This document shows, one piece after another, positions 1-64,000 of a stretch of 64,000 bases of DNA. Position 1 is the stretch's first letter. Every line of letters begins with the position of its first letter. The notes below the pieces were generated by a model. The model ran no database searches, had not been told where the DNA came from, and worked only from the letters and a program-made list of their open reading frames with translations. This DNA comes from Catenovulum sediminis. Lineage in GTDB: Bacteria; Pseudomonadota; Gammaproteobacteria; Enterobacterales; Alteromonadaceae. A program made the position numbers and the translations under genes. The DNA lies in assembly GCF_007289895.1 (NCBI RefSeq), contig NZ_CP041660.1, positions 2,914,001 through 2,978,000 on the forward strand, in the 5' to 3' direction.

Positions 1-156
1 ACCTATGAATTAACGCATTGTCTTGAAGTGCCTTATCGTGTTGTTATTAATGAAGCGATTGAAATTGCCAAAACTTTTGCAGCAGATGAAAGCCATCGTT
101 TTATAAACGGGGTTTTAGATAAAGCTGTTAAGAAAATTCGCCCCCACGGAAAATAG
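1..156 (+). CDS. nusB: NusB transcription antitermination factor, C-terminal part (5' end outside window)
   Basis: The open frame runs from base 1 to a TAG at 154-156 and gives the last 51 residues of NusB. The segment [16 protein letters not shown] followed by [10 protein letters not shown] is the conserved C-terminal helical region of the family. NusB works with NusE (ribosomal protein S10) on boxA RNA in rRNA antitermination. It lies just upstream of thiL, and nusB-thiL-pgpA is a common gammaproteobacterial order. The start lies outside the window. Confidence 0.93.
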
Positions 157-159
157 TCG

Positions 160-1137
160 GTGGCTGAATTTGATATCATTTCTAGGTTTTTCACTTTTGG
201 TGAAAAACCTGATTCTGTTGTTCTGGACAAAGGTGATGATTGTGCGTTAGTGCGCAGTGGTAATGCTACTGAGCTATTAGCCATCACCACAGACACCTTA
301 GTATGCGGAACGCATTTTCTGCAAGATATCCCACCTCATGCGCTAGCGTACCGATGTTTAGCGACAAACTTAAGTGATCTAGCGGCAATGGGGGCAATGC
401 CTAGATGGTTTAGTTTAGCGCTCAGTTTGCCCAAAGAAATTGCTCAAAACCAAGATTGGTTGGCGGAATTCAGTCAGGGCTTGCAGGTGCTCAGCGCCGA
501 GCATAATATTTACCTGATCGGCGGTGATACGACTTCGGGCCCTTTAAGTGTCACTATTAGTGCGGTAGGGCAGGTTGCTGAGAATCGTTGTTTGTTGCGT
601 AAAAATGCTAAAGTCGGCGATTTGATCTGTGTTTCAGGTACGCTTGGTGATGCTGCCGGCGCTTTAAAGATAATGTTGGATCAGTCGACACCTTGTGACA
701 TTGAAACCAGAGATGCCTTGTTTTCACGTTTTAACTACCCGTCCGCTCGGGTTCAGGTTGGGTTGGCATTATTAGCGTTTTCAAGCTGTGCGATTGATAT
801 TTCAGATGGTTTATTAGCCGATCTCACCCATATTCTAAAAGCTTCCAATTGCTGTGCAACAATTGATATCGATAAATTACCTCTGTCGCCAGCTCTGGTT
901 CGTCAATTCGGTCAACAAGCTGCTCAGAGAATGTCATTGTCGGGCGGAGATGATTACGAATTATGCTTTACCATAAAGCCAAGTGATATAGATAAGTTAC
1001 GAGCTACAGCCGAGAAACTCGATATTCCATTGCATGTCATTGGGCAGATAGTGGAAGGTGAAGGTGAAGGACTTAAAGTTGTTCAGCAAGGGCAAATTAT
1101 AGAAATTTCAGATATGGGGTATCAGCATTTTGCTTAA
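160..1137 (+). CDS. thiL: Thiamine-monophosphate kinase ThiL
   Basis: ATP-dependent kinase that makes thiamine diphosphate from thiamine monophosphate, the last step of thiamine biosynthesis. The 325-residue protein has the family length. An N-terminal GDD acidic metal/ATP site lies at about residues 25-27, a GGDTTSGPL segment near 127, AIDISDGLLADL near 208 and SGGDDYELCF near 265; all are ThiL hallmarks of the PurM-like ATP-binding fold. The GTG start at 160 follows the nusB stop by three bases, suggesting coupling. The 3' end overlaps the pgpA start by 8 bp. The cytoplasmic role is well established for the family. Confidence 0.96.
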   Translation: MAEFDIISRFFTFGEKPDSVVLDKGDDCALVRSGNATELLAITTDTLVCGTHFLQDIPPHALAYRCLATNLSDLAAMGAMPRWFSLALSLPKEIAQNQDWLAEFSQGLQVLSAEHNIYLIGGDTTSGPLSVTISAVGQVAENRCLLRKNAKVGDLICVSGTLGDAAGALKIMLDQSTPCDIETRDALFSRFNYPSARVQVGLALLAFSSCAIDISDGLLADLTHILKASNCCATIDIDKLPLSPALVRQFGQQAAQRMSLSGGDDYELCFTIKPSDIDKLRATAEKLDIPLHVIGQIVEGEGEGLKVVQQGQIIEISDMGYQHFA

Positions 1138-1642
1138 GTATTTTTCAATTCGGCCAGAACTTAAATGTTTGTCACTTAAAAATCCGATTCATTTTTTGTC
1201 GTTAGGTTTTGGCAGTGGGTTAGCACCCATTGCACCGGGTACTTTTGGCAGCTTGGCGGCTATTCCTGTGTATTTGTTGTTGATGTTCGCTGGGATGCCG
1301 ATATATATCGCTGCTACTGTGCTTTTTGCTATTTTAGGCTTTTGGTTTTGTGGTTATACAGCTCAAGCGTTAAAAACACACGATCACCCAGCGATAGTAT
1401 GGGACGAAGTGGTTGGTATGTTGATCACGCTGTTTTATTTCCCATTAAGTTATTCTACCGTGATAATTGGATTTTTATATTTTAGGGTTTTCGATATCAT
1501 TAAACCTTGGCCGATAAAATGGTTAGATCAAAAAGTGCATGGTGGTATTGGTATTATGCTGGATGATATGTTGGCTGGTGTGTTTGCATGGTGTGCTTTG
1601 TATCTCACTCATCAGTATATTTATGATTTATCGAGTTGGTAA
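1130..1642 (+). CDS. pgpA: Phosphatidylglycerophosphatase A
   Basis: Inner-membrane phosphatase that removes the phosphate of phosphatidylglycerophosphate to give phosphatidylglycerol. The 170-residue protein carries the PgpA signature motifs: GFGSGLAPIAPGTFGS near residues 26-41, HPAIVWDEVVGM near 85-96 and GGIGIMLDDMLAGV near 138-151, with several hydrophobic segments between them. The TTG start at 1130 overlaps the end of thiL and leaves about 17 residues before the conserved NPIH segment, like known family members. A later TTG cannot be excluded. It is followed closely by a dioxygenase-like gene. Confidence 0.94.
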   Translation: MLKYFSIRPELKCLSLKNPIHFLSLGFGSGLAPIAPGTFGSLAAIPVYLLLMFAGMPIYIAATVLFAILGFWFCGYTAQALKTHDHPAIVWDEVVGMLITLFYFPLSYSTVIIGFLYFRVFDIIKPWPIKWLDQKVHGGIGIMLDDMLAGVFAWCALYLTHQYIYDLSSW

Positions 1643-1644
1643 AG

Positions 1645-2481
1645 ATGTTTGAGGCGATAGATTTTAAAGCAAAAGATGCAGCGCAAGCTTTTGTCAGTTC
1701 ATTAAAAGAAACGGGGTTTGCCGTTCTCAAAAATCATCCACTTAATAAAACTTTAGTCGATAACTTGTATCAAGCTTGGCTCGATTTTTATCGCTCTGCT
1801 GAAAAATACCAGTTTGCATATACCCAAGATAAGCAAGATGGTTACTTTGCTAAAAATAAAGCGGAAAAAGCTAAAAACGCCACACAGCAGGATATCAAAG
1901 AGTATTTTCATTATTATCCTTGGGGACAGTGTCCAGATGTTCTTAAAGTGCAAACCCAAGCCTATTTTGAACAGGCGAGTCAACTGGCGCAAACTTTATT
2001 AAATTGGGTTGAAAACCAATCACCACCTGAAGTTGCGCAGGCGTATAGCCAAAAGCTCAGTGACATGATTAAAAACTCTGATATGACGATGCTCAGAATT
2101 TTGCATTATCCGCCAATGACGGGAGATGAGGCGCCAGGTTCTATTCGCGCCGCAGCACATGAAGATATTAATTTATTAACCATTTTACCGGCTGCCAGCG
2201 AGGGCGGATTACAGGTGAAAACCCTTAATGGTGAATGGTTAGATGTACCAGCTGAATTTGGCTATTTGATTGTCAATACAGGTGACATGTTGCAAGAAGC
2301 ATCCGCACATTATTTTCCATCGACCACACATAGAGTTATCAACCCTTCTGATCGTATTCAGAATACTTCAAGAATATCTATGCCTTTGTTTTTGCATGCT
2401 AGGCCAGACGTTGTTTTATCAGAGCAATATACTGCACATAAATACTTAATTGAAAGACTTAAAGAGCTTGGCGTTTATTAA
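1645..2481 (+). CDS. 2-oxoglutarate/Fe(II)-dependent oxygenase, isopenicillin N synthase-like
   Basis: About 278 residues of the 2OG-Fe(II) oxygenase superfamily, isopenicillin N synthase branch. Visible features are the N-terminal GFAVLKNHPL segment of the DIOX_N type, the metal motif HEDINLLTILP (His and Asp ligands), GDMLQEAS, and the distal iron His in STTHRVINP followed by SRISMPLF (Arg-x-Ser that binds 2-oxoglutarate). The substrate is unknown. ATG 1645 is preferred over TTG 1636, which would overlap pgpA; it sits three bases after the pgpA stop, so the two genes are probably co-transcribed. Nothing in the sequence ties it to phospholipid metabolism. Confidence 0.85.
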   Translation: MFEAIDFKAKDAAQAFVSSLKETGFAVLKNHPLNKTLVDNLYQAWLDFYRSAEKYQFAYTQDKQDGYFAKNKAEKAKNATQQDIKEYFHYYPWGQCPDVLKVQTQAYFEQASQLAQTLLNWVENQSPPEVAQAYSQKLSDMIKNSDMTMLRILHYPPMTGDEAPGSIRAAAHEDINLLTILPAASEGGLQVKTLNGEWLDVPAEFGYLIVNTGDMLQEASAHYFPSTTHRVINPSDRIQNTSRISMPLFLHARPDVVLSEQYTAHKYLIERLKELGVY

Positions 2482-2507
2482 CTTCTCTAAGCTTAAATGT
2501 AAGTGTT

Positions 2508-2529
2508 AAAAAAAAGGGGCGTTTGCCCC
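2508..2529 (-). terminator. Intrinsic terminator of the sulA-like gene
   Basis: On the minus strand a GGGGC stem, a four-base loop and GCCCC are followed by a run of eight Ts. It lies just beyond the stop of the SulA-like gene and between two convergent genes. Confidence 0.75.
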
Positions 2530-2556
2530 AAGGTGTGAAAGGGTACTTGTTTCATT

Positions 2557-2982
2557 TTAAGCAGATAATTTTCGCACAGCCCGTTTCTCGATTGGCGTGG
2601 TTTTATATTCTTCTTTAATCAATACAATTTGGCTTTTAGCCTGTGTAGCCAGCGCTTTTATTTCTTGATGCTGTGCATTTGAACAACTATCTAACCAAGC
2701 AACTACCGTGCTGCATTTTCCTGCTAACAAGGCTTTTTTAGTGGTGGTATAGGCTGATGATTTTTGTTGGTGTATCACTAACATTTTGTCTAATTGAACA
2801 CCCATTTCCCGCAAAAATGACTTAGATGGCATTTTAGATGGCGCAATAATACATAACCAACGTTTAGATTCTTGTAATTTTGCGATACTGCGCCAAAACC
2901 TTTGTTCAAATTCACTACTATTATTTTGTACAGCCAATAAATGTGTCTTGCTATATTTGTCAGTTGAAATAATGGTTTTCAT
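2557..2982 (-). CDS. SulA-like SOS cell-division inhibitor
   Basis: This 141-residue protein resembles SulA: RWLCIIAPSKMPSKSFLREM aligns with the SulA RWQLWLTP..LSREW region, followed by a helical stretch (TTKKALLAGK) and a VVAWLD strand matching VVIGWL. SulA caps FtsZ and blocks septation during the SOS response. It is shorter at the N terminus than the enterobacterial protein. Two good LexA-box matches directly upstream support SOS control. It stands alone, with a terminator after it. Divergent SulA-like proteins can have other roles, so FtsZ inhibition is inferred. Confidence 0.78.
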   Translation of the reverse strand: MKTIISTDKYSKTHLLAVQNNSSEFEQRFWRSIAKLQESKRWLCIIAPSKMPSKSFLREMGVQLDKMLVIHQQKSSAYTTTKKALLAGKCSTVVAWLDSCSNAQHQEIKALATQAKSQIVLIKEEYKTTPIEKRAVRKLSA

Positions 2983-3005
2983 CAGCGTGTTCTCATACAG
3001 TTGCT

Positions 3006-3041
3006 GTGTATGTATATACAGTATACTGGTTTTTCATACAG
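3006..3041. promoter_or_regulatory. Two LexA (SOS) boxes upstream of the sulA-like gene
   Basis: Two 16-bp matches to CTGT-N8-ACAG lie 4 bp apart: GTGTATGTATATACAG at 3006-3021 and CTGGTTTTTCATACAG at 3026-3041, each with one mismatch in the eight conserved positions. They lie 24-59 bp upstream of the ATG at 2982, where a promoter would be expected. Tandem boxes usually mean tight LexA repression. Confidence 0.8.
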
Positions 3042-3060
3042 TTCAAGTGCTGTATGAAAA
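3031..3060. repeat. Perfect 11-bp inverted repeat overlapping the second LexA box
   Basis: TTTTCATACAG (3031-3041) and CTGTATGAAAA (3050-3060) are exact reverse complements separated by 8 bases. The outward half-sites resemble LexA half-sites but are spaced differently from a normal box. Confidence 0.8.
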
Positions 3061-3129
3061 TATTTTGAGCTACGAGCTTCGAGCTTAAATGTAGGTCGCG
3101 GCTTTAGCCCGACAAAAGATACAAACGAC

Positions 3130-3563
3130 AAGTTTCAAGTTACAAGTTTCGAGCTTAAATGTAGGTCTGCCCTTTAGGGCGACAATTGTATAACTCGATA
3201 TTTGTGGATTCTGCTTTGTCGGCGTAAACACCGACCTACAGTGTCGGGCTGAAGCCGCGACCTACATATTAGCGACAAGTTTTAAGCTACGAGTATCGAG
3301 CTTCAAGCTGTGTGGGTCGTCCTTTAGGTCGACATTTTAAAATTCAATATTTGTGGGTTCTGCTTTGTCGGCGTAAACACCGACCTACAGTGTCGGGCTG
3401 AAGCCACGACCTACATATTAGCGATAAGTTTTAAGCTACGAGTATCGAGCTTCGAGCTGTGTGGGTCGTCCTTTAGGGCGACATTTTAAAATTCAATATT
3501 TGTGGATTCTGCTTTGTCGGCGTAAACATCGACCTACATTGTCGGGCTAAAGCCGCGACCTAC
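3130..3563. repeat. 149-bp tandem repeat, about three copies
   Basis: The motif CTGCTTTGTCGGCGTAAACA recurs at 3211, 3360 and 3509, exactly 149 bp apart, with the flanking sequence (TTTAAGCTACGAGTATCGAGC, then the hairpin units) repeated nearly base for base between the copies. The first copy is the most diverged on its left side. The third runs into the 26-bp array. Confidence 0.85.
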
Positions 3564-3640
3564 ATTGTCGGGCTAAAGCCGCGACCTACATTGTCGGGCT
3601 AAAGCCGCGACCTACATTGTCGGGCTAAAGCCACGACCTA
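3537..3640. repeat. 26-bp tandem repeat, four copies
   Basis: The unit beginning CATTGTCGGGCTAAAGCC and ending GCGACCTA occurs at 3537, 3563, 3589 and 3615. The copies are identical except one base in the last (CACGACC). Each unit is a small hairpin. Confidence 0.9.
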
Positions 3641-3676
3641 CATTGCAGCTCGAAGCTCGTAGTTTACAGCTCGCCA

Positions 3677-4408
3677 CTAGAGGGGTGTAAATACAAATTT
3701 CTCTAATTGCGCATCGGCAACTTCACTTCCGCCTCTTTCTTGACGAATTCTGACTAATAAATAGCCTAAATCAGGTGCGAGCCAAAACTCGGTTAAACGG
3801 TCACTGTCATCTTCGCGGATTCTTTGTAATTTGACTGTATTTATTTTACCCGCTGGTACCTCAAGTACTTCTTCTGCAACCACTTTAAAAACGTATAATT
3901 TGTCGCGTTTTTTATGATTGACCAGATAATAACTCATTTCTGTTTTGCCAGCGGCTAAATCAAGTTTTAACTGGAGTTGATAGCTGACTTCGTCAAACCA
4001 GTGTATTCCATCTGCTATATCAAGTGTTTTTTCATTTTCAGAATCAATCACCGCATTTTTAGTAAATTCTAGGGTTGTGCTTTTGTCACTACCCGTACCT
4101 TCTCGTTTAAAAAGATAGCGAATAGGGGTGACGAGATTATTTTGTATCGTTAACTCTGATGTTTCACGTCTGTGATCACTGAGAATCAACAAAGAGAGGT
4201 CTGAAAAGTATGAAAAAGTATAGCGATTTTCACCTATCTGAGAAAGTTGTCGTTTAGCTGTACCAAGATTAAGGCGTCCCTTAGAGACTTTGTATTTCGC
4301 ATTAAAGGGTGTTAATACATCCGGTTTTGCATTTTGTGCATACGCATTATATGTAAACAAACACGACAATAAACAGACAAGTGAATAACCACTAATTTTT
4401 TTCAGCAT
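3677..4408 (-). CDS. DUF3108 family exported protein
   Basis: About 243 residues. The start MLKKISGYSLVCLLSCLF with a following AYAQ gives a convincing Sec signal peptide; a longer frame upstream would place the signal internally, so ATG 4408 is chosen. The mature part begins LTPFNAKYKVSKGRLNLGTA and ends with RLTEFWLAPDLGYLLVRIRQ, both typical of DUF3108, a predicted beta-rich periplasmic domain of unknown function. It overlaps the purN 3' end by 17 bp and follows purM-purN on the same strand, an arrangement seen in other marine gammaproteobacteria. Confidence 0.85.
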   Translation of the reverse strand: MLKKISGYSLVCLLSCLFTYNAYAQNAKPDVLTPFNAKYKVSKGRLNLGTAKRQLSQIGENRYTFSYFSDLSLLILSDHRRETSELTIQNNLVTPIRYLFKREGTGSDKSTTLEFTKNAVIDSENEKTLDIADGIHWFDEVSYQLQLKLDLAAGKTEMSYYLVNHKKRDKLYVFKVVAEEVLEVPAGKINTVKLQRIREDDSDRLTEFWLAPDLGYLLVRIRQERGGSEVADAQLEKFVFTPL

Positions 4409-5042
4409 AACGTATCCCAGTTGGGGGCAAAAGCTCATTATCAAACCAGGCATTTCCGTTGCGCATCGTAAGTCGATCCTGACAAAACCATTCTACAACT
4501 TTTGGGTAAATAATATGTTCTTCGGCGTGAATTCGTTGCGCCAAAGTTTCAGCTGTATCATTAGATAATACTTTAATACATGCCTGACATACAACAGGCC
4601 CACCATCTAACTCTTCTGTTACAAAATGCACACTGACACCATGTTCAGTATCTTTTGCATCTAGCGCACGTTGGTGAGTGTTTAACCCTTGGTACTTAGG
4701 CAACAAAGATGGATGAATGTTCAACATTTTACCAACAAATTTTTGCACAAAATTTGCGGTTAAAATTCGCATAAATCCAGCTAAAATAACTAAATCTGGC
4801 TGGTATGTTTCAATGACTTGCGCTAAATCTTGATCGTAGGCCTCTCGGCTGGCATAAGCTTTATGATTTAATACATGCGTTTTGATACCCGCTTTTTTTG
4901 CTCGCTCTATGCCGTATACGTCCGCTTTATTTGATATGACAGCACAAATGCGGCCATCAATCTGGCCGCTTTTTGTTGCATCAATAATCGCTTGTAAGTT
5001 TGAACCACTACCGGAAATGAGTACAACTAAATTTTTTGTCAC
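4392..5042 (-). CDS. purN: Phosphoribosylglycinamide formyltransferase (GAR transformylase)
   Basis: Transfers a formyl group from 10-formyltetrahydrofolate to GAR in purine synthesis. The 216-residue protein starts VTKNLVVLISGSGSNLQAII. Further motifs are VILAGFMRIL, the catalytic NIHPSLLPKYQGLNTH (Asn and His) and GVSVHFVTEELDGGPVV with the catalytic Asp. The GTG start at 5042 lies two bases after the purM stop; the longer upstream frame would run into purM and lacks family similarity. purM-purN is the usual gammaproteobacterial pair. Confidence 0.95.
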   Translation of the reverse strand: MTKNLVVLISGSGSNLQAIIDATKSGQIDGRICAVISNKADVYGIERAKKAGIKTHVLNHKAYASREAYDQDLAQVIETYQPDLVILAGFMRILTANFVQKFVGKMLNIHPSLLPKYQGLNTHQRALDAKDTEHGVSVHFVTEELDGGPVVCQACIKVLSNDTAETLAQRIHAEEHIIYPKVVEWFCQDRLTMRNGNAWFDNELLPPTGIRYAEKN

Positions 5043-5044
5043 GC

Positions 5045-6085
5045 TTAAACCAACTCTACTTGTGCTTCTTGTTCTGCTGCCTCTGCAACATGGCCAATTA
5101 TCCAAGCTTTTTCACCGGACTTGCGCAAGCTTACTAATGCAGCTTCAGCATCATCTTCGTGTACAGAAAGAATTAAACCAACACCACAGTTGAAAGTGCG
5201 TAACATTTCGTGTTTTTCAACATTACCTGCTTGTTGCAACCAGTTGAACACAGCAGGCCATTGCCAGCTACTATCGTCTATGACTGCTTTAGTTGACTTT
5301 GGCAACACGCGCGGAATATTTTCCCAGAATCCGCCGCCTGTGATATGCGTGATGGCGTTTACTTTTACACTTTCTAATAATTTCAATACAGACTTAACGT
5401 AAATCCGAGTCGGCTCCATTAAATGATCTTTTAATGGTTTACCGTCTAACGGCTGATCTAGGTCTGCGTTGGACACTTCAATAATTTTACGGATTAATGA
5501 ATAGCCATTTGAATGTGGCCCAGAAGACGCTAAAGCGATTAGCTTATTGCCCGGTTGCACTCTAGAGCCATCAATGACATCAGCTTCTTCAACTACGCCG
5601 ACACAAAAGCCAGCTAAATCATAATCATTAGCTTCATACATGCCAGGCATTTCTGCTGTTTCACCGCCGATGAGCGCACAATTTGATTGTCGACAGCCTT
5701 CGCCAATACCGGTAACAACAGATGCTGCAATATCAACATCTAATTTGCCGGTTGCGTAGTAATCTAAAAAGAACAAGGGTTCTGCACCTTGTACAATCAG
5801 GTCATTTACACACATAGCAACCAAATCAATGCCCACTGTGTCATGATATTTTAGATCAATGGCTAATCTAAGTTTTGTACCTACACCGTCAGTACCCGAT
5901 ACTAACAATGGTTTCTTATATTTTTCAGGTAATTTACATAAAGCGCCAAAGCCGCCTAAGTTACCCATTACTTCAGGTCGACGAGTCGCTTTAGTGACTC
6001 CTTTAATGCGATCAACTAACTCATTACCTGCATCTATATCAACACCGGCGTCTTTATAACTCAGTGTGGTTTTTTGTTCGGCCAC
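5045..6085 (-). CDS. purM: Phosphoribosylformylglycinamidine cyclo-ligase (AIR synthetase)
   Basis: Closes the imidazole ring of AIR using ATP in de novo purine synthesis. At 346 residues it matches the family length. It contains [13 protein letters not shown] near residue 9, [15 protein letters not shown] near 61, [25 protein letters not shown] and [13 protein letters not shown], all close to the E. coli enzyme. It is the first gene of purM-purN-(DUF3108). I saw no PurR operator upstream that I would defend. Confidence 0.97.
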
Positions 6086-6267
6086 GGCGGCTCCTAAAAT
6101 AATAACTAAAAACTGATTGGTTATATTGTACCAAGTAAAAATTAAGAATATAAAGCTTTTGCAGGATATATTTTATCGCACGGCAAGAATTTACTTTAAT
6201 TGCTATATTTGATCTTAATTCTACTCTTTTCTGTACAGAGTTATTATTTATACATAGAGATGTTGGT

Positions 6268-7761
6268 ATGTCGAATATGCATTTTCCATGGACAAATGAG
6301 GTCCACAAAGTTTTTAAACCATTTTTAATTGGCTTATTTTGTCTATCCTTGTTTTACGCACTCTTCTACGGCACTTGGCTTGAAGTGATGATAATTGGTA
6401 TTCCCGCATTGGTCATGCCTTGGCTATTTATCCAACTTTCGCCTCATTCAGCATCGTCACGTTATGCAGTTGCGATTGGCACTATGATTTTTAGTGCTTT
6501 ACATATACACCAGATGCAGGGATTGATAGAAATTCATTTCGGCATTTTTGCCTATTTAGCCGCTCTGGTCTTCTACCGAGATTGGAAAGTCATCGCGTTG
6601 GCTGTTGTCGTTGTCTTGTTATATCACCTTGGTTTTTTCTGGATGCAATTACAAGCGATGCCGGTGTATTTGTTTGAAGAAGGGCATTTAAAATTTAATT
6701 ATTTATTGTTTCATGCATTTTATGCGGTACTCGAAGGGGCTATTATGATTTTCATCTGTACTCGCATGCTACGTATGGGGTTGATTGGTGATGAGCTGAA
6801 AAAAGATATCGAGAAGCGGCTTGAGCAACCAGGAAGGGTAAAACTAAGTGGCTCTGTGAATACTTTTAATAACATCAAAATTTTAAATCAATACAATAAG
6901 TTATTTAATGCAATACGGCAGTTAACGGATGAATTTCAGAAGACTTCCGATTTGTTGCACAATGAGTCAGGCGATCTTAAATCAAGTTTTAGTCATTTAT
7001 CAGCGATGCAAAAACAAGGGCAACAGCATACTGATTCCATCGCTTCAGCGACTTCTCAAATGTCAAAAACGGTTAACGAAATTGCGCATCGTGCAGTGGA
7101 AGCCAACGATCAAGTACATGCAACACTAGATGCGGTTGCTAATGCTGAGCAAAAAGTGGATAAATCTAAAAGTACAATCAATGAGTTTGAACGAGTTGTA
7201 CGTAAGACAAGTCAGGAAATTACAGCGTTAAGTGAATCCTGTAGTGAAATTTCTGGCGTCTTGGAGAGTATTCAGGCGATAGCTGAACAAACCAATTTAT
7301 TGGCATTAAATGCCGCTATTGAATCTGCCCGTGCGGGTGAGCATGGACGAGGGTTTGCTGTGGTTGCAGATGAAGTGAGGCAATTGTCTTTTAGAACCAA
7401 AGAAAGCACTGCCAAAATCGCGGGTATCATGGAAATATTGTTGAATAAATCCAGATCATCTGTTGAGGCGATGAATTCGTCATTAGACAAACTGGATTTT
7501 ATTTTGGTGAGCAGTGATGAGTTGGCTGTTGAGATTAAAGCGGCAGCAGGCAGTGTCAGTCAGGTCGCACACAATATTGATATGGTTGCCACTGCGACTG
7601 AAGAGCAGGCGACTGCAGCTGAATCTGTTGCACATTCGGCGAATGAAGTTAAAACTATCGCAGACAAAGAAACTTCCGAGTTGACGAATATTTCAACGGT
7701 TGCTGAGCATGTCAGTAATCTTGCTGAAAAATTGAAGAAGGCATTGGCAAAGTTTGATTAA
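6268..7761 (+). CDS. Methyl-accepting chemotaxis protein with polytopic membrane N terminus
   Basis: This 497-residue protein has about six hydrophobic segments in the first 175 residues and no sizeable periplasmic domain. A cytoplasmic helical region and an MCP signalling domain follow. The hairpin tip [30 protein letters not shown] is present in split form around residues 347-377, with flanking heptad helices. It should form CheA/CheW arrays. With no external sensor domain it probably senses something in or at the membrane. A coupled small gene overlaps its 3' end by 8 bp. No HAMP domain is obvious and the ligand is unknown. Confidence 0.88.
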
Positions 7762-8281
7762 TAAGCTTTTTACCTTGTTGTTGTTGATTTGGGTGTGTTT
7801 AACGGCTGGCGCTTTTTATTATTTTAGCCAGCCAAAACTGCAGCTCTTTGATCCGAATAGTCGTTTCCAGAATATCATGCATTCTGATAATTACGTTAGC
7901 TTGTTACATAAGCAATTGGCTCTTAATGCGCGCCCAACAGTGATTCATGTGACAGATAGTAACTGTTCGTGTAATGTCTTAACTCAAGCACATATCGTGG
8001 ATTTAGATAAGCAGTTGGCTGCATTGAATTTTCAAATCCATGCTGTTGACATCAAAGAACTTAAATCGTTGATACCAGCCGCGCCAGCAGTGCTGATATT
8101 TTCTAAAATGCGCGATTTGCTGTATGCCGGGCCATACTCTTCCGGGTATCTATGCAATAAAGACAACAGTTTAGTCGATTTGGCTTTACAACAGGCTAAC
8201 TATGCGATTGAAAATAATTTAAAGCTAGAGCCATTTATTGTCAGTCAAGGACAAGGCTGTTTCTGTTATCCAGAAAAGTAG
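7754..8281 (+). CDS. DUF6436-type thioredoxin-like membrane-anchored protein
   Basis: About 175 residues with one N-terminal membrane segment ([20 protein letters not shown]) and an outside domain resembling a thioredoxin fold. [12 protein letters not shown] is in the position of the redox CxxC, here spaced CxC, and GCFC closes the C terminus. The TTG start at 7754 overlaps the chemoreceptor stop, implying translational coupling. A function in redox sensing or maturation of the neighbouring receptor is only a guess. The match to DUF6436 is from memory of its general features and is moderate. Confidence 0.65.
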
Positions 8282-8377
8282 CATTTGTTATTTTAATATT
8301 ATCCATACTGCGTGTTGGTTTTTTGTTGTTAACGCCAGTGTTAAGATAGCGAAAATACTGTTTTTTATTGGTGAACT

Positions 8378-9274
8378 ATGTCTATTCATGAGCTTATTAA
8401 ACCTTTTTCGCAGGTTGAACTAACAGATGCAAATACTTTGTTTGGCGAAAAGCATGAAGCTTTGCCACTTATCAAAATTGAAACTGAAGTTTGCCGCGCA
8501 ATTATAGCCATTCAAGGTGCACATTTAATTGAATTTGAAGTGAAAGGAAAAGCGCCGTTATTGTGGGTTAGTCCTAAAGTTGCATACAAACAAAATAAAG
8601 CGATTCGAGGTGGGGTGCCAATTTGTTTTCCTTGGTTTGGTGAAAATCAGTTTGATAAAAGTAAGCCCAGTCATGGATTTGTCAGAGCGAGCAATTGGCA
8701 GTTGAAAGAGGTTCAAGCGAGTGACCAAAGCGCTAAGTTAAAGTTTGCGTTCTCAAGTAATGAACAGACTAAAGCGTTATACCCATACGATTTTGACGCT
8801 GAATATACAATTAGTTTAAGCGATAAAGTTGAACTTGAATTAAGTTGTAAAAACCTTTCGAGTGAGATTATGCCGGTTAGTTTTGCATTACACAGCTACC
8901 ACCCGATTGAGGATTTAGCAACAGTTTCTGTAACTGGATTGCATAATACAACGTTTTTAGATAACACCATGAATTATCAGGCGCATATTCAGCAAGGTCC
9001 GGTGACATTCCCATCTGAGATAGATCGAATTTATTTAAACGTAGCGTCAGAGCAAGTGATACAAACTGCGACGCCGATCGCATTACGAAGTGATAGTTGC
9101 AACAGTGCTATTGTGTGGAATCCCGGACCGGCTAAAGCGGCTTCAATGAACGATTTGGGAGAAGAAAATTATACCCGCTTCGTTTGTGTAGAGCGGGGTA
9201 ATGCTTTTGCCAACAGTTGGTATTTACAGCCAGCAGAAAGTAAGTCAGCGAAGCTTGATATTTGTTACGCATAA
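8378..9274 (+). CDS. D-hexose-6-phosphate mutarotase (YeaD-like aldose-1-epimerase family)
   Basis: This 298-residue protein of the galactose-mutarotase fold interconverts the anomers of glucose-6-phosphate-type sugars. Visible are LLWVSPKVAY, RGGVPICFPWFG, SHGFVRASNW (His-Gly-Phe-x-R), ALHSYHPIED with the catalytic His, and VVWNPGPAKA-like VWNPG near the end, all as in YeaD. The ATG at 8378 gives the expected family length. It overlaps the start of a HAD phosphatase gene by one base (TAATG), so the pair is translationally coupled and probably acts in sugar-phosphate metabolism. Confidence 0.9.
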   Translation: MSIHELIKPFSQVELTDANTLFGEKHEALPLIKIETEVCRAIIAIQGAHLIEFEVKGKAPLLWVSPKVAYKQNKAIRGGVPICFPWFGENQFDKSKPSHGFVRASNWQLKEVQASDQSAKLKFAFSSNEQTKALYPYDFDAEYTISLSDKVELELSCKNLSSEIMPVSFALHSYHPIEDLATVSVTGLHNTTFLDNTMNYQAHIQQGPVTFPSEIDRIYLNVASEQVIQTATPIALRSDSCNSAIVWNPGPAKAASMNDLGEENYTRFVCVERGNAFANSWYLQPAESKSAKLDICYA

Positions 9275-9939
9275 TGAATAAATTACAGGCGCTATTGATT
9301 GACCATGATGGAACTTTAGTCGATTCAGAACCCGCACAACATCAAATTTGGCAGCGTATTTTACGGGACTTTGGGATCGAGTTTTCATTTGATGAGTTTA
9401 TACCTAGAATCGGTATTCCGGGTGAGATGACAGCTGCTTATCTGGTCGATAAATATGCTTTGGGTATCTCACCTAGCGAACTGGCGGTAGTTAAAGAGAA
9501 AGAAACTCAGGCTTATTTAGAACAGCAAGCTTTTCCATTGATGCCGGGGATCTTGGCTATTTTGCAGTGGGCCAAAAGCGCAGACGTTAATTTGCGGGTG
9601 GCAATCGTCTCAGGCGCTGAGCGTGCTAGTGTGTTGCGTACGATAAAGCAACATGCTTTAGATGAATTTGTCGATTTAGTCGTTGCAGGCGGAGACACTG
9701 AGCGAAGCAAGCCTCACCCTGAGCCATACCTAAAAGCAATTAACCAATTGAAAGTTGCAGTACAGAACTGCTGTGCCATTGAAGATTCCTGTGGTGGTAT
9801 TCAGTCAGCTAAAGGTGCTGGGCTCAGGTGTTTGGCAATTCAACATGTTTTTACTGATGTGCAAACATTAAAAAGAGCGGATCGGCTTTTCTCATCACAT
9901 CAAGAGATATTGGCAGCTTTAAAGCGTAATATGACGTAA
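9274..9939 (+). CDS. HAD-superfamily phosphatase, beta-phosphoglucomutase-like subfamily
   Basis: A 221-residue haloacid-dehalogenase protein. Motif I is DHDGTLVDSEP at the N terminus (Asp nucleophile). Motif II is AIVSGA, motif III is the Lys in SKPHPEPY and motif IV is the acidic EDSCGGIQSA. The DSE after motif I and the helical cap are typical of the phosphoglycolate phosphatase / beta-PGM group. ATG 9274 overlaps the mutarotase stop; the TTG at 9262 is less likely. The substrate is probably a small phosphosugar, by context only. Confidence 0.85.
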   Translation: MNKLQALLIDHDGTLVDSEPAQHQIWQRILRDFGIEFSFDEFIPRIGIPGEMTAAYLVDKYALGISPSELAVVKEKETQAYLEQQAFPLMPGILAILQWAKSADVNLRVAIVSGAERASVLRTIKQHALDEFVDLVVAGGDTERSKPHPEPYLKAINQLKVAVQNCCAIEDSCGGIQSAKGAGLRCLAIQHVFTDVQTLKRADRLFSSHQEILAALKRNMT

Positions 9940-9950
9940 TAAATTACTCA

Positions 9951-10769
9951 TTAAGGTAATTCAATTATGCGTCTTTGATTGTTTTGTACCGCATCCCATC
10001 CTTGTTTAAAAGAAGGGATGCTAAAAAACAATGCATCAAAACTGCCATCTTCCGCTGCTTTTTTTAGACCCGCTTCTAAGCGCTGTGCAAGCTCGTCATC
10101 TGTATGATTCACAAAAAAATAATAATCAGAGTTGTATTTAAGCAATAAATTTTGTTCTAGTTCAAATGCACTGTATTCCGGTTGTGTGAGTTCATGCCAG
10201 ACTTCATAGGCACCGCGGGCAAAATAATCACCGCGCCTTGAGTTAAACATTTTGACTAAATCATCGGTATCAATTGACGTCGCTACGGGGAGTTTATTAC
10301 GTTTAAATATTTCAGTATCTTGCCAGTGCGCGCCTGATATTGCAGTAAACTTGCGCAAGTCCGCAATCGTTTTAACATGATTGAAACGCTGTTGTTCGCC
10401 TTTGTGAATTAACAAAAAGCGATAGTTGTTTAGTTTTTTAAGTAAACTGAATTTTATCGGCCTGAGCTGTTTTTCTCGTTGTTCGCTGGTGGTACTCCAC
10501 AAAATCCGAATATACCTGTTTTTAGCAAGCAGTTGGCGCATTCTTTGTTTAGGTCCATGCCATTCTTTTTTGATGAGAATATAGGGGCCGTGCGTATCTC
10601 GCGTTTTCTTGAGTGCCAGTTTTAGTACATCTGAGAAATAATCATTTTGTAGGTAAGGCACTTTAAGGACATTCGCCTCGCCAAAGTTGGGCAAGGCGCT
10701 AAGCGGCGCACTAAAAAATAAGATTAGTAATATGAATAAGTCAAGTACCTGTTTCAAAGCTGTCCACAA
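9951..10769 (-). CDS. Solute-binding-protein-like periplasmic protein (SBP_bac_3 type)
   Basis: About 272 residues: a hydrophobic signal (LFILLILFFSAPLSA), then a two-lobe binding-protein-like sequence with features such as VKTIADLRKFTAISGAHWQD and DELAQRLEAGLKKAAEDGSF near the C terminus. These resemble the domain used by amino-acid ABC transporters and by stand-alone sensor-associated proteins in marine gammaproteobacteria. No permease or ATPase gene is adjacent. No ATG is available; TTG 10769 or TTG 10757 are candidates. Ligand unknown. Confidence 0.72.
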   Translation of the reverse strand: MWTALKQVLDLFILLILFFSAPLSALPNFGEANVLKVPYLQNDYFSDVLKLALKKTRDTHGPYILIKKEWHGPKQRMRQLLAKNRYIRILWSTTSEQREKQLRPIKFSLLKKLNNYRFLLIHKGEQQRFNHVKTIADLRKFTAISGAHWQDTEIFKRNKLPVATSIDTDDLVKMFNSRRGDYFARGAYEVWHELTQPEYSAFELEQNLLLKYNSDYYFFVNHTDDELAQRLEAGLKKAAEDGSFDALFFSIPSFKQGWDAVQNNQRRIIELP

Positions 10770-10864
10770 TTAATTCAACTGTAATAGCTTAATTATGGCT
10801 TCTTTTTAGCGAACAACAAAATGTACCGGCGTATTTTTACGCGTTTCTATCGGTTTATTCGACA

Positions 10865-11044
10865 CTAGGGCGTGTTTATCTTTGTTTATAATTTTTTCTC
10901 TCAGCCCGAAGGGCAATGGCTATTTTAACCCTTAACGGCATTAGAATTCGTTTATTTAGAATGACTAAACCCCACTCATTCTGCTTTGTTAATGATTAAA
11001 ATAGCCTATTGCTCAAAAATAATACAAAGATTCACACGCCCTAG
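10865..11044. mobile_element. MITE-like non-autonomous element, about 180 bp
   Basis: The ends are near-perfect inverted repeats: CTAGGGCGTGTTTATCTTTG (10865-10884) against the reverse complement of CAAAGATTCACACGCCCTAG (11025-11044), with two differences. The interior is also partly self-complementary (GGCAATGGCTATTTTAA near 10912 against TTAAAATAGCCTATTGC near 10997). CTAG at both edges could be a 4-bp target duplication, but it is palindromic and so ambiguous. There is no transposase frame. I recall similar GGGCGTG-ended elements from Alteromonadales genomes. Confidence 0.8.
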
Positions 11045-11326
11045 ATTCAGCACTGTAATTTCCTTCACAAATAAAGTTTTGATTGGTTTTTAAATTGGCT
11101 TTGTGCCTGTTGCTCGATGGCACATATAATTCCAGCGTTAAACGGGTCAGTAACATCGGGTATTACAGCTTTAGTTTAAGGAAAAGGTTTTCTTTTACAA
11201 TTCGTATTTGCAGGTTTATCAACTATTATTGGTTAATTGAGCAATTTTTTATCAACAGTAATGTGAACTATTTACTTTTTCAGTCGGTATAGATGACATC
11301 AGTCAGAATAAATAAAGGTAGTGTAG
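11045..11326. other. Non-coding stretch between the MITE and the FAD enzyme gene
   Basis: AT-rich. It contains a 69-codon TTG-started frame at 11083-11292 with low-complexity hydrophobic composition and no Shine-Dalgarno, which I do not regard as a gene. The promoter for 11327 presumably lies here. Confidence 0.5.
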
Positions 11327-12307
11327 ATGAAGGTATTAGTGGTCGGAGCAGGAATGGCTGGCGCCGCATGTGCTTACACGTTAACGCAGGCTGGCTGTTC
11401 AGTCAGTGTCATGGAAAAAAATAAACATGTTGGCGGAAGAATGGCCAGTACGCAGATGGCTTGGTCAAATTTTGATTTGGGGGCGCAGTATTTTACCGCT
11501 AGAGATCCTGTTTTTATTCGGCAAGTAACTAGATGGCTTAAAGATTCGGTTGTGGCAGCATGGGATATTCAACCGCATTTAATTGATAAACTTGGTATAC
11601 ATCCATCGCCGGATAATACAAAGCGCTATTTTGGTACACCCTTGGCGCAATCCCCAATTGAAAGTTTATTGGCTGATTGCAATGTTCATCTACAGCAAAA
11701 TATCGAATCGCTGCATAAACGCTCTCAAGGATGGTTTGCACAATTGAGCCAACACAATCAGAGTGGACCATACGACTATGTGGTACTGGCAATTCCGGCA
11801 CCAGATGTTGTTAGTTTATTGCCTCAAAACATCGATTTAAAAGTATTTCCAAAATTTGACGCTTATGCTACTCAGGTCGTTGTGTTGTCGTTGCAAAAAG
11901 CAATTAGAACTGAGGTTGAGTGGTCGTTTGTCAAAGATAGAGCAATAGATTGGTTGGGGCAAGTCAATGCCAAATACAATAGAAACAGCCAACAGCAGGC
12001 GTGGTTAATGCATTTCACGCCAGAAGCAACAGACATGTATCGTTACAACGATGATGCTTGTTTTATCCGCTTAGCTCAACTTCAGCTAGAGCAAATTTTT
12101 AGCCAAAGAGAGCCTTGTCAAGTTGTTGATTCCTTCAGCTATTTATATCCCAATGCGCGTATTAAACTCCTCGGCTACAAGGAGCAATATTGGTTAGACG
12201 CTCAGCAAAATCTGGCCGCGTGCGGTGATGGTTTTTGTGGTGGTCGAGTCGAAGGGGCTTTTGTCAGTGGGTTAGCGCTGGCGCGCAAGCTTTTATCGGT
12301 CCATTAA
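11327..12307 (+). CDS. Renalase-like NAD(P)/FAD-dependent oxidoreductase
   Basis: A 326-residue flavoprotein. The N-terminal dinucleotide-binding motif VLVVGAGMAGAACAYTL is followed by the acidic strand end VMEKNKHVGGRM, which is the FAD-binding pattern of the amine-oxidase/renalase group. The C-terminal part NLAACGDGFCGGRVEGAFVSG is the second FAD-contacting segment. Bacterial renalase-like proteins are proposed to oxidise isomeric dihydro-NAD(P)H species, but the substrate here is not shown by the sequence. It is monocistronic, followed after 220 bp by an intrinsic terminator. Confidence 0.82.
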   Translation: MKVLVVGAGMAGAACAYTLTQAGCSVSVMEKNKHVGGRMASTQMAWSNFDLGAQYFTARDPVFIRQVTRWLKDSVVAAWDIQPHLIDKLGIHPSPDNTKRYFGTPLAQSPIESLLADCNVHLQQNIESLHKRSQGWFAQLSQHNQSGPYDYVVLAIPAPDVVSLLPQNIDLKVFPKFDAYATQVVVLSLQKAIRTEVEWSFVKDRAIDWLGQVNAKYNRNSQQQAWLMHFTPEATDMYRYNDDACFIRLAQLQLEQIFSQREPCQVVDSFSYLYPNARIKLLGYKEQYWLDAQQNLAACGDGFCGGRVEGAFVSGLALARKLLSVH

Positions 12308-12528
12308 TTTCAATCACGCGACTACATACGTATTCAACTTGTGGTCAATCTGGATTTGTCTAAACTAGCCAAATATTACGCAGCTTGGTGTAGATTGGTC
12401 TATCAAGCCGGGTTTGCTGTAATGTGCTTTTGTTTATGGTTTTGTTTAATGGGAAACCTATTTTTTTGGGGTTTAAACATCACTGTAAACTGAGCGTAAG
12501 CTCCCATGTTATAGCCTTATGTTGCTAA

Positions 12529-12572
12529 CGCCTTATTGCTAGTTTGACGGTTCTGTAATAAGGCGCTTTTTT
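12529..12572 (+). terminator. Intrinsic terminator
   Basis: CGCCTTATT (12529-12537) pairs with AATAAGGCG (12557-12565), followed by a run of six Ts from 12567. It lies 220 bases after the stop of the FAD enzyme. The region 12308-12528 holds no frame of note. Confidence 0.7.
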
Positions 12573-12586
12573 CACAGTACCAGTCT

Positions 12587-13243
12587 TCAGCTACAATTTT
12601 TGATTTGACTTGGTAAGATCCCCGCTATTTGTCCTGCATCTGATAATAAAATTTGCACAGTTTGATATGGCTGTAAGCGATTGAGCCAAGATTTTTGTGC
12701 CTTTTTATTTAAGCCTGAACTTTTTAGAACTTGTAGCGTTTTATTGTCACATAAACTCAAAATAAGTTGTTCGTTTTCCTGTTTTAACACGGCATAGCGT
12801 GCGTAAAGTAAGGCATCAGGTTTATTGAGGTAACTTGACTGTAGCCGCAGCATTTGATTTTTAAAAGCATTGTTGATGGCAATTTGCTGTTGTTGGTAGT
12901 TTGCCAGTCGTTTTTCAATATTCACAATAAACTCGGGTTTATTCTGCGTTTCTGTTATTTCTTGCAAGAGCTCGAGCTCTATAAGCTCCACTTGGGGCTG
13001 AATTTGCTGAAACATGGGCTTAGATTGATAGACTTGCAACATTAATACAGCGACCACAAATGATGCAGCTAATGCCAGCCAAGGTTTTATATTTTTCTGC
13101 GCAGTCTTCTTTTTTTGCAAATTCCGTATTATTTGCTGTTTAAGCTGCGGGGGAACAGAGGTCTGTTGACAGCTTTTTTGATACAAAGTCTGCCAGTTTT
13201 TTGCTTGCTCCGGATCATTTGGCTTAACGTTTTCAGAGTTCAT
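12587..13243 (-). CDS. Putative membrane anti-sigma factor of the adjacent ECF sigma
   Basis: This 218-residue protein has one membrane segment at about residues 54-72 (PWLALAASFVVAVLMLQVY), a soluble cytoplasmic N terminus and a helical C-terminal domain with many Gln/Leu residues. No family is recognised and no His-x3-Cys-x2-Cys zinc motif is present. Its start overlaps the end of the ECF sigma gene by 4 bp, the classic sigma/anti-sigma arrangement, and its topology fits an anti-sigma factor. The function is inferred from context. Confidence 0.6.
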   Translation of the reverse strand: MNSENVKPNDPEQAKNWQTLYQKSCQQTSVPPQLKQQIIRNLQKKKTAQKNIKPWLALAASFVVAVLMLQVYQSKPMFQQIQPQVELIELELLQEITETQNKPEFIVNIEKRLANYQQQQIAINNAFKNQMLRLQSSYLNKPDALLYARYAVLKQENEQLILSLCDNKTLQVLKSSGLNKKAQKSWLNRLQPYQTVQILLSDAGQIAGILPSQIKNCS

Positions 13244-13800
13244 GAGTGCTCCTCTGGCAATAACTTGCTCAGATGTTTTTTGGCATACCTTAATCGGCTT
13301 TTGACTGTTTCAATTTCTGTTTGAGTGATATTTGCAATTTGCTCTAAACTAAAACCTTCAAATTGTAGGGTGAGTGCTTCTTTTTGCTCAAATGATATTT
13401 TTGCAAGGGCGGCGCGAAAAGCATTTACCTGTGTATCCTCAACATCATGGTGTGTGGTTATTGAAATCTCTGTTGTGTCACAATCTAAATATTTTTTTTG
13501 CCTTCGCAATTCATCAATCATCAGGTTGCGAGCAATGTTAAACAGCCAGGCTTTGAATTGGGTTTGTTCTTTATATAAATGGCGCTTTTCAATGATTTTT
13601 AACCAAGTCTTTTGGCAAATATCAGCTGCATCCTGTTCACTTATTTGATGTCTCAAATATTTAAATAAAATTGGATTAAATTGCTGTATTAACGGCTCCA
13701 GATACTTACTGTCGCCACTGTGGGTATACAAGTTCATCCAATCTTTAGATTTGCTAACTGTGGCGTTTAACCACAGTTTTAATCCATTACTTATTATCAT
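13240..13800 (-). CDS. ECF-family RNA polymerase sigma factor
   Basis: This 186-residue protein shows region 2 (LFKYLRHQISEQDAADICQKTWLKII, with FKAWLFNIARNLMIDELRR as the 2.4 part) and region 4 (FEGFSLEQIANITQTEIETV followed by KSRLRYAKKHL) as the helix-turn-helix. There is no region 1.1 or 3, as in ECF factors. It is flanked by tonB (2 bp upstream) and a putative anti-sigma gene (4-bp overlap), all on the minus strand. The operon layout suggests it responds to envelope or TonB-linked signals, which is inference. Confidence 0.9.
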   Translation of the reverse strand: MIISNGLKLWLNATVSKSKDWMNLYTHSGDSKYLEPLIQQFNPILFKYLRHQISEQDAADICQKTWLKIIEKRHLYKEQTQFKAWLFNIARNLMIDELRRQKKYLDCDTTEISITTHHDVEDTQVNAFRAALAKISFEQKEALTLQFEGFSLEQIANITQTEIETVKSRLRYAKKHLSKLLPEEHS

Positions 13801-13802
13801 AT

Positions 13803-14447
13803 CTATTGTGCCAAGCTAAAATCTAATCTAACGGTCAGTCCGTTTTGCACTTGCGGCGTGCCATTTTTTATTAAAGGTTTATAGCGCCAACTGCTTAAAG
13901 CTTTGATTGCAGAACGGTCAAATATGCGCTTAGGCTCAGATTTGATGATTTGAATGTTTTCAACTTGGCCTAGCTTATTAATATCAAATGATAGTTCAAC
14001 CCAGCCTTCAATACCATCTCGAGCGGCAACTGCTGGATATCTGGGTTCAACCCTGACAAAAGGTGTTGCAGCAGAAGAATCTTGTGGTGAATAGGTGAAG
14101 TCATCATTATTGGTACCCAGTTCTATTTTAGGTTTGAATGTGAGCGCTTCAACGACAAGGTTTTCCGCAGTAGTTGCAGAGAGAGATTGTGGTGGGGGTG
14201 GGGGTTGTGTGGCCTGTGGTGGCTGCGGTAGTTGATTTTTTATAATGGGTTTTATCTGAGGTTTTTCCATTACAAAATTTTCAATAAAAGTTGGCGTTGG
14301 CTCTGGTGCGTATTGCATATCTGGTTCTATCAGTTTATTCATGACTATAAATAAACTTATCGCAATAAATATCCCAAAGATTACTGTACCGGATAGCTTT
14401 ACAACCTGATGAATTAGTTTAATATCTTGATAGATTGTTACGCTCAT
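13803..14447 (-). CDS. TonB-family energy transducer
   Basis: A 214-residue protein: a membrane anchor at about 19-36, a Pro/Gln-rich periplasmic linker (PQPPQATQPPPPPQ near 73-86), and a C-terminal TonB domain with RVEPRYPAVAARDGIEGWVE and AIKALSSWRYKP. It couples the proton-motive force, through ExbB/ExbD, to outer-membrane receptors. exbBD are not adjacent. It is the first gene of tonB-ECF sigma-anti-sigma, with only 2 bp to the sigma gene. The SxxxH-type anchor motif is not obvious. Confidence 0.9.
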   Translation of the reverse strand: MSVTIYQDIKLIHQVVKLSGTVIFGIFIAISLFIVMNKLIEPDMQYAPEPTPTFIENFVMEKPQIKPIIKNQLPQPPQATQPPPPPQSLSATTAENLVVEALTFKPKIELGTNNDDFTYSPQDSSAATPFVRVEPRYPAVAARDGIEGWVELSFDINKLGQVENIQIIKSEPKRIFDRSAIKALSSWRYKPLIKNGTPQVQNGLTVRLDFSLAQ

Positions 14448-14690
14448 ATAGACCTCTTTTTTCGCTTGTTTTGGGCAGGGTTATTCGTAAAACGTCTGGC
14501 ACGTAAAAAAAGGGTTAATTTTTTTAAAATAGTTGAGAGTTACATTTTTGTGAGCAGCTATGGTAAGCTGATTGCACCAAAATTGGGATGTTGATCACAA
14601 GTATTTGTATTTTCGGTGGTCTGCCCTTGAAATATTTACGTAAGATAGCAGTTATAAAGACACAAAGATTTTCCTTATAGGAGGTTAGTT

Positions 14691-14732
14691 TTGCTGTTAA
14701 TGAGGATCGTTAATGCAGTCTTATTCATATAA
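14691..14732 (+). CDS. Possible 13-residue leader peptide in the ompA 5' region
   Basis: A strong Shine-Dalgarno (AGGAGG, 14679-14684) sits six bases before a TTG that opens the frame MLLMRIVNAVLFI and stops at 14730-14732, 80 bp before the porin start. This is the best ribosome-binding site in the region, better than that of the porin itself. No similar peptide is known to me; it could be chance. Confidence 0.3.
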   Translation: MLLMRIVNAVLFI

Positions 14733-14812
14733 TTGTCGTTTTAAGCTGGTGTAATAGGGACACCTTCTTTCATAAAATAACCCCAATTCAAAAAATGGTT
14801 AAGGATAAAGTC

Positions 14813-15958
14813 ATGAAAAAATCATTTAAACTAGCAAGTATTGCCGCAGCACTTTTATGTTCTTCTCAAGCTTTTGCACAAGAGCCTGTTTATGTAACGG
14901 GTGGTGCAAATATGTTTTTATTCGATAATGAAGTGCACAACGTTGATAATGCGTTCGGCCCTTGGTTAGGTCTAGGCTATCAACTAGACAAGAACTGGGC
15001 TGTCGAACTGGATTACAACATGGCAAGCTCTGAAACAAAAACAGCGTCAGCCACAGATACAGACATTAGCTTGTTGTCTATTAATGGTTTATACCGTTAT
15101 GCACCTGTTGGTCAGAACAGCTTGTTAGCAAAAGCTGGTTTAGGTCAGTATAAGTTAGACGCAGGTGCTTTAGGTGAAGAAAGCAAGGCCGCTATCAAAG
15201 TAGGTGCAGGTTACGAGTATTTTCTTCAGCCTAACTTATCGGCAACTGTATTTTGGGATTTGCTTGTTTCTTTCGATTCAACTTTGATTGAAAGTGTACC
15301 AAGTGTTGGCCTCAAGTATCAGTTCGGTGATGTTTCTTCAAGTAAGCCAATGAAATCAGAGAAAAGCCAACCTGTAACGGCTGCGCCAGTGCAAAAACCA
15401 GCTGTAATGGATGATGACAGTGATGGTGTTGCAAACACTTCTGATTTATGTGCAAACACCCCATCTGGCGTTCGTGTAAATAGCCAAGGCTGTCCATTCG
15501 ACCGTGATGTTGATGGCGTTTATGACTACATGGATGAATGTCCAATGACACCAGAAGGCGCGAAAGTTGCTGATAATGGCTGTCGCGAGCAATTGACTGA
15601 AACTGTTTCAATTGAGCTTTATGTTTCGTTCCCGAATAACAGTAGTGTAATCCCACAAGAGTATCACGGTGAAATCAAGAAAGTTGCTGATTTCATGAAG
15701 CAATACCCAGATACTAAAGTGACTTTAGTGGGCCATACAGATTCAAGTGGCTCTGCTGCTTATAATCAAATGTTGTCTGAAAAGCGTGCAGCGCGAGTTG
15801 CGGCGTACTTAGTAAACAACTTTAATTTAGAATCTGAGCGCGTATTATCACGTGGTGAAGGTGAAACCAGCCCTATCGCTGATAATTCTACTAAAGAAGG
15901 TCGTAATAAAAACCGTCGTGTAACTGCGGAAATATCAACGACTGTTGTTAATAACTAA
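14813..15958 (+). CDS. OmpA-family outer-membrane porin
   Basis: A 381-residue protein with three parts after a signal peptide (SIAAALLCSSQAFAQ): an eight-strand OmpA-like beta-barrel (about residues 23-175), a calcium-binding type 3 thrombospondin-like linker with repeated D-x-D-x-D-G (DDDSDGVANTSDLC, DRDVDGVYDYMDEC), and an OmpA/MotB peptidoglycan-binding domain (KVTLVGHTDSSGSAAYN, SEKRAARVAAYLV, GRNKNRRV). ATG 14813 with AAGGA upstream is preferred over ATG 14795. The long upstream region and strong terminator fit a highly expressed monocistronic gene. Confidence 0.93.
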   Translation: MKKSFKLASIAAALLCSSQAFAQEPVYVTGGANMFLFDNEVHNVDNAFGPWLGLGYQLDKNWAVELDYNMASSETKTASATDTDISLLSINGLYRYAPVGQNSLLAKAGLGQYKLDAGALGEESKAAIKVGAGYEYFLQPNLSATVFWDLLVSFDSTLIESVPSVGLKYQFGDVSSSKPMKSEKSQPVTAAPVQKPAVMDDDSDGVANTSDLCANTPSGVRVNSQGCPFDRDVDGVYDYMDECPMTPEGAKVADNGCREQLTETVSIELYVSFPNNSSVIPQEYHGEIKKVADFMKQYPDTKVTLVGHTDSSGSAAYNQMLSEKRAARVAAYLVNNFNLESERVLSRGEGETSPIADNSTKEGRNKNRRVTAEISTTVVNN

Positions 15959-15980
15959 TTAGATAGATTTAATCTAAATT

Positions 15981-16008
15981 AAAAAACGCCGGAGCTCCGG
16001 CGTTTTTT
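15981..16008. terminator. Bidirectional intrinsic terminator
   Basis: A perfect 28-bp palindrome with arms AAAAAACGCCGGAG and CTCCGGCGTTTTTT. It separates the convergent ompA-family gene and the response-regulator gene and has T-runs in both directions. Confidence 0.92.
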
Positions 16009-16059
16009 GTTTTGATAAATATATTTTCATTAAAAATAACAGCTATTAGCCACTAGCCA

Positions 16060-17349
16060 CTAATTTTTCTTGATTTTGTCCAGCGCTTCTTCGACCGCTT
16101 GAATGATTTTTTCTTTGCTTGATGGTTTCATGATGTAACCATTGATACCGGATGAAACCCATTTGACGACTAGGTCTTTGTTTTTATTACCTGTTAACGC
16201 GAGGATCGGTAAATCTTTTTTACCTGAATGTTTACGGAATTGTTTGGTTGTGTTTAAGCCGTCTAATTCTGGCATAAATAGATCCATTAATACTAAATCT
16301 AATTTATGCTTGTTTAGCTGTTTGATAGCTTCCATACCATTAGATGCTTCAATCACTTCGTATTTATGGCCAATGAGGATCTTTTTTATCATATCGCGAT
16401 AGATATGGTTGTCTTCTACCACCATGATTTTTTTCGGTGATTTTTTTTCAATTACCCCTTCATCGCCAAGTAATACATTATCAGCAAGCAGCTTTTCCGC
16501 TTCTAGATTATCATCGGCAGCCTCTAACAGCATATCATCTGTTGGCATATCATCTTCAGCTTCGGCGCCAGAGCTGGCTTGCGGTAATTCTATGTTACCA
16601 TCATCTGGAATGTCTTTAATAAATTTGCATTCTGATGAAACAGACTTAGATAGGTTTTTCTTGTGTTTAATATTGGATAGTTTTTGTTTGCCTAAATTAT
16701 CTAAAAAGTTAGCTAAACTTTTATGGACTTCATCTTCAATTTGCGAAATTAAGGGAGAGAGCACTTCTTCTATGTCTTCACCGCCCGAATGATTACCTTG
16801 ATTTACCAAAACACTTCGACAGTTGTCGATTTGGTTTTTTATATTTTCTTGAAAGCTATTGACCTCATCTACGAGACTATTGATGTCACCATCTAATGCA
16901 TTCACGTAGGTGTCGTTAATTTGGGTTGCATCTTCTTGGATAGCTAATAATTTGGATAGGTTATTTAAAATCGACTTTAATCTAAATTTTTCATAAATTG
17001 GGCGGGATACAAAGTAGTCGTAAAAAGTGCCTTTTGCACATACGGCATAAGCGAGCCCAGCTTCTTTGTTCGTACACAATAGGACAACCTGATGAGGGTG
17101 GGTCAGCAAGTTGTGTTCTTTAACCAAGCTAACATAGTACTGAATAGAGTCTTTTACTGAGTTCATTTCTAACAAGAGAATTTTGGGTTGGTATTCTTTG
17201 ACTGCTTTAATTGAGTCGTCACCGGCTTTAAATGCTCTAAAGTCTTCCATATGTTGTGAAATGATAACAGCAGCACCACTTTCTAATTCACGATCATGAA
17301 TTAACAATACTTGCGGATGACGACTCGCCAGTGCACTTTTAACTGTCAT
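16060..17349 (-). CDS. Response-regulator protein with an N-terminal pseudo-receiver and a C-terminal receiver
   Basis: A 429-residue protein. The C-terminal domain (309-429) is a complete receiver: acidic VVEDN, phospho-acceptor Asp at about 356 in LVLMDLFMP, ALTGN and IMKPSS. The N-terminal domain (about 10-140) looks like a receiver in which Glu61 (ILLLEMNSV) stands where Asp is expected and Arg replaces the conserved Lys (VSRPI). A helical acidic linker of about 150 residues joins them. No output domain is seen. It overlaps the Hpt gene by 4 bp and belongs to the hybrid kinase - Hpt - regulator operon. Confidence 0.82.
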   Translation of the reverse strand: MTVKSALASRHPQVLLIHDRELESGAAVIISQHMEDFRAFKAGDDSIKAVKEYQPKILLLEMNSVKDSIQYYVSLVKEHNLLTHPHQVVLLCTNKEAGLAYAVCAKGTFYDYFVSRPIYEKFRLKSILNNLSKLLAIQEDATQINDTYVNALDGDINSLVDEVNSFQENIKNQIDNCRSVLVNQGNHSGGEDIEEVLSPLISQIEDEVHKSLANFLDNLGKQKLSNIKHKKNLSKSVSSECKFIKDIPDDGNIELPQASSGAEAEDDMPTDDMLLEAADDNLEAEKLLADNVLLGDEGVIEKKSPKKIMVVEDNHIYRDMIKKILIGHKYEVIEASNGMEAIKQLNKHKLDLVLMDLFMPELDGLNTTKQFRKHSGKKDLPILALTGNKNKDLVVKWVSSGINGYIMKPSSKEKIIQAVEEALDKIKKN

Positions 17350-17681
17350 TTAATAAACTCCTTTTTGACATCTCGGATATCATTTTGCAAAAGTGTGATA
17401 TGTTGCTTGAGCGATACTCTGTCATCACTCAGTGCGCAGTCTTCTATTTTTTGTAATCTCGCAGCGCAGCGCATGGCTCCAATGGCCTTTGCAGAGGTTT
17501 TAAGATAATGCGCTTGATCTTTGACCTCTGTATTTTCATTTTTATTGAATGCAGCTGCGATACCTCTTAATGTCGGTACACACTGTTTTACAAATTCTTT
17601 TTTATATTCTTCTATAAGTGGTTGATCGTCTCCAATTAAGCTAACTAACACTTCAGGGTCATAAATCGGAATTTCGCTCAT
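17346..17681 (-). CDS. Histidine phosphotransfer (Hpt) protein
   Basis: A stand-alone 111-residue Hpt domain. The phosphorylatable His is about residue 58 in DQAHYLKTSAKAIGAMRCA, corresponding to the usual HxLKGSS...GA motif with the GSS altered to TSA. It should shuttle phosphate between the receiver of the upstream hybrid kinase (genes overlap by 23 bp) and the receiver of the downstream protein (4-bp overlap). The tight overlaps imply co-translation of all three. Confidence 0.87.
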   Translation of the reverse strand: MSEIPIYDPEVLVSLIGDDQPLIEEYKKEFVKQCVPTLRGIAAAFNKNENTEVKDQAHYLKTSAKAIGAMRCAARLQKIEDCALSDDRVSLKQHITLLQNDIRDVKKEFIK

Positions 17682-20484
17682 GCCATTTCTCCACCATTTC
17701 TTTTAATTTGTGTGTTTCTATCGGTTTGGATAAAAAGTCACTCATACCCGACTCTATACACTTCTCTTTGTCACCCGTCATTGCTGCGCCTGTTATTGCA
17801 ATAATCGGTACCGGTGCTGTGTTGTGCTCTTTTTCAAATGCCCTAATGTTTTTAGATAAAGTATAACCGTCCATTTTAGGCATATGGCAGTCAGTAAATA
17901 CTATTTTGTATTGGTTTTCACTAAATAGTTGTAAACCAATCTCACCATCACTGGCAACATCAGCGCTATACCCGATAACAGATAACTGTTTTAACAATAA
18001 TTTTTGGTTTAATGGGTTATCTTCTACTAATAAAATAGTAGAAGGGCTATTTGTTAAATTTTCAGCTATTGGGGTTTTATCAACCGCTTTATTTACAATT
18101 TTTTCAGTATGATGTGGAGTATTTTCCGTAATAACTTGCGTATCCTTCATATTAATCTTTTCTAACGAGTAGCGTGTCAGCGGGTTATTAGCCAGTATTT
18201 GAATGCTTGGGTGCTTTGCCCATAATGATTGTTTAAATTGTCTCGGGCAAACCAATACGATTTTTTGCGCTTCGGTTACTGGTAAATCAGACAATTCTTT
18301 ATCTATTTCGGATTCGTTTTGACCTGTAGCCAGCAGTATAATCATTTCATAATCGCTTAGCGTATCATTCGTAATATTGCTGACAATGCTCACATCTGCG
18401 TTTAGTTGCTCTAAGCGGGTTTTGAGCCATTGAACCTTATTTTCTTCTAGTGCTCCGATTATTGCGACATTCACACCAAAAATAGCGCTTAAATCGCTGT
18501 CGTGGCTCGTTTCCCACAAAGGCAAGCGGATGGTAAACGTTGAACCTTCGCCAACTTCACTTTGTACTTCAATTTGTCCCCCTAACATTTCGCATAACCG
18601 AGCGCATATCGCAAGCCCTAAGCCGGTGCCACCATATTTTCGGGTGGTTGATGCTTCGGCTTGAGTAAATGGGGTGAAGAGGCGTTCTACGGTTTTTTTA
18701 TCCATGCCGATACCATTATCGGATACGGTAAAAACAATTGATTTTTGTTGGCCTAATGAATGCTGTTGATCAACTTTAGCTGTAACACTGACAATCCCTT
18801 TTTTCTCGTTATTTGTGCTACTGAATTTAACAGCATTGGAGATAAAGTTTATTAAGATTTGCCTGAGTCTTACTGGGTCGGTATTAACCCAATCGGGTAA
18901 AGCATTGTCTTCTTCTAATCGTAGCTCAACATTTTTGCTTTCTGAAATAGCAGTAAACATGTTAATTACATTGTCTACGGTAGCCGAAATAGAAACTGGG
19001 ATGAACTCGAGCTCCATCTTGCCCGCTTCTATTTTATTCAAATCGAGTATGTCATTGAGTATATCAACTAGATTGAGCGCTGAGGTTTTTGCAGTTTCGA
19101 TTAAATCGTTCTGTTCAGCGTTTAAAGGTGTGTTTTCAACCAAGTCGAGTGCACCAATTACCCCATTCATTGGGGTTCTAATTTCATGGCTCATCATGGC
19201 CAAAAAATTAGATTTAGCCATACTGCCGGATTCCGCTAAATCACGCGCTTGAATTAACTCCATTGTTCGTTTTTTAACGGTTTTTTCAAGCGCTTCATTC
19301 AGTTCTGACATTCTTTTTTCAGCAATTCGATGGGCTGTTGTATCATGGCAAATGCCATCAATCCTATTAACTTTGCTAATAACATCTGTGGTTACATTAC
19401 CTTTAATATGAACATATTTATATTGTCGAGTTTTATCTTTAACTCTTACCTCAACGGATAATTGTCCAAGTTCTGCAATGGCCTGATTTAATCCTTTTTT
19501 AAGTTCGATAAAGTCATCCGGGTGAATATACTGAGTCCAATCCTGTAATTTACCCACACTGGCAGACTCAATATTCATTATCCTTTTTACATTATTGTCC
19601 CATTGCCAATACCCCGAATCTAAATTTCCGGTCCAAACACCTATACCGCTCGCTTCTAGTGCAAGTTTTTTAGTATTTTCAGCCTCAACAACGCTATGTA
19701 TCATTTCTTTTTGTTCAGTGCATTCGATTAAACTGCCTGACATTCTAAGTAATAGTCCACTTTGATCGGTCAGCGTTTGCCCTCGAATGGTGTACCATTT
19801 GTACTGGTTTTGCATATCGGCAATACGGCAATCAAAATTTAGCCGAATGTCGTAAAATATATTGGCAGTAAAAAATTGTTCAAATGTCACTTGATCGTCT
19901 GGGTGGATCCGATCCCATATTGTGCGCCAGGTGATAGGCTTATTAATTTCAATACCCAAGATTTGTTTTGCGACTTGCGAGAAAAAAATAAAGTGGTTAT
20001 CTAACAGGTTTGTAAAGCATTCTGATTCAGTTAAGCTTCTGGGATCGTCGATAAAACGAATATCCCAAACGCCGATACCAGTCGCATCGGCTGCAATCTG
20101 AAAGCTGTTTTTCAGCTGTGTCCCAGTTGTAATTGACGATGGTGTAAAATTTACAAGGATACTCGCAGTATCGTTTAATTTGGTTGGATAACAGCTAATA
20201 TCCCAATTACCATAATGCTCGATAAAACAAGGCGGAATACTACATGGTTTACCGAAATTCCAACTCGCTTGCCTTAATTTTTCAAAATTCTCATAGCCTA
20301 TCAAATCACTTAAAAGATTTGCATCTACACTGTTTTCCAACTGTAGATTAAGCGCTTGATAGATAGGGTGGCTAGTGTCTGTCGGTACATCAGAAAGCAA
20401 ATTTCCGTGGTAAGAGAAAAGCAGACATATGGTTTCATCTTTTTGATCATATCTGACAGGTATAGTCTGTTTTTCATAGCTCAT
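17659..20484 (-). CDS. Cytoplasmic PAS hybrid histidine kinase
   Basis: A 941-residue kinase without membrane segments. Order: an unassigned N-terminal region (1-125), two PAS domains (about 130-258 and 270-390, the first ending in a PAC-like segment), a coiled coil, HisKA with His433 in [12 protein letters not shown], HATPase_c ([25 protein letters not shown]), an altered receiver-like stretch, and an intact C-terminal receiver with Asp865 (IVFTDCHMP). It is the first gene of a three-gene phosphorelay operon. Its catalytic core is closely related to the kinase at 22456, suggesting an old duplication. Confidence 0.9.
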
Positions 20485-20726
20485 ATCGACTTTAACTCAT
20501 TTCTCTTCGTGAAGTTTATACGGATTAATGTAGATGCTTTCTCCAGAGCAATGTTGTTTTTTTGTATGTAACATGTTTATTTGTTGTTGTTAAAGAGGGT
20601 TGTGAAATTAACTTTAATTGTAGATGAGGAAATTCAGAGTGCAAAAAAAACGCAACTTATTTGCTAATTTGCGCTTTGTGTAAAACACTTATACTAGATT
20701 ATTGACTTATTAGGTTATAGGCATAA

Positions 20727-22469
20727 ATGCGCATATTGTTAGTTAACCATAGTGAATTACATGTAAAAGGTATTCTGGAACAGTGTTCAGCAACTCAAGA
20801 ACATACTTTTTTGATTGTAGAAGATGGGGAGCAAGCTTTATTTCAGTTAATGCGAGTACAGTTTGATATTGTAATCGTTTCGCTGGTTTTACCTGATATT
20901 GATGCGCCTTCATTGATGCAATTAAATAATGGGCGGGCCGGTACTAACACCGCTTTTATTATTGTTGCAGATGATTTTGATCAAAAATTGGTGTCTTGGT
21001 GTTTGCAAAAAGGCGCTGACGATGTGGTTAAACCAACAGAAGTGACGCCTACCTTGTTAAACAAGGCGTTAGCCAGAAAACTTTATAATATGAGTGTAAT
21101 TTCAGATTTTTCCAACTCATTTGTTAAAAGTACAGATCTAAGCCAAACGGATAAACTTACGCAACTGCATAATCGTGAATATTTTTTATCATCTTTAACT
21201 TCGGCGATACCGCGCGCTAAACGCTACAATATTAAATTGGCCTTAATGGTAATTGATATTGATAACTTTAAATCGTGCAATGAGCATTACGGTTTTGAGA
21301 CAGGGGATATGTATTTACAGCAGGTTGCACAGGACATGAATCGTTTAAGTCGGGAGGGTGATCTGATTTGTTACTTGGGCGGGGATGAATTCGCTATATT
21401 GGCTTATAAATTGGACAGCAGCGCAGCGCTGCACCGTTTCGTTAGGCGTCTGTTAGACGTTTTTAATGCGCCTCGAGAATGTGCACAACATCAGATTGAA
21501 TTAACAGCTAGTTTAGGGATCGCACAATTTCCGGAAAGTGCAAATGAACCACAAGAGTTATTAAAATGTGCTGAAATTGCAATGTATCGCGCTAAAGTAG
21601 CGGGTAAAAATCAGTTTTCTTATTATTCGAGTGAACTACATGCACATGTTAGCAAACGTTTATTAATTGAAAATACTTTACCTGCTGCGATGAAAGAAGG
21701 CCAATTCGTCTTGCATTATCAGCCAATTGTTGTACTTGAACCCTATAAAGTTGCTGGCGTCGAGGCGCTGGTTCGCTGGCAACACCCCGAGCTGGGCTTG
21801 CTCTACCCCGAAGCTTTTATATCTATTGCAGAGGATTTAGATAAAATTATAAAGTTAGGAAACTGGGTCATGGAGGCTGCATTTACGCAACTACAACAAT
21901 GGCGTAAAAGTGAGCTGGTGGATGATACTTTTTGTATGGCCATTAATGTATCTGTCCATCAGTTACTGTCGAGTCATTTTGTTGAATCATTTTTTGCCTA
22001 TCTTAAAAAATATGATATTGCCCCCTCATGTGTCGAACTGGAAATTGTCGAAAGCGTGTTGATACGAGATTTTGTACGGTTAAAAGATAACCTAACGCTA
22101 TTGATTAATGCTGGTGTCAGTTTAGCTGTGGATGATTTTGGCACAGGTTATTCGTCTTTAGCTTATTTGCGTGATTTGCCGGTTAACACGTTAAAAGTAG
22201 ATAAATCCTTTTTACTGGGTTTACCCGGTGAATCCAGAGGCTGCAGGTTATTAAAAGCACTGATTAATATTGCTAAAAGTTTAGAGATGAAAGTAGTCGT
22301 TGAAGGGGTTGAAAATGTTGAGCAGGCAAAATTATGTTTACAATACAAGGCGGAGAAAGTACAGGGCTTTTATTTTTCAAAACCGCTTGTTAGTTCAGAT
22401 GAATTGGATAAGGTTATCCACGCAAATTTTAAACCTGACATAAAAGGGGTTGGTAATGGGCAAAGTTAG
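20727..22469 (+). CDS. REC-GGDEF-EAL c-di-GMP enzyme with a degenerate receiver
   Basis: A 580-residue protein. Residues 1-120 have the receiver fold, but the acidic pair is replaced (LLVNHSE) and Ser52 occupies the phospho-acceptor place ([12 protein letters not shown]). A GGDEF domain (about 141-305) has an intact YLGGDEF and an EAL domain (about 315-570) has [26 protein letters not shown] and VQGFYFSKP, so both cyclase and phosphodiesterase sites look complete. It overlaps the next kinase gene by 14 bp. How the receiver is controlled without the Asp is unclear. Confidence 0.9.
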
Positions 22470-24516
22470 TCGCTACAGTATCCGTTTTAAATTATATATG
22501 GCGCAACTTTTTATATTTTTGATATGTATTTTATTGCCCGGTACTGCGTTGTATTTGTATCAGAGCCAAGTAGATAATATTACGATTTCTGAGATTAAAA
22601 ATCTGTTCTTTTATAGTTATATTTTGGCCGGTGTTATTGGCTGTTTAGTTGCGGTTTATATTGTTAAAACTGTACTCAAACCTTTATATAAAGTCACTCG
22701 CGGGGCTGAGAAAATATTAAGTGGTGATTTACAACATAATATTGTTTTAGACTCTGAAGATGAATTTGGTCGGTTAGCATTAACAGTTAACAAGTTGGCC
22801 AATAGTTTAATACAAGCCAACAAGTCTCTTGAAGATAAAGTACATCAAAAAACAGCTGAATTGGAAGCGCTGAATGAAGAGCTTGAAGATCGCATTGTTG
22901 AGCGTACTTTAGAAATGCAAAAAGCGATAGAGCAAGCAAAAATGGCCAGTTCTGCCAAATCTGACTTTTTGGCTATGATGAGCCATGAAATCCGCACACC
23001 AATGAATGGTATTGTGGCTTCATTAGATTTACTTGCACAAACACAAGTTGATTATGAGCAGCTCGATCTTGTTGATACCGCCAAATCCTCAGCGTTAAAC
23101 TTGGTGCTCATTCTGAATGACATTCTAGATATCAGCAAAATTGAATCTGGCAAATTTGAGTTAGAACAAACAGAGTTTTTACTATCAGAAACAATAGATA
23201 GTGTGGTTAAAACATTCGTCCCTTCAACTTTAGAGCAAGGTTTAATCTTTGAAGTGCGCGAGCAAAGCGATATTCCAGATAAAGTAATTGGTGATCCGGT
23301 TCGTATTAGGCAAGTCTTGTTTAATATCGTCGGGAACGCCATCAAGTTTACTGCTCAGCAAAAAGAGAAAAAAGGGAAGATAGTTGTCGATCTAAGCGTT
23401 ATAGAAAAACAAACAGATAGCTTGCTGGTTGAAATTCGTATCAAAGATAATGGTATAGGCATTCATAAGGAAGTGCAGGAGAAGTTATTTCAACCTTTTA
23501 GTCAGGCTGAAAAATCGACTAGCCGAAAATTTGGTGGCACGGGATTGGGATTGGCTATTTGCAAAAAACTGACTGAGATGATGCAGGGTAGTATCACGGT
23601 TCAATCTGAAATTGGTCAAGGAACCGAGTTTTGCATTGCGATACGCTTAGGTAAAAGTCAAGACGATGAGGAGGAACTACCGTCTTTATTTGGTAAAGAG
23701 TTGTATTTTTTAGAATGTAATCATTATCTTGATAAATTAACCAGCCGACTGGTTGATTATACCGAGAGTGAAGGGGGGGAGGCGCAACGACTTAATTGGC
23801 AAGCTGACTCGGATATTTCTGCCCTGAGCGGTACTGTGGTTTTGATGTTAGGTGAAATTGAACCTTATCAGGCGTTGTTGCAGAAATTTGTGTCAGCAGA
23901 ATCACCTTATGCATTAAAAATGGTTGCTGTTGAACGAAATGATTTAGAAAGGTTGCGTAATTTGTATCCGAATATGCCTGCCTTGCCGATTAAACCACTG
24001 ACAAAATTTCAATTTATCAAACATGCGATGGCAGATGAATCTGACTTTGCTGTGTATGAGCAGGCGTCTAGTAGCAAACAAAATAATGTACAGAGCCGCG
24101 AGTCAGCCTCTCCTGAATTAGCGCAAGCTAATGACGTGCAAGATAAACCGGCTGATGTGCTGTTAGTTGAAGATAACCCACTTAATCAGAAGCTTATTCA
24201 AAAGCAATTAAAGAGCTTTGATGTTTATCCAGAACTGGCAAACGATGGTTATGAGGGGTTGCAGGCTTACAAGGACAAAAGGTTTAAATTAATCATCACT
24301 GATTGCCACATGCCCAATTTAAGTGGTTACGATATGGTTCATCTGATTCGCCAATATGAAAAAGAAAATGATTTAGCAAATGTGCCTATTATCGCGTTAA
24401 CTGGTGCCGCCATGGCGGGGGATAAAGAAAAATGTTTAAAAGTGGGCATGAATGACTTTTTATCAAAACCTGTACAAACAGAAGATTTGAAAGCTAAAGT
24501 ACAGCAATATATATAG
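22456..24516 (+). CDS. Membrane hybrid histidine kinase (HAMP-HisKA-HATPase-REC)
   Basis: A 686-residue kinase: two membrane segments (about 12-36 and 52-72) with only a tiny loop outside, a HAMP-like segment, a Glu-rich coiled coil, HisKA with His177 in [12 protein letters not shown], HATPase_c ([25 protein letters not shown]), an altered receiver-like region and a C-terminal intact receiver ([10 protein letters not shown]). ATG 22456 is preferred over TTG 22450 because AAAGGGG sits eight bases upstream. It overlaps the GGDEF/EAL gene and is probably co-translated with it. The minimal outer loop argues against sensing a periplasmic ligand. Confidence 0.9.
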
Positions 24517-24544
24517 CGTGATATATAGCGTGATATATAGCGTG
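24509..24544. repeat. Three exact 12-bp tandem repeats over the kinase stop codon
   Basis: ATATATAGCGTG occurs at 24509, 24521 and 24533. The first copy supplies the last codons and the TAG stop of the hybrid kinase; the other two are non-coding. Confidence 0.93.
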
Positions 24545-24598
24545 TCGCCATCTGGTATACAGGGTATCACAAGGCTTAACACGCTATAGCAGGATTTT

Positions 24599-24635
24599 AG
24601 CAGGATTTAAATTAGAGGTTTTTATCCTGCTTTTT
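24599..24635 (+). terminator. Intrinsic terminator of the c-di-GMP/kinase operon
   Basis: AGCAGGAT (24599-24606; also at 24588) pairs with ATCCTGCT (24624-24631), followed by TTTT. The structure reaches into the 3' end of the convergent gloA gene. Confidence 0.6.
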
Positions 24636-25010
24636 CTGAATTAATTCTAGTGCGTAATTGTCTGGGTCGCGTACAAAGGCAATTTCGGTTGTCCCCCCTT
24701 TAACAGGACCCGGTTCGCGACTGATCGTACCGCCAGCTTGTTTTATTTGTTCACACGTTTGATAAATATCATTCACTTCAATGGCAATATGACCATACGC
24801 ATTGCCCGCATCGTAGCTATCAACCCCCCAATTGTAGGTTAGCTCGATAACTGCACCGTCTTCTTCGCTGCCATAACCGACAAAAGCTAATGTATACTTA
24901 TATTCTTCATTGTCGTGCTGGCGCAACAAAGACATGCCCATGACTTGGGTATAAAACTGTATCGATTTTTCTAAATCAGCAACGCGCAACATAGTATGTA
25001 AAATTCGCAT
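24612..25010 (-). CDS. gloA: Lactoylglutathione lyase (glyoxalase I)
   Basis: Converts the methylglyoxal-glutathione hemithioacetal to S-lactoylglutathione. The 132-residue protein starts [10 protein letters not shown] as in E. coli. The metal ligands are recognisable: His in LHTML, Glu in [11 protein letters not shown], His in YGHIAIEV and Glu in ALELIQ. ATG 25010 with GGAG eight bases upstream is chosen over the GTG three codons earlier. It would be the next gene after nth on this strand were it not for the accessory block between them. Confidence 0.96.
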
Positions 25011-25064
25011 TTTTTCCACTCCGCTTATTATATCTCTGTCTTTTTATACTCACTTAATTTGCTA

Positions 25065-25210
25065 TGATACACGAGCCACACCTTGCTTTGCGAGCAACAC
25101 CTGTGTACCGACCATCTAATATTAACAGTGATGTACCTCAACTTTAATTGCAGGAGGTATAACTTTTAGTCACTTTTTTGATTTTATTGGCGTTGTCACT
25201 AACGGCTAAT
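25065..25210 (-). pseudogene. Heavily decayed remnant of an nth 3' end
   Basis: On the minus strand this segment follows the C-terminal coding region of nth in order: it contains degenerate forms of the ATGATGTAC...GTACAAC, CGAGCAACACCTGTGTACC and ACGGCTAAT blocks present at 27550-27720 and 29000-29180. No reading frame survives. It resembles the 27.5-kb copy (for example GATACACGAGCC against GATACAAGAGCC) more than the intact gene. Confidence 0.75.
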
Positions 25211-25353
25211 AAATATTAGCCGATCATAGTGAAGGATGAGCGCAACCAAGCTTTTTGCGTCCCTTTAATAAACAGTTCGTTAGCTGTTTGAAACACTGAA
25301 ACTGCCATGAAACTTCGAGAAAAACACTACCCGTTAGATTACAACGTTATACT

Positions 25354-25935
25354 TTAGGGTAGAAATATAAAATTTAAAGTAACGGTTAAACATTCTTTGG
25401 TTTCGAATTTTTCGCCACTTTGGGTTTTAAATACCCACTGTTTTAAAGCATCAATAGCAGCTCTGTCAAAGGAATGATCAGGATAATGCTCAATAACGTT
25501 TATATTGAATGGAACACCTTGACTCAAATGTTCCTCGACCAGCGATTTTAGTATATTTGGTATATTTTCATCACTTAAATGAGTTGGTTTATCAGAAACT
25601 TTCAAATCGAACTCCATCGTCACGAAACCTTCAATCCTCTTTTTTTCAGCGAGTTTAGGATACTTTGGTCCAACTCGCTTTACAGCTTGAATTTTTTGAT
25701 TGCCTGTTTCTTGTTTACCGTCTTGCGTGGTACATCGAGATGTAAATTTTATAGCGTTCTCACTATAGTAGGCTAATCGCTCTTCTGTTGTTTTTTAAGG
25801 CTTAATGGCCTCAGCTCGGTTTATTAGTTTGTGATCCACTGGCGCGACTAACTCACTTTTAGCTTCCGTGACGGAAGTAGTACTTTTGCAACCAATTAGA
25901 ACGAACATAAATGATAGTGTGATTATTTTGTACAT
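25354..25935 (-). pseudogene. TonB-family lipoprotein gene interrupted by an in-frame stop
   Basis: From ATG 25935 (AAGGA upstream) the frame reads a lipoprotein signal, MYKIITLSFMFVLIGC, then 30 further residues to a TAA at 25795-25797. The same frame continues without another stop to 25354 and encodes RVGPKYPKLAEKKRIEGFVT and AIDALKQWVFKTQSGE, which are the conserved blocks of the TonB C-terminal domain. So a single nonsense codon separates signal peptide from domain. Either a pseudogene or, less likely, readthrough or a restart at 25623. The intact product would have had 193 residues. Confidence 0.75.
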
Positions 25936-26136
25936 TTAATTCCTTCGACATCTAACACTTAGTATTCATGTACACCTAGTTTGTGTGAATGAATCATTTG
26001 TTTAGCGGGCAAACGGTGCAGTTGTTTGGTTTGATTTATGCTGCATAGACCAGAGGAATTTGCTTTTTTAAGCTCAGCTGACATGGCAGGTTGTTTCCTT
26101 GTTGTTCGCATTTCAGCAATCCATTTAACTTGAGTT

Positions 26137-26203
26137 TGCGCATTGAATTAGCTGTAATTTAAGCTAATTTGGTCATTTATTGCAACTTTATTTTCAATGC
26201 GCA
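26137..26203. repeat. Nested inverted repeat in the accessory region
   Basis: TGCGCATTGAA (26137-26147) is the exact reverse complement of TTCAATGCGCA (26193-26203). Nested at the left, ATTAGCT (26147-26153) pairs with AGCTAAT (26162-26168). It is not part of a gene I recognise. Confidence 0.75.
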
Positions 26204-26214
26204 CAGCAAGCTCT

Positions 26215-26236
26215 AACCCAACGGGTTTTGTTTTTT
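26215..26236 (+). terminator. Small terminator-like hairpin
   Basis: AACCC and GGGTT around a three-base loop, followed by TTGTTTTTT. There is no obvious gene just upstream on this strand, so it may belong to a lost gene or a small RNA. Confidence 0.45.
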
Positions 26237-26505
26237 ATAGTGTATTGGCGACATTAATGACAAAAAAATTGTGTGCGCTGTAAATTCACTAAATTGGTTA
26301 GTCGTTCAAGCTACAAAACTGTAGGCCGCGAGACTATAGACTATACATCAATGTGAATGAATAAGAATAAAACAATGGAAGTGGTCAATCATTTTTCATT
26401 AATAACTTATTAATATACTTATAAAGCAAGTAGTCAACTTACTTTTTATGTCAGCTTATTTTACACCCTTGCTAAATTCAAAGCTACCAAAAATCCTAAT
26501 TCTCT

Positions 26506-26544
26506 GAAAATAAAGGTCTTTATTTTCATGGTGTGGAATTTGCA
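26506..26544 (+). promoter_or_regulatory. Sigma-54-like promoter with adjoining perfect palindrome
   Basis: TGGTGTGGAATTTGCA (26529-26544) has the GG and GC of a -24/-12 promoter at the correct spacing and a perfect TTGCA. The first start would be near 26555, giving a 5' leader of about 55 bases before the ATG at 26611. Directly upstream, GAAAATAAAG (26506-26515) and CTTTATTTTC (26518-26527) form a perfect palindrome. Sigma-54 control of PEP-CTERM genes by PrsK/PrsR is known in other bacteria. Confidence 0.6.
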
Positions 26545-26610
26545 TTCTGCGCTGGGTTTATAACAATACAATCATTTTTTTGATAGAATGTAGTACTAAG
26601 GAAAATATAA

Positions 26611-27306
26611 ATGAATATAAAAATGTTAAAAGCAGCTGTTGCTGGTTTAGCTTTGAGTGTGAGTGGCTTTGCTAATGCGGGATTGATTGTAGGTTACGCT
26701 CCAAACGTAGAAGTTACTACAGGTATGGATGCAACAGGTATAACTTGGGTTGATTCGAATGCAGAGATTTATGAAAGCTCCGGTGGTTCTTTTGGAGATG
26801 CTATCACTCTTAGACCCTCTGTTGCGGTTGCAACATTTTCTGATGCCGTAGCTGCTAATGATTTTTTTCAATTTTCTATTAGTGCACAATTATCTAATTC
26901 ATTTGATTTAGAAACATTTAGTTTTCACGCTTACAATGGTGGCGCTTCAACACCAAGAGGCTGGGTTTTACGTTCGAGTGTCGACAGTTTTGCAAGTGAT
27001 ATTGATAGTTCTTTTATTACTGCTCCATACGATACTATAGCTCCAGATCTTTTTTCTGTTGACTTATCTTCATTTACTTCATTAACTTCGATAGATTTTC
27101 GAGTTTACGCATTTGCTCCAACGGCAGGGTATGCGGTTAATTTCGGCAATTTACAAATACGTGGAACTGTATTTGATGAGTTAGGAAATGAAATACAAAC
27201 ACAAATCCCAGAGCCCTCAACCCTTGCTATCTTCACATTAGGCATTATGGGTTTAGCATCAAGAAGATTTAAGAAGCCGTCAATTGCATTATTCGACAAC
27301 GCTTAA
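26611..27306 (+). CDS. PEP-CTERM sorting-domain exported protein
   Basis: A 231-residue protein with an N-terminal signal peptide (AAVAGLALSVSGFANA), a Ser/Ala/Phe-rich beta-type body and a C-terminal PEP-CTERM signal: IPEPSTLAIFTLGIMGLASR followed by basic RRFKK. Such proteins are processed by an exosortase in the inner membrane and linked to exopolysaccharide and floc/biofilm formation. The body matches no domain I know. AAGGAAAA lies seven or so bases before the ATG. No exosortase is in the window. Confidence 0.88.
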   Translation: MNIKMLKAAVAGLALSVSGFANAGLIVGYAPNVEVTTGMDATGITWVDSNAEIYESSGGSFGDAITLRPSVAVATFSDAVAANDFFQFSISAQLSNSFDLETFSFHAYNGGASTPRGWVLRSSVDSFASDIDSSFITAPYDTIAPDLFSVDLSSFTSLTSIDFRVYAFAPTAGYAVNFGNLQIRGTVFDELGNEIQTQIPEPSTLAIFTLGIMGLASRRFKKPSIALFDNA

Positions 27307-27535
27307 ATAGACCGTTGTTCAGTAAGTCAATTATGAGGGTATTAGAATCAATTAATGACTTTAATAGGGTCCACTGGATTATGCTCTCAGATAAAAAATT
27401 TCTATAAATACATAGTATGGTACAGCTATATAAATCTTTTTGTGCAACTAGGTGTCACCATGTCCGCTTTATCGGACTTTCTTGTCGCAATATAATCAAG
27501 GCTAATGTCTGTTTTCGTATCGTAGTAGGCAGAAG

Positions 27536-27780
27536 CTACTCAGTTTTCTCTTTAAATTCGCACAGGTCTTCGATGATACAAGAGCCGCACCTGGGTTTAC
27601 GAGCGACACAGGTGTATCGACCATGTAATATCAGCCAATGATGTACATCTACTTTAAATTCTGCCGGTACAACTTTCAGTAGTTTTTGTTCGACTTCATT
27701 AACGTTTTTGCCAACGGCTAATTTTTTTCTGTTACTGACTCTGTATATGTGCGTGCCTACCGCAATGGTCGGCCAGCCAA
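27536..27780 (-). pseudogene. Truncated duplicate of the nth 3' end
   Basis: Encodes, within a longer open frame, the last 81 residues of endonuclease III (FGWPTIAVGTHIYRVSNRKK through to RCGSCIIEDLCEFKEKTE) but lacks the N-terminal two-thirds. The catalytic Asp of VDTH is Gly here. All four Fe-S cysteines are retained. About 140 bp (27641-27780) are nearly identical to the intact gene at 29096-29236, while the terminal 100 bp differ at roughly a quarter of positions. The part upstream of FGWPT (to 27841) is unrelated. Confidence 0.87.
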
Positions 27781-27983
27781 AGGATAATTTAAGTAGATCG
27801 CGATTTACTTTAAACATTTTAGCTTTACGCTTTGTGCGCAATTACGGATCGTCCTCTCCCAGTAGGCCAGAGAGCACTTTCATCTTATTGCTGACGCTTG
27901 ACTTGTAGTCATTAGGTTCTCTTAAAAATAGCTTTTCAATATTTCAGTAATGTAAGTTAAACGCATCTTGTTGTCAGGTTTGC

Positions 27984-28025
27984 TTGACTTATTAATGATT
28001 AATATGTAATGTTAGCCTTACATTA
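27984..28025 (+). promoter_or_regulatory. Promoter and possible operator of the membrane-protein/XRE pair
   Basis: TTGACT (27984-27989) and TAATGT (28007-28012) are separated by 17 bp. TAATGT and ACATTA form an inverted repeat over and just after the -10 element, a plausible site for the XRE regulator encoded downstream. Operator role is inferred. Confidence 0.5.
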
Positions 28026-28090
28026 TGTCGAGGTATGATGACACAATCAAAACTAATTAAGAGAACAAGGTAACTTCAGGAGTGCTAAAT

Positions 28091-28498
28091 ATGAGTAATG
28101 TATTAGATAAAAAGGAAAAGAAGTTTCTAGTCAAATTTATGTTGCATATAGCGATGTTTTTAGCGGTTTTAGCGATATCAGTAGTAATGAATGAGACCAA
28201 TGATTTGTCTATATACAGCACTGGATTCCTCGCAATGTCCCCTGTAATTCCTGTGATATTTTTATTGCGGCTGGTGGTAAATCATTATAGGTCATTGGAT
28301 GAATACATCCAGAGAGTAATGGGTGAAAGTTTGCTTTGGGCTGTAGGTGTTGTTGGTTGTGCGGCAATGGCTTATGGCTTGCTCTCAGAAATGGTTGAGG
28401 TGCCGACTATTAGCCCAGCCTTTATGTTGCCAGCAATAGCAGTCATCTTTGGTGTAGCACAGTCTATTAAACTATCGAGCGATACCCATGAAGAATAG
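28091..28498 (+). CDS. Small four-helix membrane protein of unknown function
   Basis: A 135-residue protein with about four hydrophobic segments (FMLHIAMFLAVLAISVVM; a second near 45-65; LWAVGVVGCAAMAYGLL; FMLPAIAVIFGVAQSI) and charged termini. I cannot name a family with confidence. It is coupled to the next gene: the XRE regulator ATG lies 11 bp inside its 3' end. ATG 28091 has AGGAG eight bases upstream and is preferred over GTG 28082. Small polytopic proteins paired with a compact XRE regulator are recurrent in bacteria. Confidence 0.75.
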   Translation: MSNVLDKKEKKFLVKFMLHIAMFLAVLAISVVMNETNDLSIYSTGFLAMSPVIPVIFLLRLVVNHYRSLDEYIQRVMGESLLWAVGVVGCAAMAYGLLSEMVEVPTISPAFMLPAIAVIFGVAQSIKLSSDTHEE

Positions 28499-28691
28499 GT
28501 TACGGGTACTTCGTGCAGAAAATAGATGGTCTCAAGCAGATCTTGCTGAAAAGTTAGGAGTGTCACGTCAAGCCGTGAACGCTATAGAAACAGGAAAACA
28601 TGATCCTTCTTTAACTCTTGCTTTTGCTCTTGCAGAGACCTTTGGACAAAGCATTGAAGAAATATTTTGTCCCAAAGAACAAAATAACTAA
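28488..28691 (+). CDS. Compact XRE-family transcriptional regulator
   Basis: A 67-residue protein that is nearly all helix-turn-helix: NRLRVLRAENRWSQADLAEK then LGVSRQAVNAIETGKHDPSL, and a short tail TFGQSIEEIFCPKE. This is the minimal HTH_3 type related to YozG-like regulators. It overlaps the membrane-protein gene and probably represses the shared promoter. The FCPK tail holds a single Cys. Confidence 0.88.
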   Translation: MKNRLRVLRAENRWSQADLAEKLGVSRQAVNAIETGKHDPSLTLAFALAETFGQSIEEIFCPKEQNN

Positions 28692-28991
28692 ACAATATGT
28701 CTTTTCTTTGTGTTGTGGTCTAATGCCAATTGCTAGGCCACAGCAACTAAACATGTTTTAGAGCCTATCCAACATAATTATATGAACACTCTCATAGCCT
28801 CCGGAGAGGGTCTTGATTTTATAGCGAAGCTACGAGTTTTAGATAAACTAGTAGAACCAAAGTCCAGTAATTTGAATGTGGTTCAATAATATACGATGTA
28901 AATCAATAATTTGCATCACTTAAAAAGTTATTCGATTTTATTTCGTCCGCTTTTTTGCGGTAGTATCAAATCGCTCGTTACAGGCAACTAG

Positions 28992-29624
28992 CTACTCAGT
29001 TTTATCCTTAAACTCACACAAATCTTCAATCAAGCAAGCACCGCAGCGGGGCTTGCGTGCTACACAGATATACCTGCCATGCAGGATCAGCCAGTGATGT
29101 ACATCTACTTTAAATTCTGTCGGTACAACTTTCAGTAGTTTTTGTTCGACTTCATTAACGTTTTTGCCAACGGCTAATTTTGTTCTGTTACTGACTCTGT
29201 ATATGTGCGTGTCTACCGCAATGGTCGGCCAGCCAAATGCCGTGTTTAAGACAACATTGGCGGTTTTTCTGCCAACTCCCGGCAATGCTTCTAACGCTTC
29301 TCGGCTTTCAGGTACTTCGCCGTTATAATTATCCATTAAAATTTTGCAGGTTTTTATGACATTTTCTGCTTTACTGTTATACAAACCAATGGTTTTGATA
29401 TAACTTTTAAGCCCCTCTAATCCGAGGTTGTAGATTTTCTCGGCGGTATTGGCGATAGGGTAAAGCTTACGTGTTGCCTTATTGACACCCACATCCGTTG
29501 CCTGAGCGGATAAAATAACCGCTATTAACAACTCAAAGGGGGTTGAATATTCCAATTCTGTTGTCGGATTTGGGTTGTTTGCGCGTAGTCTCGTTAAAAT
29601 TTCTACGCGTTTTTGTTGATTCAT
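28992..29624 (-). CDS. nth: Endonuclease III (DNA glycosylase / AP lyase)
   Basis: Removes oxidised pyrimidines and cleaves AP sites in base-excision repair. The 210-residue protein has the family length. The helix-hairpin-helix is ALPGVGRKTANVVL with the catalytic Lys, the catalytic Asp lies in AVDTHIYRV, and the [4Fe-4S] ligands follow C-x6-C-x2-C-x5-C near the C terminus. It begins one base after the rsxE stop and ends the rsx operon, as in E. coli. Its 3' end recurs twice downstream as fragments. Confidence 0.97.
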   Translation of the reverse strand: MNQQKRVEILTRLRANNPNPTTELEYSTPFELLIAVILSAQATDVGVNKATRKLYPIANTAEKIYNLGLEGLKSYIKTIGLYNSKAENVIKTCKILMDNYNGEVPESREALEALPGVGRKTANVVLNTAFGWPTIAVDTHIYRVSNRTKLAVGKNVNEVEQKLLKVVPTEFKVDVHHWLILHGRYICVARKPRCGACLIEDLCEFKDKTE

Positions 29625-29625
29625 C

Positions 29626-30324
29626 TTAGCTTTCCAGTGTCACGCGTGCACGTTCAATTTTTGTTTTTTCTTGTTCGCCAACTACAATATGCTCTATGCG
29701 TTTGTCGTATTTATTTTTAAGGGCGATTAGAAGCCCCATAATAATAAATGCCCCTGGGGGTAAAATCGCGACTAAAAAGTTCTCATCTGGTTGAAATACC
29801 ACCCAAGTGAGCGTTTTAGCATTGTCGCCAACTAGTAATTCAGCGCCAGCGAATAACGTACCACTGCCGAGTAGTTCTCTTACTGCACCTAACACTACCA
29901 GAACAAGTAAAAAGCCTAAGCCCATCATCAAACCATCATAGGCGGCTAAACCGACTGAGTTTTTAGAAGCAAATGCCTCAGCCCGCCCAATAATTGCGCA
30001 GTTGGTTACAATCAGTGGTATAAAAATTCCGAGCGTTTGATAGAGCTGATAGGTGTAAGCATTCATTAATAGTTGAACAATGGTAACCAAAGAGGCGATT
30101 ACCATCACAAATACGGGAATCCGAATTTCATTCGGGATCCAGTTGCGTACAACTGAAACGGTTATGTTGGATCCCAATAAAACAAATAATGTGGCAATAC
30201 CTAATCCTAAACCGTTAATCACTGTGTTAGTGACTGCCAGTAATGGGCAGAGCCCCAACATTTGTACTAAAGCTGGATTGTTTTTCCAAATCCCTTGCCA
30301 GCTAATGTCTTGTAATGGCGTCAT
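29626..30324 (-). CDS. rsxE: Electron transport complex subunit RsxE/RnfE
   Basis: Integral membrane subunit (232 residues, about six helices) of the Rnf/Rsx complex. [20 protein letters not shown] near the start, [21 protein letters not shown] in the middle and [10 protein letters not shown] near the end match the family. The complex moves electrons between NADH and ferredoxin-type carriers and in enterobacteria helps reduce SoxR. ATG 30324 follows the rsxG stop by one base with GGAG at correct spacing; the GTG 12 bp upstream is less likely. Confidence 0.96.
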
Positions 30325-30325
30325 A

Positions 30326-30946
30326 TTAGGCTCCACAGTTACTTTTAGCAGAAAACAGCGATTCTTGTTCAGCTGCCCACAGGGTTGTTTCTTTTATCGC
30401 TTTGATGACCGCTCTAGGGGTAATGGTTGCGCCGGTAAACCCGTCAAATGTGCCACCATCTTTGCGAACAGCCCACTTTTTTGAGTTTTCGGCTGTCACA
30501 TATAAGCCAGCAAAATGTTCTATCCAGTTTGATTTTGTCACTTCTATTTTGTCGCCTAGCCCAGGTGTCTCATTGTGAGCTGTGGTGCGTACCCCTAGTA
30601 TTTGATGATCTTTTGCCAAGGCAACCAAGAGTTCGATGCGGCCGTTATAGCCATTTGGGGCAATAGTTTCAATTATCAGGGCTGTATTGTTTTCATTTAA
30701 ACGGGCTCTGAATATTCTTGATTGTGTGCCTTGGTGATTTTCGACCATTAAGCAATCTTGCGCGATTTGGTTGTTATATAAATCAGGAGGGACTATTTGA
30801 CTAATCGTCCGAACAATGGCGCGTTCTTTTTCACTGGCGATTTTATCTTTAGTTTGAATATGAGTCAGGGCTACCAAGCCTGTTGTGCAGATCGCAAACA
30901 AGGCTAAGATGCCACTGGCTTTACTAATTGGTTTGATATCTAACAT
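30326..30946 (-). CDS. rsxG: Electron transport complex subunit RsxG/RnfG
   Basis: A 206-residue subunit with one N-terminal membrane anchor ([19 protein letters not shown]) and a periplasmic FMN-binding domain. FMN is held covalently by the Thr of the TGATITP motif near residue 178. [14 protein letters not shown] and [12 protein letters not shown] are conserved family blocks. It sits between rsxD and rsxE with almost no spacing. Confidence 0.96.
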
Positions 30947-30949
30947 ACT

Positions 30950-32005
30950 TTACCCGGATACATGCCCATAAGTTCTGGGTTTGGTGTAATAGTCTATTAA
31001 CGGTACACACATATTGGCTAACAAGACAGCAAAAGCCACTGCGTCTGGATATCCGCCCCAGTTGCGGATTAAATACACTAACACAGCTGCTAAGATGCCA
31101 AAGATAATTTTCCCTTTGGCTGTTGTTGAGGCAGAGACAGGATCTGTCAAAATAAAAAATGCGCCAAACATACTTGCGCCCGAAAACACATGTAACATCG
31201 CACTTGCACTGCCATCAGGTGAAATAATGTGGGTGATAAAGCTTAATGTAAATAAGGTCACTAAAAACGCGGTTGGGATACGCCAGCTAATGATTTTTTG
31301 TTGTACCAACCAGAGGCCACCAACTAAATAGGCGAGATTCACTGGGAACCAAGCGATACCGTAACCGTCAGAAAATACTTTGCCAGTTAGAATTTCACTA
31401 TACGTTTGTTGATTTGTCAGCGCCGTTTTTACCGTATCTAAGGGGGTTGCCATGGTAAAACCATCTAAATCGACTCTCAATTGCGCTAATGAGTAGCCTG
31501 TTTCGCTGTAGCCGGTAAAAATCAGCATAATGGTGTCGGTAAACGTTAGCTGGTATTCCACTAACTGTAACGGAGGTAACCATAGTGTCATTGATAAGGG
31601 AAACGAAACCAATAGTACAACGTAGCCCGCCATGGCTGGGTTAAATAAGTTTTGTCCTAGCCCACCATATACTTGTTTAACTAAAACTATCGCAAAAACA
31701 CTGCCAATGATGGCAATCCACCAAGGGGCCAGTGGTGGTAAACTTAAGCCCAATAATAAACCAGTTAACAAGGCGCTATTGTCTTTTAAGGTTAGCAGCG
31801 CGTTTCGCTCACGCTGTCTAATGCAAATTGCTTCTGCAAGCATTGCTGCACTGATAGCCAATACGAGCTGGATAAGTACGCCAAAACCAAAATACCAAAC
31901 TTGGGTCGCGATACCCGGTAAACAAGCCAATGCAACGGCCAACATAACATTTGATGTTTTTCTTTGGATATGTCCATGAGGAGAACTGGCTACACGAAAA
32001 CTCAT
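30950..32005 (-). CDS. rsxD: Electron transport complex subunit RsxD/RnfD
   Basis: A 351-residue polytopic subunit. Its start (SSPHGHIQRKTSNVMLAVAL) and the covalent FMN region (DGFTMATPLDTVKTAL) are as in the family; later segments include NLFNPAMAGYVVLL and FILTDPVSASTTAKGK. Overlaps rsxC by 4 bp. Confidence 0.96.
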   Translation of the reverse strand: MSFRVASSPHGHIQRKTSNVMLAVALACLPGIATQVWYFGFGVLIQLVLAISAAMLAEAICIRQRERNALLTLKDNSALLTGLLLGLSLPPLAPWWIAIIGSVFAIVLVKQVYGGLGQNLFNPAMAGYVVLLVSFPLSMTLWLPPLQLVEYQLTFTDTIMLIFTGYSETGYSLAQLRVDLDGFTMATPLDTVKTALTNQQTYSEILTGKVFSDGYGIAWFPVNLAYLVGGLWLVQQKIISWRIPTAFLVTLFTLSFITHIISPDGSASAMLHVFSGASMFGAFFILTDPVSASTTAKGKIIFGILAAVLVYLIRNWGGYPDAVAFAVLLANMCVPLIDYYTKPRTYGHVSG

Positions 32006-33978
32006 TTATCTTCTCCTAACTGTTTTCTTTTTGCTTTGGCTTTTGCTATAGCTGCTTTAATGCGTGCTTCTTTGTCATCTTGGTTGTTGGTTAAATGGCT
32101 GGTTTCTTGTTGTTTTTCTTGTTGTCTATCGTGTTTACTAGACGCAATTGATGCTTGCTCATCTTGTTTCATTTTTGCCGCTTTTTTGGCTTTAGCGCGC
32201 GCTATTGCTGCTTTTGCCTTGTCGGCCGCCGAATTTGCAGGCGCATCGTTGGTTTTTTCTGTGGGCTCTAGGTTTTGAGTATTTGCATCAAGCTTTGTGT
32301 TTTCAACGTTAGGCTCATTTTGTGAGATGTTCGTTTCAGCTTGGGCTTGAGCTTGCGCTTTTGCTTTTTTCGCTTTTGCGCGCGCTATTGCAGCCGCTGC
32401 TGATTGTTTTGGGTTCGCCTTAGTTTCAGGTGAGGGCGCGTCAGTTTGCTTTTTCGCTTTGGCGCGAGCCAGCGCAGCCGCTACTTTATCTTGTGCGCTG
32501 GGATCTTGTGACATCGCTGCCTTGCGCGCTTCGGCCGCTTGCTTGTGTTTTTCTAAACGTTCTTGTTTTTCTCTCTCTAAACGCTCATTGCGCGCATTGA
32601 ATCTTTCTTTGGCTTTTTCTGCTTTTTCGTGTTCTGCTTGTTGCAGCCTAATATTGCTCTTAGCAACTCGGTAGTATTGAACTAAAGGGATCTCGCTGGG
32701 GCAGACATAAGCGCAGGCGCCACATTCTATGCAATCGAACAATTTGTATGACTGAGCTTTCTCATATTCTTTTGCTTTACTGTGCCAGTATAGTTGTTGC
32801 GGTAACAATGACGCCGGACAGGCATCGGCACAAAAACCACAGCGTATGCATGCTTGTTCATTCGTTGCGGGTGGTAGTTCTGTTTCACTTGGCGCCAGAA
32901 TACAATTGCTTATTTTACCGATTGGCGTTTGTGCATTGTGCAGGGTAAAGCCCATCATTGGTCCACCCATGATTATTCTGGGGGTTTTGCTTTGTTGGTA
33001 CTCGCCTTGTTTTAATAAAAATTCAACAGGTGTACCAATTCTTACCCAGCGGTTACCCGGTTTTTTAAATTGTTCACCTGTTAAAGTGACAACGCGTTCA
33101 ATCAGCGGTTCACCATGGACAATCGCTTTGTATGCCGCATAAGCAGTACCGATATTTTGCGTTACAACCCTTATATCAGCCGGAATGCCACCAGATGGAA
33201 CTTCTTTACCGGTCACTACCTGAATCAGTTGTTTTTCACCACCCGCTGGGTATTTCGTTGGGATCGCGCGTACGATGAACTGTGTTTTTCCGGCACATGC
33301 TTGTTCCATCGCTTGAATTGCTTTGGGTTTGTTATTTTCAATTGCAATCACAACAACTTCGGGTTTTAGCAGGTGTGTAAATATTTCTATGCCACTGACA
33401 ATTTCAGCAGCGTAAGCTTGCATCAATGCATCGTCTGATGTGATATAGGGTTCGCATTCGACACCATTGATAATTAAAACTTCAACTGGTTGTGAATTTG
33501 AATGTTTTACATAAGTTGGAAATGCAGCCCCGCCTAAGCCGGCAACACCTAGGGCTTTTAGTTTATCGACAATTTCGACTTTGCTCAGTGTCAGGTAATT
33601 AATGGTAGGCTGTTTTAAACACCACTCATCATTGCCATCCGCAGTTATGATAATGGTTTGATCATTTAAGCCAGATGGATGCGGAATAGGGTGGTCGGTG
33701 ATGCTTTCGACAATGCCCGAAGTTGGCGCGTGAACGGGGAGTTGCATGGGGCCCTGAACTTGGGTCAGAGCTTGCCCTTTAAGTACTTTGTCTCCGACAG
33801 CAACACTTATTTTTGCTTTTTCACCAATATGTTGTTTTACCGTCACATAAAAACGCGAAGGTAGTGGTAGTTGTTGGATAGGATCACGTAGCGACATTTT
33901 TTTACGTTCCGGTGGGAATACACCGCCGGGAAAGTCCCACATATATCCAGATTTAATCTTTTCTACCAAGGATTCCAC
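32002..33978 (-). CDS. rsxC: Electron transport complex subunit RsxC/RnfC
   Basis: A 658-residue peripheral subunit and the presumed NADH-reacting part. The N-terminal GGVFPPERK, the nucleotide/flavin region AGLGGAAFPTYVK (near 146) and two ferredoxin-type [4Fe-4S] motifs (CIRCGFCADACP and CIECGACAYVCP, about 380-430) are intact. From about residue 450 to the end it has a long Ala/Lys/Glu-rich tail with recurrent AxARAKAKK units, as in gammaproteobacterial RsxC, variable in length between species. The tail is low-complexity and probably helical. Confidence 0.96.
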   Translation of the reverse strand: MESLVEKIKSGYMWDFPGGVFPPERKKMSLRDPIQQLPLPSRFYVTVKQHIGEKAKISVAVGDKVLKGQALTQVQGPMQLPVHAPTSGIVESITDHPIPHPSGLNDQTIIITADGNDEWCLKQPTINYLTLSKVEIVDKLKALGVAGLGGAAFPTYVKHSNSQPVEVLIINGVECEPYITSDDALMQAYAAEIVSGIEIFTHLLKPEVVVIAIENNKPKAIQAMEQACAGKTQFIVRAIPTKYPAGGEKQLIQVVTGKEVPSGGIPADIRVVTQNIGTAYAAYKAIVHGEPLIERVVTLTGEQFKKPGNRWVRIGTPVEFLLKQGEYQQSKTPRIIMGGPMMGFTLHNAQTPIGKISNCILAPSETELPPATNEQACIRCGFCADACPASLLPQQLYWHSKAKEYEKAQSYKLFDCIECGACAYVCPSEIPLVQYYRVAKSNIRLQQAEHEKAEKAKERFNARNERLEREKQERLEKHKQAAEARKAAMSQDPSAQDKVAAALARAKAKKQTDAPSPETKANPKQSAAAAIARAKAKKAKAQAQAQAETNISQNEPNVENTKLDANTQNLEPTEKTNDAPANSAADKAKAAIARAKAKKAAKMKQDEQASIASSKHDRQQEKQQETSHLTNNQDDKEARIKAAIAKAKAKRKQLGEDK

Positions 33979-34000
33979 TCTGACTCCAACTAATTCCAGC

Positions 34001-34567
34001 TTAATTTATTTGTTTAACCGGGATGGCTTGAAGTTGCCAGCGCCAAGTATCCGGTTTAGGTTGCACAGGCAGCATATCGATACAATCTACAGGGCAGGGT
34101 TCAACACACAAATCACAACCTGTACACTCATCTTCGATAACCGTATGCATATGTTTGGCAGCGCCTACAATCGCATCTACTGGACAGGCCTGAATGCATT
34201 TAGTACAACCGATACATTCGTCTTCTCTGATATAAGCAACCGTTTTAACGGGCTCTTGTACATCGTCACCCTCTGTACCTGCTAGTGGTTTAGCTTCAAC
34301 GCCCATCATATCCGCTAATTTTTGAATGGTTGCGTCTCCACCGGGAGGGCACTTGTTAATATCATCGCCATTCGCAATCGCTTCAGCATAAGGTTTACAG
34401 CCTGGGTATCCACACTGTCCACATTGAGTTTGTGGCAATATTTCATCTATTTGGTCGACTAGCGGGTCGCTTTCAACTTTAAACTTTATGTTTGCATAGC
34501 CCAAAATAGCACCAAATATTAAAGCGATGATGCCAAGTGCTAATAATGAATAAATAAGAATTGTCAC
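34001..34567 (-). CDS. rsxB: Electron transport complex subunit RsxB/RnfB
   Basis: A 188-residue iron-sulfur subunit: one N-terminal membrane helix, an Fe-S domain ([16 protein letters not shown]), then two 4Fe-4S ferredoxin motifs ([16 protein letters not shown] and [16 protein letters not shown]). It passes electrons within the Rnf complex. Overlaps rsxA by 4 bp. Confidence 0.97.
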
Positions 34568-35145
34568 GGTTTTATCAATCCTGTGAAGCCCAAAAATGCA
34601 AGTGACATTAAACCGGCTGTAACCATAGCGATTGCGGAGCCTTTAAATGGTTGTGGAATATCTGCGGCCGCAAGACGCTCGCGCATAGCAGAAAATAGAA
34701 TGAGTACTAAAGAAAAGCCTAGCGCAGCGGAAAAGCCATAAATAGCTGATTCGATTAGATTGTGTTGTTCGTTGAGGTTAAGTAATGCGACCCCCAAAAC
34801 AGCACAGTTTGTTGTGATTAGAGGTAAAAATATACCCAATATCCGATATAAAGCCGGGCTTGTTTTATGCACTACCATTTCGGTAAATTGTACTACCACA
34901 GCGATGACTAAAATAAAGCCGAGTGTGCGCAAAAACTCAAGCGCAAGTGGCTGCAGTATATATTGATCTAATAGGTAGCTGGCAATTGAAGCTATGGTTA
35001 GCACAAAGGTTGTTGCTAGAGACATGCCAATTGCAGTTTCAACTTTGCCTGACACACCCATAAAAGGGCATAATCCTAAAAACTTAACCAAGACGAAGTT
35101 GTTGACTAGAATTGTCGCTACAAATAATAAAAAGTATTCAGTCAT
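34564..35145 (-). CDS. rsxA: Electron transport complex subunit RsxA/RnfA
   Basis: A 193-residue six-helix membrane subunit, the first gene of rsxABCDGE-nth. [20 protein letters not shown] near the start and [18 protein letters not shown] in the middle are highly conserved. ATG 35145 gives exactly the E. coli length; an in-frame TTG nine bases upstream is less likely. It has the same fold as RsxE, with inverted topology. Confidence 0.97.
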
Positions 35146-35320
35146 ATACACCAAATTTTATACGCTAACCGTTTAAAAAAAGCTGGAAAAAAGAAAAGAC
35201 AGCCATGCTTGTTTTTTAATGCGGCTGTATTATCCAGTTTTCGACCACAATTAACAACTTGTGATGCATATGGTTTTTAATAATAACTGAATATTTATTA
35301 TATTAAGGTTTTATTAGGGG

Positions 35321-37240
35321 TTAGAGTTCGCTCGGTTTGCCGATAAAATAACCTTGTGTACCATCTATAAAAATTTGTTCCAGGGCAAATTTTTCTTCCT
35401 GAGTTTCAACACTTTCTGCTATTACCGTTACACCTAATCTATGTGCTAAATCAACAACAACACGCAAAAAGTATTGATTGTTTTTATCCTCGTCAATTCC
35501 GCGGCTATAACTGCCATCAACTTTAACAAAATCCGGTTTGATATCGCGGAAAAACTTGAAAGATGTAAACCCAATGCCAAATCGTTCTACCGTCACACGC
35601 GCACCGGTGCGGTGCAGCATTTGAATGAAGCGCTGCGAGGCTGGCATATTTTGTTGTAAACCAAATTCTGAGGCTTCGAAAATCAGTTTTGAAGCGATAA
35701 AAGAATCGCGCAATAAACGGCGCTCTAACCATACACAAAATTGTTCGTCATGTGCTGATTTCGCGGTGATGTTAATGCCAAAATATTGGGTATTTAAGTT
35801 TTTTTGTTGGATCGTTTGAATGGTCGCATCGATAATTAATTTATCTAATTCAATGATTTTATCCATCTTTTCTGCCATTGCCACAAATGAGGCCGTCGGC
35901 AGGATATCACCCTCGCTATTGGTAAAACGAGCCAGTATCTCTGAATAGACTTTCGATGATTTATTCGTTGGTTGAATGGGTTGATAAAATAATTTGACTG
36001 CGCGACTTTCTAATACGTCATCGATGACTTGTTTCCAGTTTTGGTTACCATATTTAGCACTGACGTTGTTTAATATAGACTTATCATTTTGAATGTGCCA
36101 ACCGTTCGCGACTTTAGTTTGCGCTAAACTGATACCCGTATCCGCTAAGGCAAGTAATTCGCCCATCGAATCGCCCGCTTCGTAGGCCACGATACCCGTA
36201 TAACCAATACTGTTGGTTTCTAGCGCTTTTTGTAATTCAGTGAAGCGGCCAAATAAATTTTTGGCGAAATTTTCAGCTTCTTTTATGGTTACGTTAGGAA
36301 TAATAAGGGCAAAGTCTGAACCATTTAAACGAAACAGCAGGGCATTGTGGTAGTGGTTACCAACCCGCTGTATCGCTTGTGATAAATCACAGATGTACTG
36401 ATCACCTGCTTCATAGCCTCGATTTTGATTTAAATATTGCAACTCAGAAGCTCGAGTGATAGCCAATATACCGAAATTTTTTGTCTGCTCATCATTAATT
36501 TGTTCTTCAAGACTGCTGACAAAACTAATGCGATTAGGCAGTCCGGTGACAACGTCACGTGTTGCTTCGTGGCGATAGTTTTCAGCAGACGTCTGCCACT
36601 CTTTTAATTGTTGGGTCATCGTTGAACGCATTTCATTTAATTGATGCGCAAGTGATGAAAATTCTTTAGGTAGAGTGTGTGCTGCTATATTTTCTGGCTC
36701 ATTCGCCTGCGTGCGCGTTAAAGTGCGACAAATTATTTGGATGGATTTGTTTAAAATGCGCTTAATTTGGTAACGAATAGTGAAGGTATTAATAAAAATA
36801 AATAGAAAAAACAGGGTTACCAAAGCATAGAGTAGGTTATCCATTATTTGGTAAATGTCATCTTGCGATAAAATGTAGGTAATTCTTAAGTTAGCAAGTT
36901 GATTTGCATAGGTTTGCATATGCGTTTGCAAACCAAACGTTTGCATAAGCAGTCTAGACAAGTAAAAAGGGAATTTGTCTTGTTGATATTGATGTTCAAC
37001 TTCACCTGACAGGCGTTCAACTCGTAAATCTTGGTAAGAAAAACTGCTTTTTAAGTTTTTTACAACTTGTTTAGGTGTGGATTTATCCAGTTCTAATAGT
37101 TGTTGAAGTTGAGCTAAATGGTGCGATTGCTGCTGCTTTGCATATTGAGAAAATGCAAAACAAATAATATAAGCGCTAATCAGGCTTATTATCACAAACA
37201 AAACAGTATTTTGAACTAATACTCTTCGAAAAATACTCAT
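35321..37240 (-). CDS. LapD-like membrane c-di-GMP receptor with degenerate GGDEF and EAL domains
   Basis: A 639-residue protein: membrane helix (about 8-30), a periplasmic region of about 100 residues, a second helix (about 135-155), a HAMP-like/coiled segment, a GGDEF domain in which the motif is NGSDF (306-310), and an EAL domain in which EIL (434-436) and the Asn, Glu and Lys sites remain, but the metal-binding DDFG has become ERFG (552-555). Neither enzyme site is likely to work. The layout matches LapD, which reports c-di-GMP through the membrane to the LapG protease. No lapG/lapA is nearby, so the partner is unknown. Confidence 0.8.
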   Translation of the reverse strand: MSIFRRVLVQNTVLFVIISLISAYIICFAFSQYAKQQQSHHLAQLQQLLELDKSTPKQVVKNLKSSFSYQDLRVERLSGEVEHQYQQDKFPFYLSRLLMQTFGLQTHMQTYANQLANLRITYILSQDDIYQIMDNLLYALVTLFFLFIFINTFTIRYQIKRILNKSIQIICRTLTRTQANEPENIAAHTLPKEFSSLAHQLNEMRSTMTQQLKEWQTSAENYRHEATRDVVTGLPNRISFVSSLEEQINDEQTKNFGILAITRASELQYLNQNRGYEAGDQYICDLSQAIQRVGNHYHNALLFRLNGSDFALIIPNVTIKEAENFAKNLFGRFTELQKALETNSIGYTGIVAYEAGDSMGELLALADTGISLAQTKVANGWHIQNDKSILNNVSAKYGNQNWKQVIDDVLESRAVKLFYQPIQPTNKSSKVYSEILARFTNSEGDILPTASFVAMAEKMDKIIELDKLIIDATIQTIQQKNLNTQYFGINITAKSAHDEQFCVWLERRLLRDSFIASKLIFEASEFGLQQNMPASQRFIQMLHRTGARVTVERFGIGFTSFKFFRDIKPDFVKVDGSYSRGIDEDKNNQYFLRVVVDLAHRLGVTVIAESVETQEEKFALEQIFIDGTQGYFIGKPSEL

Positions 37241-37514
37241 TTAGCGGTGCTCCATTGTGCGCATTATTGTTATGAAACTAAGTCAATTAGCTTTAATCCA
37301 TCGTATCTAATAGAATTTTACCGTGTAATCAGAATAACGGCAAATCAGTATCGTAAATATAACAGTTTTTCGTACTGCAAACAAAATAGGATGTTGTAAG
37401 TAATTAAGTAATATTGCTGTTTTTAAAAATAGATACAAACTAACCTAATGAGGTGATAATCGGTTATATGAATGAGATAGGGTAAATAAATTTAATTTTG
37501 AGAGGATAATAAAG

Positions 37515-37591
37515 TGGCTCCCCCTCCCCGACTCGAACGGGGGACCTGCGGATTAACAGTCCGTCGCTCTAACCAACTGAGCTAAGGGGGA
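37515..37591 (-). tRNA. tRNA-Asn (GUU), second of two
   Basis: A 77-base cloverleaf on the minus strand with encoded CCA. The acceptor TCCCCCT pairs with AGGGGGA; the D-arm is GCTC..GAGC, the anticodon loop CTGTTAA (anticodon GTT) and the T-arm CCCCGTTCGAGTCGGGG. It is identical to the copy 34 bases upstream. Confidence 0.96.
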
Positions 37592-37625
37592 ATTGAGTAC
37601 TTTATTATTTTTTGCTGCAAGAAGT

Positions 37626-37702
37626 TGGCTCCCCCTCCCCGACTCGAACGGGGGACCTGCGGATTAACAGTCCGTCGCTCTAACCAACTGAGCTAAGGGG
37701 GA
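37626..37702 (-). tRNA. tRNA-Asn (GUU), first of two
   Basis: Identical in sequence to the second copy, 77 bases including CCA. Transcribed first in the minus direction, directly after the promoter at 37727-37755. Confidence 0.96.
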
Positions 37703-37726
37703 ATTGCTTCTCGTCAACGGCTGCGC

Positions 37727-37755
37727 ATCTTAATGATACTCCCTCATGCTGTCAA
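37727..37755 (-). promoter_or_regulatory. Promoter of the tRNA-Asn pair
   Basis: On the minus strand TTGACA (37755-37750) is followed after 17 bp by TAAGAT (37732-37727) and then a GC-rich GCGCAGCC discriminator, the pattern of stringently controlled stable-RNA promoters. Confidence 0.75.
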
Positions 37756-38625
37756 CAAACATTTTTACAATTTTTTTATTTTATTACTGTTTGCCTAAAT
37801 TTAACACAGCTGAGCGGGTATTTTGTACAATGTGGTGAAGCTTTAACCGCTTTGTCGGTTTATATATTAGTTTCTATTTTTTGCGCTGTTTAAGTCGTTT
37901 ACTAAAAGAGCCTCTCTTTTCCCTGTTTTTACTGACTTTGTGTCTGTAAGGTTAGTTTTGCTAGCTCAACTGAGCCATATTGAGCGTGTTAAAATTTAAA
38001 TGCACCAAACCGGTTATTGACTTTGTTTCATTTCTATACAGAACAATTGTGATGAAAAAGTGACAGAACATCATGCAACCCCCGATAATATAAGGCTTAT
38101 CCTTGGTTATCCACTAAAGCTGTGGATAACTGTGTGAATAATTCGGAATATCTAAGCTCAGCCCGCATAAATACTGTGTCAACACTTGATCAAGGGAAAA
38201 TTAAGGTAAAATTTAAAATGCATTAAAATCAATTATTTAAGGTTTTGTTGTGTTAGATAATGAGATTTTCCTTGATTAAGCTAAAATTTACACAATTTGC
38301 ACACGCTTTGTGCATATTAAATTTTATTAGGTAAAATCATTTGTAAATTATGCACTGTTTTTCAAGATTCCTACTCACCCTAAGCAACTCGTAGTTAACA
38401 GGTAGTATACAACTGAAAAGTTTTATCAATATTTTAGCTAAGGTTATATTTTAAGGCTGTTGGGCGCTTTTCAGGTAGAAAGCTTTAAAAATTAGGTTTA
38501 TCTCGTTTTCCTAGAGGCCCTAATATTGAATTTGTTTGTGATTCTTTTGTGCTCTTAACTCGCTCAGCGAGTTGAATTGCATTAAACTACTGAGCTTTTA
38601 GTTGAACGAAAATTTTGGGATTCTT
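37756..38625. other. Long AT-rich intergenic region with no gene seen
   Basis: About 870 bp without a credible reading frame. It contains three DnaA-box-like sites (separate entry) and, to their right, very AT-rich DNA (38200-38360). The promoter of the MATE/uvrB unit presumably lies near 38480-38600, but no LexA box was found there. Confidence 0.6.
38107..38141. promoter_or_regulatory. Cluster of three DnaA-box-like sequences
   Basis: TTATCCACT (38107-38115, one mismatch), TGTGGATAA (38121-38129, a perfect TTATCCACA on the minus strand) and TGTGAATAA (38133-38141, minus strand, one mismatch). They lie within 35 bp beside AT-rich DNA. DnaA binding is inferred. Confidence 0.55.
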
Positions 38626-39963
38626 GTGCAAGCTAATAAAACACAAAACGACTTATTATCTTTTCCAATTGGTGTGACCTTAAAAAATATGACCATACCA
38701 ATGGTGATGGGGATGATTGCATTAATGTCGTTTAATTTAATTGATACTTTTTTTATTGGTTTGCTGGGGACAAATGAACTAGCCGCAATTAGTTTTACCT
38801 TTCCAGTTACTTTTACGGTTATTAGTTTAACGATTGGTTTGGGGATCGGGACCTCTGCTTGTATTGCTAAAACATTGGGGGGCGGGGATAACAGTGAGGC
38901 ACGCGATCAGGGAACCAGTGCTTTGTTATTGTCTGTTGTGTTAGTAGCCAGTTTATCGAGCATCGGCTGGCTTTTAATAACCCCTATTTTTACTTTACTG
39001 GGGAGTGAGCAAAATACATTGCCCTTTATCCTTGAATATATGCAAATCTGGTATTTCAGCTCGGTTTTTCTTGTTTTACCTATGATTGGGAATTCCATTT
39101 TAAGAGCTTCAGGCGATACCAAAACACCGAGTACCATTATGGCTCTGGGCGGCGCTATGAACGCAATATTGGATCCTGTGCTGATATTTGGACTGGGCCC
39201 AGTACCTGCGTTAGGTATGACTGGCGCTGCAATTGCTAGTTTAATCGCTTGGATGACCGGTGCAGCCGTTATGCTGTATATATTGTCGATAAAAAGGCAG
39301 TTGATTTATTTACATTTGCCTGAGTGGAAGAAATTAAAAAACTCAGTACAAAAAATTTTAAAGATAGCCTTACCCGCAGCGGGGGCTAATATGTTGACAC
39401 CTCTGGCCATGTCAATTTTAACTGCAATCGTTGCAGGTTATGGTCATGAAGCCGTTGCCGCTTTTGGTGTTGGTCAAAGGCTAGAGTCGATTGGTTGTAT
39501 TGTTGTATTGGCATTGTCAATGACGTTACCGCCTTTTATCAGCCAAAATTTAGGTGCAGGTCAAGTACAACGAGTTATTGATGGTTACAAACTTTGCTGT
39601 CGATTTGTTTTATTATGGCAATTTGTTGTCTATATCCTTCTGGTTATTAGCGCACCACTGATAGCCAATGCTTTTGCCAGTGAAGGAGAGGTTAACCAGC
39701 TTATTCGGGTGTTTATTTGGATTGTACCTTTAGGTTATGGGTTGCAAGGCATTATTATTTTGACCAATTCATCTTTTAACGCGTTGCATAAACCTATGAT
39801 CGCATTGCAACTGAGTATTATGCGATTATTCTTGTTTTATGTACCGGCAGCTTATATCGGTGGTGAGTTGTACGGTATTTATGGTTTATTTGCAGGGTGT
39901 GTTGTCGGAAACTGTTGCATGGCAATGGTTTCTTATTTTCGGTTTAAAAAACAGGGTGTGTAA
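38626..39963 (+). CDS. MATE-family multidrug/sodium (or proton) antiporter
   Basis: About 445 residues with twelve hydrophobic segments in two related halves. The start ([20 protein letters not shown]), [20 protein letters not shown] and [20 protein letters not shown]...DP are characteristic MATE blocks. GTG 38626 with GGGA upstream is preferred; TTG 38602 would add eight residues. It ends two bases before uvrB, so the two are probably co-transcribed. Substrate unknown. Confidence 0.9.
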
Positions 39964-39965
39964 CC

Positions 39966-41981
39966 GTGTCTGTTAAAGCGTTCGAGTTAGTTTCAGATTA
40001 TCAAGCGGCAGGTGATCAACCAACTGCGATTACAAGGTTGGTTGAAGGGTTAGGTTGTGGGCTGGCCCACCAAACATTGCTGGGGGTAACAGGTTCAGGT
40101 AAAACTTTTACCATTGCAAATGTCATCGCCAAGCTTGGTCGACCTGTCATTATGATGGCGCCGAATAAAACATTGGCAGCCCAACTATATGGCGAAATGA
40201 AAGAATTCTTCCCAAATAATGCAGTCGAATATTTTGTTTCTTATTATGACTACTATCAGCCTGAAGCATATGTCCCGTCAACCGATACTTTTATTGAAAA
40301 AGATGCTTCTATTAACGACCATATTGAACAAATGCGTTTATCCGCAACCAAAGCCTTGTTAGAAAGGCGAGACGTTATCATTGTGGCCTCTGTTTCAGCT
40401 ATATATGGTTTGGGGGATCCTCAATCCTATATGCAAATGTTACTTCACCTAAGACAAGGTGACATTGTTGATCAAAGGGTGATACTGCGTCGACTGGCTG
40501 AATTACAGTATACCCGCAATGATATCGATTTTCAGCGCGGGACTTACCGCGCAAGAGGCGATGTTATTGATATTTTTCCGGCGGATTCCGAGCGTGATGC
40601 GATTCGAGTTGAATTGTTTGATGAAGAAATAGAAAGAATCAGTGTCTTTGACCCACTGACGGGGGAGGTTGCACGCCATTTAACACGAACCACTGTTTAT
40701 CCAAAAACGCATTACGTCACCCCGCGGGAAAAAATACTGGATGCGATTGAGCAGATTAAAGTTGAACTTAAAGACCGTTGTGCGCAATTGCTTGATGCTG
40801 GAAAACTAGTAGAAGAACAACGTTTAAGACAACGTACGCAATATGATTTAGAAATGATGTTGGAATTAGGTTACTGCTCAGGCATCGAAAACTATTCACG
40901 TTATTTATCGGGCCGAGATAATGGAGAGCCGCCACCCACTTTAATCGATTATTTGCCGGAAGATGGCATTATGATTATTGATGAGTCACATGTTACTGTG
41001 CCGCAATTGGGCGCCATGTATAAAGGAGACAGGGCACGAAAAGAAAATTTAGTTGAATATGGCTTTCGTTTACCTTCTGCGCTGGATAATAGGCCGCTTA
41101 AGTTTAATGAGTTTGAATCACTTGTGCCGCAGTGTATTTATGTTTCAGCGACACCCGGACCTTATGAAATTGAGAAATCTGACGGCGAAATAGCAGAGCA
41201 GGTGGTTCGTCCGACAGGTTTGTTAGACCCTGAGATCGAAGTTAGACCAGTGGGTACTCAGGTTGATGATTTAATGTCTGAAGCACGTAAACGCATTAAG
41301 TTGGGTGAGAGGGTACTGGCGACTACGCTCACTAAACGCATGGCAGAAGATCTGACAGATTATTTAAACGATCACAATATTAAAGTACGTTATTTGCATT
41401 CAGACATCGATACGGTCGAACGGATGGAGATAATTCGGGATTTAAGATTGGGTAAGTTTGATGTACTGGTTGGTATTAACTTATTGCGTGAAGGTTTAGA
41501 TATGCCAGAAGTTTCTTTGGTCGCTATTTTAGATGCTGACAAAGAAGGTTTCTTGCGTTCTGAGCGATCTCTTATTCAAACCATAGGGCGCGCCGCACGT
41601 AATTTAAATGGTAAGGCCATTTTGTACGCAGACCGAATAACGGGGTCGATGCAAAAAGCAATTGATGAAACACAAAGACGACGTGCAAAACAAACTGAAT
41701 TTAATTTAGACAATAACATTACACCGAAAGGACTTAATAAAAAAATTACGGATGTAATGGATATGGGATATGCCGAAGAAACGTCTGATGGCAAAGTTAA
41801 GTTGCGTAAAGTGGCGGACAAAAAAGGTATTTACCATGCCGCCAAGGCTGAAGATATTGCAAAAGAAATTAAAAATTTAGAAAGCAAAATGTTTGAGCAT
41901 GCACGTAACCTTGAGTTTGAACAAGCTGCACAATTAAGAGATCAAATTCAAAGCTTGCAGGAGGCACTTCTGAATGCTTAA
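39966..41981 (+). CDS. uvrB: Excinuclease ABC subunit B
   Basis: DNA damage-verification subunit of nucleotide-excision repair. The 671-residue protein has Walker A in [11 protein letters not shown], the damage-probing beta-hairpin around [12 protein letters not shown], helicase motif II in IIDESH, motif [11 protein letters not shown] and a C-terminal UVR domain ([11 protein letters not shown]) for UvrC contact. The start is GTG 39966. Unlike many uvrB genes it has no LexA box that I can see close by and is placed behind a transporter gene. Confidence 0.98.
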
Positions 41982-42022
41982 ATGCTCGCGATTTATACAC
42001 CTTAATTACCCAGGAGGGGATT

Positions 42023-43105
42023 GTGCTTGAATTTATAGCGCGTTGGTATCAAAAACGATTTTCCGATCCGGATGCCGTCACACTGGTATTTATACTGGCA
42101 TTTATGTTCGCCATCGTGTTGTTTTTGGGCGATATACTTGCACCTGTTATTGTCTCTTTGGTAATTGCTTATTTGCTCGAATGGCCAGTTGCTAAATTAA
42201 CGGCAATAGGCGTTAGGCGCAGCATTTCTGTGATTGGGGTGTTAGTCGTTTTTTCCTGTTTATCATTTACTTTGCTGGTGGGGCTGACACCTCAAATTTG
42301 GGGACAGCTGACGAATCTAATAACTGAAATTCCATATATTTTACAAGAAGGCCAAGACTATTTATTAAATTTACCTGGTGAATATCAGTCGCTTATTAAC
42401 CCTGAACAGGTTAAAAATATGACAAATGCCTTGAAAGAGCAGTTGGTCAATACTGGTAAAGAACTCGTCAGTGCGTCTTTAAATTCTTTAGTGACACTGG
42501 TTACTTTGCTGATATACCTTGTGCTGGTGCCTTTGTTGGTTTTGTTTATGCTGTTAGATAAAGATAAATTGCTGCGCCAAACATTACAATTTTTACCCAG
42601 ACAACGTAAATTGGCAAACCGTGTCTGGAGTGAGATGAATCAGCAAATCGGTAATTATATTCAAGGTAAGGTTATCGAGATCCTGATTGTTGGTACGATG
42701 TCTGTCATTGCCTTTTTGTTGCTGGATTTACGTTATGCAGTCTTGTTAGGTGTTGGGGTTGGATTTTCAGTATTAATACCCTATATCGGTGCAGCGGTGA
42801 TTACTATCCCAGTTGCTGTGGTTGCTGTCTTTCAATTTGGTGTCACACCAGAGTTTTGGTATATCATGATTGTGTACGGTATTATCCAAGCGCTGGACGG
42901 TAACGTTATTGTGCCTTTATTATTTTCGCAGGCTGTTAACTTACACCCAGTATTTATTATTATTGCTGTGTTGTTTTTTGGTGGTATTTGGGGTTTTTGG
43001 GGGGTGTTTTTCGCCATTCCGTTAGCAACACTGGTTAAAGCTGTTGTCAATGCTTGGCCAGCTGCACATGAAACACCTGACGATATAGATAAAGCACTTT
43101 CTTAA
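42023..43105 (+). CDS. AI-2E-family (PerM-like) membrane permease
   Basis: A 360-residue protein with about eight hydrophobic segments, a gap with an amphipathic region (residues ~95-150), and conserved C-terminal blocks (IPYIGAAVITIPV, QALDGNVIVPLLFSQAVNLHP, GGIWGFWGVFFAIPLATLVK). Proteins of this family are proposed to export AI-2 or act as Na+/H+ antiporters; for this member neither is shown. GTG 42023 follows a strong AGGAGGGG. Confidence 0.88.
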   Translation: MLEFIARWYQKRFSDPDAVTLVFILAFMFAIVLFLGDILAPVIVSLVIAYLLEWPVAKLTAIGVRRSISVIGVLVVFSCLSFTLLVGLTPQIWGQLTNLITEIPYILQEGQDYLLNLPGEYQSLINPEQVKNMTNALKEQLVNTGKELVSASLNSLVTLVTLLIYLVLVPLLVLFMLLDKDKLLRQTLQFLPRQRKLANRVWSEMNQQIGNYIQGKVIEILIVGTMSVIAFLLLDLRYAVLLGVGVGFSVLIPYIGAAVITIPVAVVAVFQFGVTPEFWYIMIVYGIIQALDGNVIVPLLFSQAVNLHPVFIIIAVLFFGGIWGFWGVFFAIPLATLVKAVVNAWPAAHETPDDIDKALS

Positions 43106-43125
43106 CACTCTAAAAAGACAACTTA

Positions 43126-43157
43126 GAGGGCATACTCAAACAATAATGTATGCCCTC
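43126..43157. terminator. Hairpin between convergent genes
   Basis: GAGGGCATAC (43126-43135) and GTATGCCCTC (43148-43157) form a 10-bp stem between the convergent permease and bcp genes. There is no good T-run on either side, so it is a weak terminator at best. Confidence 0.45.
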
Positions 43158-43164
43158 AAAAGTA

Positions 43165-43638
43165 TTATCCGTTATTTTTTAAGTAATCTAACACCACATC
43201 GTGATGATCTTTGGTTTTAAACTTATCAAATACATGGGCGATTTTGCCGTCTTGATTGACTAAAAAACTAATGCGATGAATACCGTCGTATTCTTTACCC
43301 ATAAACTTCTTCAATCCCCAAACGCCAAATGCATCTGCCACTTTGTGGTCTAAGTCAGATAACAAATCAAAATTAAGCTCATGTTTTTGCGTAAACTTTT
43401 CGAGTTTTTCAGGGGCATCTGGGCTTAAACCCAAGACCACTGTATTTAAATCTTCTAGTTCTTGTTTGGTATCACGCAGGCTACAGGCTTGAGTCGTGCA
43501 GCCTGGCGTGAGTGCTTTTGGGTAAAAATAGACTAAGGCCTTATGAGTTTTTAATGTTTCACTTAGTGACACAGGTTGTTCTTTTTGATTTAGTAAGGTG
43601 AAGTCAGGTGCGGTATCACCTGCTTTTAATGTATTCAT
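43165..43638 (-). CDS. bcp: Thiol peroxidase / peroxiredoxin Bcp
   Basis: Reduces peroxides with thioredoxin. The 157-residue protein carries YFYPKALTPGCTTQACSLRD with the peroxidatic Cys and a second Cys five residues later (the resolving Cys of BCP-type enzymes), and ends ...VLDYLKNNG. Cytoplasmic and monocistronic. Confidence 0.95.
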   Translation of the reverse strand: MNTLKAGDTAPDFTLLNQKEQPVSLSETLKTHKALVYFYPKALTPGCTTQACSLRDTKQELEDLNTVVLGLSPDAPEKLEKFTQKHELNFDLLSDLDHKVADAFGVWGLKKFMGKEYDGIHRISFLVNQDGKIAHVFDKFKTKDHHDVVLDYLKNNG

Positions 43639-43852
43639 TTATCACTCCAAGATAATTAACAAAATGACATTGCTCTATTTTGCTCCTTCTTACGCCAAAA
43701 TAGCAAATTGAGATCGATATATATTAGCAAACAGAGGTAATTTCCATACTTTGGAAAAATAAACGAATAAATCGCAGCTATTTTGGGCTAAATTATTGTC
43801 TTTCTGCGCGCTCACCATTACCATAGTGCGCTTGATTTTATGGGGGCATTAA

Positions 43853-44737
43853 ATGATCCGAGGAAGTATTGTTGCGTTAATTACACCGATGAATTTAGAT
43901 GGTTCGGTGGATTACCAAAGTCTTGAACAACTAGTTGATTTTCACGTAGCGGCTGGCACGCATGGTATTGTTGCGGTCGGTACAACCGGCGAATCTGCAA
44001 CTTTACCCGTTGATGAGCACGTCAAAGTTGTGGATACAGTTGTAAAACAAGCCAAGGGGAGACTAAAAGTCATCGCTGGTAATGGTGCAAACTCAACTTC
44101 AGAAGCGATAGAGCTGACTAAACTGATGAGTAAATCGGGCATTGATGCCTTTTTAAATGTTACACCTTACTATAACAAACCATCTCAAAAAGGTTTAATA
44201 GCGCACTTTGAAGCGATTGCTAATTGTAGTGATGTACCACAAATTTTATACAATGTGCCCGGTCGCACCGCTGTTGATTTGTTACCCGAAGCTGTCGCGC
44301 ATTTGGCCAAGCATGAAAAAATTGTCGGTATAAAAGAAGCAACAGGTAGCATAGAAAGAATCCAACAAATAAAAGCCTTAGTAGCCGATGATTTTAGTTT
44401 GTTAAGTGGTGATGACGCGACCTCGTTGGCGTTTTTGAAAGCAGGCGGCCATGGTGTTATTTCAGTAACAGCAAATGTTGCACCAGCTGAGTTAGCTCAA
44501 ATATGTGATTTAATGGCCGAAGGTCAATATCAGGATGCTAAGCGCATTGATGATAATCTTCAGGTTTTACATCGTGATCTTTTTGTCGAATCAAATCCGG
44601 TGCCGGTTAAGTGGGCCATGTATCGCATGGGTAAAATACCACACTGTGTATTGCGACTTCCGATGTTATCACCGGAACCAAATTCACAAAAAGTAATCGA
44701 ACAAGCTTTAAAACAATCAGGTTTTGTCAATGATTAA
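43853..44737 (+). CDS. dapA: 4-hydroxy-tetrahydrodipicolinate synthase
   Basis: Condenses pyruvate with aspartate semialdehyde, the first committed step to lysine/diaminopimelate. At 294 residues it matches the family. TTGESATL binds the substrate carboxylate; [12 protein letters not shown] and YNVPGRT hold the catalytic Tyr and Arg, and the Schiff-base Lys lies in VGIKEATG. It overlaps bamC by 8 bp; dapA-bamC is the usual order. Confidence 0.97.
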
Positions 44738-45815
44738 CCTAAAAGGGTTACCACCGCTATTTACTGTCGGCGCAATTATGATGTTAGCTGGGTGCGCCGG
44801 TCAGCCTAAGAAAGCAGATGGCGGATATGAATATACTACAATAAAACCAGCAAAAGAAATTGTCGTGCCAGCTAAGCTGGCTAAACCAATATCAGATCGT
44901 CAGTACCAGATTGAGCATAAAAAGCCAGTGAATGGTAAAGTGGGCGAAGCCGTTTCGATTTTCCCGCCTCGTTTAGTTGCACCTATTGTTACTGCCAGTC
45001 ATATAGACGAATTGGATCCTCGAACGACAATCTGGTTTGAACAAACCGAACAAGTTAAAGATTTAGAAGAGGCTATTTGGAATGCGGTTCGCGGCTACTT
45101 AAACAAACAGGACGTAGAAGTCGCGCGTTTTGCAGCATCGGCCGGTGTTTTAGAAAGTGAGTGGTTTAATATTTCACGTGAAGAAGGCTGGGGCTTTTGG
45201 AAAGATGAGCGTGTAATCGATAAACAAAAATACCGCTTTTGGGTGAAAATGAAACCGCATAGACGTTCGGGTTCATTAACCGTTGAATTAGTCGAGCGTC
45301 AACCGCTTGTTGATGATTACGCTAAATATGTTTTAACAGACGATGTTGCTTTAGCAACTGAAATGCTGAATTCGGTGGTTGGTCATTTTGAGTATCGATT
45401 ACGGTTAGATGCGGAAAATCGACGCGTACAATATGTTAAAGGAATTGTCGCTTCGCTTGCCACGGCTCCGAATGGCGATCCTGCTGTATTGATTGATGCA
45501 CCTTATGAGCATAGCTGGATTCGAATGATTGAAGCGCTTGATTATTATGAGTTACTATTGACTGACGTGAATAAAATTCAAGGTCGTATCCACGCTCGAG
45601 TAAAACGCGATAATAGCGGATTTTGGTCGGGTTTGTTTGGTAATGGTGATGATGCATTTGGTTTAGAAAAAGGCGATTATGTTATCGAGCTGATTCGGCA
45701 GGAAGCGCAAACGTACGTCGTGATCAATGATTTAACTTTAACGCCAGTTGAAAAGTCTCAGTTAGAGAAAATTTTACCTAAGCTTAAAGAGCGCTTAGCT
45801 GAAAACTTAGATTAA
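44730..45815 (+). CDS. bamC: Outer-membrane protein assembly factor BamC (NlpB-like lipoprotein)
   Basis: A 361-residue lipoprotein with the lipobox LAGC after a short signal, a natively loose N terminus, and two helix-grip domains (about 110-220 and 230-355). VLESEWFN and [11 protein letters not shown]-like segments recall BamC. It would be an accessory part of the BamABCDE complex at the inner face of the outer membrane. ATG 44730 lies inside dapA; TTG 44724 is possible. Confidence 0.9.
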
Positions 45816-45846
45816 AAAATCTTTCATACAATTTTATACTGGTTGA

Positions 45847-45874
45847 AAAGCAGGCGACTTATGCCTGCTTTTTC
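45847..45874 (+). terminator. Intrinsic terminator of dapA-bamC
   Basis: AAAGCAGGC and GCCTGCTTT form a 9-bp stem followed by further Ts. Confidence 0.85.
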
Positions 45875-45928
45875 GTATCTGAGGCAATCAACCATCTTCA
45901 ACTGCGTTCAACCTAACGAGAGGAAATT

Positions 45929-46696
45929 ATGAAAAATATAATATCAGATATGGATGGTGTTCTGTATCGGGGTAAAGAGCTTATTCCGGGCGCTAAAGAA
46001 TTCGTTCAGAGACTCATTGAATCCAATACAAATTTTTTATTCTTGACGAATAACTCAGAGCAAACACCTATTGATTTAGTCAGAAAATTGGAGTCTTTAG
46101 GCGTAAAAGGGTTAGAGGAAAAACACTTTATTACTTCTGCTATTGCGACTGCCAAGTTTTTGCATAGCCAAAATCCGGGGGCCAAAGTTTACGTTGTTGG
46201 TGGCGGCGGTATTGTCAGTGAGTTATATAAATTAGGTTTTTCGATCACCGATTCAGATCCGGATTATGTCGTTGTGGGTAAAACCAAATCTTTTAATTAC
46301 GAAATGATGAAAACCGCAGTTCGTTTAATCAATAATGGCGCACAATTTATTGGTACCAACCCAGATATTGTTGATCCCAGTGAGCAAGGTTTAGAACCAG
46401 CGAGTGGTGCGATTTTAGCGGCATTGGAAATTTCGACCGGTAAAAAACCATATGTTGTCGGTAAACCCAATCCTTTGATGATGTTAATTGCGAAGAATCA
46501 GTTAGGCGTGCATTCAAAAGATACAGTGATGATTGGAGATCGTATGGATACCGATATTATCGGTGGTTTAGAAGCTGGGATGGATACTATTTTAGTATTA
46601 TCTGGGGTCAGTGATAGAGAAACTGTAAAACAATATCCGTACCGGCCAACACATGTTTTTGCCGATGTAGGCGAAATCGAGTTAGAAAAACTTTAA
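45929..46696 (+). CDS. HAD-IIA family phosphatase, NagD-like
   Basis: A 255-residue phosphatase. The motifs are ISDMDGVLYRG (nucleophile), FLTNNSEQTP, the Lys of GKPNPLMM and MIGDRMDTDIIGGLEAGM, with a type C2 cap. This matches NagD, a nucleotide monophosphatase of broad specificity that sits in the nag operon in E. coli; here it stands alone, so the true substrate is open. GAGAGGAAATT before the ATG is a good ribosome-binding site. Confidence 0.93.
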   Translation: MKNIISDMDGVLYRGKELIPGAKEFVQRLIESNTNFLFLTNNSEQTPIDLVRKLESLGVKGLEEKHFITSAIATAKFLHSQNPGAKVYVVGGGGIVSELYKLGFSITDSDPDYVVVGKTKSFNYEMMKTAVRLINNGAQFIGTNPDIVDPSEQGLEPASGAILAALEISTGKKPYVVGKPNPLMMLIAKNQLGVHSKDTVMIGDRMDTDIIGGLEAGMDTILVLSGVSDRETVKQYPYRPTHVFADVGEIELEKL

Positions 46697-46835
46697 ACCT
46701 GACTATTTTACTGAAAGCGAAGCTGATGCTATCAATGGATAAAGTTGATAATGAGCATTAAAAATCTATTGTTATTTTCCTCATTCGGCGTATAACGCAA
46801 TGTTAAGTCGACTGGCTTTAAATGGGTGAAAAACA

Positions 46836-47888
46836 ATGGATTTACTTTTTGATGATTTTTTAGATTTGTTGAAAGTGCTGGTACGAGAGCCGAGTGTGGT
46901 AGGTGCTGAGCATGCTTTTTACCGTACTTTACAGCGAGAGTTAGAATGCCGCGGCGCTAAGGTGACTTGGTATGAAGGTTTACTGGTTGCACAGGGCGAC
47001 AAACCAAATTCAGCCTTGTTTTCTGCGCATATTGACCGGCATGGTTTAATCTGCACTGGGCCCAATGAATTTCAGTATGCAGCATTCGTTGCCGGCAGTC
47101 GTTCAGATTTATTAGGTAACTCGGTTTCCGAATCGCTTATTAAAAAAATCGTAGATCGTTTTTCACAGACTCAGGTGATGGCTTACGAACCTTGGTCTGG
47201 TGCATACCGTGGTGGTGGAAAAATTACCGGTAGTTACATTTGTGAACGTCGTAACAATCTGATTTTTGAGCTGGAAGGTTTAAATCATCTCGTGGCTGGT
47301 ACACCCGTTGCATTTTCTGATCGTTTAAAAATTACTGAAAAGCATTTATCGGCACAACTGGATAATGTATTAACTGCTGCTGCACTTGTGCATTTGTTTT
47401 CATTAGGTTTCGCGGGTACTGTGTTTTTCACAGCACAAGAAGAAGCGGGTCGGAGTTGGCGCTATTTATTGGAGTGGTTTCGTCGTTTTGGCCATAAACA
47501 AGACCAATTATTTGTGGTAGATACCTCACCATTTCCAGACCGAGAGAGTGCTGAAAATCAAAGTTTAGTATTGAGAAATAAAGATGCAAACGCACAGTTT
47601 TCAGTTGCAGCAACGAAAAAACTAGCTGCTGTTTGCCGACAACTCGATATCGCTGTCTCTTATAAGGATGAATATGTCCGTCTGAAAAACTTGGACGCAG
47701 AAAAGTCGGGTGGCGAAGTGGCGTCGTATGGTAGTACCGAACTCGGTCGAATTATTCAGGCATCAAATGGCGCGGTAACCGGTACTACAATACAGATACC
47801 TAGTACGGGTTACCACACAATGCAAGAAACAGCGGCCATTCACTCGGTGAAAGATTTTATCCGTGTTTTAATGGCGTTAAGTCATTAA
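46836..47888 (+). CDS. M42/M20-like zinc aminopeptidase
   Basis: A 350-residue protein of the MH-clan metallopeptidases. The metal and catalytic sites can be followed: SAHIDRHG (His, Asp), AQLDNVL (bridging Asp), FFTAQEEAG (Glu-Glu), VVDTSPF (Asp) and the His of STGYHTMQE. This order is that of M42 glutamyl/leucyl aminopeptidases. Substrate not known. It is followed convergently by an M48 gene whose 3' end overlaps by 4 bp. Confidence 0.85.
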   Translation: MDLLFDDFLDLLKVLVREPSVVGAEHAFYRTLQRELECRGAKVTWYEGLLVAQGDKPNSALFSAHIDRHGLICTGPNEFQYAAFVAGSRSDLLGNSVSESLIKKIVDRFSQTQVMAYEPWSGAYRGGGKITGSYICERRNNLIFELEGLNHLVAGTPVAFSDRLKITEKHLSAQLDNVLTAAALVHLFSLGFAGTVFFTAQEEAGRSWRYLLEWFRRFGHKQDQLFVVDTSPFPDRESAENQSLVLRNKDANAQFSVAATKKLAAVCRQLDIAVSYKDEYVRLKNLDAEKSGGEVASYGSTELGRIIQASNGAVTGTTIQIPSTGYHTMQETAAIHSVKDFIRVLMALSH

Positions 47889-48772
47889 TTGAGTTGAGCG
47901 CTAGAGACCTTTCTGATAGCTGTGACACGTGATTCCATGTTCGGGTGGGTGCTAAACCAATCTAGGTGTTCACGGCTAGTTTCCTCTAAGTTATTTTCAG
48001 CATCACTGCTAGCATTATCTTCTTGGTGTTGTTTTAAATAATCTGATTCAAGTAGTTTTAGGGCTTGGACAAAGGGCTCGACCGTTTGATAAAGCGATAA
48101 CATGCGCTGCGCGGCATATTGATCGGCTTCAAATTCTGCTTTTCTTGAATATGAGAGCAAAGTTCCTAATGCTGCACCTTGTACTAAAATTGCATTAAGT
48201 GCACTGGCATCACCAAAAGCGATCGCCATTGCGAGCGACATGACAGACATTTGCACCAAATTTTCAATCACATGATTGTGTTCTACGTGGCCAATCTCGT
48301 GTAGCAAAATCGCGGCTAACTGTTGGTCATTTTCAATTAACGCTAACATTCTGTCCGTTATGATAATGGTTCCGTCTGCTAACGCCATGGCATTTGCAGT
48401 ATCATCCCATTGACGAAACAACAGCCGGTACTGAGTTTCGGTTGAATCTTGTATTTCTTTATTTTCGCTCCCTTCTCTGCCTTCTTTACGTAAGGGCTGA
48501 AGCTTGGAAAATAAGGCAAAAATGCGCTGCTGTTCTTCTTCACTGATTTGTGATTCGCTAAATTGCTCTTTATCCATTTGTTCAAGCGCGCTTTCACCGA
48601 TATGTTGTGCTGCACTGGCAGGGAGTTGATCGGCAATATATTCCGATAAGCTGGGCAGTATGTAAGTGTAGGCTTTATAGACGAAAAGTAATAAAACGAA
48701 AATGCTGGCACTAATAATAATCGCCCAGCGTTTATATTCCGCATTGCTATTGTATTGATTATAAGCTGTCAT
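47885..48772 (-). CDS. M48-family membrane metallopeptidase
   Basis: A 295-residue protein with one N-terminal membrane helix (IIISASIFVLLLFVYKAY) and an M48 protease domain: zinc motif LLHEIGHVEHNHV near residues 161-173, then the downstream Glu ligand in EFEADQYAAQRM and a DWFSTHPNM segment. Such proteins degrade misfolded envelope proteins. Its start overlaps the stop of the TM2 gene (TAATGA), so they are co-translated. Confidence 0.9.
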   Translation of the reverse strand: MTAYNQYNSNAEYKRWAIIISASIFVLLLFVYKAYTYILPSLSEYIADQLPASAAQHIGESALEQMDKEQFSESQISEEEQQRIFALFSKLQPLRKEGREGSENKEIQDSTETQYRLLFRQWDDTANAMALADGTIIITDRMLALIENDQQLAAILLHEIGHVEHNHVIENLVQMSVMSLAMAIAFGDASALNAILVQGAALGTLLSYSRKAEFEADQYAAQRMLSLYQTVEPFVQALKLLESDYLKQHQEDNASSDAENNLEETSREHLDWFSTHPNMESRVTAIRKVSSAQLN

Positions 48773-49164
48773 TATACGTTCCCAGCTAGGCTTGACGGCG
48801 TTTGATTAACTTCAGCCAGGGTATCGCGCATGACTTGATTATTATATTGATGGAGTATTCTCTGACTTCTAAATAATTGCGGTATTTCGTATAGTGAAAT
48901 TAATATAATTAATACCCAGCCATAGTATTCTATGGTTAATATACCTATTGCCAATATAGCTAAATCAATTGCGCCATGAAGATTCTTACCTAAATAAAAA
49001 TGGTGCAATCCGGTGACAAAAAAATAATTTAATACTGCATAGGTGTCGGGATCTTTGACTCTTTGGTTTTCTAATGCATAGTATTTTTTCTTTTGTTCAG
49101 GGCTGAGGCGGGCTATTTGTGAGCGTAGTTCTTCTTCTTCATTTCTTAAAGCTTGTTCATCCAT
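48772..49164 (-). CDS. TM2-domain membrane protein
   Basis: A 130-residue protein. A charged N-terminal helix is followed by a TM2 domain, with LNYFFVTGLHHFYLGKNLHGAI and a second hydrophobic helix near GWVLIILISLYEIPQLF. The family's function is unknown. Linked to the M48 protease gene by overlapping stop/start and 11 bp after yidD. Confidence 0.83.
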   Translation of the reverse strand: MDEQALRNEEEELRSQIARLSPEQKKKYYALENQRVKDPDTYAVLNYFFVTGLHHFYLGKNLHGAIDLAILAIGILTIEYYGWVLIILISLYEIPQLFRSQRILHQYNNQVMRDTLAEVNQTPSSLAGNV

Positions 49165-49175
49165 AAAGCATCTCG

Positions 49176-49400
49176 CTATTCTAAAGGGTCTGAAATAATA
49201 TGCGGGTTATCTGGCTGCTTGCAACGACATATACGTTGATAGCCAAGTGCAATACCCTTACGTACGCCATACTTTTCTATCGCTTGAGCGGTATACTCAG
49301 AACAAGTCGGGGTAAAGTTGCACTCTAGGTTAAAGTAATGTTTAGAGCCGCCTTTCGCCTGATAACGTCGAATGGCGGCTAAAATAAGCTTTTTAGGCAT
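49176..49400 (-). CDS. yidD: Membrane-insertion efficiency factor YidD
   Basis: A 74-residue protein with the diagnostic CNFTPTCSEYTAQAI motif. YidD lies at the inner-membrane surface and helps YidC-dependent insertion. Normally the gene lies between rnpA and yidC near the origin; here it stands with DUF4177, TM2 and M48 genes. ATG 49400 overlaps the end of the DUF4177 gene by 8 bp; a TTG four codons upstream is less likely. An Asn/Lys-rich amphipathic N terminus is present. Confidence 0.92.
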   Translation of the reverse strand: MPKKLILAAIRRYQAKGGSKHYFNLECNFTPTCSEYTAQAIEKYGVRKGIALGYQRICRCKQPDNPHIISDPLE

Positions 49401-49617
49401 GTTTTCTGCCAAGTGTGATAATCACGGCTTCACGTGTCCAGAATAACCAAAAACGTTTGTTTTCAATAACCTGAAAGACGAGTTCCCAACCATCTGCTGC
49501 TTCTTGGTTTAATGTAGATTCAAGTTTTTTCATCGGTAAACCACTTGAACCTAACAATAAGGTACCACAACCCCCTTCAACCACGTGCATTACTTTATAT
49601 TCATCGTACTTTGCCAT
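49393..49617 (-). CDS. DUF4177-domain small protein
   Basis: A 74-residue protein: KYDEYKVMHVVEGGCGTLLL, then LESTLNQEAADGWELVFQVI and FWLFWTREAVIITLGR, which is the beta-alpha-beta pattern of DUF4177 with the DGWE core. Function unknown. ATG 49617 with GGAG six bases upstream is chosen over two earlier codons. It is translationally coupled to yidD. Confidence 0.8.
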   Translation of the reverse strand: MAKYDEYKVMHVVEGGCGTLLLGSSGLPMKKLESTLNQEAADGWELVFQVIENKRFWLFWTREAVIITLGRKHA

Positions 49618-49847
49618 GCGTGACTCCATTTTAAGATTTTTTTCTTCCAAACGTATGTAGGTTTTGATGTTGGATAAATTGAGTTTAATTACTGGTATGA
49701 CAGGTTAAAACAATCAAGCCAACAAATTTAGAATATCAAGAATTTTTGAATTTACCAATATTTAAGCAGTAAATAACAAATGAGATGTGCAAGAGTTCTT
49801 TCTGCATAGGCAGTAGTGATTGAAGATTTTATAAAACGAATATTATT

Positions 49848-51683
49848 TTAAATTTGGTTTGCTTTGCGATAATTGCCTTGGTAATCAAATATACGTTCAC
49901 GTACACGCCACTGCTTATTCACTTGGCGCGCTATGACAAAGTCAGGTTCAGGTAATTTGTCTAGGTATGGATTTAACTTTGCTATATTAGTTATTACCAG
50001 AGGGTGGGGGGCGTTTAGTATGCGTTTGACAAATTGTTGATTAAAGAGCTGAGTTTGCTTTTTATTTTCAAAGTTGAAACTTTCTTTAAGTTCGGCACCA
50101 TCTTCATCAAAATAGGTGATTTTTAGTACGTTACCATCAACTTGTGTGGTTAACCCTGCACAGCGGATAATCATTGCATCTTTGAGTTTGAGTGCATTTT
50201 TGATTTGTTCATCAGGGTCTACTAAAACCTGAAGACAATGGCCACATTTTCTTGCCGCAATGTCGTTTTCCTGTTGGCAGTTGGGACATTGTTTAAATTT
50301 GAAGCGGTAATCACACAAAGTCGGTGGATTATTTTCGATAAGACCCCAGCAACGTCTGCCATAGTGTTCAATAATATCCCCGTCTGCATCTACTTTACCC
50401 CAAAATATATTGGCAAACTCACACTTAGGGCAAGGCACTTGTACAGGGACTGTATTTTTATTGGGACGCGCTGAGCCGACTTCTGGATAAAATAAATCAA
50501 AATCATTTCCAGCGTAATCTATCACCAGACAGTCGTTTTTGTTCTCCGCTAAGCGTAAACCTCTCCCCACGATCTGCTGATATAAACTAACAGATTGTGT
50601 CGGTCTGAGGATCGCAATAAAATCGACATGCGGGGCGTCAAAACCCGTTGTCAAGACAGATACATTCACTAAGTATTTTAACTGTTTATCTTTAAAAGCT
50701 TGGATGTAGTTGTCTCTGGCTATCTGCTCGGTTGCACCGGTTATCAGGGCTACGGAGGGTGAGTAGCTAAGCAGGTAATTTGTTATTTCTTGAGCATGTT
50801 CGACGGTTGCGGCAAATATCATAACACCTTGCCGAGTCTCACCAATTTCAAATATTTGCTGGCAAATAGCTTGCGTAACGCGCGGGAACTTGTCTAATAA
50901 GGCGTTGATTTCATTTGGCTTGTATTCTCCGTTTGCTGTCGCTTTAAGAGATGAAAAATCATAGTGTTCGGTTGCCGCATTGACCCGTTTGGGCGGTGTT
51001 AAATAACCTTGTTTGATCATAACCGCCAGTGGTTGTTCGAAGATGCATTTGTCAAACTGGACAGCCTGCTCGCAGCGCGCAAAACCATAATAGTGATATT
51101 GATATATCCAGCCACTATCTAAACGATATGGGGTCGCCGTTAAACCTAAAATTTTAAGTTGAGGGTTGTAGTGTTTAAGTTGAGATATGACTTTTTGATA
51201 TTGATTATCTGTATTCCCTTGTTGAGGTTTGCGTTCATTTTTTTTGTCTCGCCCGTTGTTTTGTTGAGCACTTTCGATTGTTCTTTTTGGCAGACTGATA
51301 CGGTGACATTCATCGATAATGACTAGGCTATAATGTCTGGAAAAGTCTTGCAGGTTTGGTGCTGCAGATTGAATACTGGCGAAAGTGACTTGTTTATCGG
51401 TTTGTTTGCGTTTTAAACCAGCTGAATAAATACCTGCATTGTCGGCAAAGGCGCAATATTTTTCGTAGTTTTGTGCGACCAGTTCTTTGACATGCGTTAG
51501 CACTAAAATGTGACCTTTAGCCATTTTAGCCAGTTCGGCAATGACTAAACTTTTACCCGATCCCGTTGGTAAAACGATAACGGCTGAAGCATTGGATTTT
51601 CTAAAATGAGCCAACGTTGCGTCAACGGCTTGTTGTTGATAGGGCCTAAGTTTATATTGATAGGGTGGTTTGGTGTTTTGCAT
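49848..51683 (-). CDS. radD: RadD-like DEAH/DECH-box helicase
   Basis: A 611-residue superfamily 2 protein closely patterned on E. coli RadD (YejH): KLRPYQQQAVDATLAHFRK at the start, Walker A in VLPTGSGKSLVIAELA, DECH in VIIDECHRI, LGLTATPYRL, VLTTGFDAPHVDFIAILRPT and motif VI QIVGRGLRLA. After the helicase core two zinc-type Cys clusters occur (CPKCEFANIFWGK; CPNCQQENDIAARKCGHC). RadD helps RecA-dependent repair by acting on recombination intermediates. Single gene, same strand as valS. Confidence 0.94.
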   Translation of the reverse strand: MQNTKPPYQYKLRPYQQQAVDATLAHFRKSNASAVIVLPTGSGKSLVIAELAKMAKGHILVLTHVKELVAQNYEKYCAFADNAGIYSAGLKRKQTDKQVTFASIQSAAPNLQDFSRHYSLVIIDECHRISLPKRTIESAQQNNGRDKKNERKPQQGNTDNQYQKVISQLKHYNPQLKILGLTATPYRLDSGWIYQYHYYGFARCEQAVQFDKCIFEQPLAVMIKQGYLTPPKRVNAATEHYDFSSLKATANGEYKPNEINALLDKFPRVTQAICQQIFEIGETRQGVMIFAATVEHAQEITNYLLSYSPSVALITGATEQIARDNYIQAFKDKQLKYLVNVSVLTTGFDAPHVDFIAILRPTQSVSLYQQIVGRGLRLAENKNDCLVIDYAGNDFDLFYPEVGSARPNKNTVPVQVPCPKCEFANIFWGKVDADGDIIEHYGRRCWGLIENNPPTLCDYRFKFKQCPNCQQENDIAARKCGHCLQVLVDPDEQIKNALKLKDAMIIRCAGLTTQVDGNVLKITYFDEDGAELKESFNFENKKQTQLFNQQFVKRILNAPHPLVITNIAKLNPYLDKLPEPDFVIARQVNKQWRVRERIFDYQGNYRKANQI

Positions 51684-51711
51684 TAAGTTAGGGCATTGTA
51701 GGGTAAGACAG

Positions 51712-51733
51712 AAGCCAGAGTGAGATCTGGCTT
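51712..51733 (-). terminator. Hairpin between valS and radD
   Basis: AAGCCAGA and TCTGGCTT form an 8-bp stem with a six-base loop, 18 bp beyond the valS stop. There is no strong T-run, so terminator strength is uncertain. Confidence 0.45.
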
Positions 51734-51750
51734 CATTTTAGCCGGCTGTG

Positions 51751-54600
51751 TTAAATCGCTGATATTTCGTTAAATTGTTCTTTTAACTTATGCAGTGCGC
51801 TTTCTGCTTCAGCCTGTTTGGCTTTTTCTTTATCTAAAACATGTGCAGGTGCATTATTTACAAACTTTTCGTTAGAAAGTTTACCCACCACACGAGCCAC
51901 TTCTTTTTCAGCTTTGTCGATGGCTTTTTGTAAACGTGCCAGCTCAGCGTCTTTATCAATTAAACCTGCCATCGGGATTAATATTTCCATATCGCCAACA
52001 AATGCGGTTGCAGAAGCTGGGCCTTTTTCACCGGCGGGTAAAACTTCAATTGACTCTAGTTTAGCTAAAGATTGCAAAAAGTTTTTGTTTTGCTCTAAGC
52101 GTCGCTGGTCATTCGCAGAGACATTTCGCAGTAAAACACTAATCGGTTTATTTGGCGAGATGTTCATTTCACCCCGAATGTTACGTACACCTAAAATAAA
52201 CTGTTTTAACCATTCAACATCCGCGATTGCACTTTCTTCAACCAATTGTGCCTGATAAACAGGGTAAGGTTGTTGCATTATGGTTTCACCATTTGCATTG
52301 GCTAAAGGTGCAATACGCTGCCAGATTTCTTCAGTGATAAAAGGCATGACCGGGTGCATCAAACGCAGTAAGCTCTCTAATACCGTCACTAATGTTTGAC
52401 GTGTACCACGCTGCTGTATTTCACTACCTTCGTTTAATACAGGTTTAGTGAGCTCTAAATACCAGTCACAGAACTGATTCCAGGAAAATTCATATAAGGT
52501 TTGAGCAACCAAATCAAAGCGATAGTTGTCTATGTGCTGTCGTGTCGTTTGTATGGTTTCTTGCAGACGACCCAAAATCCATTTATCGGCCAATGAAAGT
52601 TCTGTTTCGCCACCCTCTTGCCCACAGTCCTGTGCTTCAGTATTCATTAATACATAACGGCTAGCATTCCAGATTTTATTACAGAAATTTCGGTAACCTT
52701 CTAAGCGTTTCATATCCCAGTTGATATCACGTCCGGTTGACGCTAGCGCAGTTAAGGTAAATCTCAGGGCGTCTGTACCGTGCGCTTCAATGCCTTGTGC
52801 AAACTCTTTTTCAGTGCGCTTCTTAATTTTTTCAGCTAGCTTAGGTTGCATCATGTTGCCAGTGCGTTTTTCGACGAGCGCATCTAAACTGATGCCATCT
52901 ATCATATCTAAAGGATCAATTACATTGCCTTTAGATTTAGACATTTTATTGCCTTCTTCGTCTCTAATCAGGCCCGTTACATAGACGGTTTTAAAAGGTA
53001 CTTGAGGCTTGCCATTTTCATCTTTGATGAAATGCATGGTCATCATGATCATGCGCGCAACCCAGAAGAATATAATGTCAAAACCTGTGACTAAGACATC
53101 TGTAGGGTGGAAGGTTTTGAGATCGTCGGTATTTTCTGGCCAGCCGAGTGTAGAGAAGGTCCACAGAGCCGAAGAAAACCAAGTATCCAGCACATCGTCA
53201 TCTTGTGATAACTCAATGTCGGCTGATAAATTATGATTTTTTCTGACTTCTTCTTCGTTGCGTCCTACATAAACTTTGCCCGATTCGTCGTACCATGCTG
53301 GAATTCTGTGACCCCACCAAAGCTGTCGACTGATACACCAGTCCTGAATGTCTCGCATCCAGCTGAAATACATATTTTCGTATTGTTTAGGCACAAATTG
53401 AATGTCGCCATTTTCAACTGCTTCTGTCGCGGTTTTTGCCATTTCAGCAACACGCACGTACCATTGGTCGGTCAACAGCGGCTCAATCACAACACCAGAG
53501 CGATCGCCATAAGGCACTTTGTTGTTATGCGGCTCGATTTTTTCTAATAAAGCCTCTGTTTCAAGTTGCGCAATAATAGCTTTTCGCGCTGCAAATCGTT
53601 CTAAACCTTGGAGGTTTTCCGGTATTTCCGCTTTTTCTTGAGTATTGGCTGTGCCATCGGTGAAATACACTTCACCGCTTACTAAAATCTCAGCGGTAGG
53701 CGATAAAACATTAATCAGGGGGAGTTGATGCCGTTTACCCACTTCGTAGTCATTAAAATCGTGCGCTGGGGTGATTTTTACACAACCTGTACCAAATTCC
53801 ATATCGACATAATCGTCCGCGATAATCGGAACGCGACGATTCACTATGGGGAGGATGATTTCTTTGCCTATTAGATCCTGATAGCGTTCATCTTTTGGGT
53901 TAACCGCCACTGCGCTGTCACCTAACATGGTTTCTGGGCGAGTGGTTGCGACTACTAAATAATCGTGACCGGTTGCGGTTTTTTGGCCATCGGCTAAAGG
54001 GTAACGTAAATGCCAGATTGAGCCTTGTTTGTCTTTGTTTTCAACTTCAAGATCTGAAATTGCAGTTTGTAATTTAGGATCCCAGTTGACGAGACGTTTG
54101 CCACGGTAAATTAAATCATCCTGATATAAACGAACAAACACTTCTTTGACTGCATTAGATAAACCTTCATCCATGGTAAAGCGTTCGCGTTCCCAATCTA
54201 GCGAGTTGCCAAGTCGGCGCATCTGTTTGGTAATAGTGCCGCCGGACTCTGCTTTCCAATCCCAGATTTTTTCTATAAATTTTTCACGTCCGAGTTCGTG
54301 TCGGCTCGGGCCGTTCTCTGCTGCTAGTTTACGCTCAACAACCATTTGTGTTGCGATACCAGCGTGATCAGTGCCCATTTGCCATAAAGCATTGTAACCA
54401 TCCATTCGCTTATAACGGGTCAGTGCATCCATAATGGTTTGTTGGAATGCATGGCCCATATGTAAACTACCTGTCACATTGGGTGGTGGGATCATGATGC
54501 AGTACGCTTCACCTTGGCCAGATGGTTTAAAATAGCCTTTTTCTTCCCAAGCTTGGTATAAAGCTTGTTCTATGCTTGATGGATTAAATTTAGTTTCCAT
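51751..54600 (-). CDS. valS: Valyl-tRNA synthetase
   Basis: The 949-residue enzyme attaches Val to tRNA-Val. It carries the class I HIGH-type motif [14 protein letters not shown] near residue 38-51, the CP1 editing domain, [12 protein letters not shown] near 556, an anticodon-binding helical domain and a C-terminal coiled coil ([16 protein letters not shown]). Full length. The order pepA-holC-valS is typical of gammaproteobacteria. Confidence 0.98.
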
Positions 54601-54611
54601 AAAGTGTATCT

Positions 54612-55070
54612 TTACTCTGAATCTGTATTGGCAAATAGGGCAGGTGCGGTAGATAACGCAAAACCTGCAGCTCTGAATTGTTTATATCTTTCTCGTGCGA
54701 TTTTTTTTCCGCTTTCATCGGAAGGAACAAAATCGTAAACCAGTTTAAACTGGCGTGCAAAGTCAGGCATTGACTGACTTAAATTGATCAGTATATCGCG
54801 TCGTCCGCGGAAAGTTTGGTAACCTATCTCGACCGGAGCACCAAATTTGGGGCCTTCACCTTGAAGATTGTGTGGGACAAAACGTTTTGGATCAAATTGC
54901 CACAGTGTTTCATCAATCTCTTCAGCTTGTTTTTGATTGTTCGTTAAAATGAACACTCTTTGGTTATTGCGATAACTATCTGATGCAAGTTCACAAGCAT
55001 AACGAGAAACAGCCGGAACATCATGTTCCGACTGCTCTTCTGGCATGATATAAAAAGTGACTTGAGTCAT
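54612..55070 (-). CDS. holC: DNA polymerase III chi subunit
   Basis: A 152-residue protein: [10 protein letters not shown] at the start, then [38 protein letters not shown] and [11 protein letters not shown], typical of HolC, which links the clamp loader to SSB. The ATG overlaps the pepA stop (TAATG). It is followed by valS after 11 bp. Confidence 0.95.
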
Positions 55071-56575
55071 TAATCTGTCGTTTTATCGGTTGCACGGTCA
55101 ATTAAATACTGAGTCAACATAGGCACGGGACGCCCTGTTGCGCCTTTATTTTTACCGCTCACCCAAGCTGTGCCTGCAATATCTAAATGCGCCCAGTTAT
55201 ACTTGCGAGTAAATCTAGATAAGAAACACGCAGCTGTAATGCTACCACCCGGACGGCCACCAATGTTGGCCATATCAGCAAACGGACTTTCTAATTGTTC
55301 TTGGTATTCATCCCATAAAGGTAAACGCCAAGCTCTGTCACCGGATTGCTCTGAAGCGTTGAATAAATCGTGCGCCAGTGGGTTGTGATTACTCATTAAA
55401 CCAGAAGCGTGTTTGCCTAAAGCGATCACGCATGCACCTGTCAAAGTGGCAACATCTATAACGACATCTGGGTTAAATCTTTCGACATAGGTGAGTGCGT
55501 CACATAACACCAAGCGGCCTTCTGCATCGGTATTAAGTACTTCAACGGTTTGACCTGACATGGTGGTTAACACGTCACCGGGTCTGTAGGCTTTTCCATC
55601 TGGCATATTTTCACAGCCAGCCAGAATTGCAACCACATTAATAGGTAAATTCAATTCAGCTAATGCTTGCATCGTACCTAACACAGAAGCTGCGCCGCCC
55701 ATATCATATTTCATTTCATCCATAGCTTCGCCTGGTTTTAATGAAATACCGCCTGTATCAAATGTTAATCCTTTACCGACTAATACAATTGGCGCTACGT
55801 CGTCACTTGCACCTTTGTATTGGATAACGGACATAATAGATTCATTGTCTGAACCACGGCCAACCGCAAGGTATGAACCCATGCCGAGTTTTTCCATTTC
55901 GGCTTCGCCAACCAGATAAGTATCAATATTCTTATAGTTTTCTGCCAGTTCGCTTGCTCTTTGCGCTAAGTAAGCTGGATTGCAAATGTTTGGTGGCATG
56001 TTAGCTACATCACGACATACTTTTTTACCACTGGATATGGCTAATGCATGTTCAATCGCTTTTTCACCTATATTAAGCTCACGTCTTGTCGGCACATTGA
56101 ATACAATTTTTCTCAATGGGCGACGTGTTTCGTCTTTTTTGGTTTTTAATTGATCAAAGGTGTATAAACAGTCCTGCGTTGCTTCCACTGCCAGACGTAG
56201 CTTCCAATAAATATCTCGTCCTTTGACGTGTAATTCAGGTAAAAAGCAGACAGCTTCCATTGAACCTGTTTCATTCAGCGTATTGATTGTTTTGGTGATG
56301 ATTTGGCGGTATTGGCGTTCATCTAAATCTCTTTCTTTACCACAACCGACTAATAATACTCGTTCACCCAACACATTCGGCACATGATGCAACAGCAGCA
56401 TTTGGCCTGCTTTACCTTCTAGATCACCACGGCGCAATAAGTTGCTGATATAACCTTCACTGATTTTATCCAACTGTTCAGCGACAGCGGTTAGGCGGCG
56501 AGGTTCAAATACGCCTACGACAATGCAAGCACTGCGTTGTTTTTCCGGGCTACCGCTTTTTACGCTAAATTCCAT
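55070..56575 (-). CDS. pepA: Leucyl aminopeptidase PepA (M17)
   Basis: A 501-residue two-zinc peptidase that also binds DNA in E. coli. The signature [14 protein letters not shown] is intact, with metal/catalytic KGLTFDTGG and [12 protein letters not shown]-type blocks and a C-terminal [20 protein letters not shown]. It is divergent from lptF, as is usual (lptFG-pepA), with 260 bp between them. Confidence 0.97.
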
Positions 56576-56837
56576 ACTGACTCCTAAAACTGTTTGGTCT
56601 GTATACTTGAGTCCAAGTGAATTAATGAGAATGTCTAATAATATAGTTAAGATCTTTAGATTTTAACTAAATAAGGTCAAATTAACTTTGATTATCAGTT
56701 ACAATTTAACCTTCGAATAATATTAACCCAAATTTCGCTGCGTGGGGCTTGGCTCAAATGTTTTTTGTTGTAAAAACGCCGAGTTTACTTAATATTTTGA
56801 TTAATTGCAGCAAAATAGAATATTTACGGGCAAAACC

Positions 56838-57953
56838 TTGATCATTTTTCGCTATATTTTCGGTGAAACATTTAAAGCGCAGTTTGCTGTGTTTAGTGTG
56901 TTAATGGCTATTTTCTCTTCGCAAACCCTGATGCGGGTTCTGGATGATGCAATGGATGGTGCGTTACCGACCGAGTTAGTATTGAGTATGCTTTCGCTCA
57001 GTATTCCGCCTTTGGCGGGACTTATCTTACCTTTAAGCTTATTTATCGGGATATTTTTGGCTCATGGGCAAATGTATGCAGATAGTGAAATGACGGTACT
57101 TAAAGCTTGCGGAGTCAGCGAGTGGTATATCACACGTGTCACACTGTCATTGGCACTTATCATTGCTGTATTAACTGGAATGTATGCTCTTTTTTGGACG
57201 CCTCAGGCTTATCAGGATAGAGAGGAGCTTCGAGAAAAAATTAGAGCGGATGTTGGCATTTCTAGTTTAATACCCGGACAGTTTCGTGAGTCGAGCAATA
57301 AAAAAGCGGTTATTTTCATTCATGGCAGCGAAGAACGTGGGGTTAATTTTGACCGTGTATTTGTCGCACAAGTGAGCCCGTCAGAAGAAAATCAAAACCG
57401 TTTTGATGTTGTTTACGCTAAACAGGGCCATATGGAAACATTGGCTGACGGTACTGAGCATTTGATATTGCAACAAGGCGCAGCTTACCAAGGTACGACT
57501 GGGCGTATGGATTACCAACTGACTGATTTTGCTAGCTATAGCATGATAGTAAAAGAGCGAACTATTGAAGAACAAAGATTGCGTTTGATGGCTGTGCCCA
57601 GTGTTGAGTTATGGGGCTCTACCAAAACGGCTGAAATCGCAGAGTTACAATGGAGAATCTCACTCCCGCTCAGCGTATTGATAGTCGCAATGATTGCTGT
57701 GCCTCTGGCGAGAGTCAATCCTCGGCAAGGAAAATACGCAAAATTAGTGCCCGCGTTTGCAATTTATTTGTGTTATTTCTTGCTGTTAATGGCCGGGAAA
57801 TCTGCATTGGAAGATGGTAAGATTCCGCCAGCTTTAGGCTTATGGTGGATTCATGCGGGTGCATTTTTATATGCGGCATATTTGTTTACGACTGAGCGTA
57901 CACTCGGTCGTCAATTGTTATTTGAAGTTAAGAAGAGGCGTCGAGCTGCATGA
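56838..57953 (+). CDS. lptF: LPS export ABC transporter permease LptF
   Basis: A 371-residue inner-membrane subunit of the LptB2FG complex that drives LPS to the outer membrane. MIIFRYIFGETFKAQFAVF begins as E. coli LptF does, and the coupling-helix region is TVLKACGVSEWY. Six helices in two blocks flank a periplasmic beta-jellyroll. TTG 56838 is chosen because it fits the family start; an upstream TTG at 56805 would add 11 residues. It overlaps lptG by 4 bp. Confidence 0.93.
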   Translation: MIIFRYIFGETFKAQFAVFSVLMAIFSSQTLMRVLDDAMDGALPTELVLSMLSLSIPPLAGLILPLSLFIGIFLAHGQMYADSEMTVLKACGVSEWYITRVTLSLALIIAVLTGMYALFWTPQAYQDREELREKIRADVGISSLIPGQFRESSNKKAVIFIHGSEERGVNFDRVFVAQVSPSEENQNRFDVVYAKQGHMETLADGTEHLILQQGAAYQGTTGRMDYQLTDFASYSMIVKERTIEEQRLRLMAVPSVELWGSTKTAEIAELQWRISLPLSVLIVAMIAVPLARVNPRQGKYAKLVPAFAIYLCYFLLLMAGKSALEDGKIPPALGLWWIHAGAFLYAAYLFTTERTLGRQLLFEVKKRRRAA

Positions 57954-59014
57954 TTAAAATTGTCGATATATATATTGGCCGCGCAATCGCTTCATCCACC
58001 TTTTTTTCTATTTTAGTATTAACCGCATTAAGTGGATTAATCCGTTTTGTTGAACAGCTAAGATATGTTGGGCGTGGCACTTACGACATGTCAGATGCAT
58101 CTTTGTTTGTTATGTACTCAATCGCCCGTGATATTGAAGTATTTTTCCCAATGGGTGCTTTGTTAGGGGGATTGTTAGGATTAGGTGCGCTCGCTACAAA
58201 TAGTGAGTTAATTGTCATGCAGTCGGTTGGTTTATCTAAGTTGGATATTGTTAAATCAGCAATGAAAACAACTATGTTAATGGTAGTTGCTATCTTAATT
58301 GTTGGTGAGTTTGTGGCGCCACGTTTAGAGCGTAAAGCAGAGCATATTCGTGACAGTGCCTTGTATGGCACGCAGAATTCAATGTCACCGCAAGCCATGT
58401 GGTTAAAAGATGGTAGTCGTTTTGTCCATGTTGGTGATGCGCAAAATGAAGATCATTTAAAAGATATAACCTTGTACGTATTTGACGATGAGCTCCAATT
58501 GAATCAAGTGCTACATGCACAGAGTGCGATATTTTTGCAAAATGAATGGCAATTGATGAACGTAACTCAAACTGATATCGGTGCAGATAATATCAGTTTA
58601 AAGTCGCTTGATACCTTGTTATGGCAGACTAAGATAAGCCCAGATAAATTAACGGTTGTGAATGCAACACCTGAAGCTTGGTCATTGTCTGATTTGTCTG
58701 ACTATCTGGATTATTTAACGGGCAACGAACAGGATCCAAGCCGCTATCAGTTGGCGTTTTGGCGCAAGTTGTTACAGCCATTAACCGTTGCTGTCATGAT
58801 GCTGGTTGCTTTGTCTTTTATTTTTGGTCCACTGCGCAGTACTTCTATGGGCGCACGCATTTTATTAGGCGTGATGACTGGCTTTGGATTTTTTATAACT
58901 AACCGGATTTTTGGGCCGGTTGTATTAGTTTACGATATTCCGCCAGTTGTTGGCGCTATGATGCCAAGTTTGGTATTTACATTGGTTGCCTGGTTTTATT
59001 TGAAAAAGCGTTAA
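57950..59014 (+). CDS. lptG: LPS export ABC transporter permease LptG
   Basis: A 354-residue partner of LptF with the same layout: two helices, VMQSVGLSKLDIVKSA coupling segment, periplasmic jellyroll (SMSPQAMWLKDGSRFVHV) and three terminal helices including FGPLRSTSMGARI. ATGA overlap with lptF. Confidence 0.95.
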   Translation: MIKIVDIYIGRAIASSTFFSILVLTALSGLIRFVEQLRYVGRGTYDMSDASLFVMYSIARDIEVFFPMGALLGGLLGLGALATNSELIVMQSVGLSKLDIVKSAMKTTMLMVVAILIVGEFVAPRLERKAEHIRDSALYGTQNSMSPQAMWLKDGSRFVHVGDAQNEDHLKDITLYVFDDELQLNQVLHAQSAIFLQNEWQLMNVTQTDIGADNISLKSLDTLLWQTKISPDKLTVVNATPEAWSLSDLSDYLDYLTGNEQDPSRYQLAFWRKLLQPLTVAVMMLVALSFIFGPLRSTSMGARILLGVMTGFGFFITNRIFGPVVLVYDIPPVVGAMMPSLVFTLVAWFYLKKR

Positions 59015-59084
59015 AACTAACTGGCAAAATACCCAATATTGCGTATGTTTTAATGAATATAAAACATTCTTAAGCAGGTTGCAC

Positions 59085-59465
59085 ATGGCTTCTATTGTTC
59101 GGATATTACTAATTTTTGCGGGGTGGGGGGCATTAGCTTTAGGTATTTTAGGTGCTATATTACCTGTTTTACCGACCACACCATTTGTCTTATTAGCCGC
59201 CGGTTGTTTCGCAAAATCTTCACCTCGTTTTCATTCGTGGCTGCTAAAGCGGCCATACTTTGGCCCTTTAATACAAGATTATCAAACCTATCGAGGTATC
59301 TCTCGCAGCAGCAAACAAAAAGCAATTTCACTTATTTGGATCAGTATGGCGATTTCCATTTTTGTAACTGCCAAACTGTGGTTGGCTATGCTGTTAATAA
59401 CCATTGCTATTTGCGTCTCTTTATACCTCTGGAGAATGCCCGACGCACCTGAAAAAATTTCTTAG
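59085..59465 (+). CDS. YbaN/DUF454-family inner-membrane protein
   Basis: A 126-residue protein with three or four hydrophobic segments and the family block GAILPVLPTTPFVLLAAGCFAKSSPRFHSWLL (given in part: LPVLPTTPFVLLAAGCF). Role unknown. ATG 59085 with AGG upstream is preferred over TTG 59079. Its 3' end overlaps the convergent periplasmic protein gene by 4 bp. Confidence 0.9.
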   Translation: MASIVRILLIFAGWGALALGILGAILPVLPTTPFVLLAAGCFAKSSPRFHSWLLKRPYFGPLIQDYQTYRGISRSSKQKAISLIWISMAISIFVTAKLWLAMLLITIAICVSLYLWRMPDAPEKIS

Positions 59466-60607
59466 TAGCTAAATAGGGCCTTCAGTGAAAAGTCATACTG
59501 ACGCCGTGAAGGAGTGTAACATTTACTAAATTGTTTAAAGTCTAAATTTTGCCAATTACTGGTAAATAGTACAGATTCGATATGTGCAGCATCCTTTGCG
59601 GTCAGTGGATGTAGTTTAGTTGAAATATCAGTGCCGAGTTCTTGCGCAAAATCGATATTGTTTGCATAGTCCAATAACATAACCAGTGCCCATGCGCCGT
59701 CAACAAAATGTCCCCCCATAGTTGCATAAATTTCGCCATTTTTTAGTAGTTTTAAAGAATTGGGGGTCCAATCAAAAGTACCGACAAGAACTTTATTTTT
59801 AAACGGTTGGTTTGCTAAATAATCAGCCACAGCATGTGCTATGTCTGGACCCGCTGTCCAAACCACTTGTGTATCAGGCATGCGTCTAAATATTGCTTGT
59901 GCTGCATATAAACTTTTGCCGTAATGCCAGTTTGTATATATTTCTGGTAATTGGTGTGCTTTTAAATGGCTACTGGCCTTGGCTAATCCAGACACCCTTA
60001 GCTGGCTTACGCTACTATCGGTTGGGCCTGAAATCGCTGCAATTGTTATTGATTTTGATTGCTTTGATTTTTTCGCTTGCTCAATTAAAATGCGGGCTAA
60101 ATCATATCCTGCCTGTTCATCATTGGGCGTTAAATTGCCTAACCATTGTGAATATTTTTCCCGTGGTTTACCCACGCGTTGACGAAATGATTTACTAACA
60201 CTTGTATTAACCACCATAAAGGGGACTTTATACTGTTCGAACAATTCTAAGGTGATGAATTCCGCGTTCAAAAACAAAGGTGTCAAAACAAAATCAGGTT
60301 TTGGTGAACGCGACAAGCGATTTTGCAATAAACCTTGAAAAGAAAACCGATTATCATCTTTTTCTTCAATATTAATTAATTCAAGATGGATATTCAGGTC
60401 TTTCGCGGCGGCTGTTAGTATTTGGCGATAAATACCCCAGAATTGGAGCGGGGATGCTTCTGGGGATATGGCTAGCACGTGGATGGTTTTTAAGCTATTT
60501 TCGGCTTTCTTTAAGTGGCAAGCTTTGCTGTCCTGCGCAAGGCTTTGCCAACTCATCAAGGTGAAATTGACCATTAAATAGATCACAGACAGAACATTTA
60601 AACGCAT
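59462..60607 (-). CDS. Solitary periplasmic binding protein of the sugar-binding (Peripla_BP_4) type
   Basis: A 381-residue protein with a signal peptide ending SLAQ, then a two-domain periplasmic binding fold: HVLAISPEASPLQFWGIYRQ at the start, QWLGNLTPNDEQAGYDLARILIEQ, IAAISGPTDSSVSQLRVSGL and VLVGTFDWTPNSLKLLKNGE. No ABC permease is adjacent. The family includes LuxP and chemosensory binding proteins, so a sensing role with a membrane kinase elsewhere is possible. Confidence 0.82.
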   Translation of the reverse strand: MRLNVLSVIYLMVNFTLMSWQSLAQDSKACHLKKAENSLKTIHVLAISPEASPLQFWGIYRQILTAAAKDLNIHLELINIEEKDDNRFSFQGLLQNRLSRSPKPDFVLTPLFLNAEFITLELFEQYKVPFMVVNTSVSKSFRQRVGKPREKYSQWLGNLTPNDEQAGYDLARILIEQAKKSKQSKSITIAAISGPTDSSVSQLRVSGLAKASSHLKAHQLPEIYTNWHYGKSLYAAQAIFRRMPDTQVVWTAGPDIAHAVADYLANQPFKNKVLVGTFDWTPNSLKLLKNGEIYATMGGHFVDGAWALVMLLDYANNIDFAQELGTDISTKLHPLTAKDAAHIESVLFTSNWQNLDFKQFSKCYTPSRRQYDFSLKALFSY

Positions 60608-60768
60608 AAGCCAACTCTAATCACTTTCATTAAATTAAATTGCTTAATTACAGTGTAGTTAATTTTTGCTGACAAAGCGCAAGTCTTAGCGAGTAATGGG
60701 CGACATTACCTAATGCAGAAATGGTTAGGTAGGTAAGCATAAAATAAAGTAACAGTGGCGATACTTAT

Positions 60769-61989
60769 TTAATACGGCTTGCCATTGAGATCAAAATTAC
60801 CGCTAGGCCTGACGATATCGCCGGGTTGTATATTGCCTAACAATTGATTGTTGACACTTCTTGCGACAGAGGAACTTCCGTATACTTGGGTGACTTCGAC
60901 TTCATGACGACTGACAATAAAATGTGGGCGGCTATGGCCAGCTTTATCGGTAAAACTGGCTTTGTGTAGTATTTTAAATCGATCACCTACATGTACATTA
61001 TTGGCTCTACCAAGGTTAAACCTGAGCTGTAAATCTTTTGTATCGACGATGCGACCTTGAGCTGAAGTACAGGCAAGTGCGTTGTCAATTTCATTGGTTG
61101 CTTTGGCAATGTTTTGTGTGATGGTGCTGCCATAAGCACTTTGCCAAAATTTTCGGCTACGGATATCAACCGGCCGACGTACATCAAATTCCCACATAGC
61201 CTCACTTTGATATTCAAATGTTCTAATTTTTTCACCACTAAACGCATCGAATATCGAAATTTGCATTTCAAAGTAACGTTCTGCGTGTTCTCCAGTAAAC
61301 CACTGTGCCACTTTGTTATTTGGTTGCCCCATTGAAAGGTCGGTAATTTCACCGGTAATAATCAGTTGAACGTCACTTTTTTCAGCTAGAATCGATAATA
61401 TATTTGCATCGGCAATTTGGCTTTTTTGATTTTTGTCACCACGACTGGCATAAAGGATTGAATTAGTATAGTAGTCACGCAAGTTCAAGTGAGTTGCGGT
61501 TTGACTCATCGTTTTATAAATTCGTTCGCCTAACGTTAATCCAAGCTCATACAAACCGCCAATCTGAGCTTGGTTTTGATTGCGAATTTGCAGTGGTAGC
61601 AGGATGGCGGATTTCTTATAGTCTGCGGTAAAACATTGCCTGTTATCGGCAAAAATATCAGCGCGAATGGTGACTGATAATTGCCCGCGGTGAATTTTTT
61701 CTTCTACCAATTCAATTTCATTGACCACGCCACTGGCTCGCACCATAAATAAATCTTGCGTTAATAAACCATTAGTAACTTGCTGGCTACTGGTAATAGA
61801 CGCACCTGAAAAAAGTAATGCTTGTTTAACGGCTTCTTCAATTGCATTTTGTCGGGCTGCGTCTATTTGTCCATTGATCACTTTACTGCTGGCAGAAGCT
61901 TGATACCAAGCTGCATGCACAGAAAGGCTAAAGGCGCTGAAGAAGGCAGCCAACAATACAAGTGTATGTATAAAGCGAATAGACGACAT
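60769..61989 (-). CDS. flgT: Flagellar H-ring protein FlgT
   Basis: A 406-residue exported protein (signal ending VHAAWY) with the three-part layout of Vibrio FlgT: an N-terminal ARQNAIEEAVKQALLFSGAS segment, a middle domain and a C-terminal beta domain (VHVGDRFKILHKASF, NIQPGDIVRP). FlgT forms the H-ring around the basal body and helps hold the sodium-type motor (MotX/Y) in Vibrio. It is divergent from FlgO/FlgP genes with a sigma-54-like promoter. Confidence 0.9.
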   Translation of the reverse strand: MSSIRFIHTLVLLAAFFSAFSLSVHAAWYQASASSKVINGQIDAARQNAIEEAVKQALLFSGASITSSQQVTNGLLTQDLFMVRASGVVNEIELVEEKIHRGQLSVTIRADIFADNRQCFTADYKKSAILLPLQIRNQNQAQIGGLYELGLTLGERIYKTMSQTATHLNLRDYYTNSILYASRGDKNQKSQIADANILSILAEKSDVQLIITGEITDLSMGQPNNKVAQWFTGEHAERYFEMQISIFDAFSGEKIRTFEYQSEAMWEFDVRRPVDIRSRKFWQSAYGSTITQNIAKATNEIDNALACTSAQGRIVDTKDLQLRFNLGRANNVHVGDRFKILHKASFTDKAGHSRPHFIVSRHEVEVTQVYGSSSVARSVNNQLLGNIQPGDIVRPSGNFDLNGKPY

Positions 61990-62052
61990 AATTAAACCTG
62001 TACGACATTTTATTGACGGTTAGTTGAAAAACAAGCGACTGATTTTATACAA

Positions 62053-62068
62053 AGCGAAATGTATGCCA
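62053..62068 (-). promoter_or_regulatory. Sigma-54 promoter for flgT
   Basis: On the minus strand TGGCATACATTTCGCT has the invariant GG and GC at -24/-12 spacing and TGGCA intact. The expected start near 62043 leaves about 53 bases before the flgT ATG. Confidence 0.7.
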
Positions 62069-62219
62069 CTTTCATTCATTGAAAGTGTTAACTCAGTTTT
62101 AAATGGTATTAATAAGTTATCTAGCGCATTAATAACCTATCAATAACCTATCTAGTCAGCGATAAGAGGATCCACACAAGCCGATCTCAATACGGTTATT
62201 TGCACAGGGATTAAATATT

Positions 62220-62235
62220 TGGAACTAAACTTGCA
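62220..62235 (+). promoter_or_regulatory. Sigma-54 promoter for the flgO-like/flgP operon
   Basis: TGGAACTAAACTTGCA matches TGGCAC-N5-TTGCA with one change in the -24 element and a perfect -12. Transcription would begin near 62247, 43 bases before the ATG at 62290, which also rules out starts further upstream. Confidence 0.75.
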
Positions 62236-62289
62236 GTGTTATCTACATCAAGCCAAGGTTGCATATTTTTGAGGTTTTGGGTCAAAAAG

Positions 62290-62970
62290 ATGACACATAT
62301 TAAGAGATACATTTTAACTATTTGCTGTTTAATTGCCAGCGTCTGGATTTCAGGCTGTGCCTACAAAGCATCACATAGTTATATGGTGCCAGAAGCGCCA
62401 TCACACTCGGCTAAACATTACTATCAACCCGAGATGAGTCAATTATCGGTTAAAGCCTACACCTATATGCTGGCAGACGAATTATTATTGTCAGTAAATG
62501 CGTCTCAAGTGTATGGCAATGTTGCGGTGACACGCTTTGTTGCACAAGATAATCGAACAGACAGTATTGCCAGCGGTGCGCCATTGAAACATTTAGGTGG
62601 ACAATTGGAAGAAGGGTTTATATACGAGCTGCAAAAGCGGGGATTTAAAGTTATCGACTATAAATTGACCGGACATATTAACGTTACTGGACAAGGCGAT
62701 TTAATCTGGAGCCGGGATACTAAAGAATTGGCCGAAAAAGTGGATGTCAAATATGTCTTGGCTGGTACGATGACACCCCATCAAAAGGGGGCCATTGTTA
62801 ATATCCGCCTGATGAATATGCTGAATAAACAAGTGGTCGCTACTGCTCAAGGGTTTATGCCTGAGAATTTATTTTGGGCAGAACAGGCGATCTCTTTGCA
62901 AGACGGTGTATTAATCCATAAAGGTGAAAGACCCCGTGTATATGGAGCTGGACATGAAAGTATTAAGTAA
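62290..62970 (+). CDS. FlgO-family outer-membrane lipoprotein
   Basis: A 226-residue lipoprotein (lipobox SGCA near residue 24) with the FlgO domain: ADELLLSVNASQVYGNVAVTR, LGGQLEEGFIYELQKRGFKVIDY, then VKYVLAGTMTPHQKGAIVNI. FlgO is required for flagellar stability and motility in Vibrio. ATG 62290 is chosen (KKMTHIKRY). A second FlgO-type gene lies downstream, so which one is the functional orthologue is unclear. Confidence 0.82.
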   Translation: MTHIKRYILTICCLIASVWISGCAYKASHSYMVPEAPSHSAKHYYQPEMSQLSVKAYTYMLADELLLSVNASQVYGNVAVTRFVAQDNRTDSIASGAPLKHLGGQLEEGFIYELQKRGFKVIDYKLTGHINVTGQGDLIWSRDTKELAEKVDVKYVLAGTMTPHQKGAIVNIRLMNMLNKQVVATAQGFMPENLFWAEQAISLQDGVLIHKGERPRVYGAGHESIK

Positions 62971-63433
62971 ATTGTGTTTTTCGGTGTTTGTAGTGCTTGT
63001 ACTCTTTGGCTGTCAGAGCAATTTAGCCACTATACAGGTTGATAAACACTATGAGTGGCAGTACCAATTACCAGAACAAGATTATGTCGTATCCGCAATT
63101 GGATATGCACCTATAGAAAGTCAAATGGGTGCCGATAAAACAACTAAAATGGTTAAAGCAATTAAGGCTTCTAAGTTAGATGCTTACCGAGATTTAACTG
63201 AAAAAGTGCACGGCTATAAGTTAGACGGCGATGTTAAAGTCAGTGATTTAGTACTAGGCAACGAGCGAGTTCGCGCCTCGGTGCAGGGGGTTATTAAAGG
63301 TGCGCGTTTGGTTAAATCTTATCACTTAGACGGCGTCTATATTACTGAACTGGAATTGAATTTACGTGATTTATATCGGGTACGTGCATTTACGAATGGG
63401 CAAACTCGAATTATTAACGCTCAGTATCATTAG
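62954..63433 (+). CDS. flgP: Flagellar outer-membrane lipoprotein FlgP
   Basis: A 159-residue LPP20-type lipoprotein with the lipobox VLFGC, QYQLPEQDYVVSAIGYAPIE, SKLDAYRDLTEKVHGYKLDG and ARLVKSYHLDGVYITELELN. In Vibrio and Campylobacter FlgP builds an outer basal disk. ATG 62954 (GGAG upstream) overlaps the preceding gene's end. Confidence 0.9.
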   Translation: MKVLSKLCFSVFVVLVLFGCQSNLATIQVDKHYEWQYQLPEQDYVVSAIGYAPIESQMGADKTTKMVKAIKASKLDAYRDLTEKVHGYKLDGDVKVSDLVLGNERVRASVQGVIKGARLVKSYHLDGVYITELELNLRDLYRVRAFTNGQTRIINAQYH

Positions 63434-63501
63434 TGTTGTTTTAGTGTTGTTGATGATACTACTTTGTATGGTGCGTATGTGGTGCGTATGGTGGAGGCAA
63501 G

Positions 63502-64000
63502 ATGAAAAAAATTATAATAGTGGCGTCAGTCTGGGCGTTATTGACGGGTTGTGAAACATTACAACAATGGAAACAAGCCAAAATTAAACCAGAACAAACG
63601 AATGATGAATTAATACTTGAGAACTTTCAAGGCCACCACGATACGGCTATGTTGTCACACTGGGCACGCGATCCGCATCGTTATATCAATCAAGCTAACC
63701 AGCATATTCGCAGCGATAGCCGATTAAGTATCAGTGATTATGTTGAAGCCATGGCAATTAAGCTGGTTAAAAATATGCGTTATGTGACAGATAAAACACC
63801 TGTTGCTGTGGCGAGTTTTGTCCCAGTGGATTCAAATTTAGAAGAAACAAATTTGTTTGGTATTCATTTAGCGGAAAGTTTTCAACATCAAGCGCAGGTA
63901 CTTGGGTTGTCAGTAATTGATTACAAGGCAACGGGTACTATTCGGGTTACAGAAACGGGCGACTTTGCGTTGAGTCGCGATATCGACGAACTGCGACAGT
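63502..64000 (+). CDS. Second FlgO-family lipoprotein, cut by the window end
   Basis: Starts at ATG 63502 after GGAGG (63493-63497); signal with lipobox LTGC. Visible residues include ENFQGHHDTAMLSHWARDPH, SDYVEAMAIKLVKNMRYVTD, TPVAVASFVPVDSN, FGIHLAESFQHQAQVLGLSV and TGDFALSRDIDELRQ, the FlgO domain. It is more like the classical FlgO (ends outside). The gene is open at base 64000 with no frameshift in view. Confidence 0.85.
   Translation, partial: MKKIIIVASVWALLTGCETLQQWKQAKIKPEQTNDELILENFQGHHDTAMLSHWARDPHRYINQANQHIRSDSRLSISDYVEAMAIKLVKNMRYVTDKTPVAVASFVPVDSNLEETNLFGIHLAESFQHQAQVLGLSVIDYKATGTIRVTETGDFALSRDIDELRQ

Follow-up and report, generated by a model that had tools for sequence, protein, structure and literature searches.

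Displaced copies of the nth 3' end in Catenovulum sediminis mark a probable attachment site for a large serine recombinase

In the elements of large serine recombinases (LSRs), a recombinase with a Resolvase domain and a zinc ribbon is encoded at the element end beside a junction, inverted arms surround a dinucleotide and the target lies inside a conserved gene. The nth locus described here shares the arms and the type of target and, in relatives rather than in the window itself, the recombinase and its position. It differs in that the target is nth, of which 81 codons are replaced, and in that many units stand in tandem, with no LSR seen in the array units. Integron cassette arrays likewise consist of small tandem units with varied cargo, the newest of which lies beside a fixed anchor, and relatives keep common cassettes in the same order. 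The arrays at nth resemble them in these respects but have no intI beside them, five of six junctions are without attC-like folding, the units hold one gene or several, a regulator often among them, and the site lies within a protein gene. Within the same order of bacteria, the main text of PMC4119200 describes additive genomic islands of Alteromonas in which cassettes are added repeatedly at a single conserved gene, and in one island the tRNA 3' end is present as a displaced copy; their target is a tRNA gene, in contrast to the nth arrays. The word 'endonuclease' does not occur in that main text, and neither 'nth' nor 'endonuclease' occurs in the main text of PMC10083194; both 'nth' and 'endonuclease III' are contained in PMC4246890 and PMC9727169, in the available text. 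No recognisable description of nth as an integration site, or of nth-anchored arrays, was found in the open-licence literature searched.

The nth locus of the window

The window, i.e. the whole stretch of 64 000 nucleotides that was analysed, belongs to a genome of the genus Catenovulum and contains, in this order, intact nth, two displaced copies of its 3' end (copies 2 and 3) and gloA. The features of the locus are as follows.

28992..29624, minus strand: intact nth (endonuclease III), the target gene, with the 3' 81 codons as the exchanged part
29227..29237, minus strand: putative attachment-site core in nth, TTTGGC-TG-GCC, codons 130–133; TG at 29230–29231 is the presumed exchange dinucleotide
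27799..28991, no strand: cassette 1 (younger), 1193 bp, two genes
28082..28498, plus strand: cassette 1 cargo, hydrophobic (membrane-type) protein of 138 residues without a Pfam match
28488..28691, plus strand: cassette 1 cargo, XRE/HTH_3 regulator of 67 residues (HTH_3, E = 1e-16)
27782..27798, minus strand: 17-bp left arm ATCTACTTAAATTATCC, putative element end (P arm), with one mismatch to the arm pattern
27536..27781, minus strand: copy 2, displaced nth codons 130–210 plus stop, attR-type junction
25213..27535, no strand: cassette 2 (older), PEP-CTERM gene and TonB_C remnant
26611..27306, plus strand: cassette 2 cargo, PEP-CTERM protein of 231 residues (PF07589, E = 4e-6)
25354..25623, minus strand: cassette 2 cargo, remnant with weak TonB_C similarity (E = 6.9e-4, below the cut-off)
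about 25057..25212, minus strand: copy 3, decayed displaced nth 3' end; left end and arm unrecognisable
24612..25019, minus strand: gloA, the direct 3' neighbour of nth at empty sites

The product of intact nth contains HhH-GPD and the FeS motif according to a Pfam search. The initial annotation had described a duplicate of the nth 3' end and a further, decayed copy in the same orientation, and DNA repeats and tblastn confirmed both. Copy 2 (about 27534–27781) is 88% identical to nth across 248 bp in the DNA repeat comparison and 87% identical across codons 125–210 by tblastn (E = 2.8e-49); the Asp codon of its AVDTH motif is changed to Gly, and its left boundary is codon 130, with the 17-bp arm (27782–27798) immediately before it. 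Base-by-base alignment reproduced the reported division into a near-identical first ∼140 bp and a divergent last ∼100 bp, with three differences in 143 positions after codon 130 and 27 in the remaining 103. Copy 3 was detected by repeat families D2 and D3 and by tblastn (E = 2e-5). Decay of the window copies rises with distance from nth, in agreement with the suggestion that their age falls toward the gene. A fourth partial nth copy lies elsewhere in the window genome (G000:C1:1473576-1473767).

The PEP-CTERM and XRE genes named in the initial annotation were borne out; the broken TonB-family gene proved to be a weak TonB_C remnant (E = 7e-4, below the cut-off), and the open reading frame upstream of the XRE gene has no Pfam match. 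A PADLOC search of the window cassettes for defence genes returned HTH-type matches only. The window had been stated to lack an integrase, and indeed no PF00589 was found in it among the matches listed (E to about 1e-5), PF00239 has no match in the window genome at E ≤ 0.001 and no LSR (Resolvase N-domain plus recombinase zinc ribbon) is encoded there. The window cassettes are non-autonomous, and their units have kept only the attR-type junction.

Empty sites, arrays and the 3' end of nth in relatives

In strains without the block, gloA was predicted to follow nth directly, and at 29 of the 50 loci in which gloA could be placed downstream (some genomes being present twice in this count) the nth–gloA gap is less than 300 bp; all 29 are free of displaced copies. 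Within the genus, empty sites occur in G001, G002, G003 and G006. A complete lack of empty-site strains, or the same fragments and cargo in all relatives, would have spoken against integration; empty sites exist, and the cargo bordered by nth 3' fragments varies between genomes, as expected for strain-specific insertions. Within the 20 kb read, other Alteromonadales have as many as seven tandem copies of the displaced nth 3' end; the cassettes between them, with a median length of 2.6 kb, contain metabolic and regulatory genes. Long arrays occupy this site across the order, and the window is the local edge of something larger. Neither a serine recombinase nor a tyrosine integrase was seen in the array units among the Pfam families listed, at 25 per batch, a depth at which a single weak member could have escaped notice.

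Locus L038 contains the three cassettes of L040 with their order kept and three extra ones lying between these and nth. The nth genes of the two loci differ at two of 387 positions before codon 130 and at 40 of 243 after it, the first difference being at +11. In the clearest pair, identity is 99.5% upstream of the site and 82.8% downstream. In 11 array-free pairs of more than 90% identity, which are all from Proteus or Xenorhabdus, the 3' part is no less similar than the rest. Such comparisons show that the nth 3' end is exchanged. Mosaic copies switch between +117 and +143 in the window and, judged by eye, near +45 in copy 8054 of L038, and these switches away from TG point to homologous exchange too. 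Exchange between copies is also visible; the initial annotation had suggested 3' end replacement by incoming DNA or gene conversion. Matches to nth also occur in named phages and plasmids. A search of viral contigs for a phage or viral source of the nth 3' end, with the 81-residue peptide, an alignment, two DNA patterns and the LSR, returned nothing.

Arms, core and recombinase at the junctions

With a score of at least 11/16 on the arm consensus counted as an arm, loci outside model building have one in front of 49 of the 58 displaced copies whose left end is near codon 130 (a recognisable arm is absent from the other nine), compared with 2.9% at random places; the loci used for model building gave 37 of 39. 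The 98 tabulated copies were picked by an arm-containing model and show the form of the arm, not its frequency. Arm and core together span 28 bp. The 25-base arm-plus-core pattern (at most two mismatches) was found at 59 places in 22 of 25 genomes (54 at nth copies, two in G217 not assigned either way and three elsewhere) and the reversed pattern at three. Compared with the inverted arm in the nth genes of G088 and G118, the arm consensus of displaced copies agrees at 21 of 23 positions, core included. On the attB side, a similar motif lies 4 bp nearer to TG, with 13 of 23 positions matching at that shift and at most 37% at 16 other shifts; attP and attB of serine integrases are known to differ in such motif spacing. 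All 48 distinct nth genes of array loci, which were selected for their similarity to the window nth, have CC after TGG (48/48), i.e. the native right side and not an element arm. A plain attP × attB event therefore fails to explain the present state. A full double-arm site was not found in the loci at hand by the pattern used. Among nine long nth genes, six have FGW and the arm in frame and two (L224 and L226) have FGQ and the arm, with TG changed; the long gene L220 was unmatched by the patterns used.

LSRs of the kind in question (at least 55% identity) are encoded in four of 295 family genomes, the query's own genome counted. Three of the four closest LSRs (G118, G169 and G093) adjoin an arm and a displaced nth 3' end, the LSR starting within about 100 bp of the displaced junction; the exception, in G056, lies inside a 34-kb island, away from the island end. 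The LSRs of G118 and G056 contain Resolvase and zinc-ribbon domains by Pfam, and those of G169 and G093 were assigned by similarity. Their best named relatives are 34–36% identical, with the LSRs of the Burkholderia phages JC1 and Bcep176 among the examples. The expectation that other strains would carry an integrase thus holds for three relatives, but the enzyme is rare. The nth gene of G118 reads TTTGGC-TG-GCTAAAAGATAATGAAGGTAGATAC, i.e. it continues into an inverted arm, and the two arms frame the TG dinucleotide of codon 132. The far junction consists of arm-TTTTGGC-TG-GCC and codons 130–210; the LSR opens at the arm, and gloA follows. Both junctions of one LSR element (attL and attR) are present in G118, with the inverted arms around a central dinucleotide that characterize such elements; this element also encodes a Mob_Pre relaxase. 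On sequence grounds, the site at codons 130–133 of nth is identified as a putative LSR attachment site, and an LSR that is absent from the window genome is most likely to be the agent, rather than an unspecified integrase. A serine recombinase as the enzyme of every array genome had been set aside, a PF00239 match being missing in four of 16 genomes, and was taken up again only after junctions of LSR elements had been seen.

Proposed mechanism and alternatives

The nth copies are probably attachment-site duplications, with codons 130–133 as the attB of an LSR family that made the cassette arrays; we infer both this role of the LSR and the stacking of LSR-free cassettes with regeneration of the target site. 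The element would end in a 20-bp arm, ATCTACYTTMATTATCTTTT, followed by GGC-TG, with an inverted copy across TG. Exchange at TG would join the 5' part of nth to the element-borne 3' end and displace the old 3' end (codon 132 onward) behind the arm, beside the cargo. Two such events would remain in the window: cassette 1 follows nth and cassette 2 follows copy 2, after which come the decayed third copy and gloA. A route needing only normal LSR chemistry would be entry of an LSR element and trailing cassettes into attB as one composite, after which the LSR element would excise alone via its own two junctions and leave the cassette behind a regenerated attB with a new nth 3' end. Later homologous exchange among the 243-bp copies would shuffle them. 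The repeated integrations restoring the nth 3' end that were proposed initially are supported, within an overall interpretation that is partly supported. We tentatively suggest, as a possibility, integron-like capture on serine-recombinase chemistry, in which carrier elements bring integrase-free cassette trains, deposit them downstream of a DNA-repair gene, restore the entry site and each time replace the half of endonuclease III that contains the catalytic Asp and the FeS motif, a chimera repeatedly remade across the order.

An LSR that acts in trans directly on cassette circles, recombining their arm-TG-native side site with attB and regenerating attB each time, would also fit the way in which the array units are built and the fact that cassettes without an LSR conserve the arm. 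We regard this non-textbook reaction as rather doubtful, as serine integrases are not known to recombine a hybrid site of this kind with attB. It is unlikely that the arrays grow by homologous recombination alone. In that scheme an nth 3' end arriving on a circle or by transformation would recombine with its resident counterpart, which by itself would restore nth, insert a cassette and leave a displaced 3' end. The scheme leaves unexplained why the same arm is joined to unrelated cargo at one base in most copies, why the L038/L040 break comes no more than 11 bases into the homology and why an LSR lies beside the junction, even though mosaic copies switch at varied places, no recombinase is seen in the arrays and the native site is regenerated.

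An integron integrase (IntI) moving the cassettes in trans is highly improbable. IntI is present in 230 of 295 genomes, namely in 51 of 53 with at least four nth matches and in 179 of the 242 others (by hand count; P = 1.7e-4, kinship being ignored and four matches serving as a proxy for an array). However, the junctions are not attC-like, one of six sites having a folding z-score below −2 (0.11, 0.18, −0.91, −1.10, −3.02 and −0.22, with a one-letter error in one sequence), the arm pattern is unmatched in six loci around intI, and a fresh displaced copy with its arm occurs in G023, where IntI has no match at E = 1e-30. Among the matches listed, intI of 18 genomes lies on another contig or at least 200 kb from nth; G074 has a decayed intI near nth, and no displaced copy was found there. 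It is similarly hard to credit a tyrosine-integrase island or Xer-dependent integration with attB in nth, although the 28 bp of arm and core resemble a tyrosine recombinase site. Among the matches listed (E to about 1e-5) for 19 genomes, one of them array-free, there is no PF00589 between nth and the last displaced copy; G007 has a match 15 kb beyond nth and past gloA, and G158 has one 60 kb away. Eleven array genomes have no match to the XerD model above the cut-off (G048 has one below it, 1.8e-63); this model is above the cut-off in six of 18 genomes with displaced copies and PF02899 in six of 21. The inverted arms, the 2-bp centre and the adjacent LSR suit a serine enzyme. As agents, IntI, XerCD and other tyrosine integrases are unsupported and were dropped, as was an attC-like hairpin.

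Stacking of cassettes at nth by an LSR, if true, would be a second route besides integrons by which bacteria stack small cassettes at a fixed place, and since the likely enzyme is named a direct test is possible. A core DNA-repair gene with its C-terminal 39% replaced by mobile DNA is relevant to nth-based phylogeny, and the arrays, by the order of their units, may document how genes were gained over time in an order of marine bacteria.

Displaced nth 3' ends in the window and the family

The initial annotation described three copies of the 3' end of nth, the endonuclease III gene, in one stretch of the window; repeat-family and tblastn detection confirmed that they are real.

28992-29624 (-): intact nth
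27536-27781 (-): copy 2, nth codons 130-210 plus the stop, in the orientation of nth
~25057-25210: third copy, a remnant only

A fourth partial copy is located on the same contig away from nth (G000:C1:1473576-1473767; L023:7577-7768), with its left part substituted by inverted-repeat sequence resembling an insertion-sequence end. The near-identity followed by strong divergence of nth and copy 2 was borne out base by base: 3 of the first 143 positions differ, against 27 of the next 103, a pattern that indicates an exchange of 3' ends with a breakpoint between +117 and +143 (counted from codon 130). The tail of copy 2 is slightly closer to seven other genus members (0.77, compared with 0.73 for intact nth; means of seven values), which suggests, without proving it, that copy 2 kept the older resident 3' end. 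At window positions 24500-24544, a 12-bp unit (TATAGCGTGATA; repeat family D5) is repeated at the end of a histidine kinase gene.

The prediction that gloA directly follows nth where the block is absent agrees with G001, G002, G003 and G006, four of the eight genomes in the genus. In G004, 1.6 kb separates the two genes and no recognised nth copy is present; G005 and G007 each contain a single displaced copy, that of G007 ending 22 bp before gloA. Downstream gloA on the same strand could be placed in 50 loci with intact nth (some genomes being represented twice); the spacing is below 300 bp in 29 of them, none of which contains a displaced copy. Because the closely spaced loci include Vibrio, Photobacterium and Aliivibrio, nth-gloA adjacency looks like the old arrangement.

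Most of the 295 family genomes show two nth matches, nth itself and probably a MutY-type relative; 53, including the window genome, show at least four (counted by hand from the table) and five at least ten. Extra same-strand nth 3' pieces lie within 10 kb downstream in 20 of the best 80 named loci (21 without the strand filter), several of the 20 resting on weak short matches. The genera include Aliiglaciecola, Psychrosphaera, Neiella, Pseudoalteromonas, Colwellia, Thalassotalea and Paraglaciecola, as well as Catenovulum maritimum, all of which we take to be Alteromonadales; such pieces are absent from every locus of Vibrionaceae, Proteus, Xenorhabdus or Pasteurellaceae among these 80. The densest arrays among the loci compared hold six or seven displaced copies per 20 kb.

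Probable attachment site and cassettes

The displaced ends share a boundary at codon 130, where most are preceded by a 17-bp arm at positions that are coding sequence in intact nth. The consensus for positions -17 to -1, from 98 distinct copies selected by a model of the arm plus nth end, is (A/G)TCTAC(T/C)TTNATTATC(T/C), and there is little conservation to the left of -17. Among copies taken independently of the model, by protein similarity only (some from overlapping loci), the arm is present in 49 of 58 from loci outside the model and 37 of 39 from model loci, compared with ~3% of random places. In G176, displaced ends, mostly armed, also occur off the nth contig, on contigs C7 and C11 (L151, L152 and L153), and reflect either another array or a break in the assembly.

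The core, TTTGGC-TG-GCC (codons 130-133), contains the presumed exchange dinucleotide TG. An alternative nth allele carries the inverted arm CTAAAAGATAATGAAGGTAGATAC, translated in frame as LKDNEGRY(F) right behind FGW and followed by a different 3' end, in G088, G029, G102, G009, G118 and G014; in some of them the sequence differs by a few bases. A similar stretch follows FGQ in G032 and G103 (L224 and L226), where the core TG is gone and the site is perhaps no longer usable. The two kinds of arm, one inverted, agree at 21 of 23 positions around GGC-TG-GC, and the native side of the site has a similar motif 4 bp closer to TG. A motif shift of this kind between attP and attB occurs in serine integrases.

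The cassettes, the cargo DNA between displaced ends, were sampled as 88 inter-site intervals from 24 loci (median 2.6 kb, range 0.2-8.9 kb), a set that omits longer gaps, counts two intervals twice (L052 and L165 being one locus) and includes a few very short gaps within decayed copies. They hold 197 ORFs of at least 90 codons. Pfam was run on 150 of the 164 cargo proteins left after removal of redundancy; the matches listed (the first 25 of 36, 45, 40, 59 and 43 families per batch, so that rare families may be missed) comprise metabolic enzymes, LysR and AraC regulators, TonB receptors, PF00144 hydrolases, sigma factors with an anti-sigma factor and one IS66 element. In the genomes searched, none of the listed PF00589 or PF00239 matches lies within an array.

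Three cassettes behind nth in G104 (L040) recur in the same order in G072 (L038), in which three additional cassettes lie between them and nth. The nth 3' end has been exchanged in this close pair: 2 of 387 bases differ in the 5' part and 40 of 243 in the 3' part, the first at +11. Close nth pairs are few; L047/L059 give 0.990 (5') and 0.957 (3'), and the contrast is slight or absent in other array pairs (for example L048/L128, 0.876 versus 0.858; L045/L172, 0.863 versus 0.862). In the 11 array-free pairs whose 5' identity exceeds 0.9, all Proteus or Xenorhabdus, 3' similarity is never below that of the 5' part; a less similar 3' part does occur in two array-free pairs of lower identity, L058/L064 and L180/L181.

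Large serine recombinases at nth junctions

In the relative G118, nth contains an inverted arm; ~11 kb further on lies the far junction, at whose arm a 578-codon frame for a large serine recombinase (LSR) starts. This junction carries an nth 3' end of native type, and gloA comes next.

L251:7195-18588: G118 LSR element, with a Mob_Pre relaxase, a VapE-like protein, a PIN-TPR domain and weak SIR2 similarity

Since it codes for the relaxase and the VapE-like protein, this is probably an integrative mobilisable element; PADLOC gave one weak match only. LSRs in G169 (66% identical) and G093 (64%) also adjoin an arm and displaced nth junction, the LSR-side junction alone being covered in both, and a type I restriction-modification set lies close to the LSR of G093. 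In G056, an LSR with 53-55% identity is located within a 34-kb island that splits nth. The island carries genes of metal-efflux type, identified by eye from their ORF sequences, and, behind the cut in nth, a complete divergent Nth gene with 38% identity; beyond its far junction, two further displaced pieces precede gloA. The integrase expected at nth fragments of relatives is found beside junctions in three of them, but matches to the LSR query occur in only 29 of the 295 genomes, four of them at 55% identity or more (the query's own genome included), and the window genome has none.

A divergent Nth also occupies the rsxE-nth locus in six genomes (L253, L254, L255, L256, L263 and L264; G162, G008, G031, G108, G161 and G218), with 37-40% identity to the window Nth and 82-92% identity to the additional Nth that the G056 island encodes. 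As a native full-length nth was not found in these genomes, it seems to have been replaced outright.

Origin of the arrays

The integron integrase IntI, a candidate agent present in 230 of the 295 genomes, occurs in 51 of the 53 with at least four nth matches versus 179 of the 242 others (odds ratio 9.0, P = 1.7e-4, kinship ignored). However, G023 has a fresh armed displaced copy and no IntI match, and five of six junctions fold no better than shuffles. A decayed intI lies between nth and gloA in G074 (L186:795-7028), with cassettes that by eye appear attC-bounded and no displaced nth end in the interval. No XerD-model match exceeds the cut-off in G037, G041, G046, G048, G072, G092, G104, G110, G132, G158 or G176, and the PF02899 cut-off is passed in six of 21 genomes (these 11 and ten more). 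Absence of dif/Xer in Colwellia psychrerythraea has already been reported (PMC2731167).

We infer that the LSR family made the cassette arrays. The nth of array genomes has a native right side, so attB must have been regenerated, which is a difficulty for an LSR. It might act directly on hybrid sites; alternatively, homologous recombination might build the arrays, and a degree of homologous exchange is evident from the mosaic copies. In a carrier model of LSR action, a composite of LSR element and cassettes would enter at attB and the LSR element alone would then excise between its own two junctions; nth would retain the 3' end from behind the LSR element, with the cassette behind that end. 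This model would solve the regeneration of attB by ordinary chemistry, and the order it expects is seen in G056, where more displaced pieces lie beyond the island.
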